Positions 1 to 61,306 of a DNA stretch of 61,306 nucleotides are shown in pieces. Source of the DNA: Candidatus Doudnabacteria bacterium (lineage in GTDB: Bacteria; Patescibacteriota; Doudnabacteria; UBA920). The stretch's first letter is position 1. Every line of letters starts with the position of its first letter. The translations under genes were made by a program, and so were the position numbers. The notes beneath the pieces are model-generated. The model was not told the origin of the DNA. It worked only from the letters and a program-made list of their open reading frames with translations, and searched no databases. Location: NCBI GenBank assembly GCA_020850635.1, contig JADZEH010000036.1:1-61306 (forward strand), written 5' to 3'.

Positions 1-69
1 AAGAAATACATTGAGGAACAAGGAACCCATGAAGAACAGGAAGACAGTACTTTCTTGATCCTGAGTTAA
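1..69 (+). CDS. C-terminal end of an unidentified protein (partial)
   Basis: An open frame runs from the first base of the window to a TAA at 67-69. Its 22 codons give a hydrophilic Glu/Gln-rich tail ending in TFLILS. A hairpin that could terminate transcription follows at 93-122. Nothing in so short a tail identifies a family, and it could be chance, although the frame, stop and hairpin order fits a real gene end. Confidence 0.4.
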   Translation, partial: KKYIEEQGTHEEQEDSTFLILS

Positions 70-92
70 CTTTAAGTTAACACGGTCTCTCA

Positions 93-122
93 AAACCTCT
101 GGACTTCAGTCCAGAGTGGTTT
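93..122. terminator. Convergent terminator hairpin
   Basis: The arms TCTGGAC and GTCCAGA enclose a TTCA loop, and an outer AAACC/GGTTT stem continues across a two-base bulge. It lies between the plus-strand gene end at 69 and the minus-strand gene that ends at 131, so it can serve both. A small palindrome, GTTAAC-TTTAA-GTTAAC, sits just upstream at 65-81. Confidence 0.5.
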
Positions 123-130
123 AGCTATGG

Positions 131-706
131 TTATCGTCCGTAAATTGAGCTGAAATCTTGGAAGTTGATATTTGCTGGTTTTTCAAACAAGCTATCATCA
201 ACTGAAGATTGCTTACAGTTATTTTTGTAAGTTTCAAGTGTCCCAATTAAATCTGTATTTGTAGCTTTGTCAACGTCGCCAGCTCCTTGAGTTTGTTCTT
301 GAGCTTTCTTGGCGGCCTCTTCATCGACTGTGATTGTGAACCCTTGGTTTGGTCCACCAGATGGCCACATATACATGGTTGTGCCAATAAGTAGGAAGTT
401 GCTTGGTGTAGAGGAGCTAGAAGGGTTTTCAATAATCGAGCGCACGCTCTTCCCTTTGACGTAGGAGACAAACTTTTGATTTTGTTCATCAGTGTAACTA
501 CATTCTAAAGTTAATCCTTTAGACATAGCATCTTTGATAGACTCTATTCCATTGCCTAGGGTTTCGCCAAGGCTATTTTGTTCAGACCCCGTTTGGTTAT
601 TACCTGCCAAACTTTTTTCATCTTTGGTAGCAGTGTAGTACATGGCCGCGCCAATAAGTACTACAACAATGGCTAATCCAAGGATGATCTTATTCGTTTT
701 AGTCAT
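131..706 (-). CDS. Membrane-anchored protein of unknown function
   Basis: This is a 191-residue protein. An N-terminal hydrophobic segment at about residues 8-26 (LGLAIVVVLIGAAMYY region) is followed by a Ser/Gln/Asn-rich linker and a soluble extracytoplasmic domain. The domain has two cysteines, one in LECSYTD and one in NNCKQ, that could form a disulfide; it also has a YMWPSGG stretch. It lies 42 bases after the VirD4-like gene but has its own extended -10 promoter, so it is probably transcribed separately as well. I do not recognise a named family. Anchored proteins of this layout are common in CPR genomes. Confidence 0.75.
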   Translation of the reverse strand: MTKTNKIILGLAIVVVLIGAAMYYTATKDEKSLAGNNQTGSEQNSLGETLGNGIESIKDAMSKGLTLECSYTDEQNQKFVSYVKGKSVRSIIENPSSSSTPSNFLLIGTTMYMWPSGGPNQGFTITVDEEAAKKAQEQTQGAGDVDKATNTDLIGTLETYKNNCKQSSVDDSLFEKPANINFQDFSSIYGR

Positions 707-736
707 CTTCGTATTTGCTTAAGTATTATTAAACAT

Positions 737-745
737 AGTATATCA
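737..745 (-). promoter_or_regulatory. Extended -10 promoter for the gene at 131-706
   Basis: On the minus strand the motif TGATATACT (TGn plus TATACT, -10 at 737-742) lies about 30 bases upstream of the ATG at 706. It matches the extended -10 form seen repeatedly in this window. No clear -35 box is visible. Confidence 0.5.
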
Positions 746-748
746 TAT

Positions 749-2026
749 TTACGCGAGGGCGTTGGCAATGACGGCTTCGGTCAATGTTTTGGGTTGACCA
801 TAAGCTACTTGGCTTAGTTTGGTGATGATATCTTTGGTCGCAGGGGTTGGGGCTGTTTGTTCTGGCAAGCTAATCCCCGAAAAAGGTACGCTAGTTTTGC
901 CATTAATCATGAGTTTGATGTAAAAATTGAATCGTTCAAGATTAAGAAAATCTTCCTTCGTAAATGGTTCGAACTCTCGAGCTAGTCGTTCTGCATCTTC
1001 CATTCCTAAACCAAAACACATAAACGTCCCGACGTTACCCAGGATCGCATCCTGAAATTTTTTAGGAAGTTGGGCAAAATACTGATTTGTTAGATGAAGT
1101 CCTAGTCCGTATTTGCGTGATTCAGAGAGCATTGAAACAAAAGTGTCTGTAAGTAAATTTTGGAATTCATCCACATAAAGGTAAAATGGATAGCGATCTT
1201 TGGTTTCAAGATTTGCGCGTTGAAGTACGGCCGCATTGATTTTAGCTACGGCAATAAGGCCAAGCATTTGCGAGTTGAGATCACCAATTTTCCCTTTTGA
1301 TAAGTTAATTAAAACAATTTTCTCTTGAGCGATTGCATCTGCAAAGTGAAAAGCGTTTTTTCTCTGGCCAATAACGTTGCGCATTAGTTCGTTGTTGAGA
1401 AAATGGCCAAACTTTGAACTAAAGTAGTTCAGCATCTCTGATTTATGGAAATCGCTGGTCGCAGCCATTTGTTTGCTCCAAAATTCTTGGATCATGGGAT
1501 CAGTAACATACTTGCGTTTTGACAGTTCAAATTTACGATCAATAAAAAGTTTAGGAATTTCTAAAAGACTTCCACCTTCAGGACCTGCCATAACCGTAAG
1601 CGCTGCATTCCTCAACCAGTGCTCAAATTGGGGACCAATGATCCCAGTATTTTCTGGGTCAAAAAGTTTGTAAAAAATTTGAATACACTCAGAAACTAGA
1701 AAGTCTTTTTCAGATTCATTGCGAGCTTCAAGCAAGTTAAAGCCTAGTGGATAGTTGGTATCGCTAGGGTCAAACAAGATGACATCCTCTAAGCGGCTGG
1801 CGGGAATTCTTTGGAGTAGCCAATCAATTGATTCACCATGAGGATCGATGAAGCACACGCCGTGTCCGTTATTAATGTCTTGCAAGCACATGTTTTGAAA
1901 TACGGTGGATTTTCCGACACCGGTTTTACCAAGCATATACATATGACGAAGACGGTCTGCGTCGTTAAATGCAATTGTGGTTGTTTTGCCTCTGTATTCG
2001 TTTTTACCGAGAATGACTGTTGCCAT
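749..2026 (-). CDS. VirD4/TraG-like coupling-type ATPase
   Basis: This 425-residue P-loop ATPase belongs to the VirD4/TraD/TraG and HerA-FtsK superfamily, whose members bring DNA or protein substrates to a type IV secretion channel. The Walker A motif GKTGVGKST is at residues 33-41, CFIDPHGES follows at about 58-66, and the Walker B motif YLYVDEFQN is at about 282-290. A Q-rich sensor-like region (LHLTNQYFAQLP) follows. No N-terminal membrane segments are present, so it is a soluble form. It is the last gene of a four-gene minus-strand operon behind a riboswitch-like leader, and its start overlaps the upstream 87-residue gene by 23 bases. It lies about 46 kb from the VirB4-like gene. Substrate transport is inferred from the family. 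Confidence 0.85.
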   Translation of the reverse strand: MATVILGKNEYRGKTTTIAFNDADRLRHMYMLGKTGVGKSTVFQNMCLQDINNGHGVCFIDPHGESIDWLLQRIPASRLEDVILFDPSDTNYPLGFNLLEARNESEKDFLVSECIQIFYKLFDPENTGIIGPQFEHWLRNAALTVMAGPEGGSLLEIPKLFIDRKFELSKRKYVTDPMIQEFWSKQMAATSDFHKSEMLNYFSSKFGHFLNNELMRNVIGQRKNAFHFADAIAQEKIVLINLSKGKIGDLNSQMLGLIAVAKINAAVLQRANLETKDRYPFYLYVDEFQNLLTDTFVSMLSESRKYGLGLHLTNQYFAQLPKKFQDAILGNVGTFMCFGLGMEDAERLAREFEPFTKEDFLNLERFNFYIKLMINGKTSVPFSGISLPEQTAPTPATKDIITKLSQVAYGQPKTLTEAVIANALA

Positions 2027-2267
2027 GATAGGATTTTAAGAATTTTTGTTCAAAGAATTGGGGATCGAGTATAAAAGAATATTGATCGTGATCTTGCTTC
2101 TTAGTAAAAGCTATATTTAACAACGCTTCTAAGGTCTTCTTTTCTGCTTGTAGTTTTTCCGCAATGATATAGTAGAACTTCAAACTAATTTTAGCCTTAA
2201 GTGAATCAAGGCTTTGCAAGCGTTGCGAATACAGTTCGTCTATTTGCTTTTGAGTTAATTTCGTCAT
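2004..2267 (-). CDS. Small helical protein of unknown function
   Basis: This 87-residue charged protein has predicted helices (TQKQIDELYSQRLQSL and a KLQAEKKTLEALLN segment). Its ATG overlaps the TAA of the upstream AAA+ gene in a TAATG arrangement, and its end overlaps the start of the VirD4-like ATPase by 23 bases. That implies translational coupling and a shared function, perhaps as an adaptor between the two ATPases (inference). No family was recognised. Confidence 0.75.
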   Translation of the reverse strand: MTKLTQKQIDELYSQRLQSLDSLKAKISLKFYYIIAEKLQAEKKTLEALLNIAFTKKQDHDQYSFILDPQFFEQKFLKSYHGNSHSR

Positions 2268-3901
2268 TATTGCAGTAATGCTTTAGTAATAAGAGTTTCG
2301 CATGTTGTTTCAACAAAACGCTTCACTGGTCGGGCGCCAAAACGAGGGTCGGAAAGTTCAGCAACTTTTCTAGAGAGAATGGTGGAATCAAGATTAAATG
2401 AGATATGATGTTTCTTAACACGCTCTTCAATTTTGCTAATTTCTAGTCGGGCAATATCGAGTAAGTTAGTAGTTGTCAGTGGTTTGAATATCAGGATTGC
2501 ATCGAAGCGGTTAAGAAATTCTATACGGAAATGTTTTGATAATACAGGGATAACTTGTTGTTCAATAAACTCTGGTGAGTTTATGTCGTGCCCTGAGTTA
2601 AAGCCGGTGATGATTTCAGGTACGCCAATGTTCGAGGTGGCCATAACAATCGTTTGAGTGAAATCAACAGTTTCGCTTTTGCCCGAAGTTAAACGGCCGT
2701 CATCAAGAACTTGCAAAAATATATCAAAAATCTTTGGATGAGCTTTTTCGATTTCATCGAGCAAAATTAAACTGTATGGTTCTTGGATAACAGGGTCAGT
2801 GAGCCCGCCACCAGCGTCATAGCCGACGTAGCCAGGAGGCGCGCCAATCAGTCGTTGGGCAGAATGTTCTTGGCCGAACTCCGACATATCAAAACGTAAA
2901 AAGTTTTCTTTTTTCCCAAAAACCTTCTCTGCTAACAGTTTAGCGGTTTCAGTTTTACCTACACCAGAAGGACCTAGTACTAAGAATGAACCGAGCGGAC
3001 GATTGGGATTCTTTAATCCGAGTTTGGCACGTTGAATAGTGGTGGTGATAGTTTTAAGGGCGGAATCTTGGCCTATGATTCGTGCGTTAAGTTCTGGTTC
3101 TAATTTTTTTAGTAACTCAATCTCGTTGGCTTCTAATTGGCTAACAGGAATCCCAGTTTTGTCCGCAATGACTTGATAGACGTCGTGTTCGGTAACTTCT
3201 CGTTTATGAACCGCAGCCAAGGCCAAAACTTCATCGAGAATGGTAATGGCGCTGTGAGGTAATTGACCAAGGTTTGAAAACTTTTCACAAAGCGTCACAA
3301 TTAGTTCCAATGATTTTTTTGACACACTTTGTTTACTAGATGAAAGTTGTCTGATTTTTGCAGAGAGGATATTAACGTATTCAGTTATTGTTTGCTTTTT
3401 TAAAGCAATGGTTTCAAAATTGTTGGCGAATCCCGGGTCTTGTTCAATCATCCAGGTTTGTTCTTGAAGAGTCGCGGTAATTAAAACTCGAATTTTGTTT
3501 TGCGATAATACCGCTTTTAGTAGGGACGACATGTGCTGCAAAACAACCGGCTTGTTATAAACTAACGCGCCAAAGTCATCAATGATCAGTAAACATTCAG
3601 GGAGTCTTTCAAAAGCTTCTTGAAAGCGGGGGAGGGTGGTAGTTTGAAGACCATAAAAACTTTCACTGTCTATTTCGACAATCCCAAAGTTACTATTTGT
3701 GTTTTGCATGGCCCAGCCCCGAATAAACGCGGTTTTACCAATCCCGCGTGGTCCTGTGACAATGATATTGTTTTGAAGATTACGATTAACAATACGTGAT
3801 AGTCTTTGAGATTCTTCAACTCTTCCGACAATTGGAAATAAACGAAGTTTTAGCGTTTCGAGTTTCAAGTCGTAGTATGAAATTTTGTTTTGAGTGCTCA
3901 T
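2267..3901 (-). CDS. ClpA/ClpB-like double AAA+ ATPase
   Basis: This 544-residue protein has two nucleotide-binding modules. The first has Walker A TGPRGIGKTA (residues 49-58) and Walker B CLLIIDDFG (about 103-111). The second has Walker A GPSGVGKTE (about 309-317), Walker B LILLDEIEKAHP (about 377-388) and the Clp-type C-terminal small domain (RFGARPVKRFVE near the end). It lacks the Clp N-terminal domain and a long middle domain, so it is much shorter than ClpA or ClpB (750-860 residues). The first module is ORC/STAND-like rather than a canonical Clp D1. A hexameric unfoldase or remodelling role is expected from the family. It starts 6 bases after the acidic protein gene and is coupled by TAATG to the next gene. 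The partnership with a VirD4-like ATPase is unusual. Confidence 0.85.
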   Translation of the reverse strand: MSTQNKISYYDLKLETLKLRLFPIVGRVEESQRLSRIVNRNLQNNIIVTGPRGIGKTAFIRGWAMQNTNSNFGIVEIDSESFYGLQTTTLPRFQEAFERLPECLLIIDDFGALVYNKPVVLQHMSSLLKAVLSQNKIRVLITATLQEQTWMIEQDPGFANNFETIALKKQTITEYVNILSAKIRQLSSSKQSVSKKSLELIVTLCEKFSNLGQLPHSAITILDEVLALAAVHKREVTEHDVYQVIADKTGIPVSQLEANEIELLKKLEPELNARIIGQDSALKTITTTIQRAKLGLKNPNRPLGSFLVLGPSGVGKTETAKLLAEKVFGKKENFLRFDMSEFGQEHSAQRLIGAPPGYVGYDAGGGLTDPVIQEPYSLILLDEIEKAHPKIFDIFLQVLDDGRLTSGKSETVDFTQTIVMATSNIGVPEIITGFNSGHDINSPEFIEQQVIPVLSKHFRIEFLNRFDAILIFKPLTTTNLLDIARLEISKIEERVKKHHISFNLDSTILSRKVAELSDPRFGARPVKRFVETTCETLITKALLQ

Positions 3902-3907
3902 ACGGTT

Positions 3908-4621
3908 TTAGGCTTGTGATTCAGTAATTACTTTCGCACGTTCTGGTATGATTGGATCTGTGTCTTGTGAAGCTGGGGAATCAAAGACAATTTGAATTCC
4001 TGTGTCTGCTGCAATTTGTCGTGCTTCTTTTTGAAATTGAGAACTTGTTTCTACGTAGGTAGCGGGTTCTACAGAGTAGTGCAAGGCTTCATTACCACGC
4101 CCAGCTCGGGATTCATGAGTCGCAACGTTATCTTCGTTTTGTAAGTCTAGGTTTTCAAAACTAGTTTCGCCGTTTTCGTAAAAATCTTCAAACTTTTCAA
4201 AATTTGATTCTGGTTTTTCTGGAGCGTCTTCGATAACCCCACTTGGACCAGATTCATATATTGTTAAAGTGACCAAGCCATTTTCAATGCTATATCTTGC
4301 TAAGCATTCTACTTGTTTTTGAACATCGGTAAATTTTGAATCATAAGAACCGTGTTCGTATAGTGATGAGATGATAGCTTCAGCTCCTCCAAATGTTTGA
4401 GCTTCTCCATTTAAAAAGAGCACGTTGTTATCGACATATCCAAAATGCTTATCACTTACTTTCCATTCAGGTCCAACATAAGGTTCGTTTGATAAAGTGT
4501 TTTCGTCAGTACCATAATTTTCATTCTCAAACAAAATTCCAGATTCAAAATCATCGTAACCACTTTCGATCAAGTCGGGGTTAAATGAGTCTGTTTCAAT
4601 TGCTGTACTTAAGCTTTCCAT
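3908..4621 (-). CDS. Acidic protein of unknown function, first gene of the riboswitch-led operon
   Basis: This 237-residue protein is strongly acidic, rich in Glu, Asp, Ser and Asn, with no signal peptide or membrane segment. A low-complexity region at about residues 125-190 is followed by a better-conserved-looking C-terminal part (ETSSQFQKEARQIAADTG). Its ATG at 4621 is 7 bases after the terminator hairpin and T-run of the leader, so it is the first gene that the switch would control. It could be an adaptor or substrate for the AAA+ ATPase that follows (inference). No family was recognised. Confidence 0.75.
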   Translation of the reverse strand: MESLSTAIETDSFNPDLIESGYDDFESGILFENENYGTDENTLSNEPYVGPEWKVSDKHFGYVDNNVLFLNGEAQTFGGAEAIISSLYEHGSYDSKFTDVQKQVECLARYSIENGLVTLTIYESGPSGVIEDAPEKPESNFEKFEDFYENGETSFENLDLQNEDNVATHESRAGRGNEALHYSVEPATYVETSSQFQKEARQIAADTGIQIVFDSPASQDTDPIIPERAKVITESQA

Positions 4622-4790
4622 AAAATAAAAATCGTCTCCGAGAAAGAAAGACGACGAATGCGTTCCTGCTCGGGAGTTTATATACCAGTTAGCGACCCGG
4701 CTCGCCTCTATATAATAGAGGATTACGGTTGCGGCACAGCTCTAGAATTTCACTAGAATTCCCTAACGGGTAGTTTTGGTTTTTAAAGGT
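4622..4790 (-). promoter_or_regulatory. Cobalamin-type riboswitch-like leader with attenuator terminator
   Basis: Read on the minus strand, the leader carries hallmarks of the cobalamin riboswitch core. GGGAA is followed by the P5-like hairpin CTAG-TGAAATT-CTAG (the family usually shows CCGG-TGAAAAT-CCGG), then GCTGTGCCGCAACCGTAA (the family usually shows GCGGTCCCGCCACTGTAA), then a CCTCTA/TAGAGG hairpin and GAGCCGGG. Outer helices ACCA/TGGT and CCCG/CGGG enclose the core. Downstream, a terminator (TCGTCT at 4654-4649, AGACGA at 4637-4632, T-run 4631-4622) ends just before the ATG. The segment CTCCCGAG (4676-4669) can pair with CTCGGAG (4642-4636) on the terminator arm, which gives an antiterminator. 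The fold was worked out by eye; the ligand is inferred. Confidence 0.7.
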
Positions 4791-4796
4791 ATTACT

Positions 4797-4824
4797 ATTG
4801 TATCAAGCTTTGTATAGATGTCAA
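4797..4824 (-). promoter_or_regulatory. Promoter of the riboswitch-led operon
   Basis: On the minus strand, TTGACA (4824-4819), a 16-base spacer and TACAAT (4802-4797, with the TG extension TGATACAAT) predict a start near 4790. This gives a leader of about 168 bases that is independent of the PaaX/Cas2-like gene ending at 4835. Confidence 0.7.
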
Positions 4825-4834
4825 AACTAATTGC

Positions 4835-5314
4835 CTATTTGGCAAACATTTTTTCAAGATCGTCAGTAAAATTAATGTCTTTGGTCTTAATAAGTCTAAC
4901 AAAGTAGTGGTTAGCGAGTTCATTTAGTTCCAGTTCAATTTCTGGATCAATAATATACGGTGAGATCCAAATACTATTTTGCCACTTCTTAAATCCTAAT
5001 GATTCAAGCTTAGTTCGCAATACTGTTCTTACATAACGCTTTTTTTCGGGGATATCAAAGATGATAATTTTCCAAATACCATCCTTTTTTGGAAAAAATT
5101 TGTGGATAAGTTGCCTGCCTGCTTGGGCCAAAGTGTATCGTTCTCCGTCTACCGTTAAGAGCTCTTGTTGTACAAGGCGGTAGATTGTGTTGTAAATTTC
5201 TTTTTTACTTTTCGCTTGAATATGGTCTTTATAGATTTCGTGCAACATTCTTTCTTCATTATTCTCAAATGAATGAAGGATAAGACGAGACAGTGATGAT
5301 AGTGTTCTAGCCAT
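4835..5314 (-). CDS. PaaX/Cas2-like transcriptional regulator
   Basis: This 159-residue protein has an N-terminal winged-helix region (residues 1-75, including SKKEIYNTIYRLVQQELL and ERYTLAQAGRQL). A Cas2-like ferredoxin domain follows, marked by WKIIIFDIPEKKRYVR, LRTKLESLGFKKWQNSIWISPY and a final LIKTKDI strand. This layout is the PaaX central and C-terminal arrangement that is widespread in CPR genomes and often misannotated as Cas2. No CRISPR array or other cas gene is present, so a transcriptional repressor role is favoured. It lies directly upstream of the riboswitch-led operon but is separated from it by a dedicated promoter. The target is unknown. Confidence 0.75.
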   Translation of the reverse strand: MARTLSSLSRLILHSFENNEERMLHEIYKDHIQAKSKKEIYNTIYRLVQQELLTVDGERYTLAQAGRQLIHKFFPKKDGIWKIIIFDIPEKKRYVRTVLRTKLESLGFKKWQNSIWISPYIIDPEIELELNELANHYFVRLIKTKDINFTDDLEKMFAK

Positions 5315-5778
5315 ACGATTTTAGGTAAAGAATTATAAGTTAAATATACTCTATTCAAAGAATTTACGTCAAATATAAAAAGTTGTACGAAGAGAGTTAA
5401 GAGGTAAAATTTTTTAAGGGAAGTTTCCTTGTAATATACCATCGTCTCTAATTAATATTGAGAATCAGAATGATACTTTTAATTTGAAACAAATTTGCAA
5501 AATTAACTGTTAAGTAGCTTTCTATAAAAGACGAAGTGCAAAAATTAAAATTGATTACATACGTCGAAATTCTATTGATTTTGGCTTATATTTGTATGAA
5601 ACTGCCTTTTAATTTTTCTATAAATAATAATCTAAATTTTCTCAAGAAATTTTGATGAACAGCCAAATAATTATCTAGAAAAACAATCGAAAAATTATAA
5701 AAACGACTTTATACGCAGGCGTTGCTATACTTTTTATAGGAGATATCGCTCATCCGAAATTAGAAAATCAGACTTACT
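5315..5778. other. AT-rich intergenic region with promoters for both neighbours
   Basis: This 464-base stretch holds no convincing gene. A minus-strand TATAAT at 5337-5332 lies 17 bases before the regulator's ATG. On the plus strand TATACT at 5726-5731 lies about 48 bases before the TTG start of the giant surface protein. The middle is very A/T-rich, with no repeat or strong hairpin that I can see. Confidence 0.5.
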
Positions 5779-8700
5779 TTGAACGAAAATCAAGACAAAA
5801 TTTTATCACTAGCACAAGCAAGTAAACAAACCGGATATCATCAAGATTATCTGGGTTATTTATGTCGTACAGGTAAACTCGAAGGACAAAAAGTGGGACG
5901 TAACTGGATCACAACTGATAAGGCTGTTAAGACATTAATGGGAGAGCAAGTTGAAGATGTTGTTATTACAGAAAAAATTCCGGTACGAGTTGTTTCAAAA
6001 CCGATTATTAAAAGCACTAACACAAGAGATTTAAATGACACTTCCAGTGTTCTTGCTTTTGCTTCGATTGAGGTTAAAGGCTTACCAATTCGACTTCGTG
6101 CAGTGAATAGTCCAAGCTCTCATAGCTTGGTGAGTCATGCGGAAATTGCGATTGTTTCAAAAACAATTAGTTCGCTTCGTTTGCAAGTTTCTTCACTAAT
6201 GGACCAAGTGCGAATGTTAACAGCAACTTTAGTCGGTCAACAAGTTATTGCTAATAATGTATTTCCTTCGCAGTTGTATGGTCATTCACAAAAGTTTTCA
6301 TCAACGATCCCGTTAACCTCTCATCTAAGTTCAAATGAACAGGTGCCATCATTTTCCATGCTCGGTGCAGTAGACGAAAAAAAGATTATCAAAAGTTTTT
6401 CTACGCCTCGATATGACAATTCGGTAGTAATTATCTTAGCTTCAATTCTCATAGCTTTAGTTGGAAGTGCTTTTCTAATTAAAGGAAATTTGTTTGGTAC
6501 AAGTACAACTTTATATAGCTTGTACATTTCGAATGATGAAAATATATCTAGTTCGGAAATAACTGACCCAGCTACAACCCAAGTTGTATTTTTGACAGAT
6601 AAAGATGAGCAGGGACAAGTGTTGGGAGTTAGTACCGAAGTGTCAAGACGCTTAACTCCTGCTGAGAACAACGAAGAGTATTTGGATGATTTAATTATGC
6701 AGAATTTAGTAACTGCCGAATCTTTTGGTTTCTTTAGTGGTTCTGCAAAAAGAGCCTTTACAAATATTGTTAATAGGCAGGTCCCGTCTCTTGCAAGTTC
6801 TGATATTACTTCGCTCACAGCTGGCACACTTGCAGTAAACGGAAACGCGACCGTTACTGGAAATTTGGCGGTTACAGGAACCATTGATCCAGGCTTTACC
6901 GACGGATCGGTGGTATTTCAAGGAGCTTCTGGTCTTGCTCAGGATAATGCCAATTTTTATTGGGACGAAACCCAAGAGAGCTTAGGTATTGGTACTGCGG
7001 ACCCTAGCGCTAAAATTGCAGTTGCGGGATCTTCAGGTATTGGTACTGGAAACATTACTTCTTCATCTGGTACTAGCGTTACTGGTACAGGAACTTCGTT
7101 TACAACTGAACTCGAAGTTGGTGATCAAATCACAGTGAATGGTCAAGCAAGAATAGTCGCAAGTATTAGCACGGACACGGCTTTGACAACAACAGTTGCT
7201 TTTGATCCCGCTTTAACAACGACACCAAATGTTGAGTATGTAAACACTGCAACAACAAATACGGGCAGTACAGAAGCTAATACGCTGTCTTGGAATCACA
7301 CCACTGATTCAACTGTTGAAAATCGATTGTTAATTGTTGCAATAGCTGTTCATAAAAATACTGCCTTAGCTATTCCGACAGTGGCTTCTGTGACTTATGG
7401 TTCACAGACAATGACACAAAGCGACAGTACAAGTGGTACAAATGTCGGAATAAGGTACTATCGTTTAGTTGCTCCCGAAGTAGGGACTAAACAAATAACC
7501 GTAACTCTTAGTTCAAGTGCCACAGCTCGTATGGTTGGCCAGTCTATTTTAATGGCCAATGTTAATCAGGCTACACCTTTTGGTAACAATGCTAGTGGCG
7601 GAGGAACTGCAGAGACTGCTGGTGGTTATGGCTACGGACCAACAACGCGATACGGAGCCGTTTCAGCAGTATCCTTAAATGGAAATATTACAGCAGATTA
7701 TGATGAAGACGGTTCGCTTTCAGGTTCGGGGCCAAGCGTAGAACTAGGCAATCTTAGCAGTGGCTCCACCTCAGATGATGTTAGGCTCCTTGTTGGGTTT
7801 ACTCACACCAACACCCTTCTTTTCCCAGGTTTTTATATAGGTTACAGTACTTGGGAACTTAGTGCCCAAACTGGTTATGTTATTATATCTCCTTCAATAG
7901 TTAACGCCGAAACTGCGACTGGTGCCTTCACTTATCGCTCAAATCTACTTTCAGTAAAAGACTCGGGTGATTACGAACAAATTTTATTCCTTGCCGATGG
8001 TTCCGCGAATTTTCATAACGGAATAACGGTAGATTTAACAGGTGGTTCTAATACTTACGCCGCATTGTTTAATGGTGGTTTTGTTGGTATCGGTACGACA
8101 ACACCAACCAACGAGCTTTCGTTAACGGGCGACGCAGATTTTTCAGGAACGCTTGGTGTTGATGGTGGCGCAGTTGACCCTAACATCGGGATTAATATAG
8201 AGAGCTCAGCGGCTTACGGTGGTGGTGGTGTTTACAAATATGGTGTCTCAGTTGATTTAGAGGCTACAGATACTTCACATGTAATTGCTGGAAGCTTTAG
8301 TGCCAGTAGTACAACTTCTGATGGTCTCCCTGATCACCCTATATTAGTTGGGATGTCGGGGGCAGTTTATCATACCGGTACTGGAAGAATTGATGTGGGT
8401 GAGGGTTTTGCAGGTGTTGTTCAAAACGCTGGGGGTGGATGGATGAATGAAGCTTACGGAGCGTTTAGTCAGATTCTTAATTCTGGTGCCTCGTCATATA
8501 TTAATACAAGTCATGGGGTTTATTCTGATACTGTGAATACCTCGAGTACGACGGCCATAACTACAGCGTCTGCTTTTGAAGGGAAAATTCGAACTTTATC
8601 GGGTGGAACAGCCGGTTATACTACTGCTATCGGTTTGAATCTTTCTAACTGGAGTACTCCTGGTGCTACCGTGGGAACTAGCTATGGTATTTACATGGAT

Positions 8701-9825
8701 ACCTCTATTGATATTGGAACAACGAAGTATGCTATTTATTCATCTTCCGCTTCGGGGAGTTATTTGGCAGGTAATTTACAAATTGGTCCGACAGATTTAG
8801 GTAGTGGAACAGCAGGTCATATAATAACAGTTGGGCGCAATACAGATCTTGCTAATGCTGGTGCTGCTACAGGTGCCGGATCGATTAATTTTCAAAGTAA
8901 AGCTGGCACGGCGGGTTATGTTTGGCAAGACAACGCTGGAAACTTGAGAATCAATAGTGCTGCTCCATCAAATGCCAATGATACTGCTGGTGTAGTTGTT
9001 GGTGATCAAACTTCAACACGTGAATCAAAACAAGATTTTGCTGACTATACAACTTATCAAGACGCGTTGCAGATGGTTTTGGCAGCACCTCTCCACACTT
9101 TCCGCTACAAAAAAGATGTCTTAGGTTATGGCGAAGATTCAGTACTCGCCAAAACTCGTATCGGTTATATTGCAGATGAAGTTCCTGGAGAATTTATGTG
9201 GGGTAATAGTATCGATCAAGTATCGGTTAATGGTATTTTGATGGCCAGTGTAAAAGCATTAAACGACGAGATTACTTCTTTAAAAGTTCACTCGAATAAC
9301 GCGACTTCTACCGCTACTATCATCCCAGAACATTTTTACGTCTCTGAAGATAATATCGGGCAGGCGCAAATTGTTTCTGGGAAAAAATCTGTTAGGGTTT
9401 CCTTTATGAGCTTCTATCAGTATCAACCAGTAGTGGTGGCAACACCGACAGAGTTCGTCGAGGGATCATATAGAATTACGGATATAGATGATAGTGGCTT
9501 TACTATCGAACTTGAAAGCGAACAAGCTCTTGATATCTTTTTCAACTGGCATAGTTTTGCTGGTGAGCAATCCAAGCTTAGTGTATCAGATGGTTCAAGT
9601 AAACTTGTCGAGTTAGTTATTCATCAACCAGATGAGATTTATGTCGAACCAATATTGGACGAACCAGATCAACTGACTGATGGTGCGGAAGAAAATACTT
9701 CAGAATCTACAGAACCAGGTTCAAATGAAGGAGGCGAAGTGGCAGGCGAGCGAACAAATGAGCCAGCGCCGGAATCAATCGGGGAACCACAAGGACAGTC
9801 GGAACAGGGTCAGCCAAGCGAATAG
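5779..9825 (+). CDS. Giant HTH-TM surface protein with tail-fibre repeats and S74-type chaperone domain
   Basis: This 1348-residue protein has four regions. Residues 1-55 form a MerR/excisionase-like helix-turn-helix (LSLAQASKQTGYHQDYLGYLCR... region with GKLEGQKVGRNWITT). One membrane segment lies at about 213-238 (VVIILASILIALVGSAFLI). A long beta-rich ectodomain carries tail-fibre motifs such as NGNATVTGNLAVTG and VGIGTTTPTNEL. At about 1080-1175 an endosialidase-type intramolecular chaperone (Peptidase_S74-like) shows RESKQDF, LHTFRYKK, RIGYIADEVPGEF and VNGILMASVKALNDEI. The Ser-Lys pair in RESKQ matches the self-cleaving dyad of that family. An acidic Glu/Pro-rich tail ends the protein. 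The start is TTG at 5779; the helix-turn-helix begins at once, so an upstream start is not needed. The HTH is predicted to be cytoplasmic and the rest outside. A trimeric fibre used in attachment is inferred. Confidence 0.8.
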   Translation: MNENQDKILSLAQASKQTGYHQDYLGYLCRTGKLEGQKVGRNWITTDKAVKTLMGEQVEDVVITEKIPVRVVSKPIIKSTNTRDLNDTSSVLAFASIEVKGLPIRLRAVNSPSSHSLVSHAEIAIVSKTISSLRLQVSSLMDQVRMLTATLVGQQVIANNVFPSQLYGHSQKFSSTIPLTSHLSSNEQVPSFSMLGAVDEKKIIKSFSTPRYDNSVVIILASILIALVGSAFLIKGNLFGTSTTLYSLYISNDENISSSEITDPATTQVVFLTDKDEQGQVLGVSTEVSRRLTPAENNEEYLDDLIMQNLVTAESFGFFSGSAKRAFTNIVNRQVPSLASSDITSLTAGTLAVNGNATVTGNLAVTGTIDPGFTDGSVVFQGASGLAQDNANFYWDETQESLGIGTADPSAKIAVAGSSGIGTGNITSSSGTSVTGTGTSFTTELEVGDQITVNGQARIVASISTDTALTTTVAFDPALTTTPNVEYVNTATTNTGSTEANTLSWNHTTDSTVENRLLIVAIAVHKNTALAIPTVASVTYGSQTMTQSDSTSGTNVGIRYYRLVAPEVGTKQITVTLSSSATARMVGQSILMANVNQATPFGNNASGGGTAETAGGYGYGPTTRYGAVSAVSLNGNITADYDEDGSLSGSGPSVELGNLSSGSTSDDVRLLVGFTHTNTLLFPGFYIGYSTWELSAQTGYVIISPSIVNAETATGAFTYRSNLLSVKDSGDYEQILFLADGSANFHNGITVDLTGGSNTYAALFNGGFVGIGTTTPTNELSLTGDADFSGTLGVDGGAVDPNIGINIESSAAYGGGGVYKYGVSVDLEATDTSHVIAGSFSASSTTSDGLPDHPILVGMSGAVYHTGTGRIDVGEGFAGVVQNAGGGWMNEAYGAFSQILNSGASSYINTSHGVYSDTVNTSSTTAITTASAFEGKIRTLSGGTAGYTTAIGLNLSNWSTPGATVGTSYGIYMDTSIDIGTTKYAIYSSSASGSYLAGNLQIGPTDLGSGTAGHIITVGRNTDLANAGAATGAGSINFQSKAGTAGYVWQDNAGNLRINSAAPSNANDTAGVVVGDQTSTRESKQDFADYTTYQDALQMVLAAPLHTFRYKKDVLGYGEDSVLAKTRIGYIADEVPGEFMWGNSIDQVSVNGILMASVKALNDEITSLKVHSNNATSTATIIPEHFYVSEDNIGQAQIVSGKKSVRVSFMSFYQYQPVVVATPTEFVEGSYRITDIDDSGFTIELESEQALDIFFNWHSFAGEQSKLSVSDGSSKLVELVIHQPDEIYVEPILDEPDQLTDGAEENTSESTEPGSNEGGEVAGERTNEPAPESIGEPQGQSEQGQPSE

Positions 9826-9833
9826 CTATATAA

Positions 9834-9862
9834 AAAAATCCGAGCAGATGCTCGGATTTTTG
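9834..9862 (+). terminator. Rho-independent terminator after the giant surface protein
   Basis: ATCCGAGCA and TGCTCGGAT form a nine-base-pair stem with a very short loop, flanked by an A-run and followed by TTTTTG. Confidence 0.85.
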
Positions 9863-9868
9863 TTATCC

Positions 9869-9878
9869 ATGCTATAAT
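9869..9878 (+). promoter_or_regulatory. Extended -10 promoter
   Basis: TGCTATAAT (-10 at 9873-9878) lies just after the terminator and predicts a start about 21 bases before the ATG at 9906. There is no clear -35 box. Confidence 0.65.
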
Positions 9879-9905
9879 AGATTAGGTATTTCACCGATTT
9901 CCGAA

Positions 9906-10499
9906 ATGAAAATTACAGATAAAATCTACAAAATAATCGCGTTTCTAGTGATTGCAGGCATAGCTATTCCCTTTGCCACTGCATTAAGCGCAACCACCGA
10001 ACCTGAGATTATTCCATCAACTCAGAACATTGACTCTAAGTCATCAATTTTCCCTAACGTTGTAGTTACAGAAATCGTGACCACTAATATGGTGAATATT
10101 GTTGATTTTTCTCGCTCTGAGTGTTCATTACAGGTAGATTTATCTGAACAACCTGCGGTTCAAGGACAAAAGGGGATAAATTTGTATCAACCCGCGGATT
10201 GTTATGAGATCACAGTTGCAAGTGCGCCAGAGAATCTGAGTATTGGTCTCGCAACGGCAAACACCTACGAAATGCTTTCTGTTGATGCAAAATCATCTCA
10301 AAATATGACCACTTCTCATGTCACGGTGGGTCATAATCCATACTTCCATACAATGTACGTTCCCGGAAATAATCTTTCCTTGGAATATAAAGAGAATAAG
10401 AATTCTGTAGATTATAAGCAAGCTCAGAGTGCAAAGCAAAGTTTTACAAATATCTTTCAGCAATATACGTATAAAGAGCTGCAGATTTTTCTATGTTAA
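9906..10499 (+). CDS. Secreted protein of unknown function
   Basis: This 197-residue protein has a signal peptide at residues 1-28 (hydrophobic IIAFLVIAGIAIPFATALSA). The mature part has two cysteines near the middle (RSECSLQ and PADCYEI), which probably form a disulfide, and a third near the C-terminal end. No family was recognised. It is followed 54 bases later by an anchored protein and probably shares its transcript. Confidence 0.7.
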   Translation: MKITDKIYKIIAFLVIAGIAIPFATALSATTEPEIIPSTQNIDSKSSIFPNVVVTEIVTTNMVNIVDFSRSECSLQVDLSEQPAVQGQKGINLYQPADCYEITVASAPENLSIGLATANTYEMLSVDAKSSQNMTTSHVTVGHNPYFHTMYVPGNNLSLEYKENKNSVDYKQAQSAKQSFTNIFQQYTYKELQIFLC

Positions 10500-10553
10500 A
10501 AATTTGCGAAAGTTTTTAGAATCGAATTAATTAATAAATAGAAAAAGACATAT

Positions 10554-11162
10554 ATGGCAGAAGAAATTAGAGTCAATCGAAATTCAAACGGTGACCAAGA
10601 TGTGAGCTATAGCAGAAATCGTAATGGTTCCATGGTCCCATGGATTATTCTAGCAGTATTAGTTGTGGTTATCGGGGTTGTTGGTTTTATGTTTAGAGAT
10701 AAATTGTTCACTAATAAATCAGCTACAGATAAGCAGGCTAGCTCTGGTTATCAAGCAGTGTTCTTAACCAATGGTCAGGTTTACTTTGGAAAACTAGCTA
10801 ACGCTTCTAGCGACTACGTAACTTTAACAGATATTTATTACCTACAAGTTACTCAGCCAGCGTTACAGGGTTCTCAGCAGACTGGTGGAGCTACTGCAGC
10901 CACTCAGCAACAAGTTGCAACTCCAGAGTCTCAGCCACAGCTATCCTTGGTTAAACTTGGTAACGAACTTCATGGTCCTCTCGATAGCATGAAGATTAAT
11001 CGCGATCAAATCTTGTTCTACGAAGATATGAAAGCCGATGCTAAAGTTATCGAAGCTATTAACAAGTATAAAGCCGATCCAACTTCTGGTCAGCAGTCTC
11101 AGGCTCCATCACAGGTGCCAGCCCAGACTCAGACCCCAGCTCAAGCTCAACCAATTCAATAA
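10554..11162 (+). CDS. Membrane-anchored protein with a small beta domain and Gln/Pro-rich tail
   Basis: This 202-residue protein has a cytoplasmic N-terminus of about 28 polar residues and a membrane segment at about 29-47 (VPWIILAVLVVVIGVVGFMF). A compact domain follows that begins YQAVFLTNGQVYFGKL and contains VTLTDIYYLQV; it recurs in CPR anchored proteins, although I cannot name it. A second part (NELHGPLDSMKINRDQILFYEDM) precedes a low-complexity Gln/Pro/Ala tail. It ends in front of a strong terminator shared with the convergent rplT operon. Confidence 0.75.
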   Translation: MAEEIRVNRNSNGDQDVSYSRNRNGSMVPWIILAVLVVVIGVVGFMFRDKLFTNKSATDKQASSGYQAVFLTNGQVYFGKLANASSDYVTLTDIYYLQVTQPALQGSQQTGGATAATQQQVATPESQPQLSLVKLGNELHGPLDSMKINRDQILFYEDMKADAKVIEAINKYKADPTSGQQSQAPSQVPAQTQTPAQAQPIQ

Positions 11163-11172
11163 ATGGTTAAAC

Positions 11173-11201
11173 AAAAACCCCTCCGAGCGGAGGGGTTTTT
11201 A
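11173..11201. terminator. Bidirectional terminator
   Basis: CCCCTCC and GGAGGGG form the stem around a GAGC loop, with A and T runs on the two sides. It separates the convergent plus-strand gene ending at 11162 from rplT on the minus strand. Confidence 0.9.
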
Positions 11202-11213
11202 AATATTTAAAAA

Positions 11214-11564
11214 CTAGACAGTAGCAATCTGTTTAACCATCTTGTCGAAAGCGGTTGGTTGCTGAACGGCCATTTCGGCAAGCATCTTACGGTTGATAGT
11301 AATACCTTGCTTCTTTAGTAAATCAGCGAACTTGCTCCAAGTGGTACCATTTTCGCGAAGAGCAGCGTTAACGCGAACGAGCCAGAGAGCTCTAAAGTCA
11401 CGTTTCTTGGTGCGACGATCACGGTAAGCGTACTTTTCAGAGTGAAGTAAAGCTTCGCGGGCGGCGGCCAAGTTGGTAGAACGACGATTGTCGAAACCTT
11501 TGGCGCGTTTGAGGATATTTTTACGTCGTTTGTGGGCGGTAATACCGCGCTTAATTCTTGTCAT
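11214..11564 (-). CDS. rplT: 50S ribosomal protein L20
   Basis: This 116-residue protein matches bacterial L20 (bL20) along its whole length: the basic N-terminal RIKRGITAHKRRKNILKRAKGF extension spirit is clear, as are the RRTKKRDFRALWLVR core and the VNAALRENG segment. L20 binds 23S rRNA early in large-subunit assembly and in many bacteria also controls its own operon. It is the third gene of the infC-rpmI-rplT operon in the usual order, 21 bases after rpmI. Confidence 0.97.
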   Translation of the reverse strand: MTRIKRGITAHKRRKNILKRAKGFDNRRSTNLAAAREALLHSEKYAYRDRRTKKRDFRALWLVRVNAALRENGTTWSKFADLLKKQGITINRKMLAEMAVQQPTAFDKMVKQIATV

Positions 11565-11585
11565 GGGAGTATTTCAGTTACTAGA

Positions 11586-11780
11586 TTATTTATAAGGGAT
11601 ACGAAGGGTAATTCGGGAAGCTTGTTTAGAGACAGGACTGTCAGTACGTTTGTTCTTGCGAACTTTTCCAGTTTCGCGAGAGTTAAAATGGTCTTGACCT
11701 GATACACGATGCATCAACTGACCGGTCTTAGTTTTACGGAAGCGCTTGGCAATTCCTTTGTGAGTTTTTACTTTAGGCAT
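11586..11780 (-). CDS. rpmI: 50S ribosomal protein L35
   Basis: This 64-residue basic protein begins MPKVKTHKGIAKRFRKT and ends with VSKQASRITLRIPYK, the standard form and length of bacterial L35. It lies 10 bases after infC and is cotranscribed with infC and rplT. Confidence 0.96.
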   Translation of the reverse strand: MPKVKTHKGIAKRFRKTKTGQLMHRVSGQDHFNSRETGKVRKNKRTDSPVSKQASRITLRIPYK

Positions 11781-11790
11781 CTGTATTATA

Positions 11791-12300
11791 TTACTTGTTG
11801 TTAGGGGCTAAGGTTATGGCAATGGTGTTACCCATTTTCTTCATAGGAATCTCAATTCGATGGGCGACAGTGACGAGCGCCAGGAAAGCTTTGAGTTGTT
11901 TTTCGGAAACATCAGCGAAAGCTTGTTCACGACCGCGCATGCGCAGTTCGATTTTTACCAGATCGCCATCAGTTAGAAATTCATCAGCTTTCTTGGCTTT
12001 AACTTTCATGTCATGTTCACCAATGCGAGTACTAATACGCAAAACTTTAACCTCGATCTTCTTAGCATTCTTCTTCTGTTGCTGTTCCATCTTCTTCTGT
12101 TGATAGCGAAACTTATCGTAACCGATGAGCTTAACTACTGGAGGTTTGGCGTTTGGCGATATTTCGACCAGGTCAAGATCGTGCTCTTGGGCAACTTTTA
12201 AGCTCTCTGAGAGACTAAAAATGCCAAGCTGTTCGCCGTCGTCAGTGATAAGACGGACCTCTGGAGCCTGGATTTGGTGATTAATCCTGAATTTTTGCAA
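11791..12300 (-). CDS. infC: Translation initiation factor IF-3
   Basis: This 169-residue protein has the IF-3 N-terminal domain (INHQIQAPEVRLITDDGEQLG, then DLDLVEISPNAKPPVVKL), a Lys/Gln-rich linker (about 80-95) and the C-terminal domain (VKVLRISTRIGEHDMKVKAKKADEFL to the end). IF-3 binds the 30S subunit and checks start codons. The start codon is TTG at 12300. Non-ATG infC starts are a known autoregulatory feature in bacteria such as E. coli (AUU), so this choice is plausible and could give feedback control. A full-consensus promoter lies about 58 bases upstream. Confidence 0.96.
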   Translation of the reverse strand: MQKFRINHQIQAPEVRLITDDGEQLGIFSLSESLKVAQEHDLDLVEISPNAKPPVVKLIGYDKFRYQQKKMEQQQKKNAKKIEVKVLRISTRIGEHDMKVKAKKADEFLTDGDLVKIELRMRGREQAFADVSEKQLKAFLALVTVAHRIEIPMKKMGNTIAITLAPNNK

Positions 12301-12357
12301 ATTGATTTATCTTCTGGCTCTTTGCCAGTTACAATTATTTATATGGTATTTTCGTTT

Positions 12358-12408
12358 ATTATAGCGTTTACAGGGAAATTTGTCAAAAGCTCGTCCGTTT
12401 CCTATACT
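12358..12408. promoter_or_regulatory. Divergent promoters sharing their -35 boxes (infC and NRAMP-like gene)
   Basis: Minus strand, toward infC: TTGACA (12386-12381), 17 bases, TATAAT (12363-12358). Plus strand, toward the transporter: TTGTCA (12380-12385), 17 bases, TATACT (12403-12408). The two -35 hexamers overlap by five bases, so polymerase cannot occupy both promoters at once. Confidence 0.85.
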
Positions 12409-12451
12409 ATAGTAAAGCAAAGGGAAATCAAACGAAAACCAAACAAAAATA

Positions 12452-13816
12452 ATGGAAAAACGACCCGTAAGCCACGATCCGGTTCACGCTGATGATTTGC
12501 ATCAGCGTTTTTCCGGTGCAGATGAATTGATTGAGTATGCAAGGACGAGCGAACCGGTTAAAAAGGCGGAAGAGTATTGGCATATGCTCGGGCCTGGTTT
12601 AACTACTGGTGCTTCAGACGACGATCCTTCTGGTGTAGCAACTTACTCTCAGACTGGGGCAATTTATGGTTATCAGTTGTTGTGGATGTCGTGGTTTACT
12701 TTTCCTTTAATGTCCATTGTTCAAGAAATGTGCGCCCGTATTGGTTTGGTCACCGGTCGGGGATTAGCAGGTAACATTCGACGTCATTACCCACGATGGG
12801 TTTTATACACTTGCACAGTATTGTTGTTCGCCGCAAATGCTTTCAACATCGGAGCCAACTTGGGTGCGATGGCTCGTGCTGTTCAGTTACTCATTCCGCA
12901 AGCAAATTTTGCTTTCGTGTTAGTGATGTTTGCTCTTGCGAGTTTGTCTTTGCAGATTTTTTCATCGTACGGAACGTATGCGAGATATTTAAAGTGGCTC
13001 GCTCTAATTTTAATCTCATACGTAGTTACGGCGTTTACGATTAATTTGCCGTGGGGCGAGGTCTTTAAAGGCTTCGTTATTCCGACCGTAACTTTTTCTC
13101 GCGATCAAGTCTTCTTAATTTGTGGTATTTTAGGAACGACTATTTCGCCATATCTCTTTTTTTGGCAAACCTCACAAGAAGTTGAAGGACAAATCTTAGA
13201 TGGTAAGACAAGTATTAAAGCGCGCCAGCAAGAAGTTACTAAATCAGAAATTCATTCGATGCGTGTTGATGTCTGGTCGGGAATGTTTTTATCCAACTTA
13301 GTGATGTTCTTCATTATTGTAGTTTGTGCAGCGACACTACATTCAGAAGGAATTATCATTGAGACGGCAAGCGATGCGGCTAAAGCGCTCGAACCGTTAG
13401 CTGGTTCCGCGGCCAAGTGGCTGTTTGCGATCGGCATTATCGGCACAGGGATGTTAGCCGTGCCAGTGTTAGCCGGTTCAGCATCTTACGCACTCTCAGA
13501 AAGTTTCGGCTGGAAAGAAGGGCTGTATCGAAAGTTTAAACAAGCTCAAGCATTTTATGGAGTTATTATTGTCTCGATGTTAGTTGGTTTGTTGTTAAAT
13601 TTTGTTGGGATTCATCCTATCAAAGCCTTGATATATTCGGCTGTCGCTAATGGGATTGTCGCGCCGGTGGTTTTAGTGTTGATAGTACTTATGAGCAGTA
13701 ACAAACATGTTATGGGAGAGCACGTCAATAAACCCTTAGTTAAGGGACTTGGTTGGTTTATTACGATTGTCATGCTTGCCGCTAGTCTTGCAACCATAGT
13801 ACTATTGCTTGTATAA
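12452..13816 (+). CDS. NRAMP-family divalent metal transporter (atypical motif)
   Basis: This 454-residue membrane protein has about 11 hydrophobic segments and the NRAMP/MntH fold signature PGLTTGASDDDPSGVATYSQ at about 47-66. In classical NRAMP proteins helix 1 carries DPGN and helix 6 carries MPH with a metal-binding methionine. Here helix 1 reads DPSG and the helix 6 region reads GTTISPYLFFWQ (about 229-240), with no methionine. This resembles the NRAMP-related branch, some members of which move Mg2+ rather than Mn2+/Fe2+, so the metal cannot be assigned. It has its own promoter, divergent from infC, and lies 11 bases before the M23 lipoprotein gene. Confidence 0.88.
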   Translation: MEKRPVSHDPVHADDLHQRFSGADELIEYARTSEPVKKAEEYWHMLGPGLTTGASDDDPSGVATYSQTGAIYGYQLLWMSWFTFPLMSIVQEMCARIGLVTGRGLAGNIRRHYPRWVLYTCTVLLFAANAFNIGANLGAMARAVQLLIPQANFAFVLVMFALASLSLQIFSSYGTYARYLKWLALILISYVVTAFTINLPWGEVFKGFVIPTVTFSRDQVFLICGILGTTISPYLFFWQTSQEVEGQILDGKTSIKARQQEVTKSEIHSMRVDVWSGMFLSNLVMFFIIVVCAATLHSEGIIIETASDAAKALEPLAGSAAKWLFAIGIIGTGMLAVPVLAGSASYALSESFGWKEGLYRKFKQAQAFYGVIIVSMLVGLLLNFVGIHPIKALIYSAVANGIVAPVVLVLIVLMSSNKHVMGEHVNKPLVKGLGWFITIVMLAASLATIVLLLV

Positions 13817-13827
13817 CCTTGAATTTT

Positions 13828-14481
13828 ATGAAAAAACTATTGTTGTTGATGGTTCCTGTTTTAATATTGTCAGCTGCATGCAAAAAGGATGTGGTAAATA
13901 ATGGTGTTCCGGTTCCTGCTCAGCAAGACCAGGCCCAGGGTTCAGAGCAGGGGGCTCTTGAAACACCGCCAGTTGTTGCATCGACCGTTGGTATGCCGCT
14001 TGATCGCTCCTTGGAGCGAGTTACTAAAAAACCTTTTGCGATATACATTACTAAACAAAACTCTCCAGTTTCACCAGAACGATTTGTTGGGTATCATGTT
14101 GGTACAGATTTCGAAGCATTTCCCGAAGAGGCTGATACGGACGTGCAAGTCAAAGCTATTTGCGACGGTAAGCTTTTGCAAAAGCGAACTGCGAGTGGTT
14201 ATGGTGGTCTAGCTGTGCAAGCTTGTACTATAAATAATCAAGCGGTGACGGTTGTCTATGGTCATTTAAAGTTATCTAGTATTGGCGCAGCAGTAGGAAC
14301 TGAATATAAAAAAGGGGAGACAATCGGGATTTTAGGAAAAGGTTATAGTACTGAAACCGATAACGAACGTAAACACTTACATCTTGGTATACACAAAGGG
14401 TCTGCAATAAATATTGCTGGTTATGTTCAAAGCCAAAGTCAGTTAAGCAACTGGTTAGATTTCCAAAACTTAGTGAAATAA
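13828..14481 (+). CDS. M23-family peptidoglycan peptidase lipoprotein
   Basis: This 217-residue protein starts at ATG 13828, which gives a proper lipoprotein signal (KKLLLLMVPVLILSAAC, lipidated Cys18); a TTG three codons earlier would be less likely. After a Gln/Pro linker comes an M23/LytM domain with HVGTD (His90, Asp94) and HLHLG (His183, His185), the zinc ligands and catalytic site. It is expected to cut peptide cross-bridges in the cell wall on the outer face of the membrane. It probably shares the NRAMP transcript. The next genes lie on the opposite strand and have a different base composition. Confidence 0.85.
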   Translation: MKKLLLLMVPVLILSAACKKDVVNNGVPVPAQQDQAQGSEQGALETPPVVASTVGMPLDRSLERVTKKPFAIYITKQNSPVSPERFVGYHVGTDFEAFPEEADTDVQVKAICDGKLLQKRTASGYGGLAVQACTINNQAVTVVYGHLKLSSIGAAVGTEYKKGETIGILGKGYSTETDNERKHLHLGIHKGSAINIAGYVQSQSQLSNWLDFQNLVK

Positions 14482-14515
14482 AAAAACCGTCGCGAGCGAG
14501 TTGCTTGCGAGCGGT
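14479..14515 (-). terminator. Terminator of the small membrane gene pair
   Basis: Read on the minus strand, ACCG..CGC pairs with GCG.CGGT and is followed by seven T residues. It lies downstream of the minus-strand gene ending at 14545 and overlaps the stop of the M23 gene, so the two units converge. Confidence 0.6.
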
Positions 14516-14544
14516 GTGGAGTGGCGGGTCCGAGCCTTTAGCCG

Positions 14545-14943
14545 TCACAGCTTGAGCTTGGAACGGTGTCGACTGAAGATGGGTCTTTTGTCTTCTTGTT
14601 CTCGCTCGGTTTGGCTGCACGACAGACTGTGTTCTCGATTGCGTCTGGTGTTCTTGAAACAGATCCACCAATAGTAGGTAGCGTCACGCGTCCAGATTAC
14701 CATCTTGGTGATGGAGTTGGGTCTTGCCTCTCTTTTCACCGAGACGAGCTTGGGTCTTGTTGGCTTGGCTCCTTCTGTTGGTTTTGGCTTTCCTTCATCT
14801 GAAATCAAGTCGATGAGGAGAAACCCAAAAATCACAACAGAGACCAAGGTGATCATGGAGAAGGTTAGGCCGTGCATGGAACCTTCGGGTATGCTTCGCA
14901 CGACCAAGCACAGAACGAGGACTGCGAGGACTATCAGGAACAT
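14545..14943 (-). CDS. Small two-helix membrane protein (GC-rich cassette gene)
   Basis: This 132-residue protein starts at ATG 14943, chosen because AGAGGA lies seven bases before it; the longer frame begins far upstream inside the neighbouring gene. Two membrane segments (MFLIVLAVLVLCLVV and FSMITLVSVVIFGFLLI) come within the first 50 residues. The rest is basic with a Trp/Tyr-rich patch (ATYYWWICF). GC-rich codon use and an SD site set it apart from the AT-rich genes nearby. It lies 29 bases after an Lmo0937-like gene in an apparent two-gene unit. No family was recognised, and the C-terminal half could be less well conserved. Confidence 0.6.
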   Translation of the reverse strand: MFLIVLAVLVLCLVVRSIPEGSMHGLTFSMITLVSVVIFGFLLIDLISDEGKPKPTEGAKPTRPKLVSVKREARPNSITKMVIWTRDATYYWWICFKNTRRNREHSLSCSQTEREQEDKRPIFSRHRSKLKL

Positions 14944-14972
14944 TTTGGTATCCTCTGGTGTGCTGGGTGATT

Positions 14973-15125
14973 CTACTGTGGTCGGGTTCGGCTGGTCTTG
15001 ATAATGTTGAAAATCAAGATGGCCGTCGCAATGCCCAAGAGTAAATGGATGTAGTATCCACCGACTCCTGCGAGCATGCCGATAACCCAGAGAAAGCACA
15101 GAATTAGCGCGATGACTAAGAGCAT
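14973..15125 (-). CDS. Lmo0937-like small membrane protein
   Basis: This 50-residue protein has a GGAGG site six bases before its ATG at 15125. The sequence begins MLLVIALILCFLWVIGML, contains a Gly-Gly-Tyr-Tyr-Ile-His turn, continues with a second hydrophobic segment (LLLGIATAILIFNII) and ends in a basic tail. Length and layout match the Lmo0937 family of two-helix membrane proteins, whose function is unknown. Its leader holds a small hairpin (GTCGT-GAG-ACGAC). GC-rich and SD-led, it heads the two-gene minus-strand unit. Confidence 0.75.
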   Translation of the reverse strand: MLLVIALILCFLWVIGMLAGVGGYYIHLLLGIATAILIFNIIKTSRTRPQ

Positions 15126-15228
15126 ATTGAACCTCCGTTCAGGATGTCTGGCTAGCGTCGTCTCACGACACTGCTATTTCGTAGATTACTCTTTCCGCCT
15201 AAAAAAGCAAGGAAAATTAGGTACAGCC

Positions 15229-15257
15229 TTGACAAAATGCCTATTTTCAGGTATAAT
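15229..15257 (+). promoter_or_regulatory. ssrA promoter
   Basis: TTGACA (15229-15234), a 17-base spacer and TATAAT (15252-15257) form a full-consensus promoter. The predicted start is about 48 bases before the mature tmRNA 5' end, leaving a leader for RNase P to remove. Confidence 0.9.
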
Positions 15258-15311
15258 TTGGATTATCGGAAATTGATTCGCTGAAGGTTTTTTAAGAGTA
15301 AAAGCCCTCCA

Positions 15312-15696
15312 GGGGATGCCGGATTTCGACAGTTCCTTACCATCTTTTATTATGCAAGACGAGCCAGCATGAGACCCTCGTAAATCTCTTATGCACAAAT
15401 ACATGCAACCGCATGGAACAAGGTTCAAGCCGCGTTTAAAAACGCCCAGCTCGCACCTGCGTTCGCTTAATAAAGTGAACGCCTAGCCCTTAAGGTCGCT
15501 CTGCCCTAAGATCAGCTAGCTTATACTGAGCTATATCACGCCGGCCTGATGTACGTCGTCGTGATGAATCTTTGTACATCGACCTTTGCAGCAGTCGTCT
15601 GTCACTTTTGCAAAGGTACTAAGACAGACTAATCTTGTGAGCTAGTAAAAGGTGAAAGTGAATTGGACATGGGTTTAACTCCCATCATCTCCACCA
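15312..15696 (+). ncRNA. ssrA: tmRNA (10Sa RNA)
   Basis: This RNA of about 385 nt has an alanine-tRNA-like acceptor: 5' GGGGATG pairs with 3' CATCTCC before an encoded ACCA end. A GGATTTCGACAG motif follows the 5' end, and the T-arm has GGGTTTAACTCCC. The tag frame ends AAFKNAQLAPAFA followed by TAATAA; the stop codons sit in the loop of a GCGTTC/GAACGC hairpin, as is usual. The exact resume codon is not certain. With SmpB (24813-25256) it rescues stalled ribosomes. tmRNA genes are frequent integration sites, and GC-rich accessory genes begin directly after this one. Confidence 0.95.
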
Positions 15697-15699
15697 AAG

Positions 15700-15756
15700 A
15701 AAAATAAAATCCACAATAGTTCGTAAAGTTTATGAATTCCTGTGGGTTTTATTTTC
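15700..15756 (+). terminator. tmRNA terminator with nested hairpin
   Basis: The 15-base arms at 15701-15715 and 15741-15755 pair fully with one G-T wobble (they contain AAATCCACA and TGTGGGTTT). Inside, TTCGTAAA pairs with TTTATGAA. The long AT-rich stem ends ssrA transcripts and also leads into the next gene's ribosome site. Confidence 0.75.
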
Positions 15757-15782
15757 AGATTTTCAGTTTAGGAGAGTGTCCA

Positions 15783-16397
15783 GTGAAGTACATTTCGTTG
15801 CTCGTCGTCGTTGTCCTTCTTTCGTTCGCTTCGGCGTGTGGTTCTGACCAGCCCGTATCCAAGACCACGCCGGTCGCCGCATCAAATGGTTCGGCTACGA
15901 AGCCCGAGGCCGCTCCCGAGGTCGTGGAGGTTCCGATGGATATCGCTAACCTCAAGCCCGAGGTTGACGTCGCCAAGCTTACCGATTGGTCTTCCTGTCG
16001 AGAGGCGGATCTGGAATCGTTCAGGCGCCAGCGCGACAGGGGTCTTGCCGAATTCAGGCGCCAGCGAAGTCAGGAGGTTGAGCTCTATCGGGAGTATGAG
16101 AAAGTGCGACTGGTGGAGGCAGGTAAGTTGAAGGCAGCCGATCTGTCCGCATACTATTCGTGGCTTGAGCTTAAGGACCGTGACGATTACGAGGCTATGA
16201 AGCGCTTGAGACTTACGAGTCCGGCCTACGCGCATTACGAAGATGTTCTTGAACAGCATGAGTACAAGCGTGACAGAGAACAGAGGGAGGCGAAACATCG
16301 CGCCATTACCGACGCGATCGAGAAAGTCTATCGCGAGGAGGGCGAGATCATCGACGCCGCCAAGCAGAAGTTGCTTCAGCGGGAGAAGGAGACCTAG
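15783..16397 (+). CDS. Charged helical lipoprotein (GC-rich cassette gene)
   Basis: This 204-residue protein starts at GTG 15783, preceded by GGAG at about ten bases. It has a lipoprotein signal (KYISLLVVVVLLSFASAC, lipidated Cys19). After a Pro/Ala/Glu linker, residues 75-200 are almost wholly charged helix with two similar short units (ESFRRQRDRGLAEF and AEFRRQRSQEVELY), a probable coiled coil. The codon use (GTC, CTC, GCG, CGC) is much more GC-rich than in the surrounding host genes. It is the first gene of the plus-strand cassette series after ssrA and is followed by the paired hairpin element. No family was recognised. Confidence 0.7.
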   Translation: MKYISLLVVVVLLSFASACGSDQPVSKTTPVAASNGSATKPEAAPEVVEVPMDIANLKPEVDVAKLTDWSSCREADLESFRRQRDRGLAEFRRQRSQEVELYREYEKVRLVEAGKLKAADLSAYYSWLELKDRDDYEAMKRLRLTSPAYAHYEDVLEQHEYKRDREQREAKHRAITDAIEKVYREEGEIIDAAKQKLLQREKET

Positions 16398-16431
16398 TCG
16401 GAAAAGTACACGGGGTGTGGGCCCCAAACTT

Positions 16432-16506
16432 AGCGGATTCCCCACAGAATCACAATCCGCTACTTACCTTTGATAATTACCAAGTAGTTATCAATGGTGG
16501 GTAAGT
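16432..16506 (+). repeat. Intergenic hairpin pair H1-H2, copy 1
   Basis: H1 (16432-16461) pairs AGCGGATT with AATCCGCT. Directly after it H2 (16462-16506) pairs ACTTACC with GGTAAGT and TTGATAATTAC with GTAGTTATCAA around a CAA triloop. The same two-hairpin order, H2 stem length and tri-base loop recur at 17631 and 18141, with different paired bases. The rest of the gap to the next gene (16507-16630) contains only a possible CCTGG/CCAGG pairing close to its SD site. Confidence 0.75.
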
Positions 16507-16630
16507 GTATGAGTCAAAGAATGTTATGTCTCTCAACTTGCTTCGCCCAGATAGTAGCTTTTAATTTCTTGAAAGTTATTACCTGGTTAAAGCAACTGTG
16601 CTTTTGCCAAGGTTTCCCAGGAGGATTCTC

Positions 16631-17578
16631 ATGAAGAAGCTCATGTCCGTGCTTTGCTGCACGGCGTTTCTTTTGACCGCGTTTGCAAGCACGGTCACGG
16701 CAGTCACTCCGCGAGCCTCTCAGCAGGATTGGCTCATGTCGATCGGTTACGACGGTGTCCAGGAGTGGTCAGCATTGGTCGGAAAGTCTGACATCCGGCT
16801 CCGATGGAATCCGCTCGTTCCTGGTGTGCTCGATTGCGAGGGTATTGAGTACACGGTGATAGCACACCGATTCTACCTCGTCATCGACCCGACTGCTCAA
16901 CAGGTCTTCAAGTTGGGTGATCAGTGGACCGCATACCGTCAGGTCTCTCCGTGGGACGGAGGTGGTTACCATCTGACGCTCGACGGGGCACTCTCCGGGC
17001 CACGTTGGATGCCGTACTCTGTGGCTACTGGTCGGGATTACTACGATCAGGCCAGGCGAGCAAGTGCGAACCTGCCCGAGTACCTGCGTTCGTTCTTCGG
17101 ACACCCTGGCGGCATGCCTGGCTCTCCGGATGGCAAGTGGTACGACGTACCCAACGACCACAGCGACATCGCTGAGCTTGGCGTTGACGTCAAAGCGTAT
17201 CCCGAGGGTAGCCTCCTCGACACCACGGTCCTCAGCACGGCGACGTTGGACATCGAGTTGTCCGGCATGACGCGTGACGGCTTTATCTCCGTCCACGTCT
17301 ACGACCGGTCAAGGCAGCCGTTCGAGATGGAGCACCTACGCTTCGTCTACAATTCCAACGGTTCCATTTCCTATACGGATGACCATCCGCGGACGTGGAT
17401 GCGCTGGGGTTTCGGTACCAGCGAGTGGGATCGGGATCGAGAAGGTTATCAATTCGTCGATTCAGGGCGGGATCTTCTTCCCCTCATCGAACCCTATCTC
17501 GATCTGCCAGGTCTCGACGTTCGGCGTCGGAAAGCGCTCAGGGCCTACCTGAAAAACCAGCGTTGGCAACGGGCCTGA
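16631..17578 (+). CDS. Large secreted protein of unknown function (GC-rich cassette gene)
   Basis: This 315-residue protein starts at ATG 16631 with AGGAGG seven bases upstream, and has a cleavable signal peptide (residues 1-24, ending FASTVTA). The mature part is rich in Trp, Tyr, Asp and Gly (SPWDGGGYHLTL, RTWMRWGFGTSEWD) and appears globular; two regions could be beta-sandwich-like. No catalytic motif is recognisable. Base composition and SD usage match the neighbouring cassette genes. Hairpin pairs flank it on both sides. Confidence 0.72.
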   Translation: MKKLMSVLCCTAFLLTAFASTVTAVTPRASQQDWLMSIGYDGVQEWSALVGKSDIRLRWNPLVPGVLDCEGIEYTVIAHRFYLVIDPTAQQVFKLGDQWTAYRQVSPWDGGGYHLTLDGALSGPRWMPYSVATGRDYYDQARRASANLPEYLRSFFGHPGGMPGSPDGKWYDVPNDHSDIAELGVDVKAYPEGSLLDTTVLSTATLDIELSGMTRDGFISVHVYDRSRQPFEMEHLRFVYNSNGSISYTDDHPRTWMRWGFGTSEWDRDREGYQFVDSGRDLLPLIEPYLDLPGLDVRRRKALRAYLKNQRWQRA

Positions 17579-17630
17579 TTCCTATTCTTCATCCAAGGAG
17601 GATGACTCTGCGAGGCAAGTGCCTTGCACC

Positions 17631-17755
17631 TGGCGAATTCAAAATTCGCCACCCATCTTTGTTAATTACGAAGTAGTTAATAAAGATGGGTAAGTAAAAA
17701 CAAAACGACATTGTTATGTATCAAAAAAAGTTTGATGTATAGCTGTGTCGTTTTG
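17631..17755 (+). repeat. Intergenic hairpin element H1-H2-H3, copy 2
   Basis: H1 (17631-17651) pairs GGCGAATT with AATTCGCC. H2 (17651-17691) is a 19-base-pair stem with a GAA triloop, only wobbles interrupting it. H3 (17701-17755) has outer arms CAAAACGACA and TGTCGTTTTG and an inner stem ATGTATCAAA/TTTGATGTAT. H3 recurs almost unchanged at 18217-18270. The element ends about 14 bases before the SD site of the next gene. Confidence 0.8.
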
Positions 17756-17777
17756 AATTCCACAAGTTGGAGGTAGT

Positions 17778-18107
17778 ATGCGGGCAGTTCATGATTTTGG
17801 CGAAGTTGGCTCGTGGGAAGCTGCCATGTCTAAGGTGAGTGATCTCTATAATGCTGGAGAGATCAATGGGGTCGCGACTGTTTCGCTTCAGGAGTACCGT
17901 TCGGATCAGTGGTTCGCATCGATACTTCAGGAAGGGGGTGACATACCACCTCGAGTCATGATTGAAGGATTGGCAGAGGTCTGCCCATCTGTTTACCCAG
18001 GAAATAGCAACTTCAAGCTCCTGCGTGTCGACACCGATCTGTCTGGTATGAGTGATCAGTTCCGATGCCTGGTCGTGGTGTACCTGAAGTCTGGTGAGCA
18101 GTTTTAG
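17778..18107 (+). CDS. Small cytoplasmic protein of unknown function (GC-rich cassette gene)
   Basis: This 109-residue protein has GGAGG eight bases before its ATG at 17778. It has no signal peptide or membrane segment, and mixed helix and strand are expected (WEAAMSKVSDLYNAGEING, then FRCLVVVYLKSGEQF at the end). No family was recognised. It lies between copies 2 and 3 of the hairpin element, so it is the clearest example of one gene per hairpin-bounded unit. Confidence 0.65.
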   Translation: MRAVHDFGEVGSWEAAMSKVSDLYNAGEINGVATVSLQEYRSDQWFASILQEGGDIPPRVMIEGLAEVCPSVYPGNSNFKLLRVDTDLSGMSDQFRCLVVVYLKSGEQF

Positions 18108-18140
18108 ATACACAAAAGGTGTGCGAGCCTTTCATTTCCA

Positions 18141-18270
18141 AGCGGAAACTTCGCACAGTTTCCGCTACTCATCTTTGTTAGTTAGTTACTAGCTGCCAAA
18201 GATGGGTAAGCAAAAACAAAACGACATTGTTGTGTATCAAAAAAGTTTGATGTATGGCTGTGTCGTTTTG
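18141..18270 (+). repeat. Intergenic hairpin element H1-H2-H3, copy 3
   Basis: H1 (18141-18166) pairs AGCGGAAACT with AGTTTCCGCT. H2 (18167-18207) pairs ACTCATCTTTG with CAAAGATGGGT and continues as TAGTTAG/CTAGCTG around a TTA triloop, about 19 pairs. H3 (18217-18270) repeats copy 2 with a few changes. Compensatory changes between copies support a selected fold. Confidence 0.8.
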
Positions 18271-18310
18271 AAGTTCTGGGAGCTGACCCAACAACAGCAG
18301 GAGGAGACCG

Positions 18311-18601
18311 ATGAATGATTTTTTGACTCAGGTTGTTGAGTTGCGTCACGCTGATCCGGATAGGATCATAGGCCAGCTCATGGCCATGTTCACCCAGATC
18401 GCTAAGATGGATCCCGTGGGTGTGCTGGTCGCATATCAAACCATAAAAGCTACCGCAGAGGTGGCGGATATGGTGAACAATGTGGTGATCAGGTCACTGC
18501 TGGTCGCAACCGAAGCCCAGATGACATATCTGGCCGCCAGTTCTGGGAACAAGGCTCATCTCGAGCGGTTCAAAGTTGCCACTGGGGGAGTAGTACACTG
18601 A
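18311..18601 (+). CDS. Small helical protein of unknown function (GC-rich cassette gene)
   Basis: This 96-residue protein has AGGAGGAG before its ATG at 18311. It is predicted to be mostly helical (DPDRIIGQLMAMFTQIAKMD, then YQTIKATAEVADMVNNVVIRSLLVATEAQM) with no signal peptide or membrane anchor. No family was recognised. A long structured terminator follows at 18630. Confidence 0.65.
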   Translation: MNDFLTQVVELRHADPDRIIGQLMAMFTQIAKMDPVGVLVAYQTIKATAEVADMVNNVVIRSLLVATEAQMTYLAASSGNKAHLERFKVATGGVVH

Positions 18602-18629
18602 GGTGATCAAATCTTAAAGATTCCTGCAC

Positions 18630-18676
18630 GACCCGGCAGGACGCCACGCCACGCGTGGAGTTCTAGGGTCTTTTTC
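18630..18676 (+). terminator. Structured terminator, family copy 1
   Basis: Outer GACCC/GGGTC encloses AGGA/TTCT and an inner CCACGC/GCGTGG hairpin, followed by TTTTTCTTT. The order, spacing and many bases recur at 22588-22633. Confidence 0.7.
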
Positions 18677-18703
18677 TTTATCCGATTTTTCTTTTTATAT
18701 ACC

Positions 18704-18735
18704 AAAAATCCCCGGACAAGAATCTGGGGATTTTT
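18704..18735 (-). terminator. Terminator of the acidic secreted protein gene
   Basis: AAAAATCCCC and GGGGATTTTT form a strong symmetrical stem, active in either direction. It lies between the cassette series and the minus-strand gene ending at 18749. Confidence 0.85.
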
Positions 18736-18748
18736 CATCAGTAGTTTA

Positions 18749-20047
18749 TTATTGGGTAACTGGTGATCCTTCGCTGTAACCGAAGCTTGTACAGTCGACA
18801 ACTAGGATATGTTCAAAGTCGTGACCATGCTTGCGGAATGTTTCAGCATTGACGAAAGGAAATCTAATATTGTCAACAACTTCAAAGACCGCAGTGGAGT
18901 TAGTACATTTAATTAATGTACCGTCTGGGTGATGAGAGCTGTCATCAATCAAGTCTGAGTCGGTGCTTATAGTACTTAAGTCACTATCACTGATTTGATC
19001 AACTTGCTCGAATTTGAAACCTAACCGAGCAAAGATTTCTGCGCTAGTAAACCCTTTGCGTTTTCCACTCTTAGATACAAACCATACGGTAGCGTCCGAA
19101 CCTTTGATTAAGGTTCCTTCTGCAGGAACAACAGGGTCACTGCTAACTGTTTGGTTGGCAGGGACACCACTTATAGTTCTCACATCTTCGAATTTATGAC
19201 CGCGGGAATTGAAAGCGGCAATACCACGAAATGGCTTTAAGCGGCAAGAGCTGAGTAAGTAAACTGTAGGGGAACCTTCAACTCTATAGAGGGAACCGTT
19301 TTGTAAGCCAGAACCACAATTGTGATGACTTGAGTCGTCGTCTGAGTCATCGTCGCAGTCTTCGCGTTCGTCATCGATGTCTTCGTCGTCATCTTCTCCG
19401 ATATCGCTATCTTCATCGCTTTCTTCGTCGTCAATATCTTCGTCAGAGTCATCGTCGACGTCTTCATCGTCACTATTATCTTCGTCTTGGTCTTCGTCGA
19501 CGTCTTCTTCATCATCGTCGTTGCTATTCGATGAAGTAGTAGTTACAGTGTCGTCTGAACATTCTGATTCGTCATTGTCATCAATCGATGTAAAGCTACC
19601 ATCGATGATTGCGTCACCAGTAACGGCTGTACCACTTAAGTCTTTGATGTTCGTACCAATCACTGTGACTTTGTCTCCAGTAGCCACTGTTGGCAGGGAC
19701 GTCCCAGCTGAGAGAATAATTATCAGCTTTTCTCCATCAACACTCCATTTGGCTTCACCAATAGCTCCGGCTCCATCTAGAAACGAGTGGCTATTGCTGA
19801 GCGAAAACTCAGTCATAATGTTACTTGCAGTAATCGCAAACTTATTGGTTGTTTCAGAAAATTCTAGAACAACACTATCTCCAGCTTCTTTGCTAGAAGT
19901 TCCACCAGAATTTTTGGCTTCTGCTTCGTGCAAAACAGGTACTGCAGCGGTATCATTTTCAGCGCTAACCAGAGTTGGGTTGGCTAAAGATGAAACAGCT
20001 AAAACGAATGAGACAAAGCTCATTGTAATGATTTTTCGGATATTCAT
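18749..20047 (-). CDS. Secreted acidic protein with triple C-terminal repeats
   Basis: This 432-residue protein has a signal peptide at residues 1-29 (FVSFVLAVSSLANPTLVSAE). A beta-sandwich-like region (about 55-150) is followed by a linker at about 155-245 made almost only of Asp, Glu and Ser, which probably binds Ca2+ or other cations. Three tandem repeats of about 45 residues come next, with starts NGSLYRVEGSPTVYLL, EGTLIKGSDATVWFV and DGTLIKCTNSTAVFEV; each continues with a basic FRG/KGF/FPF core and ends in HKFEDV-, FKFEQV- or HDFEHI-like strands. Similar repeats occur in surface proteins of CPR bacteria. An envelope or S-layer-associated role is inferred. AT-rich host codon use. It interrupts the plus-strand cassette series. 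Confidence 0.75.
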   Translation of the reverse strand: MNIRKIITMSFVSFVLAVSSLANPTLVSAENDTAAVPVLHEAEAKNSGGTSSKEAGDSVVLEFSETTNKFAITASNIMTEFSLSNSHSFLDGAGAIGEAKWSVDGEKLIIILSAGTSLPTVATGDKVTVIGTNIKDLSGTAVTGDAIIDGSFTSIDDNDESECSDDTVTTTSSNSNDDDEEDVDEDQDEDNSDDEDVDDDSDEDIDDEESDEDSDIGEDDDEDIDDEREDCDDDSDDDSSHHNCGSGLQNGSLYRVEGSPTVYLLSSCRLKPFRGIAAFNSRGHKFEDVRTISGVPANQTVSSDPVVPAEGTLIKGSDATVWFVSKSGKRKGFTSAEIFARLGFKFEQVDQISDSDLSTISTDSDLIDDSSHHPDGTLIKCTNSTAVFEVVDNIRFPFVNAETFRKHGHDFEHILVVDCTSFGYSEGSPVTQ

Positions 20048-20096
20048 TTTGTTATATTAATGATAAGTTGAATCTACTTAATTCTATCACCATAAA

Positions 20097-20125
20097 ATCA
20101 TAAAACACAGAAAAATTGAGTGTAA
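20097..20125 (-). promoter_or_regulatory. Promoter of the acidic secreted protein gene
   Basis: On the minus strand, TTACAC (20125-20120), 17 bases and TATGAT (20102-20097) lie about 50 bases before the ATG at 20047. The rest of 20048-20190 holds an ACTATGA/TCATAGT hairpin near 20142-20160 and no gene. Confidence 0.55.
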
Positions 20126-20190
20126 TAAGTGTATAAGACTATGATTTCGTCATAGTTAACAGACTTTTTATTTGTGGACAAATATGATAA

Positions 20191-20271
20191 AAGTGTGATA
20201 TTTTGTTAAGTCGTATTTCCACGACCAACAAAAAGGAGTGCATTGTTATGGGTGACTGGGGGAGTGATTGC
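20191..20271 (+). repeat. 81-bp direct repeat, copy A
   Basis: This segment is identical to 22655-22735 except for one base. It covers a leader hairpin (TTTTGTT/AACAAAA around GTCGT/ACGAC), an AAGGAG ribosome site, an ATG and eight codons (MGDWGSDC). Outside the 81 bases the two sites are unrelated. Confidence 0.95.
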
Positions 20272-20283
20272 AAAACCGCTTGA
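20248..20283 (+). pseudogene. Truncated 11-codon copy of the gene at 22712
   Basis: It begins with the same eight codons as the 120-residue gene at 22712 (MGDWGSDC), then reads KTA and stops at TGA inside a terminator stem. The SD site is intact. It may be a remnant of a lost cassette or a short leader ORF coupled to the terminator. Confidence 0.5.
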
Positions 20284-20294
20284 GGCGGTTTTTT
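20272..20294 (+). terminator. Terminator fused to the truncated ORF
   Basis: AAAACCGC and GCGGTTTT form an eight-base-pair stem with a TTGAG-type loop and a T-run. The stop codon of the 11-codon ORF lies in the loop. Confidence 0.8.
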
Positions 20295-20300
20295 GTTTGA

Positions 20301-20329
20301 TTGACTATCTCCTATTTCTACGCTACACT
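20301..20329 (+). promoter_or_regulatory. Promoter of the radical SAM gene
   Basis: TTGACT (20301-20306), a 17-base spacer and TACACT (20324-20329). A short AACCCG-ACCA-CGGGTT hairpin sits between the predicted start and the AGGAGG ribosome site. Confidence 0.7.
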
Positions 20330-20364
20330 GCGGTCAACCCGACCACGGGTTTAAGGAGGGGTCT

Positions 20365-21459
20365 ATGGATCCTCGTAACGATAACGCTAATTTCTGGGTT
20401 TCACTACACGTGAGACCTATGGGAGATTCTTGTAATCTGGCTTGTCGATACTGTGAGTTTGGTAAGGTCAGCCTTGAGCAACGGATGAGTGATGAAGTGC
20501 TTCGCTCGGTTGTGCGCAAGTTACTCGAGCATAATGGAGGCTCGGGGGTATTCTGCTGGCATGGTGGGGAACCGACGCTTGCCGGGGTGGACTTTTTTGA
20601 ACGCGCGGTTCAATATCAGCGCGAGTTCGCTCCAGACTTCAGTAAGGTCATCAATCAGATACAGACCAATGGAGTCGGGTTGAGCGAAGAGCTTGTCACG
20701 CTGTTCGCTCGGGAACGATTCGGTGTCGGCCTTAGCTTAGACGGGCCGGAGACGTTGCACAACCTGACCCGGGTTAATAAGGGCAATGCAGGTAGCTACC
20801 AACAGGTCGTTGCTGGCTTACAGTTACTTCGCTCACACGGTATAGACCCGGCAGTTATTGCCACGGTTTCTCGGGATGCGCTGCCATATGCAGAAGCGAC
20901 GTTCCAGCATTTGGTGAATCTTGGCTTTAAGAATATCCACTACAGTGTGGTCTTCGATTCAAAGCCAGATGGAACGTTGGCCGTAACCAATGACGAATGG
21001 TATGGCTACCTGCGGAACGTATTCCATGCATGGTACGAGATGGCTGACGAGACCATACAGGTTCGGGAACTAAACGAGGTTATCAGCTGGATAGTTGGTG
21101 AACCAGACCCTTGTTGTACGTCTCTGGGTACCTGTGCACATTGGATGACGGTCAACCCCGACGGTAATGTGTCTCCCTGTGAAGTTATGGGGAAGACTTT
21201 GCGCTACGGGAACATCCTTACTGATACGTTTGCGTCAATCATTGCTTCGGTAGGACACCGTGAGCTCGTGAAATTGGCGGCATTCAGGCCGTCGATATGC
21301 CAGTCTTGTGAATTTTTGTCAGTCTGCAATAATGGGTGTACGAACATGCGGACCAGTACGAGCGGGTCACAAAATCCGCGAGGGCTCTATGCTTACTGTC
21401 ACGAACGGCAGCAACTGTTCCGTGAGATCGTAAACGTTTTCGAAGAGGGTACATCTTAA
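20365..21459 (+). CDS. Radical SAM/SPASM peptide maturase
   Basis: This 364-residue enzyme has the radical SAM CxxxCxxC motif as CNLACRYC (Cys23, 27, 30) and a glycine-rich GGEPTL segment. Its C-terminal SPASM domain follows the family rule closely: C257-x9-G-x4-C272, then C312-x2-C315-x5-C321-x3-C325, and C345. Such enzymes use S-adenosylmethionine and auxiliary Fe-S clusters to cross-link or otherwise modify ribosomal peptides, or to mature sulfatases. No sulfatase is present, and a 35-residue peptide gene starts 16 bases after its stop, so RiPP maturation is the favoured role. ATG 20365 is preceded by AAGGAGG. GC-rich like the other cassette genes. Confidence 0.9.
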   Translation: MDPRNDNANFWVSLHVRPMGDSCNLACRYCEFGKVSLEQRMSDEVLRSVVRKLLEHNGGSGVFCWHGGEPTLAGVDFFERAVQYQREFAPDFSKVINQIQTNGVGLSEELVTLFARERFGVGLSLDGPETLHNLTRVNKGNAGSYQQVVAGLQLLRSHGIDPAVIATVSRDALPYAEATFQHLVNLGFKNIHYSVVFDSKPDGTLAVTNDEWYGYLRNVFHAWYEMADETIQVRELNEVISWIVGEPDPCCTSLGTCAHWMTVNPDGNVSPCEVMGKTLRYGNILTDTFASIIASVGHRELVKLAAFRPSICQSCEFLSVCNNGCTNMRTSTSGSQNPRGLYAYCHERQQLFREIVNVFEEGTS

Positions 21460-21475
21460 CAAAGGAGGGCTAACC

Positions 21476-21583
21476 ATGAAGAGTAAGCGTGTTTTCATTG
21501 AAGCCGTGCTCAAGCGGGCTCGCGCCAAGGCGAAGCAAGCTGCTTCGCTCGAGTGGAAGAATACCGGGTGGCTGCGTAACTAG
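21476..21583 (+). CDS. Candidate RiPP precursor peptide
   Basis: This 35-residue peptide has AAAGGAGG six bases before its ATG. The N-terminal two thirds is a basic amphipathic helix typical of a leader (Lys, Arg, Ala rich). The C-terminal part reads EWKNTGWLRN. It contains K28-N-T-G-W32, which fits the KxxxW spacing of streptide-type Lys-Trp cross-links, and also WKN and WLR, which fit three-residue cyclophane (triceptide) motifs. It has no Cys, so sactipeptide thioether chemistry is ruled out. The position directly after the SPASM maturase is the main evidence for its role. Confidence 0.72.
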   Translation: MKSKRVFIEAVLKRARAKAKQAASLEWKNTGWLRN

Positions 21584-21602
21584 GAGCCACATCGTTCTAA
21601 CG

Positions 21603-21676
21603 TAGGCACTTATGTGCCTAGCATCTTCGGTCTGAAACTTCTATACTACCCTCGTAGGAGTTTCGGACCCTTTTTT
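21603..21676 (+). terminator. Double hairpin and terminator ending at the protease ATG
   Basis: The first hairpin is TAGGCAC-TTAT-GTGCCTA (21603-21620). The second pairs GGTCTGAAACT (21629-21639) with AGTTTCGGACC (21659-21669) and is followed by six T residues at 21671-21676. The protease ATG begins at 21677, immediately after the T-run. It can end the precursor transcript and would govern read-through into the protease gene. Confidence 0.8.
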
Positions 21677-22564
21677 ATGAAAATATCAATTGATCCTATT
21701 CTCTGTAAATATCAATTTTTACACCATCTTAGCGGGTGGCATTATTCATCTCGGACTTCATTTGGTCAGTATTGGCGATCAGTGCCGGGAAAGTTATCGT
21801 ACGATGAAGTACAGGCAGTAAAGAATTGGACTGCTTTGAGTAAACGAGTGTTTGCAAAAGAAAACTTGTTTTTAGCAGAAAAGTATTTAAGTGGAACTTT
21901 GTCTGTTGACGAGGAGACTGCGGTGCAGGCTATTTTTGAAGTGTTAGGGGGTCGCTTTGGATATCATTACAAAAAGCAATTCTCAAACATAAAAAAAGTT
22001 TCTTTATATTTGTCTCGTTCATCATTAGATAGATATGTACAGGATACATTTCGATTTTATAAAGTTAAGCCAAAGTTGCCGCCAGTCTACATAACGCTTT
22101 CTTATAATGCGCAGAAAGAAGCTGGGGGAATGTATTTGGGTAAAGGTGTGGTTATTGAATTCGGTGATTGGAAATTAGGGAAAGATAATGAGCCATTGGT
22201 AAATGTCGCGATCCATGAGTTAACTCATGGAGTTTCGTTGATACCATTGCTCCCGCGTACATTACGCCTTAAATTACCAGAAGAGTTCAACTCTTCTGCC
22301 AAGGACTTTATGGAAGAGGTTGTTCACAATGCCCTTTGGAGCCAAATCGGAGTTTTTACTCAGAAAGTTTTTCGTTTTTCGGATACAGAACTAGATAGAC
22401 GCTTCAAGCGATTAATGAGAATAGCCCCCGAGCCTTATAAAAGTTTGTTTATGAGCTCATATTCCGTTCGTTCTTTGTTGCAAGGGCATTTAGCTGCGGG
22501 AAAAAGCCTTAACAATTATTTGTTACTTAAACTCATTCAAGAAGTAAGAAGTTCTCTTAAATAG
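21677..22564 (+). CDS. HExxH zinc metalloprotease-like protein
   Basis: This 295-residue protein starts at ATG 21677; a GTG at 21614 would place the start inside the terminator structure. The motif IHELTH gives His180, Glu181 and His184, and Glu213/Glu214 in FMEEVVHNALW is a candidate third zinc ligand about 30 residues on. There is no signal peptide; the protein is basic and AT-rich in codon use, unlike the SPASM gene. Next to a RiPP-like pair it could remove the leader peptide, but host-like composition means it may be an unrelated neighbour. Confidence 0.65.
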   Translation: MKISIDPILCKYQFLHHLSGWHYSSRTSFGQYWRSVPGKLSYDEVQAVKNWTALSKRVFAKENLFLAEKYLSGTLSVDEETAVQAIFEVLGGRFGYHYKKQFSNIKKVSLYLSRSSLDRYVQDTFRFYKVKPKLPPVYITLSYNAQKEAGGMYLGKGVVIEFGDWKLGKDNEPLVNVAIHELTHGVSLIPLLPRTLRLKLPEEFNSSAKDFMEEVVHNALWSQIGVFTQKVFRFSDTELDRRFKRLMRIAPEPYKSLFMSSYSVRSLLQGHLAAGKSLNNYLLLKLIQEVRSSLK

Positions 22565-22587
22565 GAAAAGAAATAATATAATGCATC

Positions 22588-22633
22588 AACCTGGTAGGAC
22601 GTCACGTACGCGTGAAGTTCCATGGTCTTTGTT
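22588..22633 (+). terminator. Structured terminator, family copy 2
   Basis: ACC/GGT, AGGA/TTCC and an inner TCACG/CGTGA hairpin, then TCTTTG. It matches 18630-18676 in order and sequence (shared AGGACG, CACG, CGCGTG, AGTTC, GGTCTTT) with paired changes. A TATAAT at 22577-22582 lies directly in front, so it could instead begin a short RNA. Confidence 0.6.
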
Positions 22634-22654
22634 GTTGTCTAGACACCGCCATCG

Positions 22655-22735
22655 AAGTGTGATATTTTGTTAAGTCGTATTCCCACGACCAACAAAAAGG
22701 AGTGCATTGTTATGGGTGACTGGGGGAGTGATTGC
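22655..22735 (+). repeat. 81-bp direct repeat, copy B
   Basis: Copy B of the 81-base repeat (copy A at 20191-20271, one mismatch). Here it supplies the leader, ribosome site and first eight codons of a complete 120-residue gene. Confidence 0.95.
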
Positions 22736-23074
22736 GAGAGCGCTTTGGATATGGCCGCTTTCAGGGTCAGACAGCTGATTTTGGTTGATCCAAATCATCC
22801 TCTGCTTAGGTTCAAGTGGGTTGTTCTTTTCAAAGGTGACCCTGATCTTGAAATGCCAGAGGGAATGGTTGAGGCGACAGCCGAGGAGTACTACGATAAT
22901 TTCTGGCTTGGTGAACAGCCGTGGAGAGAGGTCGAGGTTGGCGCCATGGTCAGGACCGTTGCTGCGTCGAATTATGCCACCGCCTTGGACGAGGCTTTGG
23001 GAGTCGAAGCAGTGTGGCCCAGTTCTCTGTTGAGTAGTCGTCCGAGGGTGTGGAATGGGGAGGGTTTTGAATAG
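22712..23074 (+). CDS. Acidic protein of unknown function (GC-rich cassette gene)
   Basis: This 120-residue protein starts at ATG 22712, set by AAGGAG eight bases upstream and by the shared repeat; a longer frame to 22667 has no ribosome site. The sequence is acidic and Trp-rich (GDWGSDCESALDMAAFRVRQL, then NFWLGEQPWREVEVGA). It has no signal or membrane segment. The pattern of an amphipathic helix followed by strands (FKWVVLFKGDPDL) suggests a small globular alpha/beta domain. No family was recognised. Nine-base inverted repeats (CACCGCCAT 22644, ATGGCGGTG 23080) bracket it. Confidence 0.68.
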   Translation: MGDWGSDCESALDMAAFRVRQLILVDPNHPLLRFKWVVLFKGDPDLEMPEGMVEATAEEYYDNFWLGEQPWREVEVGAMVRTVAASNYATALDEALGVEAVWPSSLLSSRPRVWNGEGFE

Positions 23075-23256
23075 CGCCTATGGCGGTGATTGTGCTTTGT
23101 GCCGGTCGCCGCTCTTTTTATGCTTATTTGAAGCTATATCTTAGCCCCTATCTTTATTTCTCGATGTGTGTCATACTCACCCCGCAACAATTGTCTTTAG
23201 AAAAATCGTCGAGCTTCAAAACATTTCAATTTGCACCTAATTTTTAACACAAATCT

Positions 23257-23457
23257 ATGAACGGTATTATCAAGAAGAAAGTCGCCGAAAAGGGTTTTGG
23301 TTTCATTACCCCAGACGGTCAAGACAAAGATCTATTTTTCCATAGCAATTCTCTCGTCGGAGTAACTTTTGACGAACTCAACGAAGGTGACGCAGTCACT
23401 TTTGAGTCCGAGGATTCTCCAAAGGGACCAAACGCGGTCAACGTTCAGCGCGCGTAG
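23257..23457 (+). CDS. Cold-shock domain protein
   Basis: This 66-residue single cold-shock domain has RNP1 KGFGFIT and RNP2 DLFFHS, the nucleic-acid-binding motifs of the CspA family. These proteins bind single-stranded RNA or DNA and loosen RNA structure. It stands alone, with a terminator directly after it and no SD-like site before the ATG. The gap 23075-23256 before it contains a GGCGGT/GGTCGCC terminator-like hairpin with TTTTT near 23115 and otherwise nothing recognisable. Confidence 0.93.
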
Positions 23458-23465
23458 TCGAGCTT

Positions 23466-23496
23466 AAAAAACAACCCTCATTGAGGGTTGTTTTTT
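23466..23496. terminator. Bidirectional terminator
   Basis: AACAACCCTCA and TGAGGGTTGTT with flanking A and T runs, between the cold-shock gene and a convergent minus-strand gene. Confidence 0.9.
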
Positions 23497-23509
23497 GTTG
23501 TGGAAATAT

Positions 23510-23959
23510 TTAGCGACGTTTTTTGCTGGCAACTTTTTTCTTTGAAGCAACTTTTTTAGCTACTTTTCTTACGCCAACTTTGCGAGCGACACTTTTAGCA
23601 ACCTTTGGTACAACCTTTACAACGTTCTTGCGTACTTTGTTGATTTCAGATGAAATCGAGTCCCAGTGGCCTTTCAGTTCGCGTGCCATGTCAGTTAGTT
23701 CTTTGGCATCAACGTTTTTCATGGATTTATAGTTCTTCAAAACTTTGTCGACAGTTTTGTCGTAAGTTTGTTTGGAAACTTTTTCCATGTTGTTCATTTC
23801 TGCCATAACCTCACGCTTGGCTTTACCTGTCCAAGCAGAAACTTTTTTGCGATTCTTTACTCCACGTTTGCCTGTAAAAAAATAGGCGCCGGCTGCAGCT
23901 GCAGCTAAAGCTGCAACACCACTACCAATAGCAATGGCTTTCTTTTGTGATTTTTTCAT
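23510..23959 (-). CDS. Membrane-anchored protein with histone-H1-like basic tail
   Basis: This 149-residue protein has an N-terminal hydrophobic segment (IAIGSGVAALAAAAAGAYFF, about 9-28) of the YtxH-like type. A helical region follows (about 40-105), then a Lys/Ala/Val-rich tail (KKVASKKKVASKKRR at the end) like histone-H1-type bacterial proteins. It could anchor nucleic acid or polyanions to the membrane (inference). It is followed 16 bases upstream in the operon by another anchored coiled-coil protein and probably shares its transcript. Confidence 0.72.
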   Translation of the reverse strand: MKKSQKKAIAIGSGVAALAAAAAGAYFFTGKRGVKNRKKVSAWTGKAKREVMAEMNNMEKVSKQTYDKTVDKVLKNYKSMKNVDAKELTDMARELKGHWDSISSEINKVRKNVVKVVPKVAKSVARKVGVRKVAKKVASKKKVASKKRR

Positions 23960-23975
23960 AGTATTTTTCTGTTAG

Positions 23976-24257
23976 TTATTTTTTTCTCTTTCCTCCGGAA
24001 GCGCGCTTGCGAGTGAAATGACCCATAAAATCAAAAATGCTGGCAAGGCTCGCTCCTTTGGTTTTGATTTCTTCGCGAAGATCGTCAATGTCGTCACTCA
24101 ACTCTTCCGCCTGATCTTTAGCGATTTGCGAGATATGTCGAATGTAACGCAAGATGCTAATGAGATAGAACATGATTATCGAGAGGATAATCGTAAGTAA
24201 GACCACAGCGATGGTGGTGACGAAAAAGAAAATGTCCGCTTTAAGAAATGTTTCCAT
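23976..24257 (-). CDS. Small membrane protein with coiled coil
   Basis: This 93-residue protein has one or two hydrophobic helices (residues 10-38, FFFVTTIAVVLLTIILSIIMFYLIS). An acidic coiled coil (QAEELSDDIDDLREEIKTK) and a basic tail (FTRKRASGGKRKK) follow. It resembles the membrane partner of YtxH-like proteins. Its function is unknown. It lies between the PLD-like gene and the basic-tail gene on the same strand. Confidence 0.7.
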   Translation of the reverse strand: METFLKADIFFFVTTIAVVLLTIILSIIMFYLISILRYIRHISQIAKDQAEELSDDIDDLREEIKTKGASLASIFDFMGHFTRKRASGGKRKK

Positions 24258-24283
24258 AGAGATATTATAGCATACTTTTGCGA

Positions 24284-24826
24284 TTATTCTTTGAAATACA
24301 GATCAAAAAGTTTTTCGAGTACTCGCTGATAGCCGAGCCGAACGTTATCGTCACTTCCAATTTCGATTACTTCATCGTTGGAATCTGTAGCTGATTTAGT
24401 CCAGTTATATGAGCCAGTGATGTATTCTTTTTCGGTGACGATAGTTTTGAGGTGCATGATGCCACTGTGGTCATCGAAAGCAATGGGAATGCCAGCGGCT
24501 TTGAGTTCATTAATAATTTTCTTTTGTTCTTCGATTCGCTGACTTTGTTCGGCATCAACTACACCGCGAACATCTACGCCACGATGCTTGGCGCCTAAAA
24601 GCGCATCTTTGATATCTGGTTTGGTGAAAGTGTAGATGGCAAAGTAGATAAATTCATCAGCGTCGCGAATAACAGCGTTAATCTTTTCATTCGTCTGAAT
24701 ATCTTTATTATAGTAGACGCTAATGTCGTGACGGGGACGGTAGTGAAAATCATAATAAAACTGCCCGCATAGGCCGAGCAGAATAATGATTGTCGCAAGA
24801 TAAAGAAAGTCCTTATGTATTTTCAT
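24284..24826 (-). CDS. Membrane-anchored phospholipase D-like nuclease
   Basis: This 180-residue protein starts at ATG 24826. The longer frame to 24907 lies wholly within smpB, and this start gives a 14-base overlap with the smpB end. An N-terminal membrane helix (FLYLATIIILLGLCGQFYY) is followed by one PLD (HKD-type) domain with MHLKTIVTEKEYITGSYNWTKSA at about 124-146. The usual Asp after HxKxxxx is Glu here. Single-HKD proteins work as dimers and include nucleases of the Nuc family; substrate is not shown by the sequence. Cotranscription with smpB is clear from the overlap. Confidence 0.85.
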   Translation of the reverse strand: MKIHKDFLYLATIIILLGLCGQFYYDFHYRPRHDISVYYNKDIQTNEKINAVIRDADEFIYFAIYTFTKPDIKDALLGAKHRGVDVRGVVDAEQSQRIEEQKKIINELKAAGIPIAFDDHSGIMHLKTIVTEKEYITGSYNWTKSATDSNDEVIEIGSDDNVRLGYQRVLEKLFDLYFKE

Positions 24827-25256
24827 GAGACTTGGCTTCGCGTTTGGCATCACGAGTTTTGATGTATTCGCGTTTGTCTTCTTTTTTTCGTCCGCGGCCA
24901 ACGCCAATCTTCACTTTAATTTTTCCGTTTTTGCCCGCGTAAACTTCTAAAGGAACAATCGTTGTCCCTTTTTCTTTACCAATAAGCTGATTGATCTCAG
25001 ATTTTTTGAGAAGAATTTTTCGAGTACGAGTGGGGTCGTAATTTTCATTTTTAGCGTACTTGTAAGGGCCGATGTGAGCGTTGAGTAAGTATGCACCGTT
25101 AGCATGAATTGTAATGTAACTACCTTTGAGCGAAACATTACCATCTTTGACCGATTTTACTTCTGCGCCAGTTAACATTAAACCAGCCTCAAGTGTATCT
25201 TTGAGTTCGTATTCAAAACGGGCTTTTCGGTTGTCAGCAAATTGGACCATGAACAT
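24813..25256 (-). CDS. smpB: SsrA-binding protein SmpB
   Basis: This 147-residue protein matches SmpB throughout: NRKARFEYELKDTLEAGLMLTGAEVKS, then GSYITI, the PYKYANE-like segment and the basic C-terminal KREAKSHENT tail that enters the ribosomal mRNA channel. It works with the tmRNA encoded at 15312-15696 to rescue stalled ribosomes. The annotated Met could equally be the third codon (MVQFADNR). It heads a minus-strand operon with the PLD-like nuclease and small anchored proteins. Confidence 0.95.
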   Translation of the reverse strand: MFMVQFADNRKARFEYELKDTLEAGLMLTGAEVKSVKDGNVSLKGSYITIHANGAYLLNAHIGPYKYAKNENYDPTRTRKILLKKSEINQLIGKEKGTTIVPLEVYAGKNGKIKVKIGVGRGRKKEDKREYIKTRDAKREAKSHENT

Positions 25257-25351
25257 ATTTTAGCATTGATTTTATCTTAAGCATACCGAATTTAGATTTA
25301 TTTTAAGCCGGACAGCGCGCGCCAAAGCACACTATATTTTTCCAGCCTTTG

Positions 25352-25360
25352 TGGTATAAT
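25352..25360 (+). promoter_or_regulatory. Extended -10 promoter of argS (leaderless)
   Basis: TGGTATAAT (-10 at 25355-25360) lies eight bases before the ATG at 25369. The transcript would begin at or next to the start codon. Confidence 0.7.
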
Positions 25361-25368
25361 AAAGCTCT

Positions 25369-27093
25369 ATGAAGCAGTATATACATGCGCTTTTTTCAGA
25401 TATTCTTGGAAAGATGTACACAGCAGGAAAGCTGTCGGTTTTGCCTGTGGTTGAGCTTTCTGTACCGGATGCGCAGTTCGGTGATTATGCGACAAACGTC
25501 GCACTTCGATTGGCCAAGCAACTCGGTCAGTCGCCTCAGGAGATTGCCGAAAAATTAGCCGTAGAATTAAAATCATTTGATATCCAACACCGCTTTTCTG
25601 AGATCGCAAGCGTTGGTGGTTTTATTAACTTTACAGTTTCGAAAGAGTTTTTGTTGCAAAACATGAAAGCTGTGCTGGACCAGGGGGAGTTGTATGGTAG
25701 TTCGGTTGCAGGACAAGGGAAAAAGGTCTTGGTGGAATATTTCCAACCCAATGTCGCAAAACCTTTGCATCTAGGACATATTAGTAATGCTGTAGTGGGG
25801 GATGCACTTTTCCATATTTTGAAATCCCAAGGCTACAAAACTGAGTCTGATACTCACCTTGGTGATTGGGGTACGCAATTTGGTCTGCTACTTCTGGCGT
25901 ACAAAAAATATGGTGACTTCAACATTATAGAGAAAAATCCCATAGATGAACTTAACAAGTTATACGTCCAAATTAATACAGAGATAGAATCTAATCCTGA
26001 AATTCGTGAACAGGGTAAGCAAGAATTTGTGAAGCTTGAACAGGGTGATACGGAAAACAGGAAACTTTGGGAACAATTTAGAGAATGGAGCTGGCAAGAG
26101 TACGATATCATTTACTCGCAGCTTGGCGTACGCAAAGCCGACCATGATTGGCCAGAAAGTTTTTATGAAGATAAGATGCCTGCTGTTATAGATGAGCTCA
26201 AACAAAAAGGTTTGTTGATTGAATCACAGGGTGCGCAAATTGTACCATTAGAAGATTACAAATTAGGAACCGCCGTCGTTATTAAGTCCGACAGTGGAAC
26301 CACGTATTTGCTTCGTGACCTTGCGACTTATATATATAGACAGCAACAAGGTTTTGAAAAACAATTATATATAATAGACGTTCGTCAGCAACATCAACTT
26401 GCCCAGACATTTAAAATATTGGAATTAATGGGTCATATAAAGGCACCTCAAGACGCTGTTCACATTGCGTATGGTTTTTTGAAGCTTCCTGAGGGGGCAA
26501 TGAGTAGTAGAAAAGGAACGATAATCCAGGCTGGTGAGTTTATCAAGAGTGTGCAGGAGAAGGCTTTAGAAATTATAAATGAAAAGAACCCCGATTTAAA
26601 AGACAAAGAATCAGTTGCAAAACAGGTCGCTAGCGGTGCTATTAAATATTTTCAGCTATCTCACAACTTGAAAAGTGATATTGTGTTTGATCCAGCTAAG
26701 GTTATATCTTTTGAAGGCAACACCGGACCCTATTTGCAATACACTCATGCGCGTATTCATGGGATTAAGCGCAAAGCCGGTGGGGAGATAGATATTTCGC
26801 AAATTTTTGACGACAAGATTACAATTAGTGAACAAGAAAGTGCAGTACTTCGTAAATTAATGCAGTTCCAAGAAACTCTTGAGACTGTTACTATCGAATA
26901 CACCCCAAACTTACTTTGTAACTACTTGTTCGAACTTGCTCAAAACTTTAACAGTTTTTATCAAGCGATACCCGTTACGCAAGAAACAGACGAACAGTTA
27001 AAAGCTTTCCGCCTGCAGTTAATTACCGCAACCGCCCAAGTTATTAATAACGGCTTATACGTACTGGGCATACAAGCTCCAGAAGAAATGTAA
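25369..27093 (+). CDS. argS: Arginyl-tRNA synthetase
   Basis: This 574-residue class I synthetase attaches arginine to tRNA-Arg. The N-terminal Arg-N (additional) domain is at about 1-105. The ATP site HxGH is PLHLGH at about 132-137, and the KMSKS-equivalent is MSSRKGT at about 377-383. The C-terminal DALR anticodon-binding domain covers about 455-574. It appears to be leaderless, and ileS starts six bases after its stop, so the two synthetases form an operon. Confidence 0.96.
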   Translation: MKQYIHALFSDILGKMYTAGKLSVLPVVELSVPDAQFGDYATNVALRLAKQLGQSPQEIAEKLAVELKSFDIQHRFSEIASVGGFINFTVSKEFLLQNMKAVLDQGELYGSSVAGQGKKVLVEYFQPNVAKPLHLGHISNAVVGDALFHILKSQGYKTESDTHLGDWGTQFGLLLLAYKKYGDFNIIEKNPIDELNKLYVQINTEIESNPEIREQGKQEFVKLEQGDTENRKLWEQFREWSWQEYDIIYSQLGVRKADHDWPESFYEDKMPAVIDELKQKGLLIESQGAQIVPLEDYKLGTAVVIKSDSGTTYLLRDLATYIYRQQQGFEKQLYIIDVRQQHQLAQTFKILELMGHIKAPQDAVHIAYGFLKLPEGAMSSRKGTIIQAGEFIKSVQEKALEIINEKNPDLKDKESVAKQVASGAIKYFQLSHNLKSDIVFDPAKVISFEGNTGPYLQYTHARIHGIKRKAGGEIDISQIFDDKITISEQESAVLRKLMQFQETLETVTIEYTPNLLCNYLFELAQNFNSFYQAIPVTQETDEQLKAFRLQLITATAQVINNGLYVLGIQAPEEM

Positions 27094-27098
27094 AATAT

Positions 27099-30092
27099 AT
27101 GTCAGATAACAAAACAGACGAACCACGACAATCAAATACACCAGACTTCAACAAACTCGAACAAGTCATTTTAGAAGGTTGGGACCGTGACAAAGTTTTT
27201 GAGCAATCGCTTGAACAAACCAAAGACGGTGAGCCGTACATCTTTTTTGATGGCCCACCATTCGCCACAGGTCTTCCTCATTATGGTCATTTGTTAGCGT
27301 CAGCGATTAAAGACGCTATTCCGCGCTATCAAACTATGCAAGGACGCTTCGTCCGAAGACGATGGGGTTGGGACTGTCATGGTTTGCCAATCGAAAACAT
27401 TGTTGAAAAGAACTTAAACATCTCTGGGAAAAAACAGATTGAAGAAGTTGGTATCGAACGCTTCAATCAAGTTTGTCGTGATAACGTTTTGAAGTTTTTA
27501 CCCGAGTGGGGCAAGACAGTAAAACGCATGGGACGCTGGGTCGAATTCGAAAACTCCTACAAAACCATGGACACTACGTACATGGAAAGTGTGTGGTGGG
27601 CTCTTAAGAATGTTTGGGACAAGGGGTTAATTTACGAAGATCGTAAAGTTTTACTTTATTGTAGTCGCTGCGAAACACCGCTCTCGAATTTTGAAGTGGC
27701 GATGGACAACAGTTACAAAGACGTTACTGAAGAATCAGTTTACGTTAAATTCAGATTACTTCCTCGTCAACGCATCGTTGATCAAATCACCGATGAAAAA
27801 ACTTTTGTCCTAGCATGGACAACCACACCTTGGACACTGCCAGGAAATACTGCGTTAAATATCGGTCCGGATATTACTTACGTGTGGGTTGAACAAAATG
27901 GCGAGAATTATATTGTGGCTAAAGAACGTCTTGAAATTTTGAAAGGCGAGTACGAAGTAAAGTCTGAGTTTGGTGCACGTTCATTAGAAGGTTTAGGTTA
28001 CGAGCCATTGTACCCAGGTGTTATTGCTGATCCTGAAAACAAAGCCCATAAAATTTATGAAGCTGATTTTGTTACAACAACAGATGGTACTGGTATTGTT
28101 CACAACGCGGCGATGTATGGTGAAGACGATTATAAGTTAGCCCGCGAAAAAGATTTACCTCGTGTTGAGATGTTAAGTCATCAAGGAACCTTTTTAGATA
28201 TCTCCCCAGAAAATTTACGTGGTGTGTTCTTTAAAGACGCCGATCGAATCGTCTTGGATGAACTTACTGCCAAAGGTTTGGTCTACGCCACAGAACATTA
28301 CACTCACAGCTATCCACACTGTTGGCGTTGCGGTACGCCCTTGTTTTATAGTGCGCTTTCCGCGTGGTTCATCAATATTCAAAAAATTAAACCTCGTTTA
28401 CTTGAGTTGAACCAGAACATCAGTTGGTATCCCGAACATTTGAAAGAGGGTCGTTTTGCGAAGTCCATGGAAGCGGCGCCAGATTGGAATATTTCCCGTA
28501 ACCGTTACTGGGCAACTGCCTTGCCGTTTTGGAAGTGCGAAACTAAAGACTGTAAGAATGTGGTTTGTATTGGTTCGGTTGCAGAGCTTCGTGAAAAATC
28601 TACGAACTTTAATGAAGTATATCCAAACTCGACAGAAGACGTGAGTATGTTAGATTTGCACAGACCGTTTATTGATAACGTTAAACTTAAGTGTGAGACG
28701 TGTCAGGGGACAATGCAAAGAATTCCCGAAGTCGTTGACTGCTGGGTTGAATCTGCGAGTATGCCTTTTGCAGAACTTCACAATCCATTTGAAAATGAAG
28801 GTTTGTTTGCTAAGCGATATCCAGCCGATTTCGTCGCTGAATACATTGCTCAGACTCGTGCTTGGTTCTATGTCATGCACGTTATGGGAACAATCTTGTT
28901 CGACAAGCAACCATTTAATAACGTGGTGACAACTGGAAACATTTTAGCCGAAGACGGAGCGAAAATGTCGAAGTCAAAAGGTAACGCTCCTGATCCGTGG
29001 GTTCATATTGAAAAATATGGTGTTGATGCCATTCGATTCTATTTACTGACCTCACCGGTGATGAGCGCTGATGATATTTCGTTTTCAGAAAAGGCTATCT
29101 CTGAACTCAATCGAAAAGTAAACTTACTTCTTTGGAACATGCTGAGTTTCTATCGCATGTATGCCACAGGAACTATTTCGACCGACAAACCGGAAGTTAG
29201 TCACGTCTTGGATCGCTGGATGCTTTCTGAGTTAGCTCGTGTACACAAACAAGTCACAGCTCACATGGATGGCTATAGCACAGTTAAAGCTGGTAAAGTT
29301 TTAACTGATTTCATTAATGATGTTTCGACATGGTATGTTCGTCGTAGTCGTGATCGTATCAAAGCTGGTGGCGCAGACACCGAGCAAGCTTTGAACGTGC
29401 TTGGTTACGTCTTAATTGAAACGAGCAAGATGCTTGCTCCGATGATGCCATTCTTGTCCGATCATATTTACCAAGATTTAACTGGTAAAACCTCAGTTCA
29501 TTTAGAACGTTGGACTGCTGTTGGTGAAGTAGATGAAAAAGTTTTGATCGATATGGAGACTGTCCGCGAAGTTGTAACTGTGGCGCTCGCCGCTCGCAAA
29601 ACTTTAGCGATGCCGGTTCGTCAGCCACTCCGTGCTCTTGCCATTAAAATGAAGAGCGGGGACAGCGACTTAGCCGAAGAACTTCAGAAAGTTATTTTAG
29701 AAGAGTTGAACGTCAAGCAAGTTGATGCTTCGCTTGTTGATAAAGCACCATCACGTCCAGAGCTTATCAAAAGTTTTCCAGGGAATCTTGTTGTGGCCGA
29801 AGTTCTTCTCGATTTGGAAATGACTCCAGAGTTAATTCAAGAAGGATACGCCCGCGAAATTGAACGACAGATTCAGGATCTACGTAAAAAAAGCGGTCTT
29901 AAGGTAGGCGAGCTTGTCGATCTATATTACAACACTACAGACGAAGAGTTAGAAAAAGTTGTCTCAAGTATGATCGATCGCAAGAAGACTTTTGTCAGCC
30001 AAGTGGCCAAAAGCTTGGAAGTCGAAGTAGATTGGGAAATCCAAGCTCAGATTTCTGGTAAACCAATCTGGCTTGGCTTGAATAAGGCTTAG
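27099..30092 (+). CDS. ileS: Isoleucyl-tRNA synthetase (type 2 form)
   Basis: This 997-residue class I synthetase has the HIGH-equivalent LPHYGHLL at about 58-65, the editing (CP1) insertion with AWTTTPWTLPGNTAL, and KMSKSKGN at about 621-628. The LPHYGH form and the overall motif style are those of the eukaryote-like type 2 IleRS. That type is often resistant to mupirocin, so natural resistance is possible (inference). The C-terminal region includes the usual anticodon domain and extension. It follows argS. Confidence 0.96.
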   Translation: MSDNKTDEPRQSNTPDFNKLEQVILEGWDRDKVFEQSLEQTKDGEPYIFFDGPPFATGLPHYGHLLASAIKDAIPRYQTMQGRFVRRRWGWDCHGLPIENIVEKNLNISGKKQIEEVGIERFNQVCRDNVLKFLPEWGKTVKRMGRWVEFENSYKTMDTTYMESVWWALKNVWDKGLIYEDRKVLLYCSRCETPLSNFEVAMDNSYKDVTEESVYVKFRLLPRQRIVDQITDEKTFVLAWTTTPWTLPGNTALNIGPDITYVWVEQNGENYIVAKERLEILKGEYEVKSEFGARSLEGLGYEPLYPGVIADPENKAHKIYEADFVTTTDGTGIVHNAAMYGEDDYKLAREKDLPRVEMLSHQGTFLDISPENLRGVFFKDADRIVLDELTAKGLVYATEHYTHSYPHCWRCGTPLFYSALSAWFINIQKIKPRLLELNQNISWYPEHLKEGRFAKSMEAAPDWNISRNRYWATALPFWKCETKDCKNVVCIGSVAELREKSTNFNEVYPNSTEDVSMLDLHRPFIDNVKLKCETCQGTMQRIPEVVDCWVESASMPFAELHNPFENEGLFAKRYPADFVAEYIAQTRAWFYVMHVMGTILFDKQPFNNVVTTGNILAEDGAKMSKSKGNAPDPWVHIEKYGVDAIRFYLLTSPVMSADDISFSEKAISELNRKVNLLLWNMLSFYRMYATGTISTDKPEVSHVLDRWMLSELARVHKQVTAHMDGYSTVKAGKVLTDFINDVSTWYVRRSRDRIKAGGADTEQALNVLGYVLIETSKMLAPMMPFLSDHIYQDLTGKTSVHLERWTAVGEVDEKVLIDMETVREVVTVALAARKTLAMPVRQPLRALAIKMKSGDSDLAEELQKVILEELNVKQVDASLVDKAPSRPELIKSFPGNLVVAEVLLDLEMTPELIQEGYAREIERQIQDLRKKSGLKVGELVDLYYNTTDEELEKVVSSMIDRKKTFVSQVAKSLEVEVDWEIQAQISGKPIWLGLNKA

Positions 30093-30106
30093 TTTCGCTT
30101 AAACTG

Positions 30107-30115
30107 TGATATACT
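30107..30115 (+). promoter_or_regulatory. Extended -10 promoter
   Basis: TGATATACT (-10 at 30110-30115), about 28 bases before the ATG at 30143. Confidence 0.55.
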
Positions 30116-30142
30116 AAAACAAATAAGTAAAAATGAAATAAA

Positions 30143-30481
30143 ATGGAAAACGAGCATTATAAAAGAAACGACAGTATTCTATATCTACTAGTCGTCCTTT
30201 CGATTTGTCTATCGGTGGTTTCAATAGTAATGCAATTTAATTTGCGTTCAAAAGCTTCTCAGGCTGCGAGATTAAATCTTACCCCTGTGAATGAAGGGCA
30301 AATAAACGTACCAATTCCAACCAGTATGGGAACTTGTGACGAATTAAAGGGTTATATTCTACATTTGGAAAGGACTCTTCAGGAGTATGTTCAAAATAAT
30401 AGTGGTGAGGAAGCGATTTCTGAAGTTCAAGCAGAACTAAGAAGAGCAAGAGCTGTGTATGCTGGCTCTTGTCTAGCGTAG
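30143..30481 (+). CDS. Small membrane-anchored helical protein of unknown function
   Basis: This 112-residue protein has one N-terminal hydrophobic segment (ILYLLVVLSICLSVVSIVMQF). A short linker and a C-terminal helical pair follow (GYILHLERTLQEYVQ and EVQAELRRARAVYAG), with one Cys before the first helix and one near the end, likely disulfide-bonded outside the membrane. No family was recognised. The CBS protein follows 23 bases later. Confidence 0.7.
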   Translation: MENEHYKRNDSILYLLVVLSICLSVVSIVMQFNLRSKASQAARLNLTPVNEGQINVPIPTSMGTCDELKGYILHLERTLQEYVQNNSGEEAISEVQAELRRARAVYAGSCLA

Positions 30482-30504
30482 AGCTTACTTTATGAATTTA
30501 AACA

Positions 30505-31194
30505 ATGTTTGTTAAAGATTTGATGACAAAGTCGGTGATCTCGGTTCGTCCAGATCAAACCGTTCAACAAGTTGCAGAAATGCTGCATCAATACCATTTC
30601 ACTGGTATTCCCGTTGCTGACAATCGCAACCGACTTTTGGGTATGATTGCTGAACGCGATTTCATCGCGTCTGACTCGAAATTATACTTACCAACGTACA
30701 TTAAACTACTTCAAGATACAGATTTTATTTCTGGTGATAAAAAGCTGTTACCAAAAGAAGCTCGCGATATTATCGAAGCTACTGCCGAAGATATTATGAA
30801 TCGCAGCATTGTTACGGCCAAAGCCGAACATACTTTAGAAGAACTGGCTGAATTATTTGCGATCAAGCGCGTAAATCCTATTCCCGTTACGGATAGTAAT
30901 GGTATTTTGGTGGGTATTGTTTCTCGTAGTGATCTCATCAAGTTGTTCTCTAAAAAATCAATTGAACAAGTCGTTCAGAACGATGCAATGCATCGTCCAA
31001 TTGACAGTCATGTTGATAATGTTTACAATACTTTTAACTCCCGCTTCGCTTACGTGGCTAAGTTCCGCGCCAATGTGTGGATAACAATTGCCATAGTCCT
31101 CTTTGTTATCGGCTTTATTGCTGGTATCATATATGTAGCTGATCCGCATATCTTTAAGGGTCCAGATGAGGTAGGACAATACCAACAACCATAA
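30505..31194 (+). CDS. CBS-domain pair protein with C-terminal membrane anchor
   Basis: This 229-residue protein has two CBS domains: residues 1-55 (FVKDLMTKSVISVRPDQTV to LLGMIAERDF) and about 93-147 (AEDIMNRSIVTAKAEHTL to VGIVSRSDLIKLF). A hydrophobic segment near 190-212 (VWITIAIVLFVIGFIAGIIYV) ends it. CBS pairs bind adenosine nucleotides and act as energy or nucleotide sensors. What it controls is not visible; the anchor suggests a membrane partner. Confidence 0.85.
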   Translation: MFVKDLMTKSVISVRPDQTVQQVAEMLHQYHFTGIPVADNRNRLLGMIAERDFIASDSKLYLPTYIKLLQDTDFISGDKKLLPKEARDIIEATAEDIMNRSIVTAKAEHTLEELAELFAIKRVNPIPVTDSNGILVGIVSRSDLIKLFSKKSIEQVVQNDAMHRPIDSHVDNVYNTFNSRFAYVAKFRANVWITIAIVLFVIGFIAGIIYVADPHIFKGPDEVGQYQQP

Positions 31195-31219
31195 ACAAAA
31201 TAATTAAAATAGTAAAATA

Positions 31220-31582
31220 ATGAAATTAAGTCGACAGACAAAAATTTGGGTGGGGACGGTTATAGTTCTTGCAGTAGTTTTACAAGTTGTTACTTACGTT
31301 AAATATAGCAAGTTGGAAAAGCAGGTTGCTGGTTTTCATGAATCACTTGCCGTGGCTCAGGATGAAAGCGAAGCTGCAAATGCCTACGATGTATTTTATG
31401 ATCAAACCACTCCATTGTTGAAGGCTCAGGAAGCAAGCGCAGGACGAAGATGGTTTTGTTTCTGGCTATGTAGTACAGGTGGAGGAGCAAGTACTCCAAG
31501 CAATGCAAATCCTCCAGGCGGTGAAGATGACTGGACTGGTTTCTATGGAAGCGTAAAACCTAGACCCCCTATTGGTGAATAA
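31220..31582 (+). CDS. Small membrane-anchored protein with aromatic-Cys patch
   Basis: This 120-residue protein has an N-terminal membrane segment (VGTVIVLAVVLQVVTYV), a short helical stretch with Glu/Ala repeats, then RRWFCFWLCST and a Gly/Pro/Ser-rich tail ending KPRPPIGE. The paired cysteines within an aromatic patch are striking, but no family was recognised. A strong terminator follows. Confidence 0.65.
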   Translation: MKLSRQTKIWVGTVIVLAVVLQVVTYVKYSKLEKQVAGFHESLAVAQDESEAANAYDVFYDQTTPLLKAQEASAGRRWFCFWLCSTGGGASTPSNANPPGGEDDWTGFYGSVKPRPPIGE

Positions 31583-31604
31583 GAAAAAATTACCATAGAA
31601 CATT

Positions 31605-31632
31605 AAACCACCCCAGCATGAGGTGGTTTTTG
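31605..31632 (+). terminator. Rho-independent terminator
   Basis: AAACCACC and GGTGGTTT with a short loop and TTTTTGG tail. Confidence 0.85.
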
Positions 31633-31637
31633 GTTTA

Positions 31638-31646
31638 TGGTAAACT
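31638..31646 (+). promoter_or_regulatory. Extended -10 promoter of recO (leaderless)
   Basis: TGGTAAACT (-10 at 31641-31646) lies seven bases before the ATG at 31653, directly after the upstream terminator. Confidence 0.6.
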
Positions 31647-31652
31647 TAGGCT

Positions 31653-32363
31653 ATGTCTAGAGAGCAACAATACACCGCCATCGTTATCAAGAAGCAGGCT
31701 TTGGGTGAGTCAGACGAAATTATCACTTTTTATACCCACGAATTGGGTAAGGTTAGAGCGGTGGCAAAAAGTAGTAAACTGCCGAAAAGTAAATTACAGT
31801 CTCAGCTTCAGCCAATGTTCGTTTGCCAGTTAACACTCGCAGGCTCAAGTTCATTGCCAACTATTATTCGTGTTCAAGCTGACAAATCTTTTCCTAACAT
31901 TCAAAACGATTCTGATCGTAGCCCTTTTTGGTATGTCGTCGCGGAGCTAGTTTTGAAAGCCACGCCAGACGAAGAACAAAATGAAATGTTGTTTTCTGCT
32001 CTTGAGCAGTTTTTGGAGTTCTTGAATACGCCAGTTATATCACCAGATGACGCACTGCGCGGTTTATTAAAATTCAAGTTGATGTTCACCGACGCTCTGG
32101 GCTTCAACGTCGTAAATTCTGATGCCGATCTTGCTAAACCAATATTCTTTAGTAACTCTTTTGGCGGTTTTGTCCAAGACGAAAAACCTTTCGATGCATC
32201 ACATATTCGTCCCGATACCCTTACTTGTTTCAATACCCTTCGGAATATGACTTATTCAGAAATTACCGGCTCTAACTTAGGAGTCGATGAACTTAATGGT
32301 TTACTGACACAATTTATCTCGTATCAATTAGAAAGAGAGATCAAATCCGAAAAGTTCGTATAA
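31653..32363 (+). CDS. recO: DNA repair protein RecO
   Basis: This 236-residue protein has the OB-fold N-terminal domain (YTAIVIKKQALGESDEIITFYTHELGKVRAVAKSS, spirit of the RecO start) and a helical C-terminal domain. RecO loads RecA onto SSB-coated single strands in the RecFOR gap-repair route. The zinc-binding Cys cluster found in many bacterial RecO proteins is absent here, as it also is in E. coli. It appears leaderless. Confidence 0.88.
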   Translation: MSREQQYTAIVIKKQALGESDEIITFYTHELGKVRAVAKSSKLPKSKLQSQLQPMFVCQLTLAGSSSLPTIIRVQADKSFPNIQNDSDRSPFWYVVAELVLKATPDEEQNEMLFSALEQFLEFLNTPVISPDDALRGLLKFKLMFTDALGFNVVNSDADLAKPIFFSNSFGGFVQDEKPFDASHIRPDTLTCFNTLRNMTYSEITGSNLGVDELNGLLTQFISYQLEREIKSEKFV

Positions 32364-32365
32364 AG

Positions 32366-32374
32366 TGATATACT
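32366..32374 (+). promoter_or_regulatory. Extended -10 promoter
   Basis: TGATATACT (-10 at 32369-32374) just after recO and before the hairpin at 32389. The next gene's transcript would carry that hairpin in its leader. Confidence 0.55.
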
Positions 32375-32388
32375 ATAAGTAACTAGGA

Positions 32389-32464
32389 TATGGACGATTT
32401 GGTGTTGTTAAGAAAACCATCGGAGCGAAGCGACTGGTTTTAGTACAACACCAAATCGTCCATA
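32389..32464 (+). repeat. Long inverted-repeat hairpin, 5' member of a mirror pair
   Basis: The 20-base arms at 32389-32408 and 32445-32464 pair perfectly (they contain GATTTGGTGTTGT and ACAACACCAAATC). An inner AAAACCA/TGGTTTT stem encloses the tip. The core is the reverse complement of the hairpin at 34382-34457, but the outermost seven bases differ and are still paired. Confidence 0.9.
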
Positions 32465-32503
32465 CAAACCGTCTGCTCTAAAGAAATATAAACCATAAGC
32501 TAT

Positions 32504-34372
32504 ATGGAAGAAAATCAAAATCCAAAAGTTTCAAATATGAGTGTCCCGCCAAGCGCTGGTAAGCCTTTAAATGTGACGAATATCGTGCCACCAACATCTC
32601 CAGTCGCACCCACAGCAGTGCCTACAAGCCGTTTCAAGGCTTTGCTAGCCACGGTTGGGCCTTTTTACGCTCAGAATAAATACTACGTCTGGGCAGCAGT
32701 TTTGGGGATCATCGTTTTGGTGGTTTTAGCGTTCATTGCGTTTCGTCCTCAGGAGCCAATTTTAGCCCCAGCGAAAGTAGATATTTCTATCGATGCTCCA
32801 ACGGTTTCGCCAAGTGGAGGTGAGGCTGTACTTAAGGTGAAAATTACGAATAAAGATACGGCGACCCTAAATAAAGCGGAGCTTGAGTTGGTTTATCCAG
32901 AAGGGGCAAGTTATGTAGACAGTACTCCCAAAGCCATTGGTCTTACTGGAACAACCTTCCCTGTGCCAGATCTCCAACCAGGTCAGAACGTGGCGGTGCT
33001 GATCAAAGTTCGTATACAAGGACAAATCAACGATGAAAAGAAGCTCATCGCTAAGCTTCACTATCGATACACCAATTTTAGTTCAGACTTTGTGGCGGAA
33101 ACTACTCACACCGTTCGTTTAGTTGCTGCAGACGTTGCGCTTGAAATTAGTGGCCCCCAAACTACAAACAACGCACAGGTGGTAACTTATGAAGTAAGTT
33201 ACAAGAATAACTCGGATAAAGAAATTCAGAATGGACGTATTGAATTAACTTACCCTGATCATTTTCAATTCGCCAGTGCTGAGCCTCAGCCTAACTTGGG
33301 TAAAAATATTTGGAACATCGGCACTCTACAAAAAGGTCAACAAGGAAAAATTAGTTTTCAGGGAAGCTTTGCGAGCGGTGGCCCGGGACAATCAGAAACG
33401 TTCAAAGCCGCGTTTTTAGTTCTTGATGCTTCTGGCAGTTTCTTTACTCAAGCCGACACAACCTTTACCACCCAGATTGGCTCATTGCCTTTAGTGGTTA
33501 CGCAAGAAGTTGTGAGTGGCAGTAGTAATGGTATTGTAAAACCCGGTGAGACGTTACGTTACAAACTCTCGTATCGAAACAATGCTGCCGTTGCTGCCAA
33601 AGGAGCAATTATTGTTCTGACGATAGATTCACAAGCCGTGGATTTAGGTTCAATTCAAGCCGAGGGCGCACAGGTCAATAACGGTACAATTACATGGAAT
33701 GCCTCTTCAAATTCTAATCTTGAAACTTTAAATCCAAACGAAAGTGGTAATCTTGAGTTTAGTTTGAAAATAAAGAACCCTCCTGTTCGAGATACTTCTA
33801 GAAACTTAGAAGTTAAAACTGCGGTGAAAATTAAATCGGATGAGTACGAAACATTTTTGCCAGGTGGTGACTTAGCAATAAAAATTAGCACTCAGGTAAG
33901 TGTTGATACATCGCTTGAACACATTAGTGGTCAGTTACCACCCCAAGTTGGAAAAGAATCAACTTACCGCCTAAATATTGCCCTGAGTAATAGTACTAAT
34001 GAGTTGCGCGATGGGGTGCTCACTGCCTTTATCCCTGTTGCGGCAAGTGGTGTCGATCTCTCGAGTATTCAACCTGCTCGAGAAGTTAGTAATGTAACGT
34101 TTGATTCAAGTACGGGCAAGCTTACCTGGAAAGTTGGAATTCTCTCCGCTCACGTTGGCGATTTCAGCCCCTTAAGAAAAATGAGTATTAATGTACGTAT
34201 TGTGCCATCGAGTAATCAAGTCGGCAGGGAAGTTGAGCTGCTAAAGACCGTGGGTATGAAAATAGTTGATAGTTTTACCGGAGAGAATCTAAGCCTCAAT
34301 GGGAATGCTCTTACAACTAGTAGTCTGAAAGACAGCAATGGTTACACAGTAGATGGTTCGGTAAGACCATAG
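32504..34372 (+). CDS. Membrane-anchored protein with DUF11-like repeat domains
   Basis: This 622-residue protein has a cytoplasmic Pro-rich N-terminus (about 1-62), one membrane segment at about 63-85 (YYVWAAVLGIIVLVVLAFIAF) and an ectodomain of repeated beta-sandwich units. Typical phrases are LKVKITNKDTATLNKAELELVYPEGASYVD, VTYEVSYKNNSDKEI and LRYKLSYRNNAAVAAKGAIIVL, which resemble DUF11/COG1361-type modules for stalk-like surface proteins. Its gene is bracketed by mirror-image hairpins at 32389 and 34382. Function is unknown. Confidence 0.8.
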   Translation: MEENQNPKVSNMSVPPSAGKPLNVTNIVPPTSPVAPTAVPTSRFKALLATVGPFYAQNKYYVWAAVLGIIVLVVLAFIAFRPQEPILAPAKVDISIDAPTVSPSGGEAVLKVKITNKDTATLNKAELELVYPEGASYVDSTPKAIGLTGTTFPVPDLQPGQNVAVLIKVRIQGQINDEKKLIAKLHYRYTNFSSDFVAETTHTVRLVAADVALEISGPQTTNNAQVVTYEVSYKNNSDKEIQNGRIELTYPDHFQFASAEPQPNLGKNIWNIGTLQKGQQGKISFQGSFASGGPGQSETFKAAFLVLDASGSFFTQADTTFTTQIGSLPLVVTQEVVSGSSNGIVKPGETLRYKLSYRNNAAVAAKGAIIVLTIDSQAVDLGSIQAEGAQVNNGTITWNASSNSNLETLNPNESGNLEFSLKIKNPPVRDTSRNLEVKTAVKIKSDEYETFLPGGDLAIKISTQVSVDTSLEHISGQLPPQVGKESTYRLNIALSNSTNELRDGVLTAFIPVAASGVDLSSIQPAREVSNVTFDSSTGKLTWKVGILSAHVGDFSPLRKMSINVRIVPSSNQVGREVELLKTVGMKIVDSFTGENLSLNGNALTTSSLKDSNGYTVDGSVRP

Positions 34373-34381
34373 TCAATACTT

Positions 34382-34457
34382 AAAGCCAGTTTGGTGTTGT
34401 ACAAAAACCAGTCGCCGCGGGCTCCAATGGTTTTCTTAACAACACCAAACTGGCTTT
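34382..34457 (+). repeat. Long inverted-repeat hairpin, 3' member of a mirror pair
   Basis: The 19-base arms at 34382-34400 and 34439-34457 contain CAGTTTGGTGTTGT and ACAACACCAAACTG. The core TTTGGTGTTGT...AAAACCAGTCGC...TGGTTTTCTTAACAACACCAAA order equals the reverse complement of the hairpin at 32389-32464, while the outer seven bases (AAGCCAG/CTGGCTT) are unrelated to that copy yet paired. Confidence 0.9.
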
Positions 34458-34476
34458 TCCATAAGCCTTCTAGTAT

Positions 34477-34547
34477 TTAACAGAGAATAGTATTGAGAAA
34501 AGTGCCGGGGCTTTAACCACACTTTTCGAGATGCTACTCTCTGTTAA
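34477..34547 (+). repeat. Third long hairpin
   Basis: TTAACAGAGA pairs with TCTCTGTTAA, AGTA with TGCT/TACT across small bulges, and GAAAAGTG with CACTTTTC. It has the same outer-stem, bulge, inner-stem plan as the two hairpins before it but unrelated sequence. Confidence 0.75.
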
Positions 34548-34554
34548 TAAACAA

Positions 34555-34581
34555 AAAACCGCCTCACGGAGAGGCGGTTTT
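34555..34581. terminator. Bidirectional terminator
   Basis: AAAACCGCCTC and GAGGCGGTTTT, between the plus-strand repeat-protein gene and the minus-strand LysM-CHAP gene. Confidence 0.9.
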
Positions 34582-34592
34582 AATTTATTGAG

Positions 34593-35828
34593 TTAATAGA
34601 TGAATCCGATAATAACGTTAGAGTTAGTACTGATTGAGCGGGTACTGACTTTGTTCCAACCGGCGTAGTTCATTTCTGAAACTGTAAACGATGAGCCGTC
34701 GGCGCTAACTCCAGTGACGTAGGCAACGTGTCCAACGCGACTTTCTGTAGTCTGGACGATAGCCCCTTTCTTAGGGGTTTTGCCGGTGGCATAACCCATA
34801 GCCTTGGCGTTTGTAATCCAACGGTTAGCGTTACCACCCCATGGTACACCGCCACGTTGAGCTGCTGCCCAGTAAGTACAGTATCCTTTAGGGAAGGTGT
34901 GGCTGCCCTTAGCAACAATTAAACGATTGGTTGCAGGAGTGGATCCTTTTGCACCAGGCTTTGCCGTTACTTTTGGTGCTGGCGGAGGAGTAACTTTACC
35001 GTCTTTGATAATCAAAAATTGTCCGACTTCTGGCATTTGGTCTGGTCCACCCAAACCATTACCACTAACGATGCTTTCTACAGAAACATTGTAGAGCTTA
35101 GCCAAGTCGGGGACAGTAGTGTTGTAATCTGAAACTTTATAAACGATGCCGTTGTATGGAGGAATAACGAGGAACCATCCTGGTTTAATTGTATCGCTCG
35201 ATAAGTTGTTAGACCACTTGATGCTATTTACAGAAACGTTATATTTTTTTGCGATGGAACTAATCGTTTCACCACCTTCGGTAGTATGAATAACAACTTG
35301 CTTAGAAACTAATTCTTGAATACTGTTAGGGTTTGGCTTAACCATGACGCTGTCTTCATAGGCAGCTAAATTATCATCAGTTGAAACATCGCCTAATTCA
35401 TCAAAGTTTTCCGCGTAAGCTTGTTGGACAAAACCTGGACGAACAACCACAGTACGAACAGTATTATTGTGCAGAACAAGCTGATTATTATAGTCACTAT
35501 GGTTACGTAAGAGGGCCATGGTTAGACTATTATCAGGACCGTGGGCCATCTTCAAAAAATACATATTAAAACCAGCGACAATAATGGCTGCGACCACTAC
35601 TAGGAATTCGCTGGAGAACATGGATGCGTATTGCCAGCCATCCACTTTCATGTGGACAGCAGGGAAATGATGAGTATATGAGCGCTTCAATCGCGGTGCA
35701 CGGGATTTGAAAACAAACAAAAACTTCTTGATGAAGTATTGTGCGATGAAGAAACTAACTTTGAATTTTCTTTTTAGCAAACTTTGCCAATTTTTGAGAG
35801 CAGTTATACTATCTCCTTTACCATACAC
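34593..35828 (-). CDS. LysM-CHAP peptidoglycan hydrolase
   Basis: This 411-residue protein has a basic N-terminus and a membrane segment at about 71-91 (FLVVVAAIIVAGFNMYFL). Two LysM domains follow, at about 180-226 (TTEGGETISSIAKKYNVSVNSIKW) and 231-280 (SDYNTTVPDLAKLYNVSVESI). After a Pro/Ala linker comes a C-terminal CHAP domain with the catalytic Cys in FPKGYCTYWAA and His in VGHVAYV. It should bind and cut peptidoglycan at the cell surface; CHAP domains act as amidases or endopeptidases. A long, hairpin-rich leader precedes it. Confidence 0.9.
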   Translation of the reverse strand: MYGKGDSITALKNWQSLLKRKFKVSFFIAQYFIKKFLFVFKSRAPRLKRSYTHHFPAVHMKVDGWQYASMFSSEFLVVVAAIIVAGFNMYFLKMAHGPDNSLTMALLRNHSDYNNQLVLHNNTVRTVVVRPGFVQQAYAENFDELGDVSTDDNLAAYEDSVMVKPNPNSIQELVSKQVVIHTTEGGETISSIAKKYNVSVNSIKWSNNLSSDTIKPGWFLVIPPYNGIVYKVSDYNTTVPDLAKLYNVSVESIVSGNGLGGPDQMPEVGQFLIIKDGKVTPPPAPKVTAKPGAKGSTPATNRLIVAKGSHTFPKGYCTYWAAAQRGGVPWGGNANRWITNAKAMGYATGKTPKKGAIVQTTESRVGHVAYVTGVSADGSSFTVSEMNYAGWNKVSTRSISTNSNVIIGFIY

Positions 35829-36209
35829 CAGGACGGATTACTTGATTAAACTGAGGTGGGGATGTATGGGTAAGCCGTTTCTCTGATCAGTAGTATGCAA
35901 CTGTTACGGAAAATACCACCAAAAATTCAGCTATTTCTCTCACAAGCTGACACTTTCCGCTTATGAATATCGAGTGATTGAGACTAATCAATCTGATACT
36001 TAACTAGTTTATCAACCTCACTCTGGAGTTTCAAGAAAATGAGGGTGGAAATGTCTAAAAAGTGCTTATATAAGGGGGTTTATATTAACAATCGGCTTAT
36101 TTTTGCCCGAAATGGACACCTGCTAAAGACCAATAAAATCGGGGCAAATTAAGCAATAAACCAGCGTAAAAATGGTATACTAAACTGTACTATTTATTTA
36201 CTAGATTTA
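35829..36209. other. Intergenic region with a structured leader (minus) and an inverted repeat (plus)
   Basis: No gene is visible. Toward the LysM-CHAP gene the minus strand can form several hairpins, including TCAGCT/AGCTGA (near 35929-35952), GATTGA/TCAATC (near 35975-35993) and TGATA/TATCA (near 35995-36013), which suggests a structured leader. I could not assign it to a riboswitch class. An imperfect inverted repeat lies at 36095-36154 (GCTTA..TTTGCCCGA with TCGGGGCAAA.TAAGC), shortly before the helicase promoter. Confidence 0.5.
36173..36181 (+). promoter_or_regulatory. Extended -10 promoter of the helicase gene
   Basis: TGGTATACT (-10 at 36176-36181), about 28 bases before the ATG at 36210. 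Confidence 0.65.
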
Positions 36210-38333
36210 ATGGATCTTTCTGTTTTAAATGATAAGCAAAAAGAAGTGGTCACGGCACCTCTGGGGCCGGTTTTAGTCTTGGCTGGAGCGGGCAGTGGTA
36301 AGACCAGAGTGCTAACTTATCGCATCGCTTATTTAATAGAGCAAGGGTTGGTGGCGCCAGGAAATATCCTTGCGTTGACGTTTACAAACAAAGCAGCGAA
36401 GGAAATGCAGGAGCGTGTCGTAAAGTTGTTGAAGTCAGAACAAAAGCGGATTGATATGCCTACCATGGGAACCTTCCATTCGGTCTGTGCTCGTTTACTT
36501 CGCCGTGAAATCCCCGTACTTGGATATAATCGAGGATTTGTAATTTACGATGCGGAGGATCAGCTCAAGATTTTAAAAGAGATTTGTGAAGAATTAGAAA
36601 TTGGTAAACGGTTTCCACCAAGTTTGTTCCGTGCGTATATTAGTAGTGCGAAAAATAACGTGCAAACTCCAGCCGAGTTAAGTATTGGCCTTGAACCGTT
36701 TATGCACGAAATGGTTCAAAAAGTTTACGTGCGCTACCAAAACTTTTTATTTAATCAGAATGGGGTCGATTTCGATGATTTATTGATGTTAACCATAAAA
36801 ATCTTTCAAGCTCGACCAGATATTCTACAAAATTATCAAAAGCAATTTGCTTATATCTTAGTAGATGAGTATCAAGACACTAATCCGGCTCAGTATGTGT
36901 TGTTGTCTCTCCTTGCCGCGCATCATAACTTATTCGTAGTTGGTGATGATGCTCAGAGCATCTATGGTTTTCGTGGTAGTTCGATTGCTAATATTTTAAA
37001 CTTTGAATCCGAGTTTAGCGATGCTCGGGTTTATAAGCTCGAACAAAACTATCGTTCGACTAAGAACATTCTGGCTGTGGCTGAAAGCATCATTGCTTTA
37101 AATACTGAACAGAAAGCCAAAACACTGTGGACGGAAAATGAAACCGGTCCAAAAATAATTGTTCGTGAATGTGATAACGAGCGTGATGAAGCTGCCTTTG
37201 TTGTACGCTCGATCGTTAAACATGCTACGGGGAAAGACGAAGAAACTAATGAGCCAGAATACGAGCCAGAGCCAGAAACTTTTTCGATTCTCGATCAATT
37301 TCTAAAAAAACAGAAAAAAGGGGTTGGAGGAGTAAAGTATCTAGGATTACCCCAGTTACCAAAAGATCATGGAAGCCTCACTGGGTTTGCTGTATTGTAT
37401 CGGACTCACGCTCAGTCTCGCGCCATTGAAGAAGCTTTAATAGAGGCGGGGATTCCGTATCAAATTATTGGTGGTGTAAAATTCTACGAACGCAAAGAAA
37501 TTAAAGACATGCTGGCGTATTTACGTTTGGTACAGAATTTTCGTGATCAAGTCAGTTTGAAGCGCGTGATTAATGTCCCAACCCGTGGAATTGGTGATAA
37601 GTCGTATCAGTTGATCAAACAGCACATTCGGGATTTTGTGGAGAAGCATCAAGGGGCTGAAGATTTATTCACCTTATTTAGGCAGTCGCTTGAATCTGCT
37701 CAGCTTCCTCCAAAACAATCACAATCAGCTAAACAGTTCTTTAATATGATCGCCTCGTTCGCTGAACTAGACCCAGCTGAACCACTTTCATCACTTTTAC
37801 GTTTGATTTACAAAAAGATAGATATGGAAGAATGGCTTCAAGATGGAACAGAGATGGGTGAAGCTCGGCTTGAAAATGTGCAGGAATTATTTAACGTGGC
37901 GGCTAAGTACAATCATGTTCCGTGGGAAGAAGGTTTAGAGAGCTTTTTAGAAGAAGTTGCTTTGGTTACTGAGCTGGATAACTTACAAGAAACGAAGAAT
38001 GCCGTAACTTTAATGACTTTGCACAGTGCAAAGGGTTTGGAATTCGATACTGTTTACTTTGTTGGCCTTGAAGAAGGAATATTACCTCATAGCCGAAGTT
38101 TGTTGTCGCCTTCGGAGTTAGCCGAAGAAGTACGTTTAACATATGTGGGGGTGACGCGCGCGCAAAAAGAACTTTACATGTTGTTTGCGACTCAGCGAAG
38201 TTTATTTGGTAACACGCAGCCAAGTACACCATCACGTTTTTTGCGCGCGCTTCCTCATGAACGTATTACTGCCAACTCATCATCGTTTGATTTAAACGAC
38301 GGTGACGTTTATTATGAAGCTACAGATTTTTAA
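36210..38333 (+). CDS. uvrD: UvrD/PcrA-type DNA helicase
   Basis: This 707-residue superfamily 1 helicase has the Walker A motif AGAGSGKT at residues 25-32, FTNKAAKEMQERV after it, the Walker B motif VDEYQDTNP at about 217-225, QNYRST, and the later motifs HSAKGLEFDTVYFVG and EEVRLTYVGVTRAQ. These proteins move 3' to 5' on single-stranded DNA in excision and mismatch repair and restrain RecA. An acidic insertion at about 345-385 (NEPEYEPEPETFS) is not usual. UvrD and PcrA cannot be told apart here. rsmA follows eight bases later. Confidence 0.94.
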   Translation: MDLSVLNDKQKEVVTAPLGPVLVLAGAGSGKTRVLTYRIAYLIEQGLVAPGNILALTFTNKAAKEMQERVVKLLKSEQKRIDMPTMGTFHSVCARLLRREIPVLGYNRGFVIYDAEDQLKILKEICEELEIGKRFPPSLFRAYISSAKNNVQTPAELSIGLEPFMHEMVQKVYVRYQNFLFNQNGVDFDDLLMLTIKIFQARPDILQNYQKQFAYILVDEYQDTNPAQYVLLSLLAAHHNLFVVGDDAQSIYGFRGSSIANILNFESEFSDARVYKLEQNYRSTKNILAVAESIIALNTEQKAKTLWTENETGPKIIVRECDNERDEAAFVVRSIVKHATGKDEETNEPEYEPEPETFSILDQFLKKQKKGVGGVKYLGLPQLPKDHGSLTGFAVLYRTHAQSRAIEEALIEAGIPYQIIGGVKFYERKEIKDMLAYLRLVQNFRDQVSLKRVINVPTRGIGDKSYQLIKQHIRDFVEKHQGAEDLFTLFRQSLESAQLPPKQSQSAKQFFNMIASFAELDPAEPLSSLLRLIYKKIDMEEWLQDGTEMGEARLENVQELFNVAAKYNHVPWEEGLESFLEEVALVTELDNLQETKNAVTLMTLHSAKGLEFDTVYFVGLEEGILPHSRSLLSPSELAEEVRLTYVGVTRAQKELYMLFATQRSLFGNTQPSTPSRFLRALPHERITANSSSFDLNDGDVYYEATDF

Positions 38334-38341
38334 TTTTTTCT

Positions 38342-39169
38342 ATGACGATTGATCAAGTTAAACAATTGTTACAGCAGTATGGGATGAAGCCGAATGAGAC
38401 TTACGGCCAAAACTTTTTGCTGAACGATATTGTGCTCCAAGATATGGTCGATAGCGTGCCGATGAAAAAAGGGGACGCGATTTTGGAAGTTGGCCCTGGT
38501 TTAGGAAACCTCTCGCGTTACTTAGCTGACACTGGTCATGAAGTATTTAGTGTCGAAAAAGACCCCAAATTTTTACCTGTACTCAAAGCTATAAAAAAAG
38601 ATTACAAAAATTTTGATTTCACTGTTGATGATATTCTTAAGTTTGATTTTCAAACGAAACTTAAGTCAAAAAAAAGTTATCATGTTGTGGCGAACATCCC
38701 ATACTACATTACCGGAAAAATTATTCAACTGTTTGTGCAAGCCAAACATAAACCAAAGAGCATCACAATTCTAATTCAGAAAGAAGTGGCGGAAAATGTT
38801 ACGGCCAAACCCGGACGTTTGAACTTGTTAGCGATCTCAGTTCAGCTTCATGGTCAAGCTAAACTTCTGCAAAAAGTTTTGGCTAGAGACTTCTATCCCG
38901 CGCCGAAGGTGGACAGCAGCGTAATCCAGATAATTCTCGACGAGCGTCCCAAATACGAAGTCGATGACGAGAAGAGATTTTTTGGATTATTGCGCGCTTG
39001 TTTTTCTGGAAAGAGAAAACAATTGCACAATACGCTCACAAATTATTTACAAAAACCAAAAGACGAAGTTACAAAAATTTTAGAGAGTTTAAAAATAGAT
39101 TCTGCGGCCAGACCGCAAGAGTTATCGATAGAGGAGTGGGTTAAGCTCTACAAAAAAGTGAACGAATAA
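38342..39169 (+). CDS. rsmA: 16S rRNA dimethyladenosine transferase RsmA (KsgA)
   Basis: This 275-residue methyltransferase begins with the typical KPNETYGQNFLLNDIVLQ segment. It has the SAM-binding loop LEVGPGLGNLS (about 47-57), SVEKDPKF, the catalytic NIPYYITGKII at about 116-126, and FYPAPKVDSSVI. The enzyme dimethylates two adenosines near the 3' end of 16S rRNA during 30S assembly. It lies in a two-gene unit with the helicase and ends at a strong terminator. Confidence 0.95.
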   Translation: MTIDQVKQLLQQYGMKPNETYGQNFLLNDIVLQDMVDSVPMKKGDAILEVGPGLGNLSRYLADTGHEVFSVEKDPKFLPVLKAIKKDYKNFDFTVDDILKFDFQTKLKSKKSYHVVANIPYYITGKIIQLFVQAKHKPKSITILIQKEVAENVTAKPGRLNLLAISVQLHGQAKLLQKVLARDFYPAPKVDSSVIQIILDERPKYEVDDEKRFFGLLRACFSGKRKQLHNTLTNYLQKPKDEVTKILESLKIDSAARPQELSIEEWVKLYKKVNE

Positions 39170-39197
39170 AAAACTTTCTCAGCAGAGAAAGTTTTTT
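39168..39197. terminator. Bidirectional terminator
   Basis: AAAAAACTTTCTC and GAGAAAGTTTTTT around AGCA, between rsmA and the convergent DUF192 gene. Confidence 0.9.
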
Positions 39198-39198
39198 G

Positions 39199-39753
39199 TT
39201 AAGGCAAAATGATTTTGTCACCAACTTTAATTTTGTTTTTATCACTCCAACCACTCATTACTTCGAGAACCATGTCAGCATTATGTGTTGGAGAGTATCG
39301 CGGAAGTTGATTAAGCGCTGCTAGTGGATTTGGTTTTGGAACGTTCCGTGAAATATCGATAACTTTGAAATCGTTTATCCAAATTATATCCAAGTCAAAG
39401 CGCATGTCGCGCATCCAAAATGTTGGAATGCCAGATGGACTATTGCGAAGATCAAAGAGCATGCCTTGAGTTTCGGTTAGCGGTTCACGCCCGGACAATC
39501 CTTGAGTTTGCGCTTCTGTGGTTGATGCAATTTCGACATCGAGTTTTGTATTTCCGATTGTTAAAGGTTTGTTGTAGGCGCCTACTAAGTTTACTTTTGG
39601 TTTTGATTGAGTAGAGGGTGAATAGGTTTGTTCAGAGCTTGTTTCCTTTGAAGTCTTATCAGAATTGTCCTTTGGTTGAGTTGCGTAGACTTGCCAAATT
39701 ACGACTAAAATCAATGTAATTAAAGCAATGTAAGTAATTTTTTGATGTGTCAT
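39199..39753 (-). CDS. DUF192 family secreted protein
   Basis: This 184-residue protein has an N-terminal membrane or signal segment (YIALITLILVVIWQVYA) and a Ser/Thr/Lys linker. The DUF192 domain (about 70-184) shows EIASTTEAQTQGLSGREPL, GMLFD, PTFWMRDMRFDLDIIWI and the C-terminal VLEV-G motif. The family is exported and widespread, and its function is unknown. Confidence 0.9.
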   Translation of the reverse strand: MTHQKITYIALITLILVVIWQVYATQPKDNSDKTSKETSSEQTYSPSTQSKPKVNLVGAYNKPLTIGNTKLDVEIASTTEAQTQGLSGREPLTETQGMLFDLRNSPSGIPTFWMRDMRFDLDIIWINDFKVIDISRNVPKPNPLAALNQLPRYSPTHNADMVLEVMSGWSDKNKIKVGDKIILP

Positions 39754-39784
39754 ATAGATGTAGTGTAGCGAACTCTGTCTGATC

Positions 39785-39813
39785 TTGCAAAATTTTTCTA
39801 GATGTGCTATAAT
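39785..39813 (+). promoter_or_regulatory. Promoter of the secretion-like locus
   Basis: TTGCAA (39785-39790), a 17-base spacer and TATAAT (39808-39813) with the TGC extension. The predicted leader of about 100 bases contains two competing hairpins at 39883-39911: CAGCAAT/ATTGCTG or GCAATGAA/TTCATTGC. Confidence 0.75.
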
Positions 39814-39919
39814 ATATGCAGAAGTTTAGTTAGGAAGTTCGAAACAAAAAGCAAAAATAAAAGTGAATAAGGAACAGTGGGTACAGCAATGAAGGGATTG
39901 CTGTTTCATTGCGTATCGT

Positions 39920-40315
39920 ATGTCATCACAGCTATTGAATGTTACGACAAAGCTTTGTGGAGTAATTATAATGATTGCTCTTGCTGTCTTACCATCAAAA
40001 ACTTATGCGCAGTCGATTGTTGCCGGGCTACCTTTTGGTGGACGCATTGTTAGTGTCGCAACTTACCCATTTGCATTTCCAGCTTGTCCGTTACATACCT
40101 TAGTCATAAAGTTAAATGAGTCTCCAATTGGCCAGCCAAGACTCATGGGAGTTTTTGCAGGACCTGGCTCAAAGATTTACCAACATTTTAATATAACAAC
40201 ACCAGGTGTGTGGTTGCTTGGTACATATTCTCCAACAGTTTTACTTCCACCAATTTGTCCTTATCCCGTTGCCCCAATTGTTCAAGTAGGTACTGGTTTA
40301 TTCCCAGGATTCTAA
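39920..40315 (+). CDS. Secreted protein of unknown function, first gene of the secretion-like locus
   Basis: This 131-residue protein has a signal peptide (residues 1-31, CGVIIMIALAVLPSKTYAQS). The mature part is hydrophobic and rich in Pro, Gly and Thr (GLPFGGRIV, YPFAFPACPLH, LLPPICPYPVAPIV) with paired cysteines. Similar small secreted proteins stand at the head of CPR pilus or type IV secretion clusters. No named family. Confidence 0.65.
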   Translation: MSSQLLNVTTKLCGVIIMIALAVLPSKTYAQSIVAGLPFGGRIVSVATYPFAFPACPLHTLVIKLNESPIGQPRLMGVFAGPGSKIYQHFNITTPGVWLLGTYSPTVLLPPICPYPVAPIVQVGTGLFPGF

Positions 40316-40325
40316 AAGCAATATT

Positions 40326-41063
40326 ATGAAAACAAAACTACAAACTAAAAATTTTACGGAACATTTACATTACGGGCACCTCGCAATTATTGTCGGCTGC
40401 GTTGTTTTTCTAGTTGGTACTATGGTTTTAAAAAATGGTTTTAATTTATCATCACTGGTCGCTCGTGCAGATAACGAGGGGACCGAGACAATTAGTTACG
40501 AAGAAATTAAAAAGCAAGTTGCCGCTGAGTCTCAAGTTGTTATGTCAGACCCAGATAAGTTAGCGGATGATATCGCGATGCTAGATCCAGGAGCACAAGC
40601 CGGAAAAGTCTTAGGTGAAAGTATTGGTTTCAAAGTTGTTGAGCCAAAAGAATTAGCGACCGATCCACGTTTTCAAAGTATAAAAGTTTTGACAACTACT
40701 GGCATTCAGAAAAGTGACATTGAAATGTATGCACTAGAGTCCCTTCGCATTGAATCAGAAAATGATGGCTTACTAATTCTGGCCTATTTAAATTCAGATG
40801 ACCAAGCTGCGCTAGACCAAGCAATTTTGAAGTCTCAGGATATCGTTACGCTACTCGAGCAAATATACGTTCCGTCCCATCTTGAGTCGTTCCATAAAAT
40901 GAAGATTATTTATTACAAGTCGTTAGAGCAGATTGCTCGAAATTTTGCAGGTCAGCAAACAAACGTTTCGCTTCAGCAAGCAACAAGCGACATGTTCAGC
41001 GCTATCAATGCGATGTCACCAATTAGAACAACAATCTATAGTCGTTACCAAGTGCAAATATGA
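40326..41063 (+). CDS. Membrane-anchored protein of the secretion-like locus
   Basis: This 245-residue protein has one N-terminal membrane segment (LAIIVGCVVFLVGTMVL, about 19-37) and a long helical ectodomain (for example IKKQVAAESQVVMSDPDKLADDIAML and SHLESFHKMKIIYYKSLEQIARNF). Its stop overlaps the next start by four bases (ATGA), so it is translated in coupling with the 705-residue protein. No family was recognised. Confidence 0.72.
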   Translation: MKTKLQTKNFTEHLHYGHLAIIVGCVVFLVGTMVLKNGFNLSSLVARADNEGTETISYEEIKKQVAAESQVVMSDPDKLADDIAMLDPGAQAGKVLGESIGFKVVEPKELATDPRFQSIKVLTTTGIQKSDIEMYALESLRIESENDGLLILAYLNSDDQAALDQAILKSQDIVTLLEQIYVPSHLESFHKMKIIYYKSLEQIARNFAGQQTNVSLQQATSDMFSAINAMSPIRTTIYSRYQVQI

Positions 41064-43177
41064 GATACCAAATAAAAACAAAAATAATAAGTGGAATATT
41101 GTTGGCGGTCTTTACGCTAACACCTTTTTCTCTTGCCTCAGCGCAAGGAGGAATTGGAATTGGTATCCATGGTTCTGCGATTTCTGCTGTTCTTGAAAAA
41201 ACTAAAGTCCCTGTCGCTGGAATAGGTTACCCAAACACTCCTTTAACTAATCCAACTAGCGTTGCTAGTAATGCAGCGAAAGCTGCGTGTGACGCTTTAG
41301 TTACCACTGCCGAAACTCTTAATACTACTGAAGCCGCCTCAGGCTTTCTGAGTTTGGGCATCGGACTAATAAGTGCAGATTTCACAGAAGCCACTCGAAC
41401 TCAAGCTTTAATTACCAGTTATTCCGCCGCAAAAACATGTGTTCATAATCTATTGGGAACTTGGTTTAATAACCAAAGCACTTCGACTCTTTTGCAAGGT
41501 GGAGATTTGCGAAACGATATTGATCGTTATACAAAAATCGATGCTGATCTCGGAAAGCGTCTACAGGACTTAACCGCAAGACAATCAGCAACAACAAAAG
41601 ATTTTTTGCGAGCGGTGTTAACAAAAATCGCTTTGGGCGTCACACAAAATTTAACCAATGATGTCGTGGATGGTTTAATTTCTCAGTACAAGATTTCTGA
41701 CTTTTCAAAGTACGCTGATACACTTGGGACACAGTTGTATACCATGAATTATATTAACGATAATTTTTCTGGTAAGGAAAAAGAACAGTTAATGATCCGA
41801 GCTATTGCCCAAGCATCATTTGATAAGGCACCTGAAAGATTTACAGTAGCGGCTAATTATGCTCAGACTTTAGCTGAAGAGCAGACCGGGTGTGATCGAA
41901 GCCAATTGAGTATAGCCGATCCTAACTTTTACATTTTATTAGCAGAGTCTGGACATACGGGATGTCAGCCACTAAATCAATTGATGAAAGCGGAGCAGCT
42001 AGCGGGTGTGGCTCGTGCTCAAGGTCAAACGGCAGCGCTCAATGAAATAAATACCGGCCAAGGTTTTATTCCGGTTCGGTCTTGTGGTGAGGGACTTGCA
42101 CAACAGCAAGCTTTTGATAATGATCAGCAACAAATTGCTGATCAAATGGAGGTTATTAGAAAAACTAGAAAAATTATCAATCAAAGTGGTGCTAGTTACG
42201 AAGAAATAAATGCAGAGCTCGCAAAGGCCAATACGGAGTTAGACGCATTGAAATCTCAGTTAGATACATTAAGCTCTCAGCGCCTTGGAGAGGCTACAAA
42301 ATCGATTTGTGAGGCAATTGAGTCGCCTGGGGCCTTTATCGCGAGCAGTATCCAAGATTTCCTTGGTAGCCATTTGGAAAACTCGATGGCTTTGAAATCT
42401 GACAACTTGCCTTATACTTTAAGTTTCTTAGGGGATCTTGCGACAAACTTTATCACTGACATCATTACTGGTTCAGGAAATTCCGATAGCACGCTTCTGA
42501 CTGAAGAAGGCGTCGGTAATTTACGGAGCGGTACGGCGCCAATAACTTTTTCTGAAACTTATAATCCCGACGCCCCACTTAATTTCGATGGCACTAATGT
42601 CCCAGCCGGTACTCCTGGTGGAGGCGGTGGGGGTGGAGGTGGAAATGGTGGCGGGGGTGGAAGTGGCGGAGGAGGAACTCCAACTCAGCAAGACGTGTGT
42701 ATCCCTGAAGCTGATGGTGAGCTTGTTGTAGATTGTGGTACCGATGCAAATAATATTCCTCAAGTCGTTGGCGACATCTTTGATGTAAAAATTCAGTTCC
42801 CAGAAACAGCGGGTGAGATAGAATTAAGTAGTGCCTCACTACAAATCGATCCGAGCGATCCAGATGTTGGTCCGACAATTCAATCAGACGGAGACCCTGT
42901 ATCGTTTGATGTTGCTGGTTCTGAAGAGCAACCATTGAGTGAACAGTTTGAAGTTACCTCACTCTTTACAATTATCACAGTTAAGTTTACACCCGCAGAT
43001 GGGTCGCAAGTCTTAGTGGCTTCGTTGGCCATCGCGTTACCGGAATTAACAAACTCAGAAGGACCAGACTTACCAAATCAAGGCGACGGTACTGTTCTGG
43101 GTGCCGCTGATTCAAATTCAACACTTCGCGGTACCGGAAACTTGGCCCCTAAAAAATCGGGGATAACTCTTCGTTAA
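41060..43177 (+). CDS. Large secreted protein of the secretion-like locus
   Basis: This 705-residue protein has a signal peptide (residues 1-29, ILLAVFTLTPFSLASAQ) and a mostly helical region to about 500. That region includes a coiled coil at about 355-415 (DQQQIADQMEVIRKTRKII, ELAKANTELDALKSQL) and several Cys residues. A Gly-rich linker (about 516-540) leads to a C-terminal beta domain (about 545-665) and a basic end. This plan recurs in CPR type IV secretion or pilus loci upstream of the VirB6-like gene. A part in the outer segment of the machine is inferred. Confidence 0.75.
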   Translation: MRYQIKTKIISGILLAVFTLTPFSLASAQGGIGIGIHGSAISAVLEKTKVPVAGIGYPNTPLTNPTSVASNAAKAACDALVTTAETLNTTEAASGFLSLGIGLISADFTEATRTQALITSYSAAKTCVHNLLGTWFNNQSTSTLLQGGDLRNDIDRYTKIDADLGKRLQDLTARQSATTKDFLRAVLTKIALGVTQNLTNDVVDGLISQYKISDFSKYADTLGTQLYTMNYINDNFSGKEKEQLMIRAIAQASFDKAPERFTVAANYAQTLAEEQTGCDRSQLSIADPNFYILLAESGHTGCQPLNQLMKAEQLAGVARAQGQTAALNEINTGQGFIPVRSCGEGLAQQQAFDNDQQQIADQMEVIRKTRKIINQSGASYEEINAELAKANTELDALKSQLDTLSSQRLGEATKSICEAIESPGAFIASSIQDFLGSHLENSMALKSDNLPYTLSFLGDLATNFITDIITGSGNSDSTLLTEEGVGNLRSGTAPITFSETYNPDAPLNFDGTNVPAGTPGGGGGGGGGNGGGGGSGGGGTPTQQDVCIPEADGELVVDCGTDANNIPQVVGDIFDVKIQFPETAGEIELSSASLQIDPSDPDVGPTIQSDGDPVSFDVAGSEEQPLSEQFEVTSLFTIITVKFTPADGSQVLVASLAIALPELTNSEGPDLPNQGDGTVLGAADSNSTLRGTGNLAPKKSGITLR

Positions 43178-43192
43178 TACTAAAAATCATCT

Positions 43193-43230
43193 AAAAAATA
43201 GGCTCTTGCATCTCGCAGGAGCCTATTTTG
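43193..43230 (+). terminator. Rho-independent terminator
   Basis: AAAATAGGCTC and GAGCCTATTTT with a TTG tail, closing the three-gene unit from 39920. Confidence 0.85.
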
Positions 43231-43247
43231 AGTTTCGGATATTTTTA

Positions 43248-43256
43248 TGGTATAAT
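43248..43256 (+). promoter_or_regulatory. Extended -10 promoter of the VirB6-like gene
   Basis: TGGTATAAT (-10 at 43251-43256), 48 bases before the GTG at 43305. Confidence 0.7.
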
Positions 43257-43304
43257 TTTAGTAAGATTTGATTGAAAAACCATAAATTCTGACACTAAAA
43301 TACA

Positions 43305-46300
43305 GTGTTTCTTAAAATAAAAAAACTAGCTCAAATATCTCTAATTTTAGTTGTTGTCGCAGGATCTTTTGCGAGCAGCTTTTTTGTATATCCCGCTAAG
43401 CAGGTAGATGCTGCAACATGCGCCAATCAGGTAATTGTTACTAAACCAATAGTAAGTAAAGATGAATTTTTTACAGTCTACGCTTCTTCTAATAGTTCTA
43501 AGTCAAAAAATTGCACTGGGTGGATGGATGAAGATGATTTTTTTGTGTTCACTTTTTGGACGGGGAATTCTATTTTTTCCACGCAACTATTCAGAGTTAG
43601 TATACCAGCTAGATATCATGCGGACGGTCCCGGAACTGATTATGCTACAGAAGCGTCGGAAAAATTTAGAGCATCGGACATCTTAAAAAATTTAGATGGA
43701 ACAAACGGTGGTAGTTTCTATGTCTTTGTATCAAGAGATTGGGAATATGCCCCGATCGAGAGTAGTTATATAAATTCAAACGGAACAAAAGTTACGGTAG
43801 AGCCGGGTTCGAAGGAACATGGTGAAGATTTTATTATTGATGGTTCACAAATTGGCGCAGTATGTTCTCCAATAACGAGCGGTGAGGTTGAATTTGAACG
43901 CACCTCCTCTCCTCCCCCGATAAAAGTTTTTTATAAAAGTGTACTTGGTTATAATATAAGAACTACTTTACCAACTAGCCTAGCTGAAAAATGTAAAAAC
44001 GTACAAAGTGATGATGACCCCGACAATGATGTATTTTTGAATTTTCATAATAGTGATGGGAACGGTGCTTTTACTGGGAAGCAAGTTACTGGATTTAAAG
44101 CAAATCCTATCCTGAGTAATGGGGTCTTAACTGGTTTCACCGGCGGTTTAAAATTCGGTGTCAGTCAAATGTTAACCCCTGATCAAATAACAAAGTTTGG
44201 GTCAGACAAAGCATTTACTTTAACGTTACACTTACAGGCTTATTCAAGATCTGGTCCAGAAACTGCTGAGTCGGGTAAAGGGGTCCCAGTAGCAAGTCCA
44301 GTTGAAATTGTAATTGTTGGGGATGAAACACAAGCCTCAGCAATTGACCCATCTTTTGTACAAGAATATGCACAAGCCGGAGGAGCACCTAACAACGCAC
44401 CGGTATCGTTAAACGACGCTACTCCAATAGCCGATTTCTTAGCTGGGATTATAGGTGATATTATCAGCTTTATTCAGCTACTTCTTTTTAAGATTTTTGG
44501 TGTAGTTGTTTTGCCTCTCATCACAACTTTAATTTCGATTCCGACATACACCGATAATTTTGCAGCGGTTATTTTACCCGGTTGGGAGTTACTAAGGAAT
44601 CTTTCTAACATATTCTTCATATTGGTTTTGCTTGTTATCGGTCTGGGAACTTTGTTTAGAGTACAGGGTTACCAATATAAAAATTTGTTACTGAAGTTGA
44701 TTTTCGCTGCATTCATGGTCAACTTTAGTTTAGTTTTGACTCAATCTTTTTTGGCAGTCGCAGAAACGGCTCAATTTCAATTTTTACCACAGGGCAAAGA
44801 AGGTGAAAAGGTCATTAATGTTATCGCTAATGAGTTAATGATCGCCCCTTTGAATCAAAATACCCTAACTCCTGAGGTAGCTTCAAAAAACTTATCAGAA
44901 GGTTTGTCGCGTTTGGTTTTCCCCTTCTTTTACTTGAGTTTAACTTTTATGGCTTTTGTGGTTTTCGTTTCACTCGCCTTCTTTTTAGTTTTGCGAATGA
45001 TTGTGATTTGGATTTTGCTAATGGCCTCACCTATTGCTATTGTCGCAACAGTTATCCCGCAAACAAAAAAGTACGCTACAACGTGGCTTTCATATTTGGT
45101 TCAGTATGGATTTTTTGTGGCGATCTTAGGATTTTTTCTAAATGTCACAGCGTATTTGGCTCAAAGACAAGAAGGTGTTTTGAAAGCATTGGGCTCTCAG
45201 GGCAAAGAAGCCTCGTTTGAGGAATTTTTGTCACGTATTGCCACCAATATTTTCGTTATGGGTTTTTTGGTAGCTGGACTTAAGGTTGCTGGTGGAATGA
45301 AAGTAATTGGTGCTAGCACACTTAATAAATTTGCGACAAAAGCTGGTAAATTACCCTTCGATTTTCTTAAAGGAGTGGGCAAGTATGCTGGTGAGCGAAC
45401 TTTTGAAGGGGTACAGAATGTAACTGGTGTTACCGTCGATCCTCGCATTTGGAAAAAAGATTGGGATAGCTATTTAAAACGTCGTGATAAAGAGAAGGCA
45501 GATAGATTATTAGCGCGACGCACCGGTGAAAAAGGTTTGGCTGGAAAAATTCCAGGGATAAAAAATTTGAAGTTGGGTAGTCCCGATGATATTTTTGAAA
45601 ATCTGCTTACGCCTGAGGGGTTGATGAAAATAGCCAAGACACCGAAACAGGCATTAGATAACATTAGGGCTAAACGCGCTAAAGATTCTGCTAATATCAT
45701 GACCGAAGAAGAGCGTGAACAGGCTATTAAAGATTTAAACGAGAATAAAAACACAAAAATACCTGCTCTAACTGCCGAGATAGCCAATTTAAATAATGGA
45801 ACGATTACTGCGAGCGATGCTACGGCCAGAGCTTTAATGAAAGATGCTTTGGATAGTGAACATGATGAGCTAAGTTCTCGTTGGCAAAAATTAGAGGATG
45901 CAAAACGACTTCTAGCTTCTCAAGGTAAGAGTACTGCGGATGTTGATGACGAGATAGCTAAGATTCTTGGAGATATTGATAATGTCGAAGATAACCAAGC
46001 TCTTCTAGCTAATGGAAGCGACTTAAAGATTAAGGACATGATAGATGGCGCCAAAACAGACAGGGTTAAAGGCGAACTAAAGAAACTATCAGATGATATA
46101 AAAGATAAGGTAACTAATGACCGCGACGAAGCGCAGAAAGAGGTGGATGGCTTTAAAGGTAAAACTGATGCCGATGACAAGCTTCGTGAAAAACACAAGT
46201 TTAGCAAATATGACCCTGCCGGAAAAGCTGCTGATCCTAACTACAAAGAATTTAGTGCAGATGATAAGAAAATGGCTCACGAGATTGCTGAAGATTACAG

Positions 46301-47030
46301 TGGCAGTGCGGAAAAATATAAATTTTCACCTCTGTATAAAACAGCAGATGAGGAAAAGAAAAAACAAGCTGAGTTACGCAAGAAGTGGGAAGAGTCTGGC
46401 GCGGAGACTGCCGATGATTATATTAGTATAGCCAAGCGAGCGGTGAGGACAAATGACAAGGATGTTAAGATCATTATGTCAGAAGCTTTTAAAAAAGCAG
46501 CCTTGGAAGGTGGTGCAGTCGATTTTATGAAAGCATTCGCAAAAGAAAATAGGGGTGTATCTCCACAAGCTTTTCGTGAATTTATGCAAAAGGATTTGAA
46601 GGGTCTTACTGGCATGGATGACAAGCAAATTTTAAAACTTGCTTTTGAGATCGGTAAAGCCACTAACAAGGCTAAGCAACCAAACCTGAGCTATATGGTT
46701 CAACGAACTGGTGGAGGTTTTTCTTGGAATGGTAATAATGAACAACAAAAGAAAGTTGGAGAGGCTTATTCAAAGATGTCTACGAATCAGTTTGTTCAGC
46801 TTGATAAATCAGCTATGTATAATATTGAAATTGGACCAGGTGGCAAAGAAAAACTTAAGATGTCAGATGTAACTAAGGAGCGATGGGCAGTAATTCCTGC
46901 ATCAGAAGGAAAAGCTGTAATTAATGGATTATCGAGAGCTGGTGCAGAAAACTTTAAGAATGCTGATAATGCACCTACACTTGATCCGAGCATTCAAAGA
47001 ATTATAGACGATAAAGCTAGGACACCTTAG
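43305..47030 (+). CDS. VirB6/TrbL-like membrane channel protein with long C-terminal extension
   Basis: This 1241-residue protein starts at GTG 43305. A signal segment (residues 1-36, ILVVVAGSFASSFFVYPAKQ) and an extracytoplasmic beta-rich domain with Cys (37-365) come first. A polytopic region at about 375-670 holds at least six membrane helices (for example FFILVLLVIGLGTLFRVQG and LVFPFFYLSLTFMAFVVFVS), as in VirB6-type channel subunits. The last 550 residues are charged, Lys/Asp/Glu-rich and helical, and probably lie in the cytoplasm. It is the largest gene of the type IV secretion-like locus and is followed by two cytoplasmic-looking partners. Confidence 0.8.
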   Translation: MFLKIKKLAQISLILVVVAGSFASSFFVYPAKQVDAATCANQVIVTKPIVSKDEFFTVYASSNSSKSKNCTGWMDEDDFFVFTFWTGNSIFSTQLFRVSIPARYHADGPGTDYATEASEKFRASDILKNLDGTNGGSFYVFVSRDWEYAPIESSYINSNGTKVTVEPGSKEHGEDFIIDGSQIGAVCSPITSGEVEFERTSSPPPIKVFYKSVLGYNIRTTLPTSLAEKCKNVQSDDDPDNDVFLNFHNSDGNGAFTGKQVTGFKANPILSNGVLTGFTGGLKFGVSQMLTPDQITKFGSDKAFTLTLHLQAYSRSGPETAESGKGVPVASPVEIVIVGDETQASAIDPSFVQEYAQAGGAPNNAPVSLNDATPIADFLAGIIGDIISFIQLLLFKIFGVVVLPLITTLISIPTYTDNFAAVILPGWELLRNLSNIFFILVLLVIGLGTLFRVQGYQYKNLLLKLIFAAFMVNFSLVLTQSFLAVAETAQFQFLPQGKEGEKVINVIANELMIAPLNQNTLTPEVASKNLSEGLSRLVFPFFYLSLTFMAFVVFVSLAFFLVLRMIVIWILLMASPIAIVATVIPQTKKYATTWLSYLVQYGFFVAILGFFLNVTAYLAQRQEGVLKALGSQGKEASFEEFLSRIATNIFVMGFLVAGLKVAGGMKVIGASTLNKFATKAGKLPFDFLKGVGKYAGERTFEGVQNVTGVTVDPRIWKKDWDSYLKRRDKEKADRLLARRTGEKGLAGKIPGIKNLKLGSPDDIFENLLTPEGLMKIAKTPKQALDNIRAKRAKDSANIMTEEEREQAIKDLNENKNTKIPALTAEIANLNNGTITASDATARALMKDALDSEHDELSSRWQKLEDAKRLLASQGKSTADVDDEIAKILGDIDNVEDNQALLANGSDLKIKDMIDGAKTDRVKGELKKLSDDIKDKVTNDRDEAQKEVDGFKGKTDADDKLREKHKFSKYDPAGKAADPNYKEFSADDKKMAHEIAEDYSGSAEKYKFSPLYKTADEEKKKQAELRKKWEESGAETADDYISIAKRAVRTNDKDVKIIMSEAFKKAALEGGAVDFMKAFAKENRGVSPQAFREFMQKDLKGLTGMDDKQILKLAFEIGKATNKAKQPNLSYMVQRTGGGFSWNGNNEQQKKVGEAYSKMSTNQFVQLDKSAMYNIEIGPGGKEKLKMSDVTKERWAVIPASEGKAVINGLSRAGAENFKNADNAPTLDPSIQRIIDDKARTP

Positions 47031-47036
47031 GATTAT

Positions 47037-48125
47037 ATGGAAACAGACGAAATAAAAGTTAATACTTACGATATTAATCAGCTTCATGAAAAAGTTGATG
47101 ATGTTTTGCGATATAAAAGTTTGCGAGAAGCAGGGAAGCTCACTTCTTTTATAAAGCAATATCTCAAAGAACAAAAGGTTGATGCTGAGATGTCTGCGGC
47201 CTTGGATCACTACTTAGTTCTTTTGGCATTTATCAGGATATTGTCTATATCTGAAACTCAGCTCTTTTCACTTTTGCGCACAAATATCCAAGACAGTTAC
47301 TCTATTCCTGATTATGAATTACGAGAAACTCTCGCTGACCGTTTTTCATTACTTAATTTCCCTGAGGATGGAGCGGAGTTTCTAACCAAAGTTACGGAAT
47401 CACTTGAAGCCAATACTGAAAAATTTGGAACTCAAACTATCGGTGGTTGGGTTAAGTTGTATAGCCAATCTGTAACCCGTAATTCTGAAAAAAGTGGATT
47501 TAATATGGTTCAGTTTTTACAGAAGAATGGCACTGGATTAAAAGAGGACCAGAAAGTAATTTTACTTGAAGTTTTTAAAATATATGATTCTGGAAAGAAA
47601 TGGTTAGCAAAGTATGAGGCCTTGCCAGTTGCGCAAAGCGAAGCTGATATTCCCGAAAATGTATTGTTAGATATGATTTACGGAAAGGAAGATGAAGAGG
47701 AAAAAGATCAACCGCCATCGCCAACAAAGCGTCCTCAGCCGGTTGATGGTCTAAAGTCCCAGCAAATTAGGGTGCCACAGCCGGCATCTGCTGTTCGAGC
47801 GCAGGCGCCTCAACCGATCTCACCGGCTCCAACCAAACCACCTGTTCCTATCTCTGATCAATCAACTAACTCAATTCCTGATAAAACTTTAAGTCCATCA
47901 ACAGCATCGCAACCTGAAACTCCTCCGACTACCGATGAAATTGTTGAAAAAATTAAACGTGATGAAGCAAAACCTGAGACAGTTAGTCGTCTTCAAGAAC
48001 TTTTGCATAAAAATATTACTCCAGTTTCTTCACCAGCTATACAGCCAGAGAAAGCTCCGGACCCTCAAACGTTAATAGATGATAAAATTTCCGAGTTAAA
48101 AAAACGTATCAATTCCAACGAATAA
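47037..48125 (+). CDS. Cytoplasmic protein of the secretion-like locus with Pro-rich tail
   Basis: This 362-residue protein has no signal or membrane segment. Residues 1-205 are helical (KVDDVLRYKSLREAGKLTSFIKQYLKEQ, then LFSLLRTNIQDSYSIPDYELRETLADR). Residues 220-330 form a Pro/Ser/Gln-rich linker, and a short charged helix ends it. The next gene begins at the base after its stop. Unrecognised; a scaffold linking the channel to the ATPases is one possibility. Confidence 0.7.
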   Translation: METDEIKVNTYDINQLHEKVDDVLRYKSLREAGKLTSFIKQYLKEQKVDAEMSAALDHYLVLLAFIRILSISETQLFSLLRTNIQDSYSIPDYELRETLADRFSLLNFPEDGAEFLTKVTESLEANTEKFGTQTIGGWVKLYSQSVTRNSEKSGFNMVQFLQKNGTGLKEDQKVILLEVFKIYDSGKKWLAKYEALPVAQSEADIPENVLLDMIYGKEDEEEKDQPPSPTKRPQPVDGLKSQQIRVPQPASAVRAQAPQPISPAPTKPPVPISDQSTNSIPDKTLSPSTASQPETPPTTDEIVEKIKRDEAKPETVSRLQELLHKNITPVSSPAIQPEKAPDPQTLIDDKISELKKRINSNE

Positions 48126-49100
48126 ATGCAAGCTGATCAACAACAAAAATTATCTCAGTTAATAAAAACTTCGCCAGTTTTACAAGAAGATGAGCGACAG
48201 GCGTGGTTAGCGATGCTTCCTGTCATGAACGATAAACAAGCTGGGGATTTGTTCGCAATTTTAGCAACCCCTGTGACCAAGAAAACCATTCAGTCTGGTG
48301 GTCTTGATCAAAATGATAAGCAGCCATCGTTAAGACACATTGCTAATTTACCAACCGAAATGTCTTATCATATCGGTACGAATAATCAGTCTTCACAACA
48401 ATCAGTTTCTCAGCCTGTGGCAGTTAAGCGAAAGCCAGTTAGTGAAGTTCAAACCTCGGGCTCTGGTATGCCACATCCTGATATGGCTCAAGTTATTAAA
48501 CAGCGCTTAGAAGAAAAAGAATTGGAAGCGCCTAATGACGGAGAACCATTAGAGTTAATTAGTGGACGCACTCAGGGGCAGAGGCTTCAGAAAAAACCTA
48601 TTGCAAAAGAAGATCCCGAGTTACAATCGATGCGTAAAAAGATTACTGATTCACGCTCGCCAAGTCTGGCGACCATGCCTAAACCCCAAAAACACACGAA
48701 CGAATACATTCCGCTTGATGACCTACTTAAAGAACGAAAGCAAAGAGAGGGTGCTCGTGAAGCGACGAGAGTCGCAGCGACAGCTAAACCCGTAATTACT
48801 AATCCTGATGCTGATCCGGCTCAAGAGATAAAGAGCATAGAAGATGTGAGTTTGTGCTCACTGCAAACTTTACAAAATCAAGGATTCCAAAATTTAAATG
48901 ATCAGTTGGTTAAGCTAGTTCGCAAGCATGGTTATTTTGCAGTAATTTTGCGTTTTGAATCGAGTACTCTATATAAACAGTATTTGGAAGCAGGGAAGGC
49001 TTGGTTGGCAGAAAACATAGGAGAAAAGCCGACTAGGGTTTTACCTAAGGCTGAATTTGAAAAAGTCGCTGATATATTGCGAAATATGCAGCTTGCGTAG
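48126..49100 (+). CDS. Cytoplasmic protein of the secretion-like locus
   Basis: This 324-residue protein starts directly after the preceding stop. An N-terminal helical segment (QKLSQLIKTSPVLQEDERQAWLAMLPVMNDKQAGDLF) is followed by a disordered, charged middle. The C-terminal domain (about 240-324) contains DVSLCSLQTLQNQGFQNLND and a helix-rich end. No family was recognised. Confidence 0.7.
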   Translation: MQADQQQKLSQLIKTSPVLQEDERQAWLAMLPVMNDKQAGDLFAILATPVTKKTIQSGGLDQNDKQPSLRHIANLPTEMSYHIGTNNQSSQQSVSQPVAVKRKPVSEVQTSGSGMPHPDMAQVIKQRLEEKELEAPNDGEPLELISGRTQGQRLQKKPIAKEDPELQSMRKKITDSRSPSLATMPKPQKHTNEYIPLDDLLKERKQREGAREATRVAATAKPVITNPDADPAQEIKSIEDVSLCSLQTLQNQGFQNLNDQLVKLVRKHGYFAVILRFESSTLYKQYLEAGKAWLAENIGEKPTRVLPKAEFEKVADILRNMQLA

Positions 49101-49108
49101 GGATTCCG

Positions 49109-49117
49109 TGGTATAAT
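49109..49117 (+). promoter_or_regulatory. Extended -10 promoter of the PrgI-VirB4 unit
   Basis: TGGTATAAT (-10 at 49112-49117), 13 bases before the ATG at 49131, giving a leader of only about 6 bases. Confidence 0.65.
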
Positions 49118-49130
49118 TAAGAGTAATCAT

Positions 49131-49586
49131 ATGCAGTTTCCCGTACCTCAATTTACAGATGTTGAAGACCGACTCATCGCAAATTTAACTTTGCGTCAGT
49201 TTGGTATATTGTTTGGCACCGGAGTGGTTATCTTCTTGGTTTTTTCGGGAACGAAGAACATTTTTCTGACAGCTCTTGTGTTTTTGTTGGTGGGTTTGCC
49301 AGCTTTGGCCATTGCGTTTCTAAAAGTGAATGGCCGACCCTTATACAGAACGTTTACTCATTTGGTGAAATTCTTTATTCAACCACGACAAATGCTTTTT
49401 CACAAGCAAGGGCTGGATGCATTTGAATTAAGAACGTTTAAATCGGTGCAACCAGCGACTCCACCGCCGGTGGTGCCTCAGGAACATAAAACGATTGAAG
49501 AGGTAAGTGCTCAATTAAAACAACAACGTCAACAAGAACAACAGCTTATTGACTCGACTTTATCTCAGCAGACAAAAAAACAATAA
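49131..49586 (+). CDS. PrgI family (VirB3-like) protein
   Basis: This 151-residue protein has the PrgI pattern: QFPVPQFTDVEDRLIANLTLRQFGIL, two close membrane helices (about 25-65), then KVNGRPLYRTFTHLVKFFIQPRQMLF. PrgI/VirB3 proteins are short inner-membrane partners of the VirB4 ATPase in type IV secretion. A Gln-rich cytoplasmic tail ends it. The VirB4 N-terminal part follows nine bases later. Confidence 0.9.
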   Translation: MQFPVPQFTDVEDRLIANLTLRQFGILFGTGVVIFLVFSGTKNIFLTALVFLLVGLPALAIAFLKVNGRPLYRTFTHLVKFFIQPRQMLFHKQGLDAFELRTFKSVQPATPPPVVPQEHKTIEEVSAQLKQQRQQEQQLIDSTLSQQTKKQ

Positions 49587-49595
49587 CAACCACCC

Positions 49596-50300
49596 ATGTT
49601 CGGTTTAAAAAAAGACAAAAAAACACCACAACCAAGTTTCAAACCCACACAGAGTTTTTTGCCAATTTCAGAAATCCGTGACGATTTATTGATTATGCAA
49701 GATGGTACCCTCCGTGCTTATTTAGCTGTATCAAGTACTAACTTCGATTTAAAAAATCAGGAAGAACAAGATGCGCTTATTTATAGCTATCAGCGTTTTA
49801 TTAACGGACTCGATTTCCCAATTCAGATTATCATGCAAAGCCGACGCATGGACATTAGTAAGTATATCGATAAGTTAAAAGGGTTAGTTGAAAATCAAAC
49901 TAACGAGTTGTTGCGTATTCAAACCACGGAGTATATTGATTTCATTGATCGTCTTGTAGAAACGGCGAACATCATGAACAAGAATTTTTACGTGGTTATT
50001 CCTTACGATTTAAGTATTAATCCTAATGCGCCAGGATTTATCTCTAAGTTATTTAAAAATAGTTCGCAGACTCAAATTACCGAACGAGTCGGAAATTTTG
50101 AAAAATATCGTACGACCATTGAAGAAAGAGCGGGAACCATTGCAAACGGATTATCTTCAGTTGGTTTGCGAGTTACACGTTTAAATACCGATAAGATTAT
50201 CGAGTTACTTTACAATTCGTATAATTTTGAAGCTGGTCCCGTAATTCAAGCCGATACTTTGGGTGATGTGGCATTAGAGAAACCAACAAACGATAAATAA
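49596..50300 (+). CDS. TraC/VirB4 N-terminal-domain protein (split VirB4, part 1)
   Basis: This 234-residue soluble protein corresponds to the non-ATPase N-terminal part of VirB4/TraC-type proteins (SFLPISEIRDDLLIMQDGTLRAYLAVSSTNFDLKNQEEQ, then GLDFPIQIIMQSRRMD and VIPYDL). The ATPase part is a separate gene that starts two bases after its stop. In most Gram-negative systems both halves are one polypeptide, so a split or duplicated arrangement is seen here. Confidence 0.82.
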   Translation: MFGLKKDKKTPQPSFKPTQSFLPISEIRDDLLIMQDGTLRAYLAVSSTNFDLKNQEEQDALIYSYQRFINGLDFPIQIIMQSRRMDISKYIDKLKGLVENQTNELLRIQTTEYIDFIDRLVETANIMNKNFYVVIPYDLSINPNAPGFISKLFKNSSQTQITERVGNFEKYRTTIEERAGTIANGLSSVGLRVTRLNTDKIIELLYNSYNFEAGPVIQADTLGDVALEKPTNDK

Positions 50301-50302
50301 TT

Positions 50303-52177
50303 ATGGCTATTACAGATTTTCTAAAACTTACTCCTGAGCAGATTGAAGCCAAGCGAAAAAAGCTTGAACAAGAACGACAGGAAAAGGATTTAAGCAAGCA
50401 GCTTATTGATGTTGAGCGTAACTACAAAGAGGGGTTGACCACGCTTAAAGATATTATTGCTCCTGCCGCACTTAAATTTGAAAGCTCGTACTTTGAGTTG
50501 AACGGAAAGTTTGCTCGAACATTCTTTGTGCTAGCCTATCCCCGTTTCCTGGCTACAAATTGGCTATCATTCATTATCAATTCGGAAGGTTCGTTAGATG
50601 TTTCAATGCACATTTATCCGATCGAATCCGGAACTATTTTAAAGAAACTCAAGAATAAAGTTGGTGAAATTGGGTCACAAATGATGATTAACCAAGAAAA
50701 AGGGTTAGTTCGCGATCCGATGCTTGAAACGGCTTATGCTGATGTGGAAGGTTTGCGCGATGCGTTACTACAGGGTACAGAAAAATATTTCCGTTTCGCA
50801 TTGTATTTTACAATTTACGCTAATGACCTTAAAGAACTAGATCGTAACTCCTCGATATTAGAAAGTTCACTTGGTGCGAAATTGATTGTGACTAAGCGTT
50901 CTTTGCTTCAAATGGAGCAAGGCTTTAATTCAACCTTACCACTTGGAACAGACAAGCTTGGTGTGGCTAATAATCTTAACACTAGTCCGCTTTCAACCAC
51001 ATTTCCATTTGTCTCTTCGGATTTAACCACTAACGATGGAATCCTTTATGGAATCAATCGTCACAACAACAGTTTAATTCTGTTCGATCGTTTTCAAATG
51101 GAAAATGCGAACTTTGTGGTCTTCGCGAAATCTGGTGCAGGAAAATCTTACGCAATAAAACTCGAAATTTTACGTTCACTCATGGTTGGTGTGGAAGTTA
51201 TTGTTATCGATCCTGAAAATGAATATCAGCATTTGGCTGAAGCGGTTGGTGGTACGTATTTAAATATTTCGCTAAATTCCGATTTTCGTATTAATCCGTT
51301 TGACTTGCCTTCTGCGATTGGTCCCGATGAGGATCCTGAAGACATTTTGCGCAGTGCGGTTATAAGTTTACTCGGTTTGTTCGCTTTGGTTCTTGGTTCT
51401 TTAGATCCAACCGAAGAAGCTTTGCTGGATAAAGCCATATGGCAAGCTTATGCCAACAAAGATATTACTGCTCAGGGTAATTTCTCAAACGTTGAATATC
51501 CGGTGATGAATGATTTAATAGACGTTTTGCGAGAAATGGTTGGCGCTGAAACCTTGGTCCAACGGTTAAGCAAATTTACCGAAGGAACTTTTGCGGGACT
51601 TTTGAATCAACCAACGAACGTGGTTTTGAATAATCAGTTACTCGTTTTCTCAATTCGCGATTTAGAAGATCAACTTCGTCCGATTGCCATGTATATTGTT
51701 CTAGGTCATATCTGGAATATTGTTCGGTCCGATTTGAAACGCCGCATCTTGGTTCTAGACGAAGCCTGGATTTTGATGCAACACGAAGACTCCGCTCGTT
51801 TCGTCTTCGGTATCGCCAAACGTGCCCGTAAATATTATCTTGGACTAACCACTATCACTCAGGATGTTGCAGACTTTATGACCAGTCCATATGGGAAGCC
51901 AATCGTGACTAACTCATCTATTCAGTTGCTTTTGAAGCAAAGTCCTGCCGCGGTTGATATCATCGCTGAAACTTTCTTCCTCACTGAAGGTGAGAAATAC
52001 TTACTTCTTGAAAGTGATGTCGGTGAAGGAATTTTCTTTGCTGGTTTACGCCATGCAGCTATCAAAATTTATGCGTCATATGTCGAAGATCAAATTATTA
52101 CAACCGATCCGAAACAGTTAATCGAAATTGAAGAAAGCAAGCAAGAACTTGCTGGCACTGGCGCTGCCGTACAATAA
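50303..52177 (+). CDS. VirB4/TraC-type secretion ATPase
   Basis: This 624-residue ATPase drives substrate transfer and pilus assembly in type IV secretion. It has an N-terminal region (about 1-230), the Walker A motif FAKSGAGKSY at about 274-283, VIVIDPENEYQ after it, and the Walker B motif RILVLDEAWILM at about 480-491. SGAGKS/DEAW are the usual VirB4 forms. The gene follows a separate N-terminal-domain gene and precedes the lysozyme-like membrane protein. Confidence 0.92.
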   Translation: MAITDFLKLTPEQIEAKRKKLEQERQEKDLSKQLIDVERNYKEGLTTLKDIIAPAALKFESSYFELNGKFARTFFVLAYPRFLATNWLSFIINSEGSLDVSMHIYPIESGTILKKLKNKVGEIGSQMMINQEKGLVRDPMLETAYADVEGLRDALLQGTEKYFRFALYFTIYANDLKELDRNSSILESSLGAKLIVTKRSLLQMEQGFNSTLPLGTDKLGVANNLNTSPLSTTFPFVSSDLTTNDGILYGINRHNNSLILFDRFQMENANFVVFAKSGAGKSYAIKLEILRSLMVGVEVIVIDPENEYQHLAEAVGGTYLNISLNSDFRINPFDLPSAIGPDEDPEDILRSAVISLLGLFALVLGSLDPTEEALLDKAIWQAYANKDITAQGNFSNVEYPVMNDLIDVLREMVGAETLVQRLSKFTEGTFAGLLNQPTNVVLNNQLLVFSIRDLEDQLRPIAMYIVLGHIWNIVRSDLKRRILVLDEAWILMQHEDSARFVFGIAKRARKYYLGLTTITQDVADFMTSPYGKPIVTNSSIQLLLKQSPAAVDIIAETFFLTEGEKYLLLESDVGEGIFFAGLRHAAIKIYASYVEDQIITTDPKQLIEIEESKQELAGTGAAVQ

Positions 52178-52191
52178 GTAGAAAGGACGAG

Positions 52192-53817
52192 ATGCCTGTC
52201 GATCCGGATATTTCACAATCTACAGCCGGGGGTGGGTATCAACCAGGTCTTGATCCTGATTATGATCCTGACCAGGTTTCATCGCGTCCAAACGTAGATA
52301 GTGTTTCCAAACCAAAACGGCCACGAGAGAAAGAGGAGCCCTTTAATATTAGGACTGCGATCCCGACGGCTTTACCAAAAATTTCGGAAGGTGGGACTTC
52401 TGATGATGCTTATCGTGCGGAAATGCACAAAGAGTCTTTAGACGCTGACAGAAAAGCAGAAGGAAAGAAACAGGCTTCTAAAAAGTTAGCTGCCAAAGAT
52501 AGTTCCGGGCAGGGTGGTCAAAGTCAGGGTTCTGATGGAGAGCAGGGAGCACAGGGACAGCCTGGGCAGTATAAGTCACCATATAAATTTCCGACTGTGA
52601 GCGGGGGTGCAAGTGGTGGGGGAGGAAAAACCGGTCTTCCTGGAGGCGCGGGAGCAGTAGGCGCCAAAGGTGTTGGTAGTGGAAAAGCTGCAGCAGCGGA
52701 GGCTGCGGTGCAAGGTCTTCAAAAAGGGTTACAAAAGGCTCAGCAAGGGGATATTAAAGGTGGTGCCGAAGATGCGGTTATTGGGGCCGCGGAAGGTGTT
52801 GGCGATCAGCTGATGAGTAGGGCGTTTTTGTACCTAGCCTCACCACCTGCGATAGCCGCAACTTTCACGCTATCTATACTTATAGGTTGGAATTTGTTGT
52901 TATTTACGCCCAAGTTGTTAAAGGCGATTTTAAAAATCTTTACCAAGAAAGAGATTGATATTAAATTGGAGACATGGCAAAGATATGTAATCATTGCCAT
53001 GGACACCATTATTGCTTTTATAATTTTTTTGTGTTTAGTAGTCAGCGCTGCCGCATTTTGCTATTCACTAACTTCTCCTACTTTAAAAGATCGACTTTAT
53101 GCTTTTGCGGCAAGCCCAGCGGGGGCATCTGCAGGTGAGTTAGGTAGATTCTTCATGCCTCAATCAGTCGTTAATTTCTGCGAGGGTCTTACTGGGAATG
53201 CTACGTCAGGTATAGGGACTGCGAGCGGATCTATAAGTGGTCCTGGTATAAATTCTGGAAGGTGCAAGGTTCAAACTTCCGGTTACTGTAGTCCCGAATC
53301 TTTGCAGTCACATGGTTGTCCAGCTGATAAAGCCAGGGGGATGTCTATCGTTTGTGGTATGGAAAGTGTTAGTGATCCTACAATAGGTAGTCAAACTGAT
53401 GTTTGTTACGATTCTTCGGGACCAAGGACTTTTAAATATTCTAATAACCCTAGCTTACCAAATAGTATCCGTGGGAAAACCGCACCATTGTCTGTGTCTT
53501 GGGGTTTGCTTCAGTTGAACTTAACGTATCATACTCCAGAGGGATTAAACTGTCCCGCAGCTTTTAATGGACGCTATAGCGGTAAAGGGTCACAATGTTC
53601 TGTGAAAGACCCAGGGCTATACGAAAAATGTATAGTTGCCGCTACTAACATAGACTCAAATCTTAATTATTCATGTAAATTAGTTAGAGAGAATGGGTAT
53701 CGGGATTGGACATGTAGTGCTTGGCGATGCGGAGTCTCGCCTATCGCGAGTAATTGTAATTCAAAATGGGGTATTAAACTTGATACCCCTTATCCAAACC
53801 CAGAATTAAATCCATAA
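52192..53817 (+). CDS. Membrane protein with lysozyme/transglycosylase-like domain
   Basis: This 541-residue protein has a disordered, Gly/Gln-rich N-terminal part (about 1-215) and two membrane segments (about 218-245, IAATFTLSILIGWNLLLF; about 265-293, IIAMDTIIAFIIFLCLVVSAAAF). A Cys-rich C-terminal domain (about 360-541) carries GMESVSDP (candidate catalytic Glu390), VSWGLLQLN at about 435-443, and WTCSAWRCG. The Glu and GLLQ combination recalls lytic transglycosylases such as VirB1, which open the wall for the secretion machine. GAAAGGA lies before the ATG. Confidence 0.72.
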   Translation: MPVDPDISQSTAGGGYQPGLDPDYDPDQVSSRPNVDSVSKPKRPREKEEPFNIRTAIPTALPKISEGGTSDDAYRAEMHKESLDADRKAEGKKQASKKLAAKDSSGQGGQSQGSDGEQGAQGQPGQYKSPYKFPTVSGGASGGGGKTGLPGGAGAVGAKGVGSGKAAAAEAAVQGLQKGLQKAQQGDIKGGAEDAVIGAAEGVGDQLMSRAFLYLASPPAIAATFTLSILIGWNLLLFTPKLLKAILKIFTKKEIDIKLETWQRYVIIAMDTIIAFIIFLCLVVSAAAFCYSLTSPTLKDRLYAFAASPAGASAGELGRFFMPQSVVNFCEGLTGNATSGIGTASGSISGPGINSGRCKVQTSGYCSPESLQSHGCPADKARGMSIVCGMESVSDPTIGSQTDVCYDSSGPRTFKYSNNPSLPNSIRGKTAPLSVSWGLLQLNLTYHTPEGLNCPAAFNGRYSGKGSQCSVKDPGLYEKCIVAATNIDSNLNYSCKLVRENGYRDWTCSAWRCGVSPIASNCNSKWGIKLDTPYPNPELNP

Positions 53818-53822
53818 TTTTT

Positions 53823-54338
53823 ATGATAAAAAAATATCGGATAGTTATAATAATCGGGTTGGTAATGCTTATTGGGTTTATAGTTTTGATTGTGTTACAA
53901 AATAGACAAAGTTCTGGTGGAGAAGGTAATCAAAATGACAAAGGTGAAACTATTATTATCAATAGTGGAGGAGAAGCAGTCGAAGTGAATAATTTTTATA
54001 ACGATACACTAGAGGTTCACGATTCTACGTACTATCTCTCACAAGAGTCAACATATACCATCTTCTTTGATAAATTAAAGAACAGTTTTATTATTACTCT
54101 GTTTGTCACAGAAGTCGACAATGGGAATGACATTCGATATAGGGCAGAAGAAGAATTAATGAAGAAATTGGGTATAAGCAGGGGAGAGGCTTGTTTGTTG
54201 CAAATTGAGGTCGGCGTACCATTTAGCAGTAGCCCCAATCTCTCAGGTATAAATTATGGTTTAAGTTTTTGCCCACCATATGCTACTATTCCAAATGAAC
54301 CAATAGTTGAACCAGCAAGGGGCATTGAAATTCGATAA
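53823..54338 (+). CDS. Membrane-anchored protein of unknown function
   Basis: This 171-residue protein has one N-terminal membrane segment (IVIIIGLVMLIGFIVLIVL). An exported domain follows with strands around FYNDTLEVHDSTYYLS, then DKLKNSFIITLFV and an EELMKKLGISRGEACLLQIEVGVPF segment. Two cysteines (GEACLL and SFCPPY) may pair, which fits the DsbA-like gene next to it. No family was recognised. Confidence 0.7.
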   Translation: MIKKYRIVIIIGLVMLIGFIVLIVLQNRQSSGGEGNQNDKGETIIINSGGEAVEVNNFYNDTLEVHDSTYYLSQESTYTIFFDKLKNSFIITLFVTEVDNGNDIRYRAEEELMKKLGISRGEACLLQIEVGVPFSSSPNLSGINYGLSFCPPYATIPNEPIVEPARGIEIR

Positions 54339-54350
54339 TAACAAAAAAGT

Positions 54351-55127
54351 ATGGAAAACTTAGAACAAGATTATAACCAAGGTGTTGAAGAGAATAAAGA
54401 AGTAGCACCAAAAGCTAATCCAAACCGATCAGTCTATATTATCATCGCCATAATTGCTTCGGTGGCTTTAGTATTAAGTGCAATCGTTATCGGCTTTGCC
54501 ATAATATATACTGGATTGAATTTAGAAAAAAAATTAGACAAGCTTCAGAGTGTTAATACAAACGCTGAACAGCAACCCTCGAATGAACCGGTTGATATAT
54601 CGATAACTGAAAGTATGCCTCGCTTAGGTAATGCAGATGCTCCAGTTGTATTAGTTGAATACGCCGATTACCAGTGTCCGTTTTGTGGGAAGTTTTTTTC
54701 TGAAACTTTTTCTAAGCTTAAAACAGAATTCATAGATACGGGTAAGGTTCGCTTTTATTATCAAGACTTTGCCTTTTTGGGTGAAGAGTCACAGTTTGCA
54801 GCAGAAGCCGCTAAGTGTGCTAAGGAACAGGGAAAGTTTTGGGAGTATCACGACTATCTTTATACGCATCAAGATGGGGAAAATGAAGGTGCTTTCACCC
54901 AAGTTAATTTGAAAAAGTTTGCGTCTGAATTAGGACTTGATCAAGCAAAGTTTAATTCTTGTGTGGATAGTCGGGTGTATAAACCAGAGGTGGAGGCAGA
55001 ATCAAGCCAGGGTCAGTCTTATGGCGTAAGTGCCACCCCAACCGTGTTTATTAACGGTCAAAAATATGAAGGAGCTCAGGATTACGAAGTTTATAAGCAA
55101 GTAATTGAAAAAGCCTTACAGAACTAA
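54351..55127 (+). CDS. DsbA-like thiol-disulfide oxidoreductase, membrane-anchored
   Basis: This 258-residue protein has an N-terminal membrane anchor at about 28-52 (IIIAIIASVALVLSAIVIGFAII). A thioredoxin-fold DsbA-like domain carries CPFC (Cys109, Cys112) in EYADYQCPFCGKFF and the cis-Pro loop VSATPTVFING. It should oxidise or isomerise disulfides outside the membrane. The Cys-rich lysozyme-like and exported proteins of the same operon are likely clients (inference). Confidence 0.92.
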   Translation: MENLEQDYNQGVEENKEVAPKANPNRSVYIIIAIIASVALVLSAIVIGFAIIYTGLNLEKKLDKLQSVNTNAEQQPSNEPVDISITESMPRLGNADAPVVLVEYADYQCPFCGKFFSETFSKLKTEFIDTGKVRFYYQDFAFLGEESQFAAEAAKCAKEQGKFWEYHDYLYTHQDGENEGAFTQVNLKKFASELGLDQAKFNSCVDSRVYKPEVEAESSQGQSYGVSATPTVFINGQKYEGAQDYEVYKQVIEKALQN

Positions 55128-55135
55128 GCTTGGTA

Positions 55136-55144
55136 TGGTATAAT
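55136..55144 (+). promoter_or_regulatory. Extended -10 promoter
   Basis: TGGTATAAT (-10 at 55139-55144), about 36 bases before the ATG at 55181. Confidence 0.65.
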
Positions 55145-55180
55145 AAACAAAAGCTAGAAGACACAGAAACTAATATCAAA

Positions 55181-56287
55181 ATGAATAAAAGGGCGATAGC
55201 AATTTTAGGAGGGATTTTCTTGTTAATTGTGGCAACACTAGTCTTTTTGATATTGCAAAGACGTGCTGCAAATAAAGAACCAGATCCGGTTGTAGTTGAT
55301 AATCAAAATATAGAAGAGCCCACTGAGCAACCGGTCGAAACAAAAGCCATTAAGCTTACGGATGACCAAGTTTTATCTCCCGTTTTATTTTATCAAGGTG
55401 ATGGGATAACTTATTTTAATCGTCAGGGCGAATTATTTCGTAATTCTTTGCAGGTTTCAGGTTCTACCGTCCTCTTGGCAAATAAAGAGAAATTGGCTTT
55501 ACCTCTAAAAGCAGGAATTAGCCAAGTTTTGTGGCCTCAAGATAGTGATAACTACATCGCTGAGATTAATAATGGCTTGCGCGCAACATACACAGTCTAT
55601 GTTAACGACCGTGGTGGTTATGTTGATTTACCCGCGAACGTGACTTCAATTGATTGGATGCCGACTGGTGAGCAAATGCTTTACATTTGGTTGGCCAATG
55701 ACAAGTCAGAGTTATATCGAGCTAATCCCGATAATTCAAATTACGTAAAACTCACTGACATTTGGGAAAATGATGACAAGATACATATTTCCCCTGACGG
55801 TAAAAATGTTTTATATTACCGTACTCAAAGCCAAGAGCCAACGAACAATATTAATTTAGTAACTTCTGATGGAAAATCTTTTCGCTCCGTCATAAAGGAT
55901 GGTTATAATATTGGTGTCTTATGGGCACCAGATAGTAAGCATTTCTTGTTTGGAAAACGTGACGCTAGTACTGAAGCTATCGGTTTGTGGATGGGAAATA
56001 TTGAAACCGGTGAAATCAAGTTCTTAGGTGTCAATACAACTCCTGACAAAGCCGTGTGGACAGCAAACAGTGATACGGTTGTTGTGGCTGTGCCCAAACA
56101 ACAAGGTTTAGATAGTAGCTTAACTCAAGATACAATTTACTCAATCAAAATTTCAAACTCAGATAAGCAAACTTTTGATTTGGGAATTCCACTTGATGCC
56201 GAGAACTTATTCTTAAGCCTTGATGCTGATCGAGTGTTCTTCAAAGGCATGCAAGATGGCGGGCTCTACTATTTAAATCTACAATAA
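55181..56287 (+). CDS. Membrane-anchored beta-propeller-like protein
   Basis: This 368-residue protein starts at ATG 55181; a TTG at 55130 lies upstream of the promoter and is rejected. One N-terminal membrane segment (AIAILGGIFLLIVATLVFLIL) is followed by repeats of WD40/TolB-like type. Recurrent phrases include VTSIDWMPTGEQMLYIWL, HISPDGKNVLYYRTQ and VLWAPDSKHFLFGKR, each a propeller blade core. Such ectodomains bind proteins or ligands outside the membrane. The partner is unknown. Confidence 0.8.
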   Translation: MNKRAIAILGGIFLLIVATLVFLILQRRAANKEPDPVVVDNQNIEEPTEQPVETKAIKLTDDQVLSPVLFYQGDGITYFNRQGELFRNSLQVSGSTVLLANKEKLALPLKAGISQVLWPQDSDNYIAEINNGLRATYTVYVNDRGGYVDLPANVTSIDWMPTGEQMLYIWLANDKSELYRANPDNSNYVKLTDIWENDDKIHISPDGKNVLYYRTQSQEPTNNINLVTSDGKSFRSVIKDGYNIGVLWAPDSKHFLFGKRDASTEAIGLWMGNIETGEIKFLGVNTTPDKAVWTANSDTVVVAVPKQQGLDSSLTQDTIYSIKISNSDKQTFDLGIPLDAENLFLSLDADRVFFKGMQDGGLYYLNLQ

Positions 56288-56296
56288 ACTATTATC

Positions 56297-56325
56297 AAAA
56301 ATACCCTCCGAAAAGAGGGTATTTT
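56297..56325 (+). terminator. Rho-independent terminator
   Basis: AAAATACCCTC and GAGGGTATTTT with a T-rich tail. Confidence 0.88.
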
Positions 56326-56351
56326 AATTTATAAAGATTTGATGTCGAATC

Positions 56352-56360
56352 TGGTATACT
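56352..56360 (+). promoter_or_regulatory. Extended -10 promoter of radA (leaderless)
   Basis: TGGTATACT (-10 at 56355-56360), eight bases before the ATG at 56368. The transcript would start at the initiation codon. Confidence 0.65.
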
Positions 56361-56367
56361 AGTATAT

Positions 56368-57723
56368 ATGGTAAAAACAAAGACAATTTTTGCTTGTAGC
56401 AATTGTGGGGCTAGTACCCCTCGCTGGCAGGGAAAGTGCCCTACTTGTGGGGAATGGAACACTTTGGCTCAACAGGAAGTTATGCAGACCAAGTCTTCAT
56501 CTCAGAAGAGTTTGGGGCAAGCGGGAAAACCACAGCTAATATCACATTTAAAACACGAAGATTTTCAACGTTTTGACACAGGCATAGCTGAACTTAATTC
56601 TGTGTTGGGTGGTGGTATGGTTCCAGGGAGCATGGTTTTGTTGGGTGGAGATCCTGGGATAGGTAAGTCGACCTTGGCTTTGCAAGCTGCGATTTTTGCG
56701 CAAAAGCATGGTAAGAAAGTTTTGTATGTTTCGGGTGAGGAATCGGCTCATCAAATAAAGATGAGAGCATCAAGGTTAGAGCCGAATGCCGATGTTTTAG
56801 TGTTCCCGGAAACAAACCTGGAAACAGTCATGGCGACGTTGATCGCCGAACAACCTGACTTGGCAATTATCGATTCGATTCAAACCATGAATTCCCAGGA
56901 GATAAACGGTGTGGTCGGTGGAGTGAGTCAAATTGCGTACGCAACAAATAGTTTGATGCGCGTGGCTAAAGAGTATAACGTGGCGGTGTTGATTATTGGT
57001 CATGTGACTAAAGAAGGTATGCTGGCCGGACCAAAAACCTTAGAGCACATGGTTGATACGGTGTTGTACTTAGAAGGGGAGCGTTTTACTTCACTGCGTT
57101 TGCTTCGTTCAAACAAAAATCGTTTTGGCAGTGCTGGCGAAGTTGGGGTATTCCAAATGGATGAATCTGGTTTAGTCGAAGTCTTAAATCCGTCCGCGTT
57201 GTTTTTGGAGCATAAAGATACGCCCTTAGCAGGAAGTTGTACTACAGCCATTTTAGAGGGTAATAAGGTTCTTTTGTTAGAGGTTCAAGCTTTGACTAAT
57301 GCTTCAACGTTTGGTTATCCAAGGCGAACAACTTCTGGTTTTGATTTAAATCGCTTGCAACTAATTCTGGCAATTTTACAAAAAACGCTCAAAGTTAATT
57401 TGAGCAATCAAGATGTGTATATTAACGTGGCTGGTGGGTTTAAGTTAGACGAACGAGCGGCAGATTTGCCAGTGGCTTTGGCTTTGTTATCGTCGATGGA
57501 AAACAAACCGTTACCTTCGGAGCTGGTCGCGTTTGGTGAACTTGGTTTGCTTGGTGAGGTGAGGGGAGTGAGTCAGTCTGATAAACGAATTCGCGAAGTT
57601 GAAAAGCTAGGATTCAAACAAGTTGTTTTAGGTGGTAGGAAAAACGACGCTGGAAGTAAATCAAAAAAAGTTGATGTCGAGTATTTAAAATCAGTACTGG
57701 AACTAAAAAAACTTTTTAAATAG
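56368..57723 (+). CDS. radA: DNA repair protein RadA
   Basis: This 451-residue protein has the N-terminal zinc finger (Cys10, Cys13, Cys24, Cys27), the RecA-like ATPase with Walker A GGDPGIGKST at about 93-102, the RadA-specific KNRFG motif at about 249-253, and the C-terminal Lon-protease-like domain (NVAGGFKLDERAADLPVALALLSS). RadA helps process recombination intermediates and acts as a branch-migration helicase. It appears leaderless and stands alone. Confidence 0.96.
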   Translation: MVKTKTIFACSNCGASTPRWQGKCPTCGEWNTLAQQEVMQTKSSSQKSLGQAGKPQLISHLKHEDFQRFDTGIAELNSVLGGGMVPGSMVLLGGDPGIGKSTLALQAAIFAQKHGKKVLYVSGEESAHQIKMRASRLEPNADVLVFPETNLETVMATLIAEQPDLAIIDSIQTMNSQEINGVVGGVSQIAYATNSLMRVAKEYNVAVLIIGHVTKEGMLAGPKTLEHMVDTVLYLEGERFTSLRLLRSNKNRFGSAGEVGVFQMDESGLVEVLNPSALFLEHKDTPLAGSCTTAILEGNKVLLLEVQALTNASTFGYPRRTTSGFDLNRLQLILAILQKTLKVNLSNQDVYINVAGGFKLDERAADLPVALALLSSMENKPLPSELVAFGELGLLGEVRGVSQSDKRIREVEKLGFKQVVLGGRKNDAGSKSKKVDVEYLKSVLELKKLFK

Positions 57724-57729
57724 GTTTAC

Positions 57730-57820
57730 AAAAAAGTTCGAGCCGGGAAAGAATTCGCACGTGGGCATTGGTCATGCTTTGGCATGAGCAGTTGCTTTGG
57801 TGGGAAGCCTTTCTCGGCTC
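57730..57820 (-). terminator. Long structured terminator of the gene at 57881
   Basis: Read on the minus strand, GAGCCGAGAAAG (57820-57809) pairs with CTTTCCCGGCTC (57751-57740) and is followed by a T-run. Between them TCATGC/GCATGA forms an inner hairpin. The design of a long stem with a nested hairpin resembles the other cassette terminators near ssrA. Confidence 0.7.
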
Positions 57821-57880
57821 TTGTTGTGTCAGTTTTTTCCGCAGTCAGCACGGAGCATGCTGACCTCAGGTGGGTCTGGT

Positions 57881-58165
57881 CTAGCAGTTGATGGGCGTCG
57901 GCTTTCTCGCCGACTGCTTGCTCTTCTTGGGCGGGTTTTCCCGCAGGTGCTGGACATACTCGTCCCAGTCATCGGACCGAACGACGATAATCGCTTCGGT
58001 GACGACCATGGGCGGTCGACCGAGAGATTCGCCTCGGGGTGTGATGGCTTCAACGACGATTCCGTCATCCTTGACCTCCACTGGGGAGTAGAGCTGTCCG
58101 CCGTAGCCAATGAACTTGGCTGCTGGGAATGAAAGTTCGAGCGGCATTGGTCTTGTTGCTGACAT
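57881..58165 (-). CDS. Small protein of unknown function (GC-rich, SD-led, isolated)
   Basis: This 94-residue protein starts at ATG 58165, chosen because GAGGG lies seven bases before it; longer frames have no ribosome site. It is a mixed beta/alpha protein (FPAAKFIGYGGQLYSPVEVKDDGIVVEAI, then VVTEAIIVVRSDDWDEYVQHL) with a basic Lys/Pro/Ser tail, no signal and no membrane segment. Base composition, SD site and structured terminator match the cassette genes near ssrA about 35 kb away. No family was recognised. Overlapping plus-strand frames are weaker. Confidence 0.65.
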   Translation of the reverse strand: MSATRPMPLELSFPAAKFIGYGGQLYSPVEVKDDGIVVEAITPRGESLGRPPMVVTEAIIVVRSDDWDEYVQHLRENPPKKSKQSARKPTPINC

Positions 58166-58236
58166 TTTGTATCCCTCGTATTCAGTTTTGCTAACCCGCA
58201 AATTGAGCCTGCAGGGGGCTGACTCATCTGGTTAGG

Positions 58237-58266
58237 ATTATAAAACAAAAACAGCCTCTTGGTCAA
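58237..58266 (-). promoter_or_regulatory. Promoter of the gene at 57881-58165
   Basis: On the minus strand, TTGACC (58266-58261), 18 bases and TATAAT (58242-58237). The -35 box lies in the loop side of the recG terminator, so the two signals overlap. Confidence 0.55.
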
Positions 58267-58277
58267 GAGGCTGTTAA
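58241..58277 (-). terminator. recG terminator
   Basis: ACAGCCTCTTG and CAAGAGGCTGT form an 11-base-pair stem; on the minus strand a T-rich tail follows. Confidence 0.88.
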
Positions 58278-58282
58278 ATTAT

Positions 58283-60361
58283 CTATTCAAAATGGATGTT
58301 TTCGGCTAGAAATTCAGCTTTTTTCTTTAAAACTGGATATTTTTTTAGGGTTGGATCGTCGTCTATGAGTAGTTTGGCTCCTTGTTTGGCGAGTTGCAAA
58401 GCTTTTAAGCTCATAAATCTCGAGAATTTATACTGGAAACCAGTCTGAGTTTGGCCAAAAAGGTCCCCAAACCCGCGTTGCTCCAAATCCATTTCAGCAA
58501 GCTTAAAACCGTCATTAGAGCTGGCAAAGTTATTGAGACGGGCTAATGTACCCTCATCGCTTGAATCACTAAACAGAAAACAGTATGACTGCTGTGGGCC
58601 ACGACCAACACGTCCACGTAATTGATGCAACTGAGCTAATCCAAAGTTTTGCGCCCCTTCAATTATCATTGCTGTAGCATTGGGAACATCAATTCCAATT
58701 TCGATGACAGAAGTCGCCACAAGGATGTCGAGTTGTTTGTTGTTGAACGCTTCCATTGTCTTTTCTTTTTCAGAGCCCTTCATTTTGCCATAAAGTAAAC
58801 CAAGTTTAAATTTGGGAAAAATATCTTCAGACAATCGTTTAAATTCAGCTTTTACAGATTTCGTTGTGCTTGTCTCAGAGTCTTCAACTCGTGGTGTGAT
58901 AATAAAGGCTTGTCTTCCAGCCCTGATTTCTTTTTTGATAAACTCGTAGATTTTTGCGCGACCATCCTCTGTAACTACTTTTGTAATTATTGGTTTTCGT
59001 CCACTTGGCACTTGTTTTAAAATTGATGTTTGAAGGTCATCATAAAGTGCTAAAGCTAAGGTTCGTGGGATTGGCGTCGCAGTCATTGATAACAAGTGAG
59101 GAACTCTCTCAGCTTTTTCCTGCTGTTTCAAAAGTGTAGCGCGTTGTTCGACGCCAAAACGATGCTGCTCATCAATTATAATCAACCCCAAGTTTTTAAA
59201 TGATTGGCCATAAAGCAAAGCATGTGTACCAATTGCAAAATGAATTTTCCCTTTGCTAATCTCCGACGATACTTCCTTTTTTCCAACAACTTCACCATCT
59301 ATTATTCGATAATTGTTCGTAACTAAAGCACTATGTTTTTTGTTAAGCGTTCTAAAAGTTTTGTTATCATAAAGAAGCTTAGTGATAGTTTGATAATGTT
59401 GCTTGGCTAAAATTTCAGTTGGAGCCAGTAAAGTTACTTGGAAGTTTTGTTTCATTGCTGCGAGCGCACTCAAGATGGCGACCAACGTTTTTCCACTTCC
59501 CACGTCACCTTCTAACAAGCGATTCATGGGTACTGGACCTTCCATATCCTGCATAATTTGCCACGCTGCTTGCTTTTGTCCCGCGGTCAGTGTAAAAGGT
59601 AGTGAAGCTAAAAACTTTTTGACTAATTCAACATCAGGCTTAATATTAGGGGCAATAGAGCTGGCGAGTTCGTGTTTGCGTTTTTGAACAGCTAATTGTT
59701 GAATAAAACCATCATTAAAGCTAATGCGGAGTTTGGCGCGCTGTAGGGCTTCTTCTGATTCCGGAAAGTGAATCTGGCGAATCGCTTGGTTTAGTGGTAA
59801 TAATTTACACGACGTTAATACAGGTTTTGGAATATCATCAACAACCGAGTCGGCTAAGTGGAGATGCTTTTTTATCAACGTTCGGATAGTTTTGTTGTAA
59901 ACATTCTCCGTAAGATGATAGACGGGAACGATGCGGCCAGTATGGGTGGTGTCATCACTAACCTTTTCGTATATTGGGTTTGAAAGTTGCAAGTGTTTGT
60001 AAAACGTGGCTTTACCAGATAGTAAAACTTCATCACCTGCTTTGAGATAGTTTTTGATGTAGGGCTGATTAAACCACATGACTTTAAGTGAACCTGTGTC
60101 ATCGGAGATTATTGCTTCACACAGTGAAGTGCGGCTGCGGAACGAAAAACGTGTGGCAATAGTTTTGATAGTGCCACGTACGGTGATAACTTGTTCAGCA
60201 CGAATATCTTTTATCGCACTAAAGACGCTGAAGTCGAGATGTTTATAGGGAAAATAAAAAAGCAGGTCAGATACCGCTTTTATCCCGAGCTTGTTTAAAT
60301 TTTTTGAGTTGGTCTCGCCGATCCCAAGAAGCTCTGTGATCGGACTGTCTAGAGTTATCAT
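58283..60361 (-). CDS. recG: ATP-dependent DNA helicase RecG
   Basis: This 692-residue protein has the N-terminal wedge (OB) domain (about 60-150), helicase domain 1 with LLEGDVGSGKTLVAI at about 285-299, the DExH box IIIDEQHRFG at about 392-401, SMTATPIPRTLALALYDD, and helicase domain 2 with LVATSVIEIGIDVPNATAM and QLRGRVGRGPQQSYCFL. RecG reverses stalled replication forks and migrates Holliday junctions. It follows, by three bases, a small membrane protein on the same strand. Confidence 0.96.
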   Translation of the reverse strand: MITLDSPITELLGIGETNSKNLNKLGIKAVSDLLFYFPYKHLDFSVFSAIKDIRAEQVITVRGTIKTIATRFSFRSRTSLCEAIISDDTGSLKVMWFNQPYIKNYLKAGDEVLLSGKATFYKHLQLSNPIYEKVSDDTTHTGRIVPVYHLTENVYNKTIRTLIKKHLHLADSVVDDIPKPVLTSCKLLPLNQAIRQIHFPESEEALQRAKLRISFNDGFIQQLAVQKRKHELASSIAPNIKPDVELVKKFLASLPFTLTAGQKQAAWQIMQDMEGPVPMNRLLEGDVGSGKTLVAILSALAAMKQNFQVTLLAPTEILAKQHYQTITKLLYDNKTFRTLNKKHSALVTNNYRIIDGEVVGKKEVSSEISKGKIHFAIGTHALLYGQSFKNLGLIIIDEQHRFGVEQRATLLKQQEKAERVPHLLSMTATPIPRTLALALYDDLQTSILKQVPSGRKPIITKVVTEDGRAKIYEFIKKEIRAGRQAFIITPRVEDSETSTTKSVKAEFKRLSEDIFPKFKLGLLYGKMKGSEKEKTMEAFNNKQLDILVATSVIEIGIDVPNATAMIIEGAQNFGLAQLHQLRGRVGRGPQQSYCFLFSDSSDEGTLARLNNFASSNDGFKLAEMDLEQRGFGDLFGQTQTGFQYKFSRFMSLKALQLAKQGAKLLIDDDPTLKKYPVLKKKAEFLAENIHFE

Positions 60362-60364
60362 AAA

Positions 60365-60838
60365 CTAAAACTTGAAGTAGTGGGTGAGACGCTGAATAAA
60401 AGTTGGTTCGTTTGATTCGTGTTCTGGAACTATTGGCAGGAGAATATCACGAATGCTTGTAGGATTTTGATCTTCGAGTTCTATGATTAACAAGTGATTT
60501 AAGTATGCAGTGGTTTCGATATTTAAAGTACGATGTTCATCAGTATCAACAACCCAAAATCTTTGCATGTTTTTGTAGGGGATATGCAGTTCGTTTAAAT
60601 GAATTCCTTTGTCGCTAAGGCCAACTTTCATGGTTTCTGGTTTTTGGCGAAGTAAATATGATGCCAGTCCCGCAATAAAAGCGATGCTGATTGCTCCAAA
60701 GTAATCACCGGAAATAATTTGAAAACCAACAATTAAAACAATAACTGCCCAGAAAGTGATGTGCCACCCGGTATTTTTATGGTAGTGCTTAAATGATGGC
60801 GCTTCCCATGAAAGTATGTATTGAGTTTCTTGAGCCAT
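60365..60838 (-). CDS. Small membrane protein with two helices and a PH-like domain
   Basis: This 157-residue protein starts at ATG 60838. A longer frame to 60913 runs into the tRNA-Ser gene and is an artefact. Two adjacent hydrophobic helices (about 27-70, ITFWAVIVLIVGFQII and GAISIAFIAGLASYLL) are followed by a cytoplasmic beta-rich domain (KVGLSDKGIHLNELHIPYKNMQRFWVVD, then TLNIETTAYLNHLLIIEL) like bacterial PH-type domains. Function is unknown. It probably shares a transcript with recG. Confidence 0.78.
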   Translation of the reverse strand: MAQETQYILSWEAPSFKHYHKNTGWHITFWAVIVLIVGFQIISGDYFGAISIAFIAGLASYLLRQKPETMKVGLSDKGIHLNELHIPYKNMQRFWVVDTDEHRTLNIETTAYLNHLLIIELEDQNPTSIRDILLPIVPEHESNEPTFIQRLTHYFKF

Positions 60839-60867
60839 TTTGGTTTTATTTTTAAATAAGTACTCTC

Positions 60868-60956
<89 letters not shown>

Positions 60957-61257
60957 ATATATTGGTCGCGGATCGAATAAATTCGCCCGCTCCTCGTTCA
61001 ATTCAGCAAAGCTGAATTTTCACTTCCTAAAGAATAATGATTTTCAATCTATATTAGACTACGTCTCGCCAATATGCTCGGCTTTTCCGCAAATCTATCT
61101 CAAATGCAAAAGTTTTAGTGTAAGTAATTTGGGAGCCCTTTATTTATTTTTTTGATATTTAACTCCAATATTATAACATCTTCGTAGAAATAATAAAAAC
61201 GGCCAGATCTCTAGAATTAGGCCGTTTTCATTTTGTTTCAGATTTGCATCCGGTACT
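60957..61257. other. Region upstream of tRNA-Ser: long leader and a terminator, no gene
   Basis: On the minus strand TGTTATAAT (-10 at 61175-61170) could start a transcript about 200 bases before the tRNA. That leader can form AATTCAGC/GCTGAATT (near 61003-61021) and GCGG/CCGC enclosing CGAAT/ATTCG (near 60968-60992). A hairpin AAAACGGCC/GGCCGTTTT at 61195-61229 is a terminator, direction uncertain. No protein gene is convincing. Confidence 0.5.
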
Positions 61258-61306
61258 ATCGTTCCGAAATATATAAGCACGTTATGCGTATATATTTCGG
61301 AACGAT
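61258..61306. repeat. Perfect 18-bp palindrome at the window end
   Basis: The arms ATCGTTCCGAAATATATA (61258-61275) and TATATATTTCGGAACGAT (61289-61306) are exact reverse complements around a 13-base loop, in which GCA/TGC can pair further. The window stops at the last base of the palindrome, which fits a repeat at which a contig was broken or an element boundary. Confidence 0.9.

Follow-up and report, generated by a model that had tools for sequence, protein, structure and literature searches.

Organization of the locus

The window, by which we mean the whole 61,306-nucleotide stretch of DNA that was analyzed, lies on contig 38 of an 868,613-base genome (completeness 96%) and carries, in this order on its plus strand, a SPASM radical SAM (rSAM) gene, a gene for a 35-aa peptide and a gene for an HExxH protein. 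The features of the locus are as follows.

20191–20281, plus strand: direct-repeat copy 1, upstream of the cluster, comprising a 5′ UTR and the short frame MGDWGSDCKTA, closed by a terminator-like hairpin
20301–20329, plus strand: promoter-like site TTGACT-17-TACACT, 5′ of the rSAM gene (consensus scan, match only)
20365–21459, plus strand: predicted radical SAM/SPASM peptide maturase, 364 aa (PF04055 and PF13186 over cut-off, SPASM Cys set, AlphaFold model)
21476–21583, plus strand: predicted precursor peptide MKSKRVFIEAVLKRARAKAKQAASLEWKNTGWLRN, 35 aa, with Shine-Dalgarno (SD) sequence AAAGGAGG (same-position homologs in genomes G333 and G360)
21554–21580, plus strand: conserved putative core WKNTGWLRN (WKxxGWx[RK]N conservation; Trp+2 preference across the family)
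21629–21676, plus strand: terminator-like hairpin of 16 bp, then CTTTTTT, between the precursor and HExxH genes (fold z)
21677–22564, plus strand: HExxH gluzincin-like protein, 295 aa, candidate leader peptidase (rSAM linkage elsewhere in CPR; HExxH plus Glu214)
22655–22745, plus strand: direct-repeat copy 2, downstream of the cluster, leading into an open reading frame (ORF) at 22706–23074

An earlier sequence-only reading had placed a candidate RiPP cluster at 20301–22564; its gene coordinates and spacing are correct, and the start of its range falls in the promoter region, slightly 5′ of the first gene. The rSAM gene runs from an ATG at 20365 to a stop at 21459, and the peptide begins at an ATG at 21476, 16 nt past that stop and behind a strong SD sequence. 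Folding of 21586–21685 gave a z of −6.4 for the hairpin between the precursor and HExxH genes, and a comparable hairpin lies at the same place in G333, as expected if the precursor is made in excess, a purpose that we infer. A search with Rfam over the cluster returned no RNA family.

The 91-bp direct repeat that flanks the cluster occurs only twice genome-wide, in copies that are 96% identical, and contains a hairpin, an SD sequence and a frame start, MGDWGSDC; in the upstream copy this frame is 11 aa long and the terminator-like hairpin lies at 20272–20292. The repeat is possibly a duplicated leader or an insertion trace. A second repeated-leader pair is found at 17647–17760 and 18163–18275 (82 nt at 84% plus 34 nt at 97% identity); these leaders carry a CCCATCTTT..AAAGATGGG hairpin, each stands 5′ of a small ORF without a Pfam match, and they look like modular cassettes. 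Just upstream of the cluster, on the minus strand at 18749–20047, is a gene for a secreted protein with a long acidic stretch rich in Asp, Glu and Ser and with repeat segments. We considered the gap in GC content (51%–56% in the rSAM and peptide genes, 38% in the HExxH gene) as a sign of separate origins and dropped it, since the same ranking, with the peptide highest and the HExxH gene lowest, is also seen in G333, G360 and G299.

A conserved short peptide with a Trp-containing tail

The peptide ends in EWKNTGWLRN and contains no Cys, in agreement with the earlier description in both coordinates and sequence. Its frame is conserved, a point on which that reading had staked its proposal: homologs occupy the same position in two genomes of other classes, G333 and G360, with the identical three-gene order. 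In G333, MSKQSFVAKAIARAAAHARQPKASSWKDSGWARN lies between the rSAM gene and the HExxH homolog and is 42% identical to the window peptide over 33 aa (BLASTP, E 9e-7); in G360, MALVNLTAKTVEAVENIVEETINLPVALGWKKNGWLKN lies between the rSAM and HExxH genes. The three precursors, counting that of the window genome (G000), share the ending WKxxGWx[RK]N. We searched 380 genomes of the phylum, mostly 0.4–1.7 Mb in size, which agrees with an assignment to CPR/Patescibacteria, for a DNA pattern encoding WKxxGWx(R/K-like)N followed by a stop and found four matches, three of which are the G000, G333 and G360 clusters; the fourth, in G232, is out of frame inside another gene and was set aside as chance. The reversed control pattern matched once in the same 380 genomes. 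These comparisons indicate that the 35-aa peptide gene is real and conserved. A Pfam match of the peptide to Herpes_UL49 was below cut-off, fell on a basic low-complexity stretch and was dismissed.

The search for further maturase-adjacent peptides that the sequence-only reading had proposed turned up about ten more CPR clusters with the same enzyme branch and other short peptides, and most of the other enzyme-bearing genomes have short peptides nearby. The maturase-neighbor peptides end in ..PWDKAWEKGPWDKGHWANRK (G174), ..GWDDYEAWPNSWHDDLDTGGGPWHDDWFDEHS (G165), ..GDPWFRHSK (G265), ..YIDDYGNYGNWMDCNDWH (G284) and ..GEWEQNWDQTGGDEWGETVP (G414), or contain ..DWKNWPDWENETDFPNWENIGG.. (G299), ..CYLDNYCDTPGYNDH.. 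(G231) and ..AYDNYVYPDDGSSYSNDD.. (G091); G096 has two. Across 13 CPR precursors, the residue at +2 is N, D, K, R, Q or E for 25 of the 26 core Trp, against a shuffled expectation of 14.3 of 26 and with 0 of 4,000 shuffles as high, a figure that is supportive rather than a clean test because precursors of the wider set were in part selected by eye for their aromatic tails, and such selection inflates motif statistics. Offsets +1, +3 and +4 show no excess, and these controls lessen the bias. The three-member subgroup is independent of the eye-chosen precursors, and there the +2 residues of the two core Trp are N/D/K and R/R/K in G000/G333/G360. Judged from these motifs, the Trp+2 preference would correspond to the i/i+2 spacing that marks three-residue cyclophanes. 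Both KxxxW and WxN/WxR patterns had been read in the core; WxN/WxR is borne out across the wider family, whereas KxxxW (K28-N-T-G-W32), invariant as K-x-x-G-W in G000, G333 and G360, does not occur in the ten remaining CPR precursors.

The maturase lies outside the sulfatase-maturase clade

The description of the enzyme as a SPASM protein with all the expected Cys spacings holds. Pfam models Radical_SAM (2e-16) and SPASM (8.8e-8) both match over cut-off, and the Cys set (C23-x3-C27-x2-C30, C251, C257, G267-x4-C272, C312-x2-C315-x5-C321-x3-C325, C345) is invariant in the window enzyme and nine CPR relatives. In an AlphaFold model with a pLDDT of 83, the best structural matches are anSMEcpe (TM 0.84, Foldseek 1e-26) and ChlB (TM 0.83), whereas SuiB is a poorer match (TM 0.63–0.67). 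The enzyme starts about 20 residues ahead of CxxxCxxC and its model has no extra N-terminal domain, so it has no N-terminal RRE.

Among NCBIfam models the best is the anaerobic sulfatase maturase (anSME) family TIGR03942 (6e-74), and the nearest solved relative by sequence is anSMEcpe (1.7e-45), which together raise an alternative: the enzyme could mature sulfatases or be a SPASM enzyme that modifies some other protein, and the peptide could be no more than a regulatory small ORF or a spurious one. The TIGR03942 score, however, is 249 bits against a cut-off of 349, 100 bits short, and nine other CPR maturases score 243–288 bits, whereas the one CPR enzyme that adjoins a sulfatase gene, in G086, scores 483. 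In a tree made by a quick method, with some deep forks left open, the window and G333 enzymes pair (SH-aLRT 97), G265 comes next (81) and the window enzyme falls outside the sulfatase-maturase clade (SH-aLRT 95) that contains anSMEcpe and the G086 enzyme. At the position of the Asp that follows a SPASM Cys in anSMEcpe (PCD), which we take to be the anSME catalytic residue, the window, G333 and G265 enzymes have Glu (CE), and nearly all non-CPR relatives have Asp (CD). No PF00884 sulfatase over cut-off was found in the window genome, 96% complete, in which there is one weak partial match of 17 bits. Grouping with the sulfatase-activating enzymes, named earlier as the outcome that would tell against a peptide maturase, is thus not what these results show, and the conserved peptide adjacent to the enzyme in all three genomes also speaks against this alternative, to which we give very little credence.

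The cyclophane maturase models of NCBIfam all scored below cut-off on the window enzyme: GrrM (127 bits of 310), YhhB (125 of 445), AmcB (126 of 425), XyeB (53 of 450) and DynA, the second-best model overall (185 of 450). The substrate chemistry that we propose is for this reason drawn from motifs.

The HExxH protein is linked to the maturase

The third gene encodes, as the sequence-only reading had it, an HExxH protein that follows the peptide, with HELTH at residues 180–184 of 295; its start was set at the ATG at 21677, where homology begins. A single-query search with this protein found four other genomes, in all four of which an rSAM gene adjoins (P about 1e-6 by chance for co-occurrence alone); the G333 homolog is 29% identical. 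A profile search extended the family to 12 genomes, with an rSAM gene adjacent in nine, at a higher significance that is biased because the profile was built from rSAM-linked members. HExxH-family genes without an adjoining rSAM gene occur in G028, G130 and G133 and at a second G096 locus, G096:C77 (L116–L119), and the family may have uses outside rSAM clusters.

Family members share an N-terminal N-x-FFF..NLSxWHFS, the HExxH motif and a later Glu; HExxH and E214 are invariant, and this Glu lies in a helix that follows HExxH, as in gluzincins. NCBIfam and Pfam searches of nine members at E up to 1 gave no relevant match and no curated hydroxylase family. The model of the window protein (pLDDT 88.5) has weak Foldseek matches in the PDB (E 0.06 at best), the sensible ones being gluzincin peptidases of families M4, M61 and M1, and it matches a viral M61-like model with a probability of 0.99. 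The protein falls in a gluzincin-like family that has no name and is associated with these clusters, and it is probably the leader peptidase, which is the simplest role for it.

A different role is conceivable though rather unlikely, namely that of an alphaKG-HExxH beta-hydroxylase tailoring the cyclophane peptide, like ChlH, or of an immunity or inactivating peptidase. Proteins of the alphaKG-HExxH type, whose fold is zincin-like, are found together with rSAM enzymes that form cyclophanes (PMC12636437), and the family members that stand apart from rSAM genes suggest that other uses may exist. Against hydroxylation, no family member matches any NCBIfam hydroxylase model, the helix Glu is conserved as in gluzincins and the Foldseek matches, weak as they are and drawn from a library without a confirmed alphaKG-HExxH structure, are to peptidases.

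Distribution and genomic neighborhood

Fifteen of the 380 genomes searched across the phylum, including that of the window, have an enzyme at E < 1e-20, which in one of them (G086) is a true sulfatase maturase by score. The closest enzyme is that of G333 (41% identity). In G360 the maturase gene is broken by an apparent frameshift in the assembly (L017 1380–1520), either an assembly error or a decaying copy. Among the genomes searched, none of the other 21 of the window's family, the other 48 of its class or the other 54 of the class of G333 has the cluster, which suggests that it moved horizontally. A same-family genome, G151, keeps rplT, infC, NRAMP, csp, tmRNA, smpB and argS in the neighborhood and has none of the window ORFs between tmRNA (15312–15696) and csp (23257); with the flanks kept and the intervening ORFs missing, the stretch of about 7.5 kb (15312–23257) in which the cluster lies is variable, and the region 3′ of tmRNA may be a hotspot for insertions.

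Outside this set, a scan of genome contigs with a two-sequence rSAM alignment found generic anSME-like enzymes at 23%–33% identity and no clear CPR relative, a scan of viral contigs gave nothing, and plasmid records gave anSME-level matches only (≤31% identity among the matches listed). Two other loci, in G091 and at G096:C34 (L007 and L016), pair a related rSAM gene and a Tyr-rich peptide with a transglutaminase-like protein, which stands in place of the HExxH protein and may be an alternative processing enzyme. The third-closest cluster, in G265 (L003 2828–3616), has a different downstream protein with no Pfam match that is Tiki/TraB-like by eye only.

A proposed pathway

Computation covers the presence and order of the genes, the conservation of the precursor core, the i/i+2 motif across related clusters and the linkage of the HExxH family to the maturases. 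On these grounds we consider it likely that the locus is a compact RiPP cluster of triceptide type, with predicted cross-links W27-N29 and W32-R34. In the pathway that we infer, which extends to bond positions, leader boundary and peptidase role, the ribosome would make the 35-aa precursor, whose N-terminal 26 or so residues, basic and helix-prone, would be the leader. The SPASM radical SAM enzyme would cleave SAM and take a beta-hydrogen from Asn29 and then from Arg34, and each carbon radical would couple to the indole of the Trp at −2 (W27 and W32), giving two three-residue cyclophanes of the triceptide type with 2 Da lost per ring. The HExxH gluzincin-like metallopeptidase would then cut off the leader and free a peptide close to WKNTGWLRN, whose role as a weapon or signal toward the host or rival epibionts is a guess.

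The same three genes could also make a peptide with a streptide-type Lys-Trp bond over KxxxW, in which the beta-carbon of K28 would be attached to the W32 indole, with or without an additional three-residue ring. In streptide the bonded residues are Lys2 and Trp6, a spacing equal to that of KxxxW (PMC11002830), and we keep this chemistry as an unlikely possibility because KxxGW is conserved in the three-member subgroup. It is the W-x-polar motif, however, that is general in the enzyme branch, and the window enzyme has no N-terminal RRE, unlike SuiB (PMC8326336), the poorer of the structural matches. A bolder idea, which we hold to be improbable, joins several of these elements: a single enzyme would build an interlocked bicycle into the WKxxGWx[RK]N peptides (for example, through a K28-W32 bond over a three-residue ring, much as darobactin and dynobactin have two bonds), a new metallopeptidase family would release them, and the cluster would spread horizontally among CPR epibionts as a tool against hosts or rivals.

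If the triceptide-type reading is right, several lineages of CPR bacteria, with tiny genomes and a dependence on other microbes, yet retain three genes dedicated to making a modified peptide. The maturase branch seen here is not represented in current family models, and a metallopeptidase family without a name becomes a candidate for the removal of the leader; the short Cys-free substrate and compact RRE-less maturase make the proposal directly testable in E. coli. Should the product have hosts or rivals as its targets, the epibiont lifestyle would gain a concrete molecule.

Comparison with known systems

RiPPs in CPR bacteria had been described as rarely reported, and there are precedents: graspetide clusters were predicted in 2022, some at loci with SPASM enzymes and zincin or Tiki/TraB peptidases (PMC8939145). 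The window locus is likened to the branch 2 loci of that work, CPR RiPP loci at which a SPASM enzyme and such peptidases are often present, but it is a predicted RiPP cluster at which no ATP-grasp gene was seen, with the maturase alone and a Trp core. The anSMEs (TIGR03942) are closest by sequence and fold and have identical SPASM cysteines; the window enzyme differs in its sub-cut-off score, its place outside the clade, the change of the catalytic Asp to Glu, a genome with no sulfatase over cut-off and an adjacent small peptide. StrB and SuiB are likewise SPASM enzymes, and the KxxGW spacing in the window equals the Lys-Trp spacing of streptide, but the window enzyme has no RRE domain, KxxxW is not general in its branch and no Rgg/SHP system was seen beside the cluster. 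ChlA/ChlB, in which a fused rSAM and alphaKG-HExxH protein carries out cyclophane formation and beta-hydroxylation, resemble the window in rSAM fold (TM 0.83) and in having an HExxH partner; in the window this partner is separate, of another sequence family and gluzincin-peptidase-like, and the precursor is unrelated.

The closest likeness is to the triceptide systems (XncB/XyeB, OscB/GrrM, YhhB, AmcB and DynA), in which a SPASM enzyme stands beside a short precursor with a C-terminal aromatic-x-(N/D/R). The window differs in that no family model was passed, WKxxGWx[RK]N lies outside those families and the HExxH partner is unnamed; with no curated maturase model passed and with bonds that are predicted, we speak of a resemblance to a triceptide cluster and do not claim formal membership. 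At i/i+2, the residue joined to Trp is Arg or Asn in the case of XncB and Asn or Asp in that of OscB (PMC11002830). These acceptors cover the N and R of the window peptide and the D and R of G333, and G360 has K at both +2 positions.
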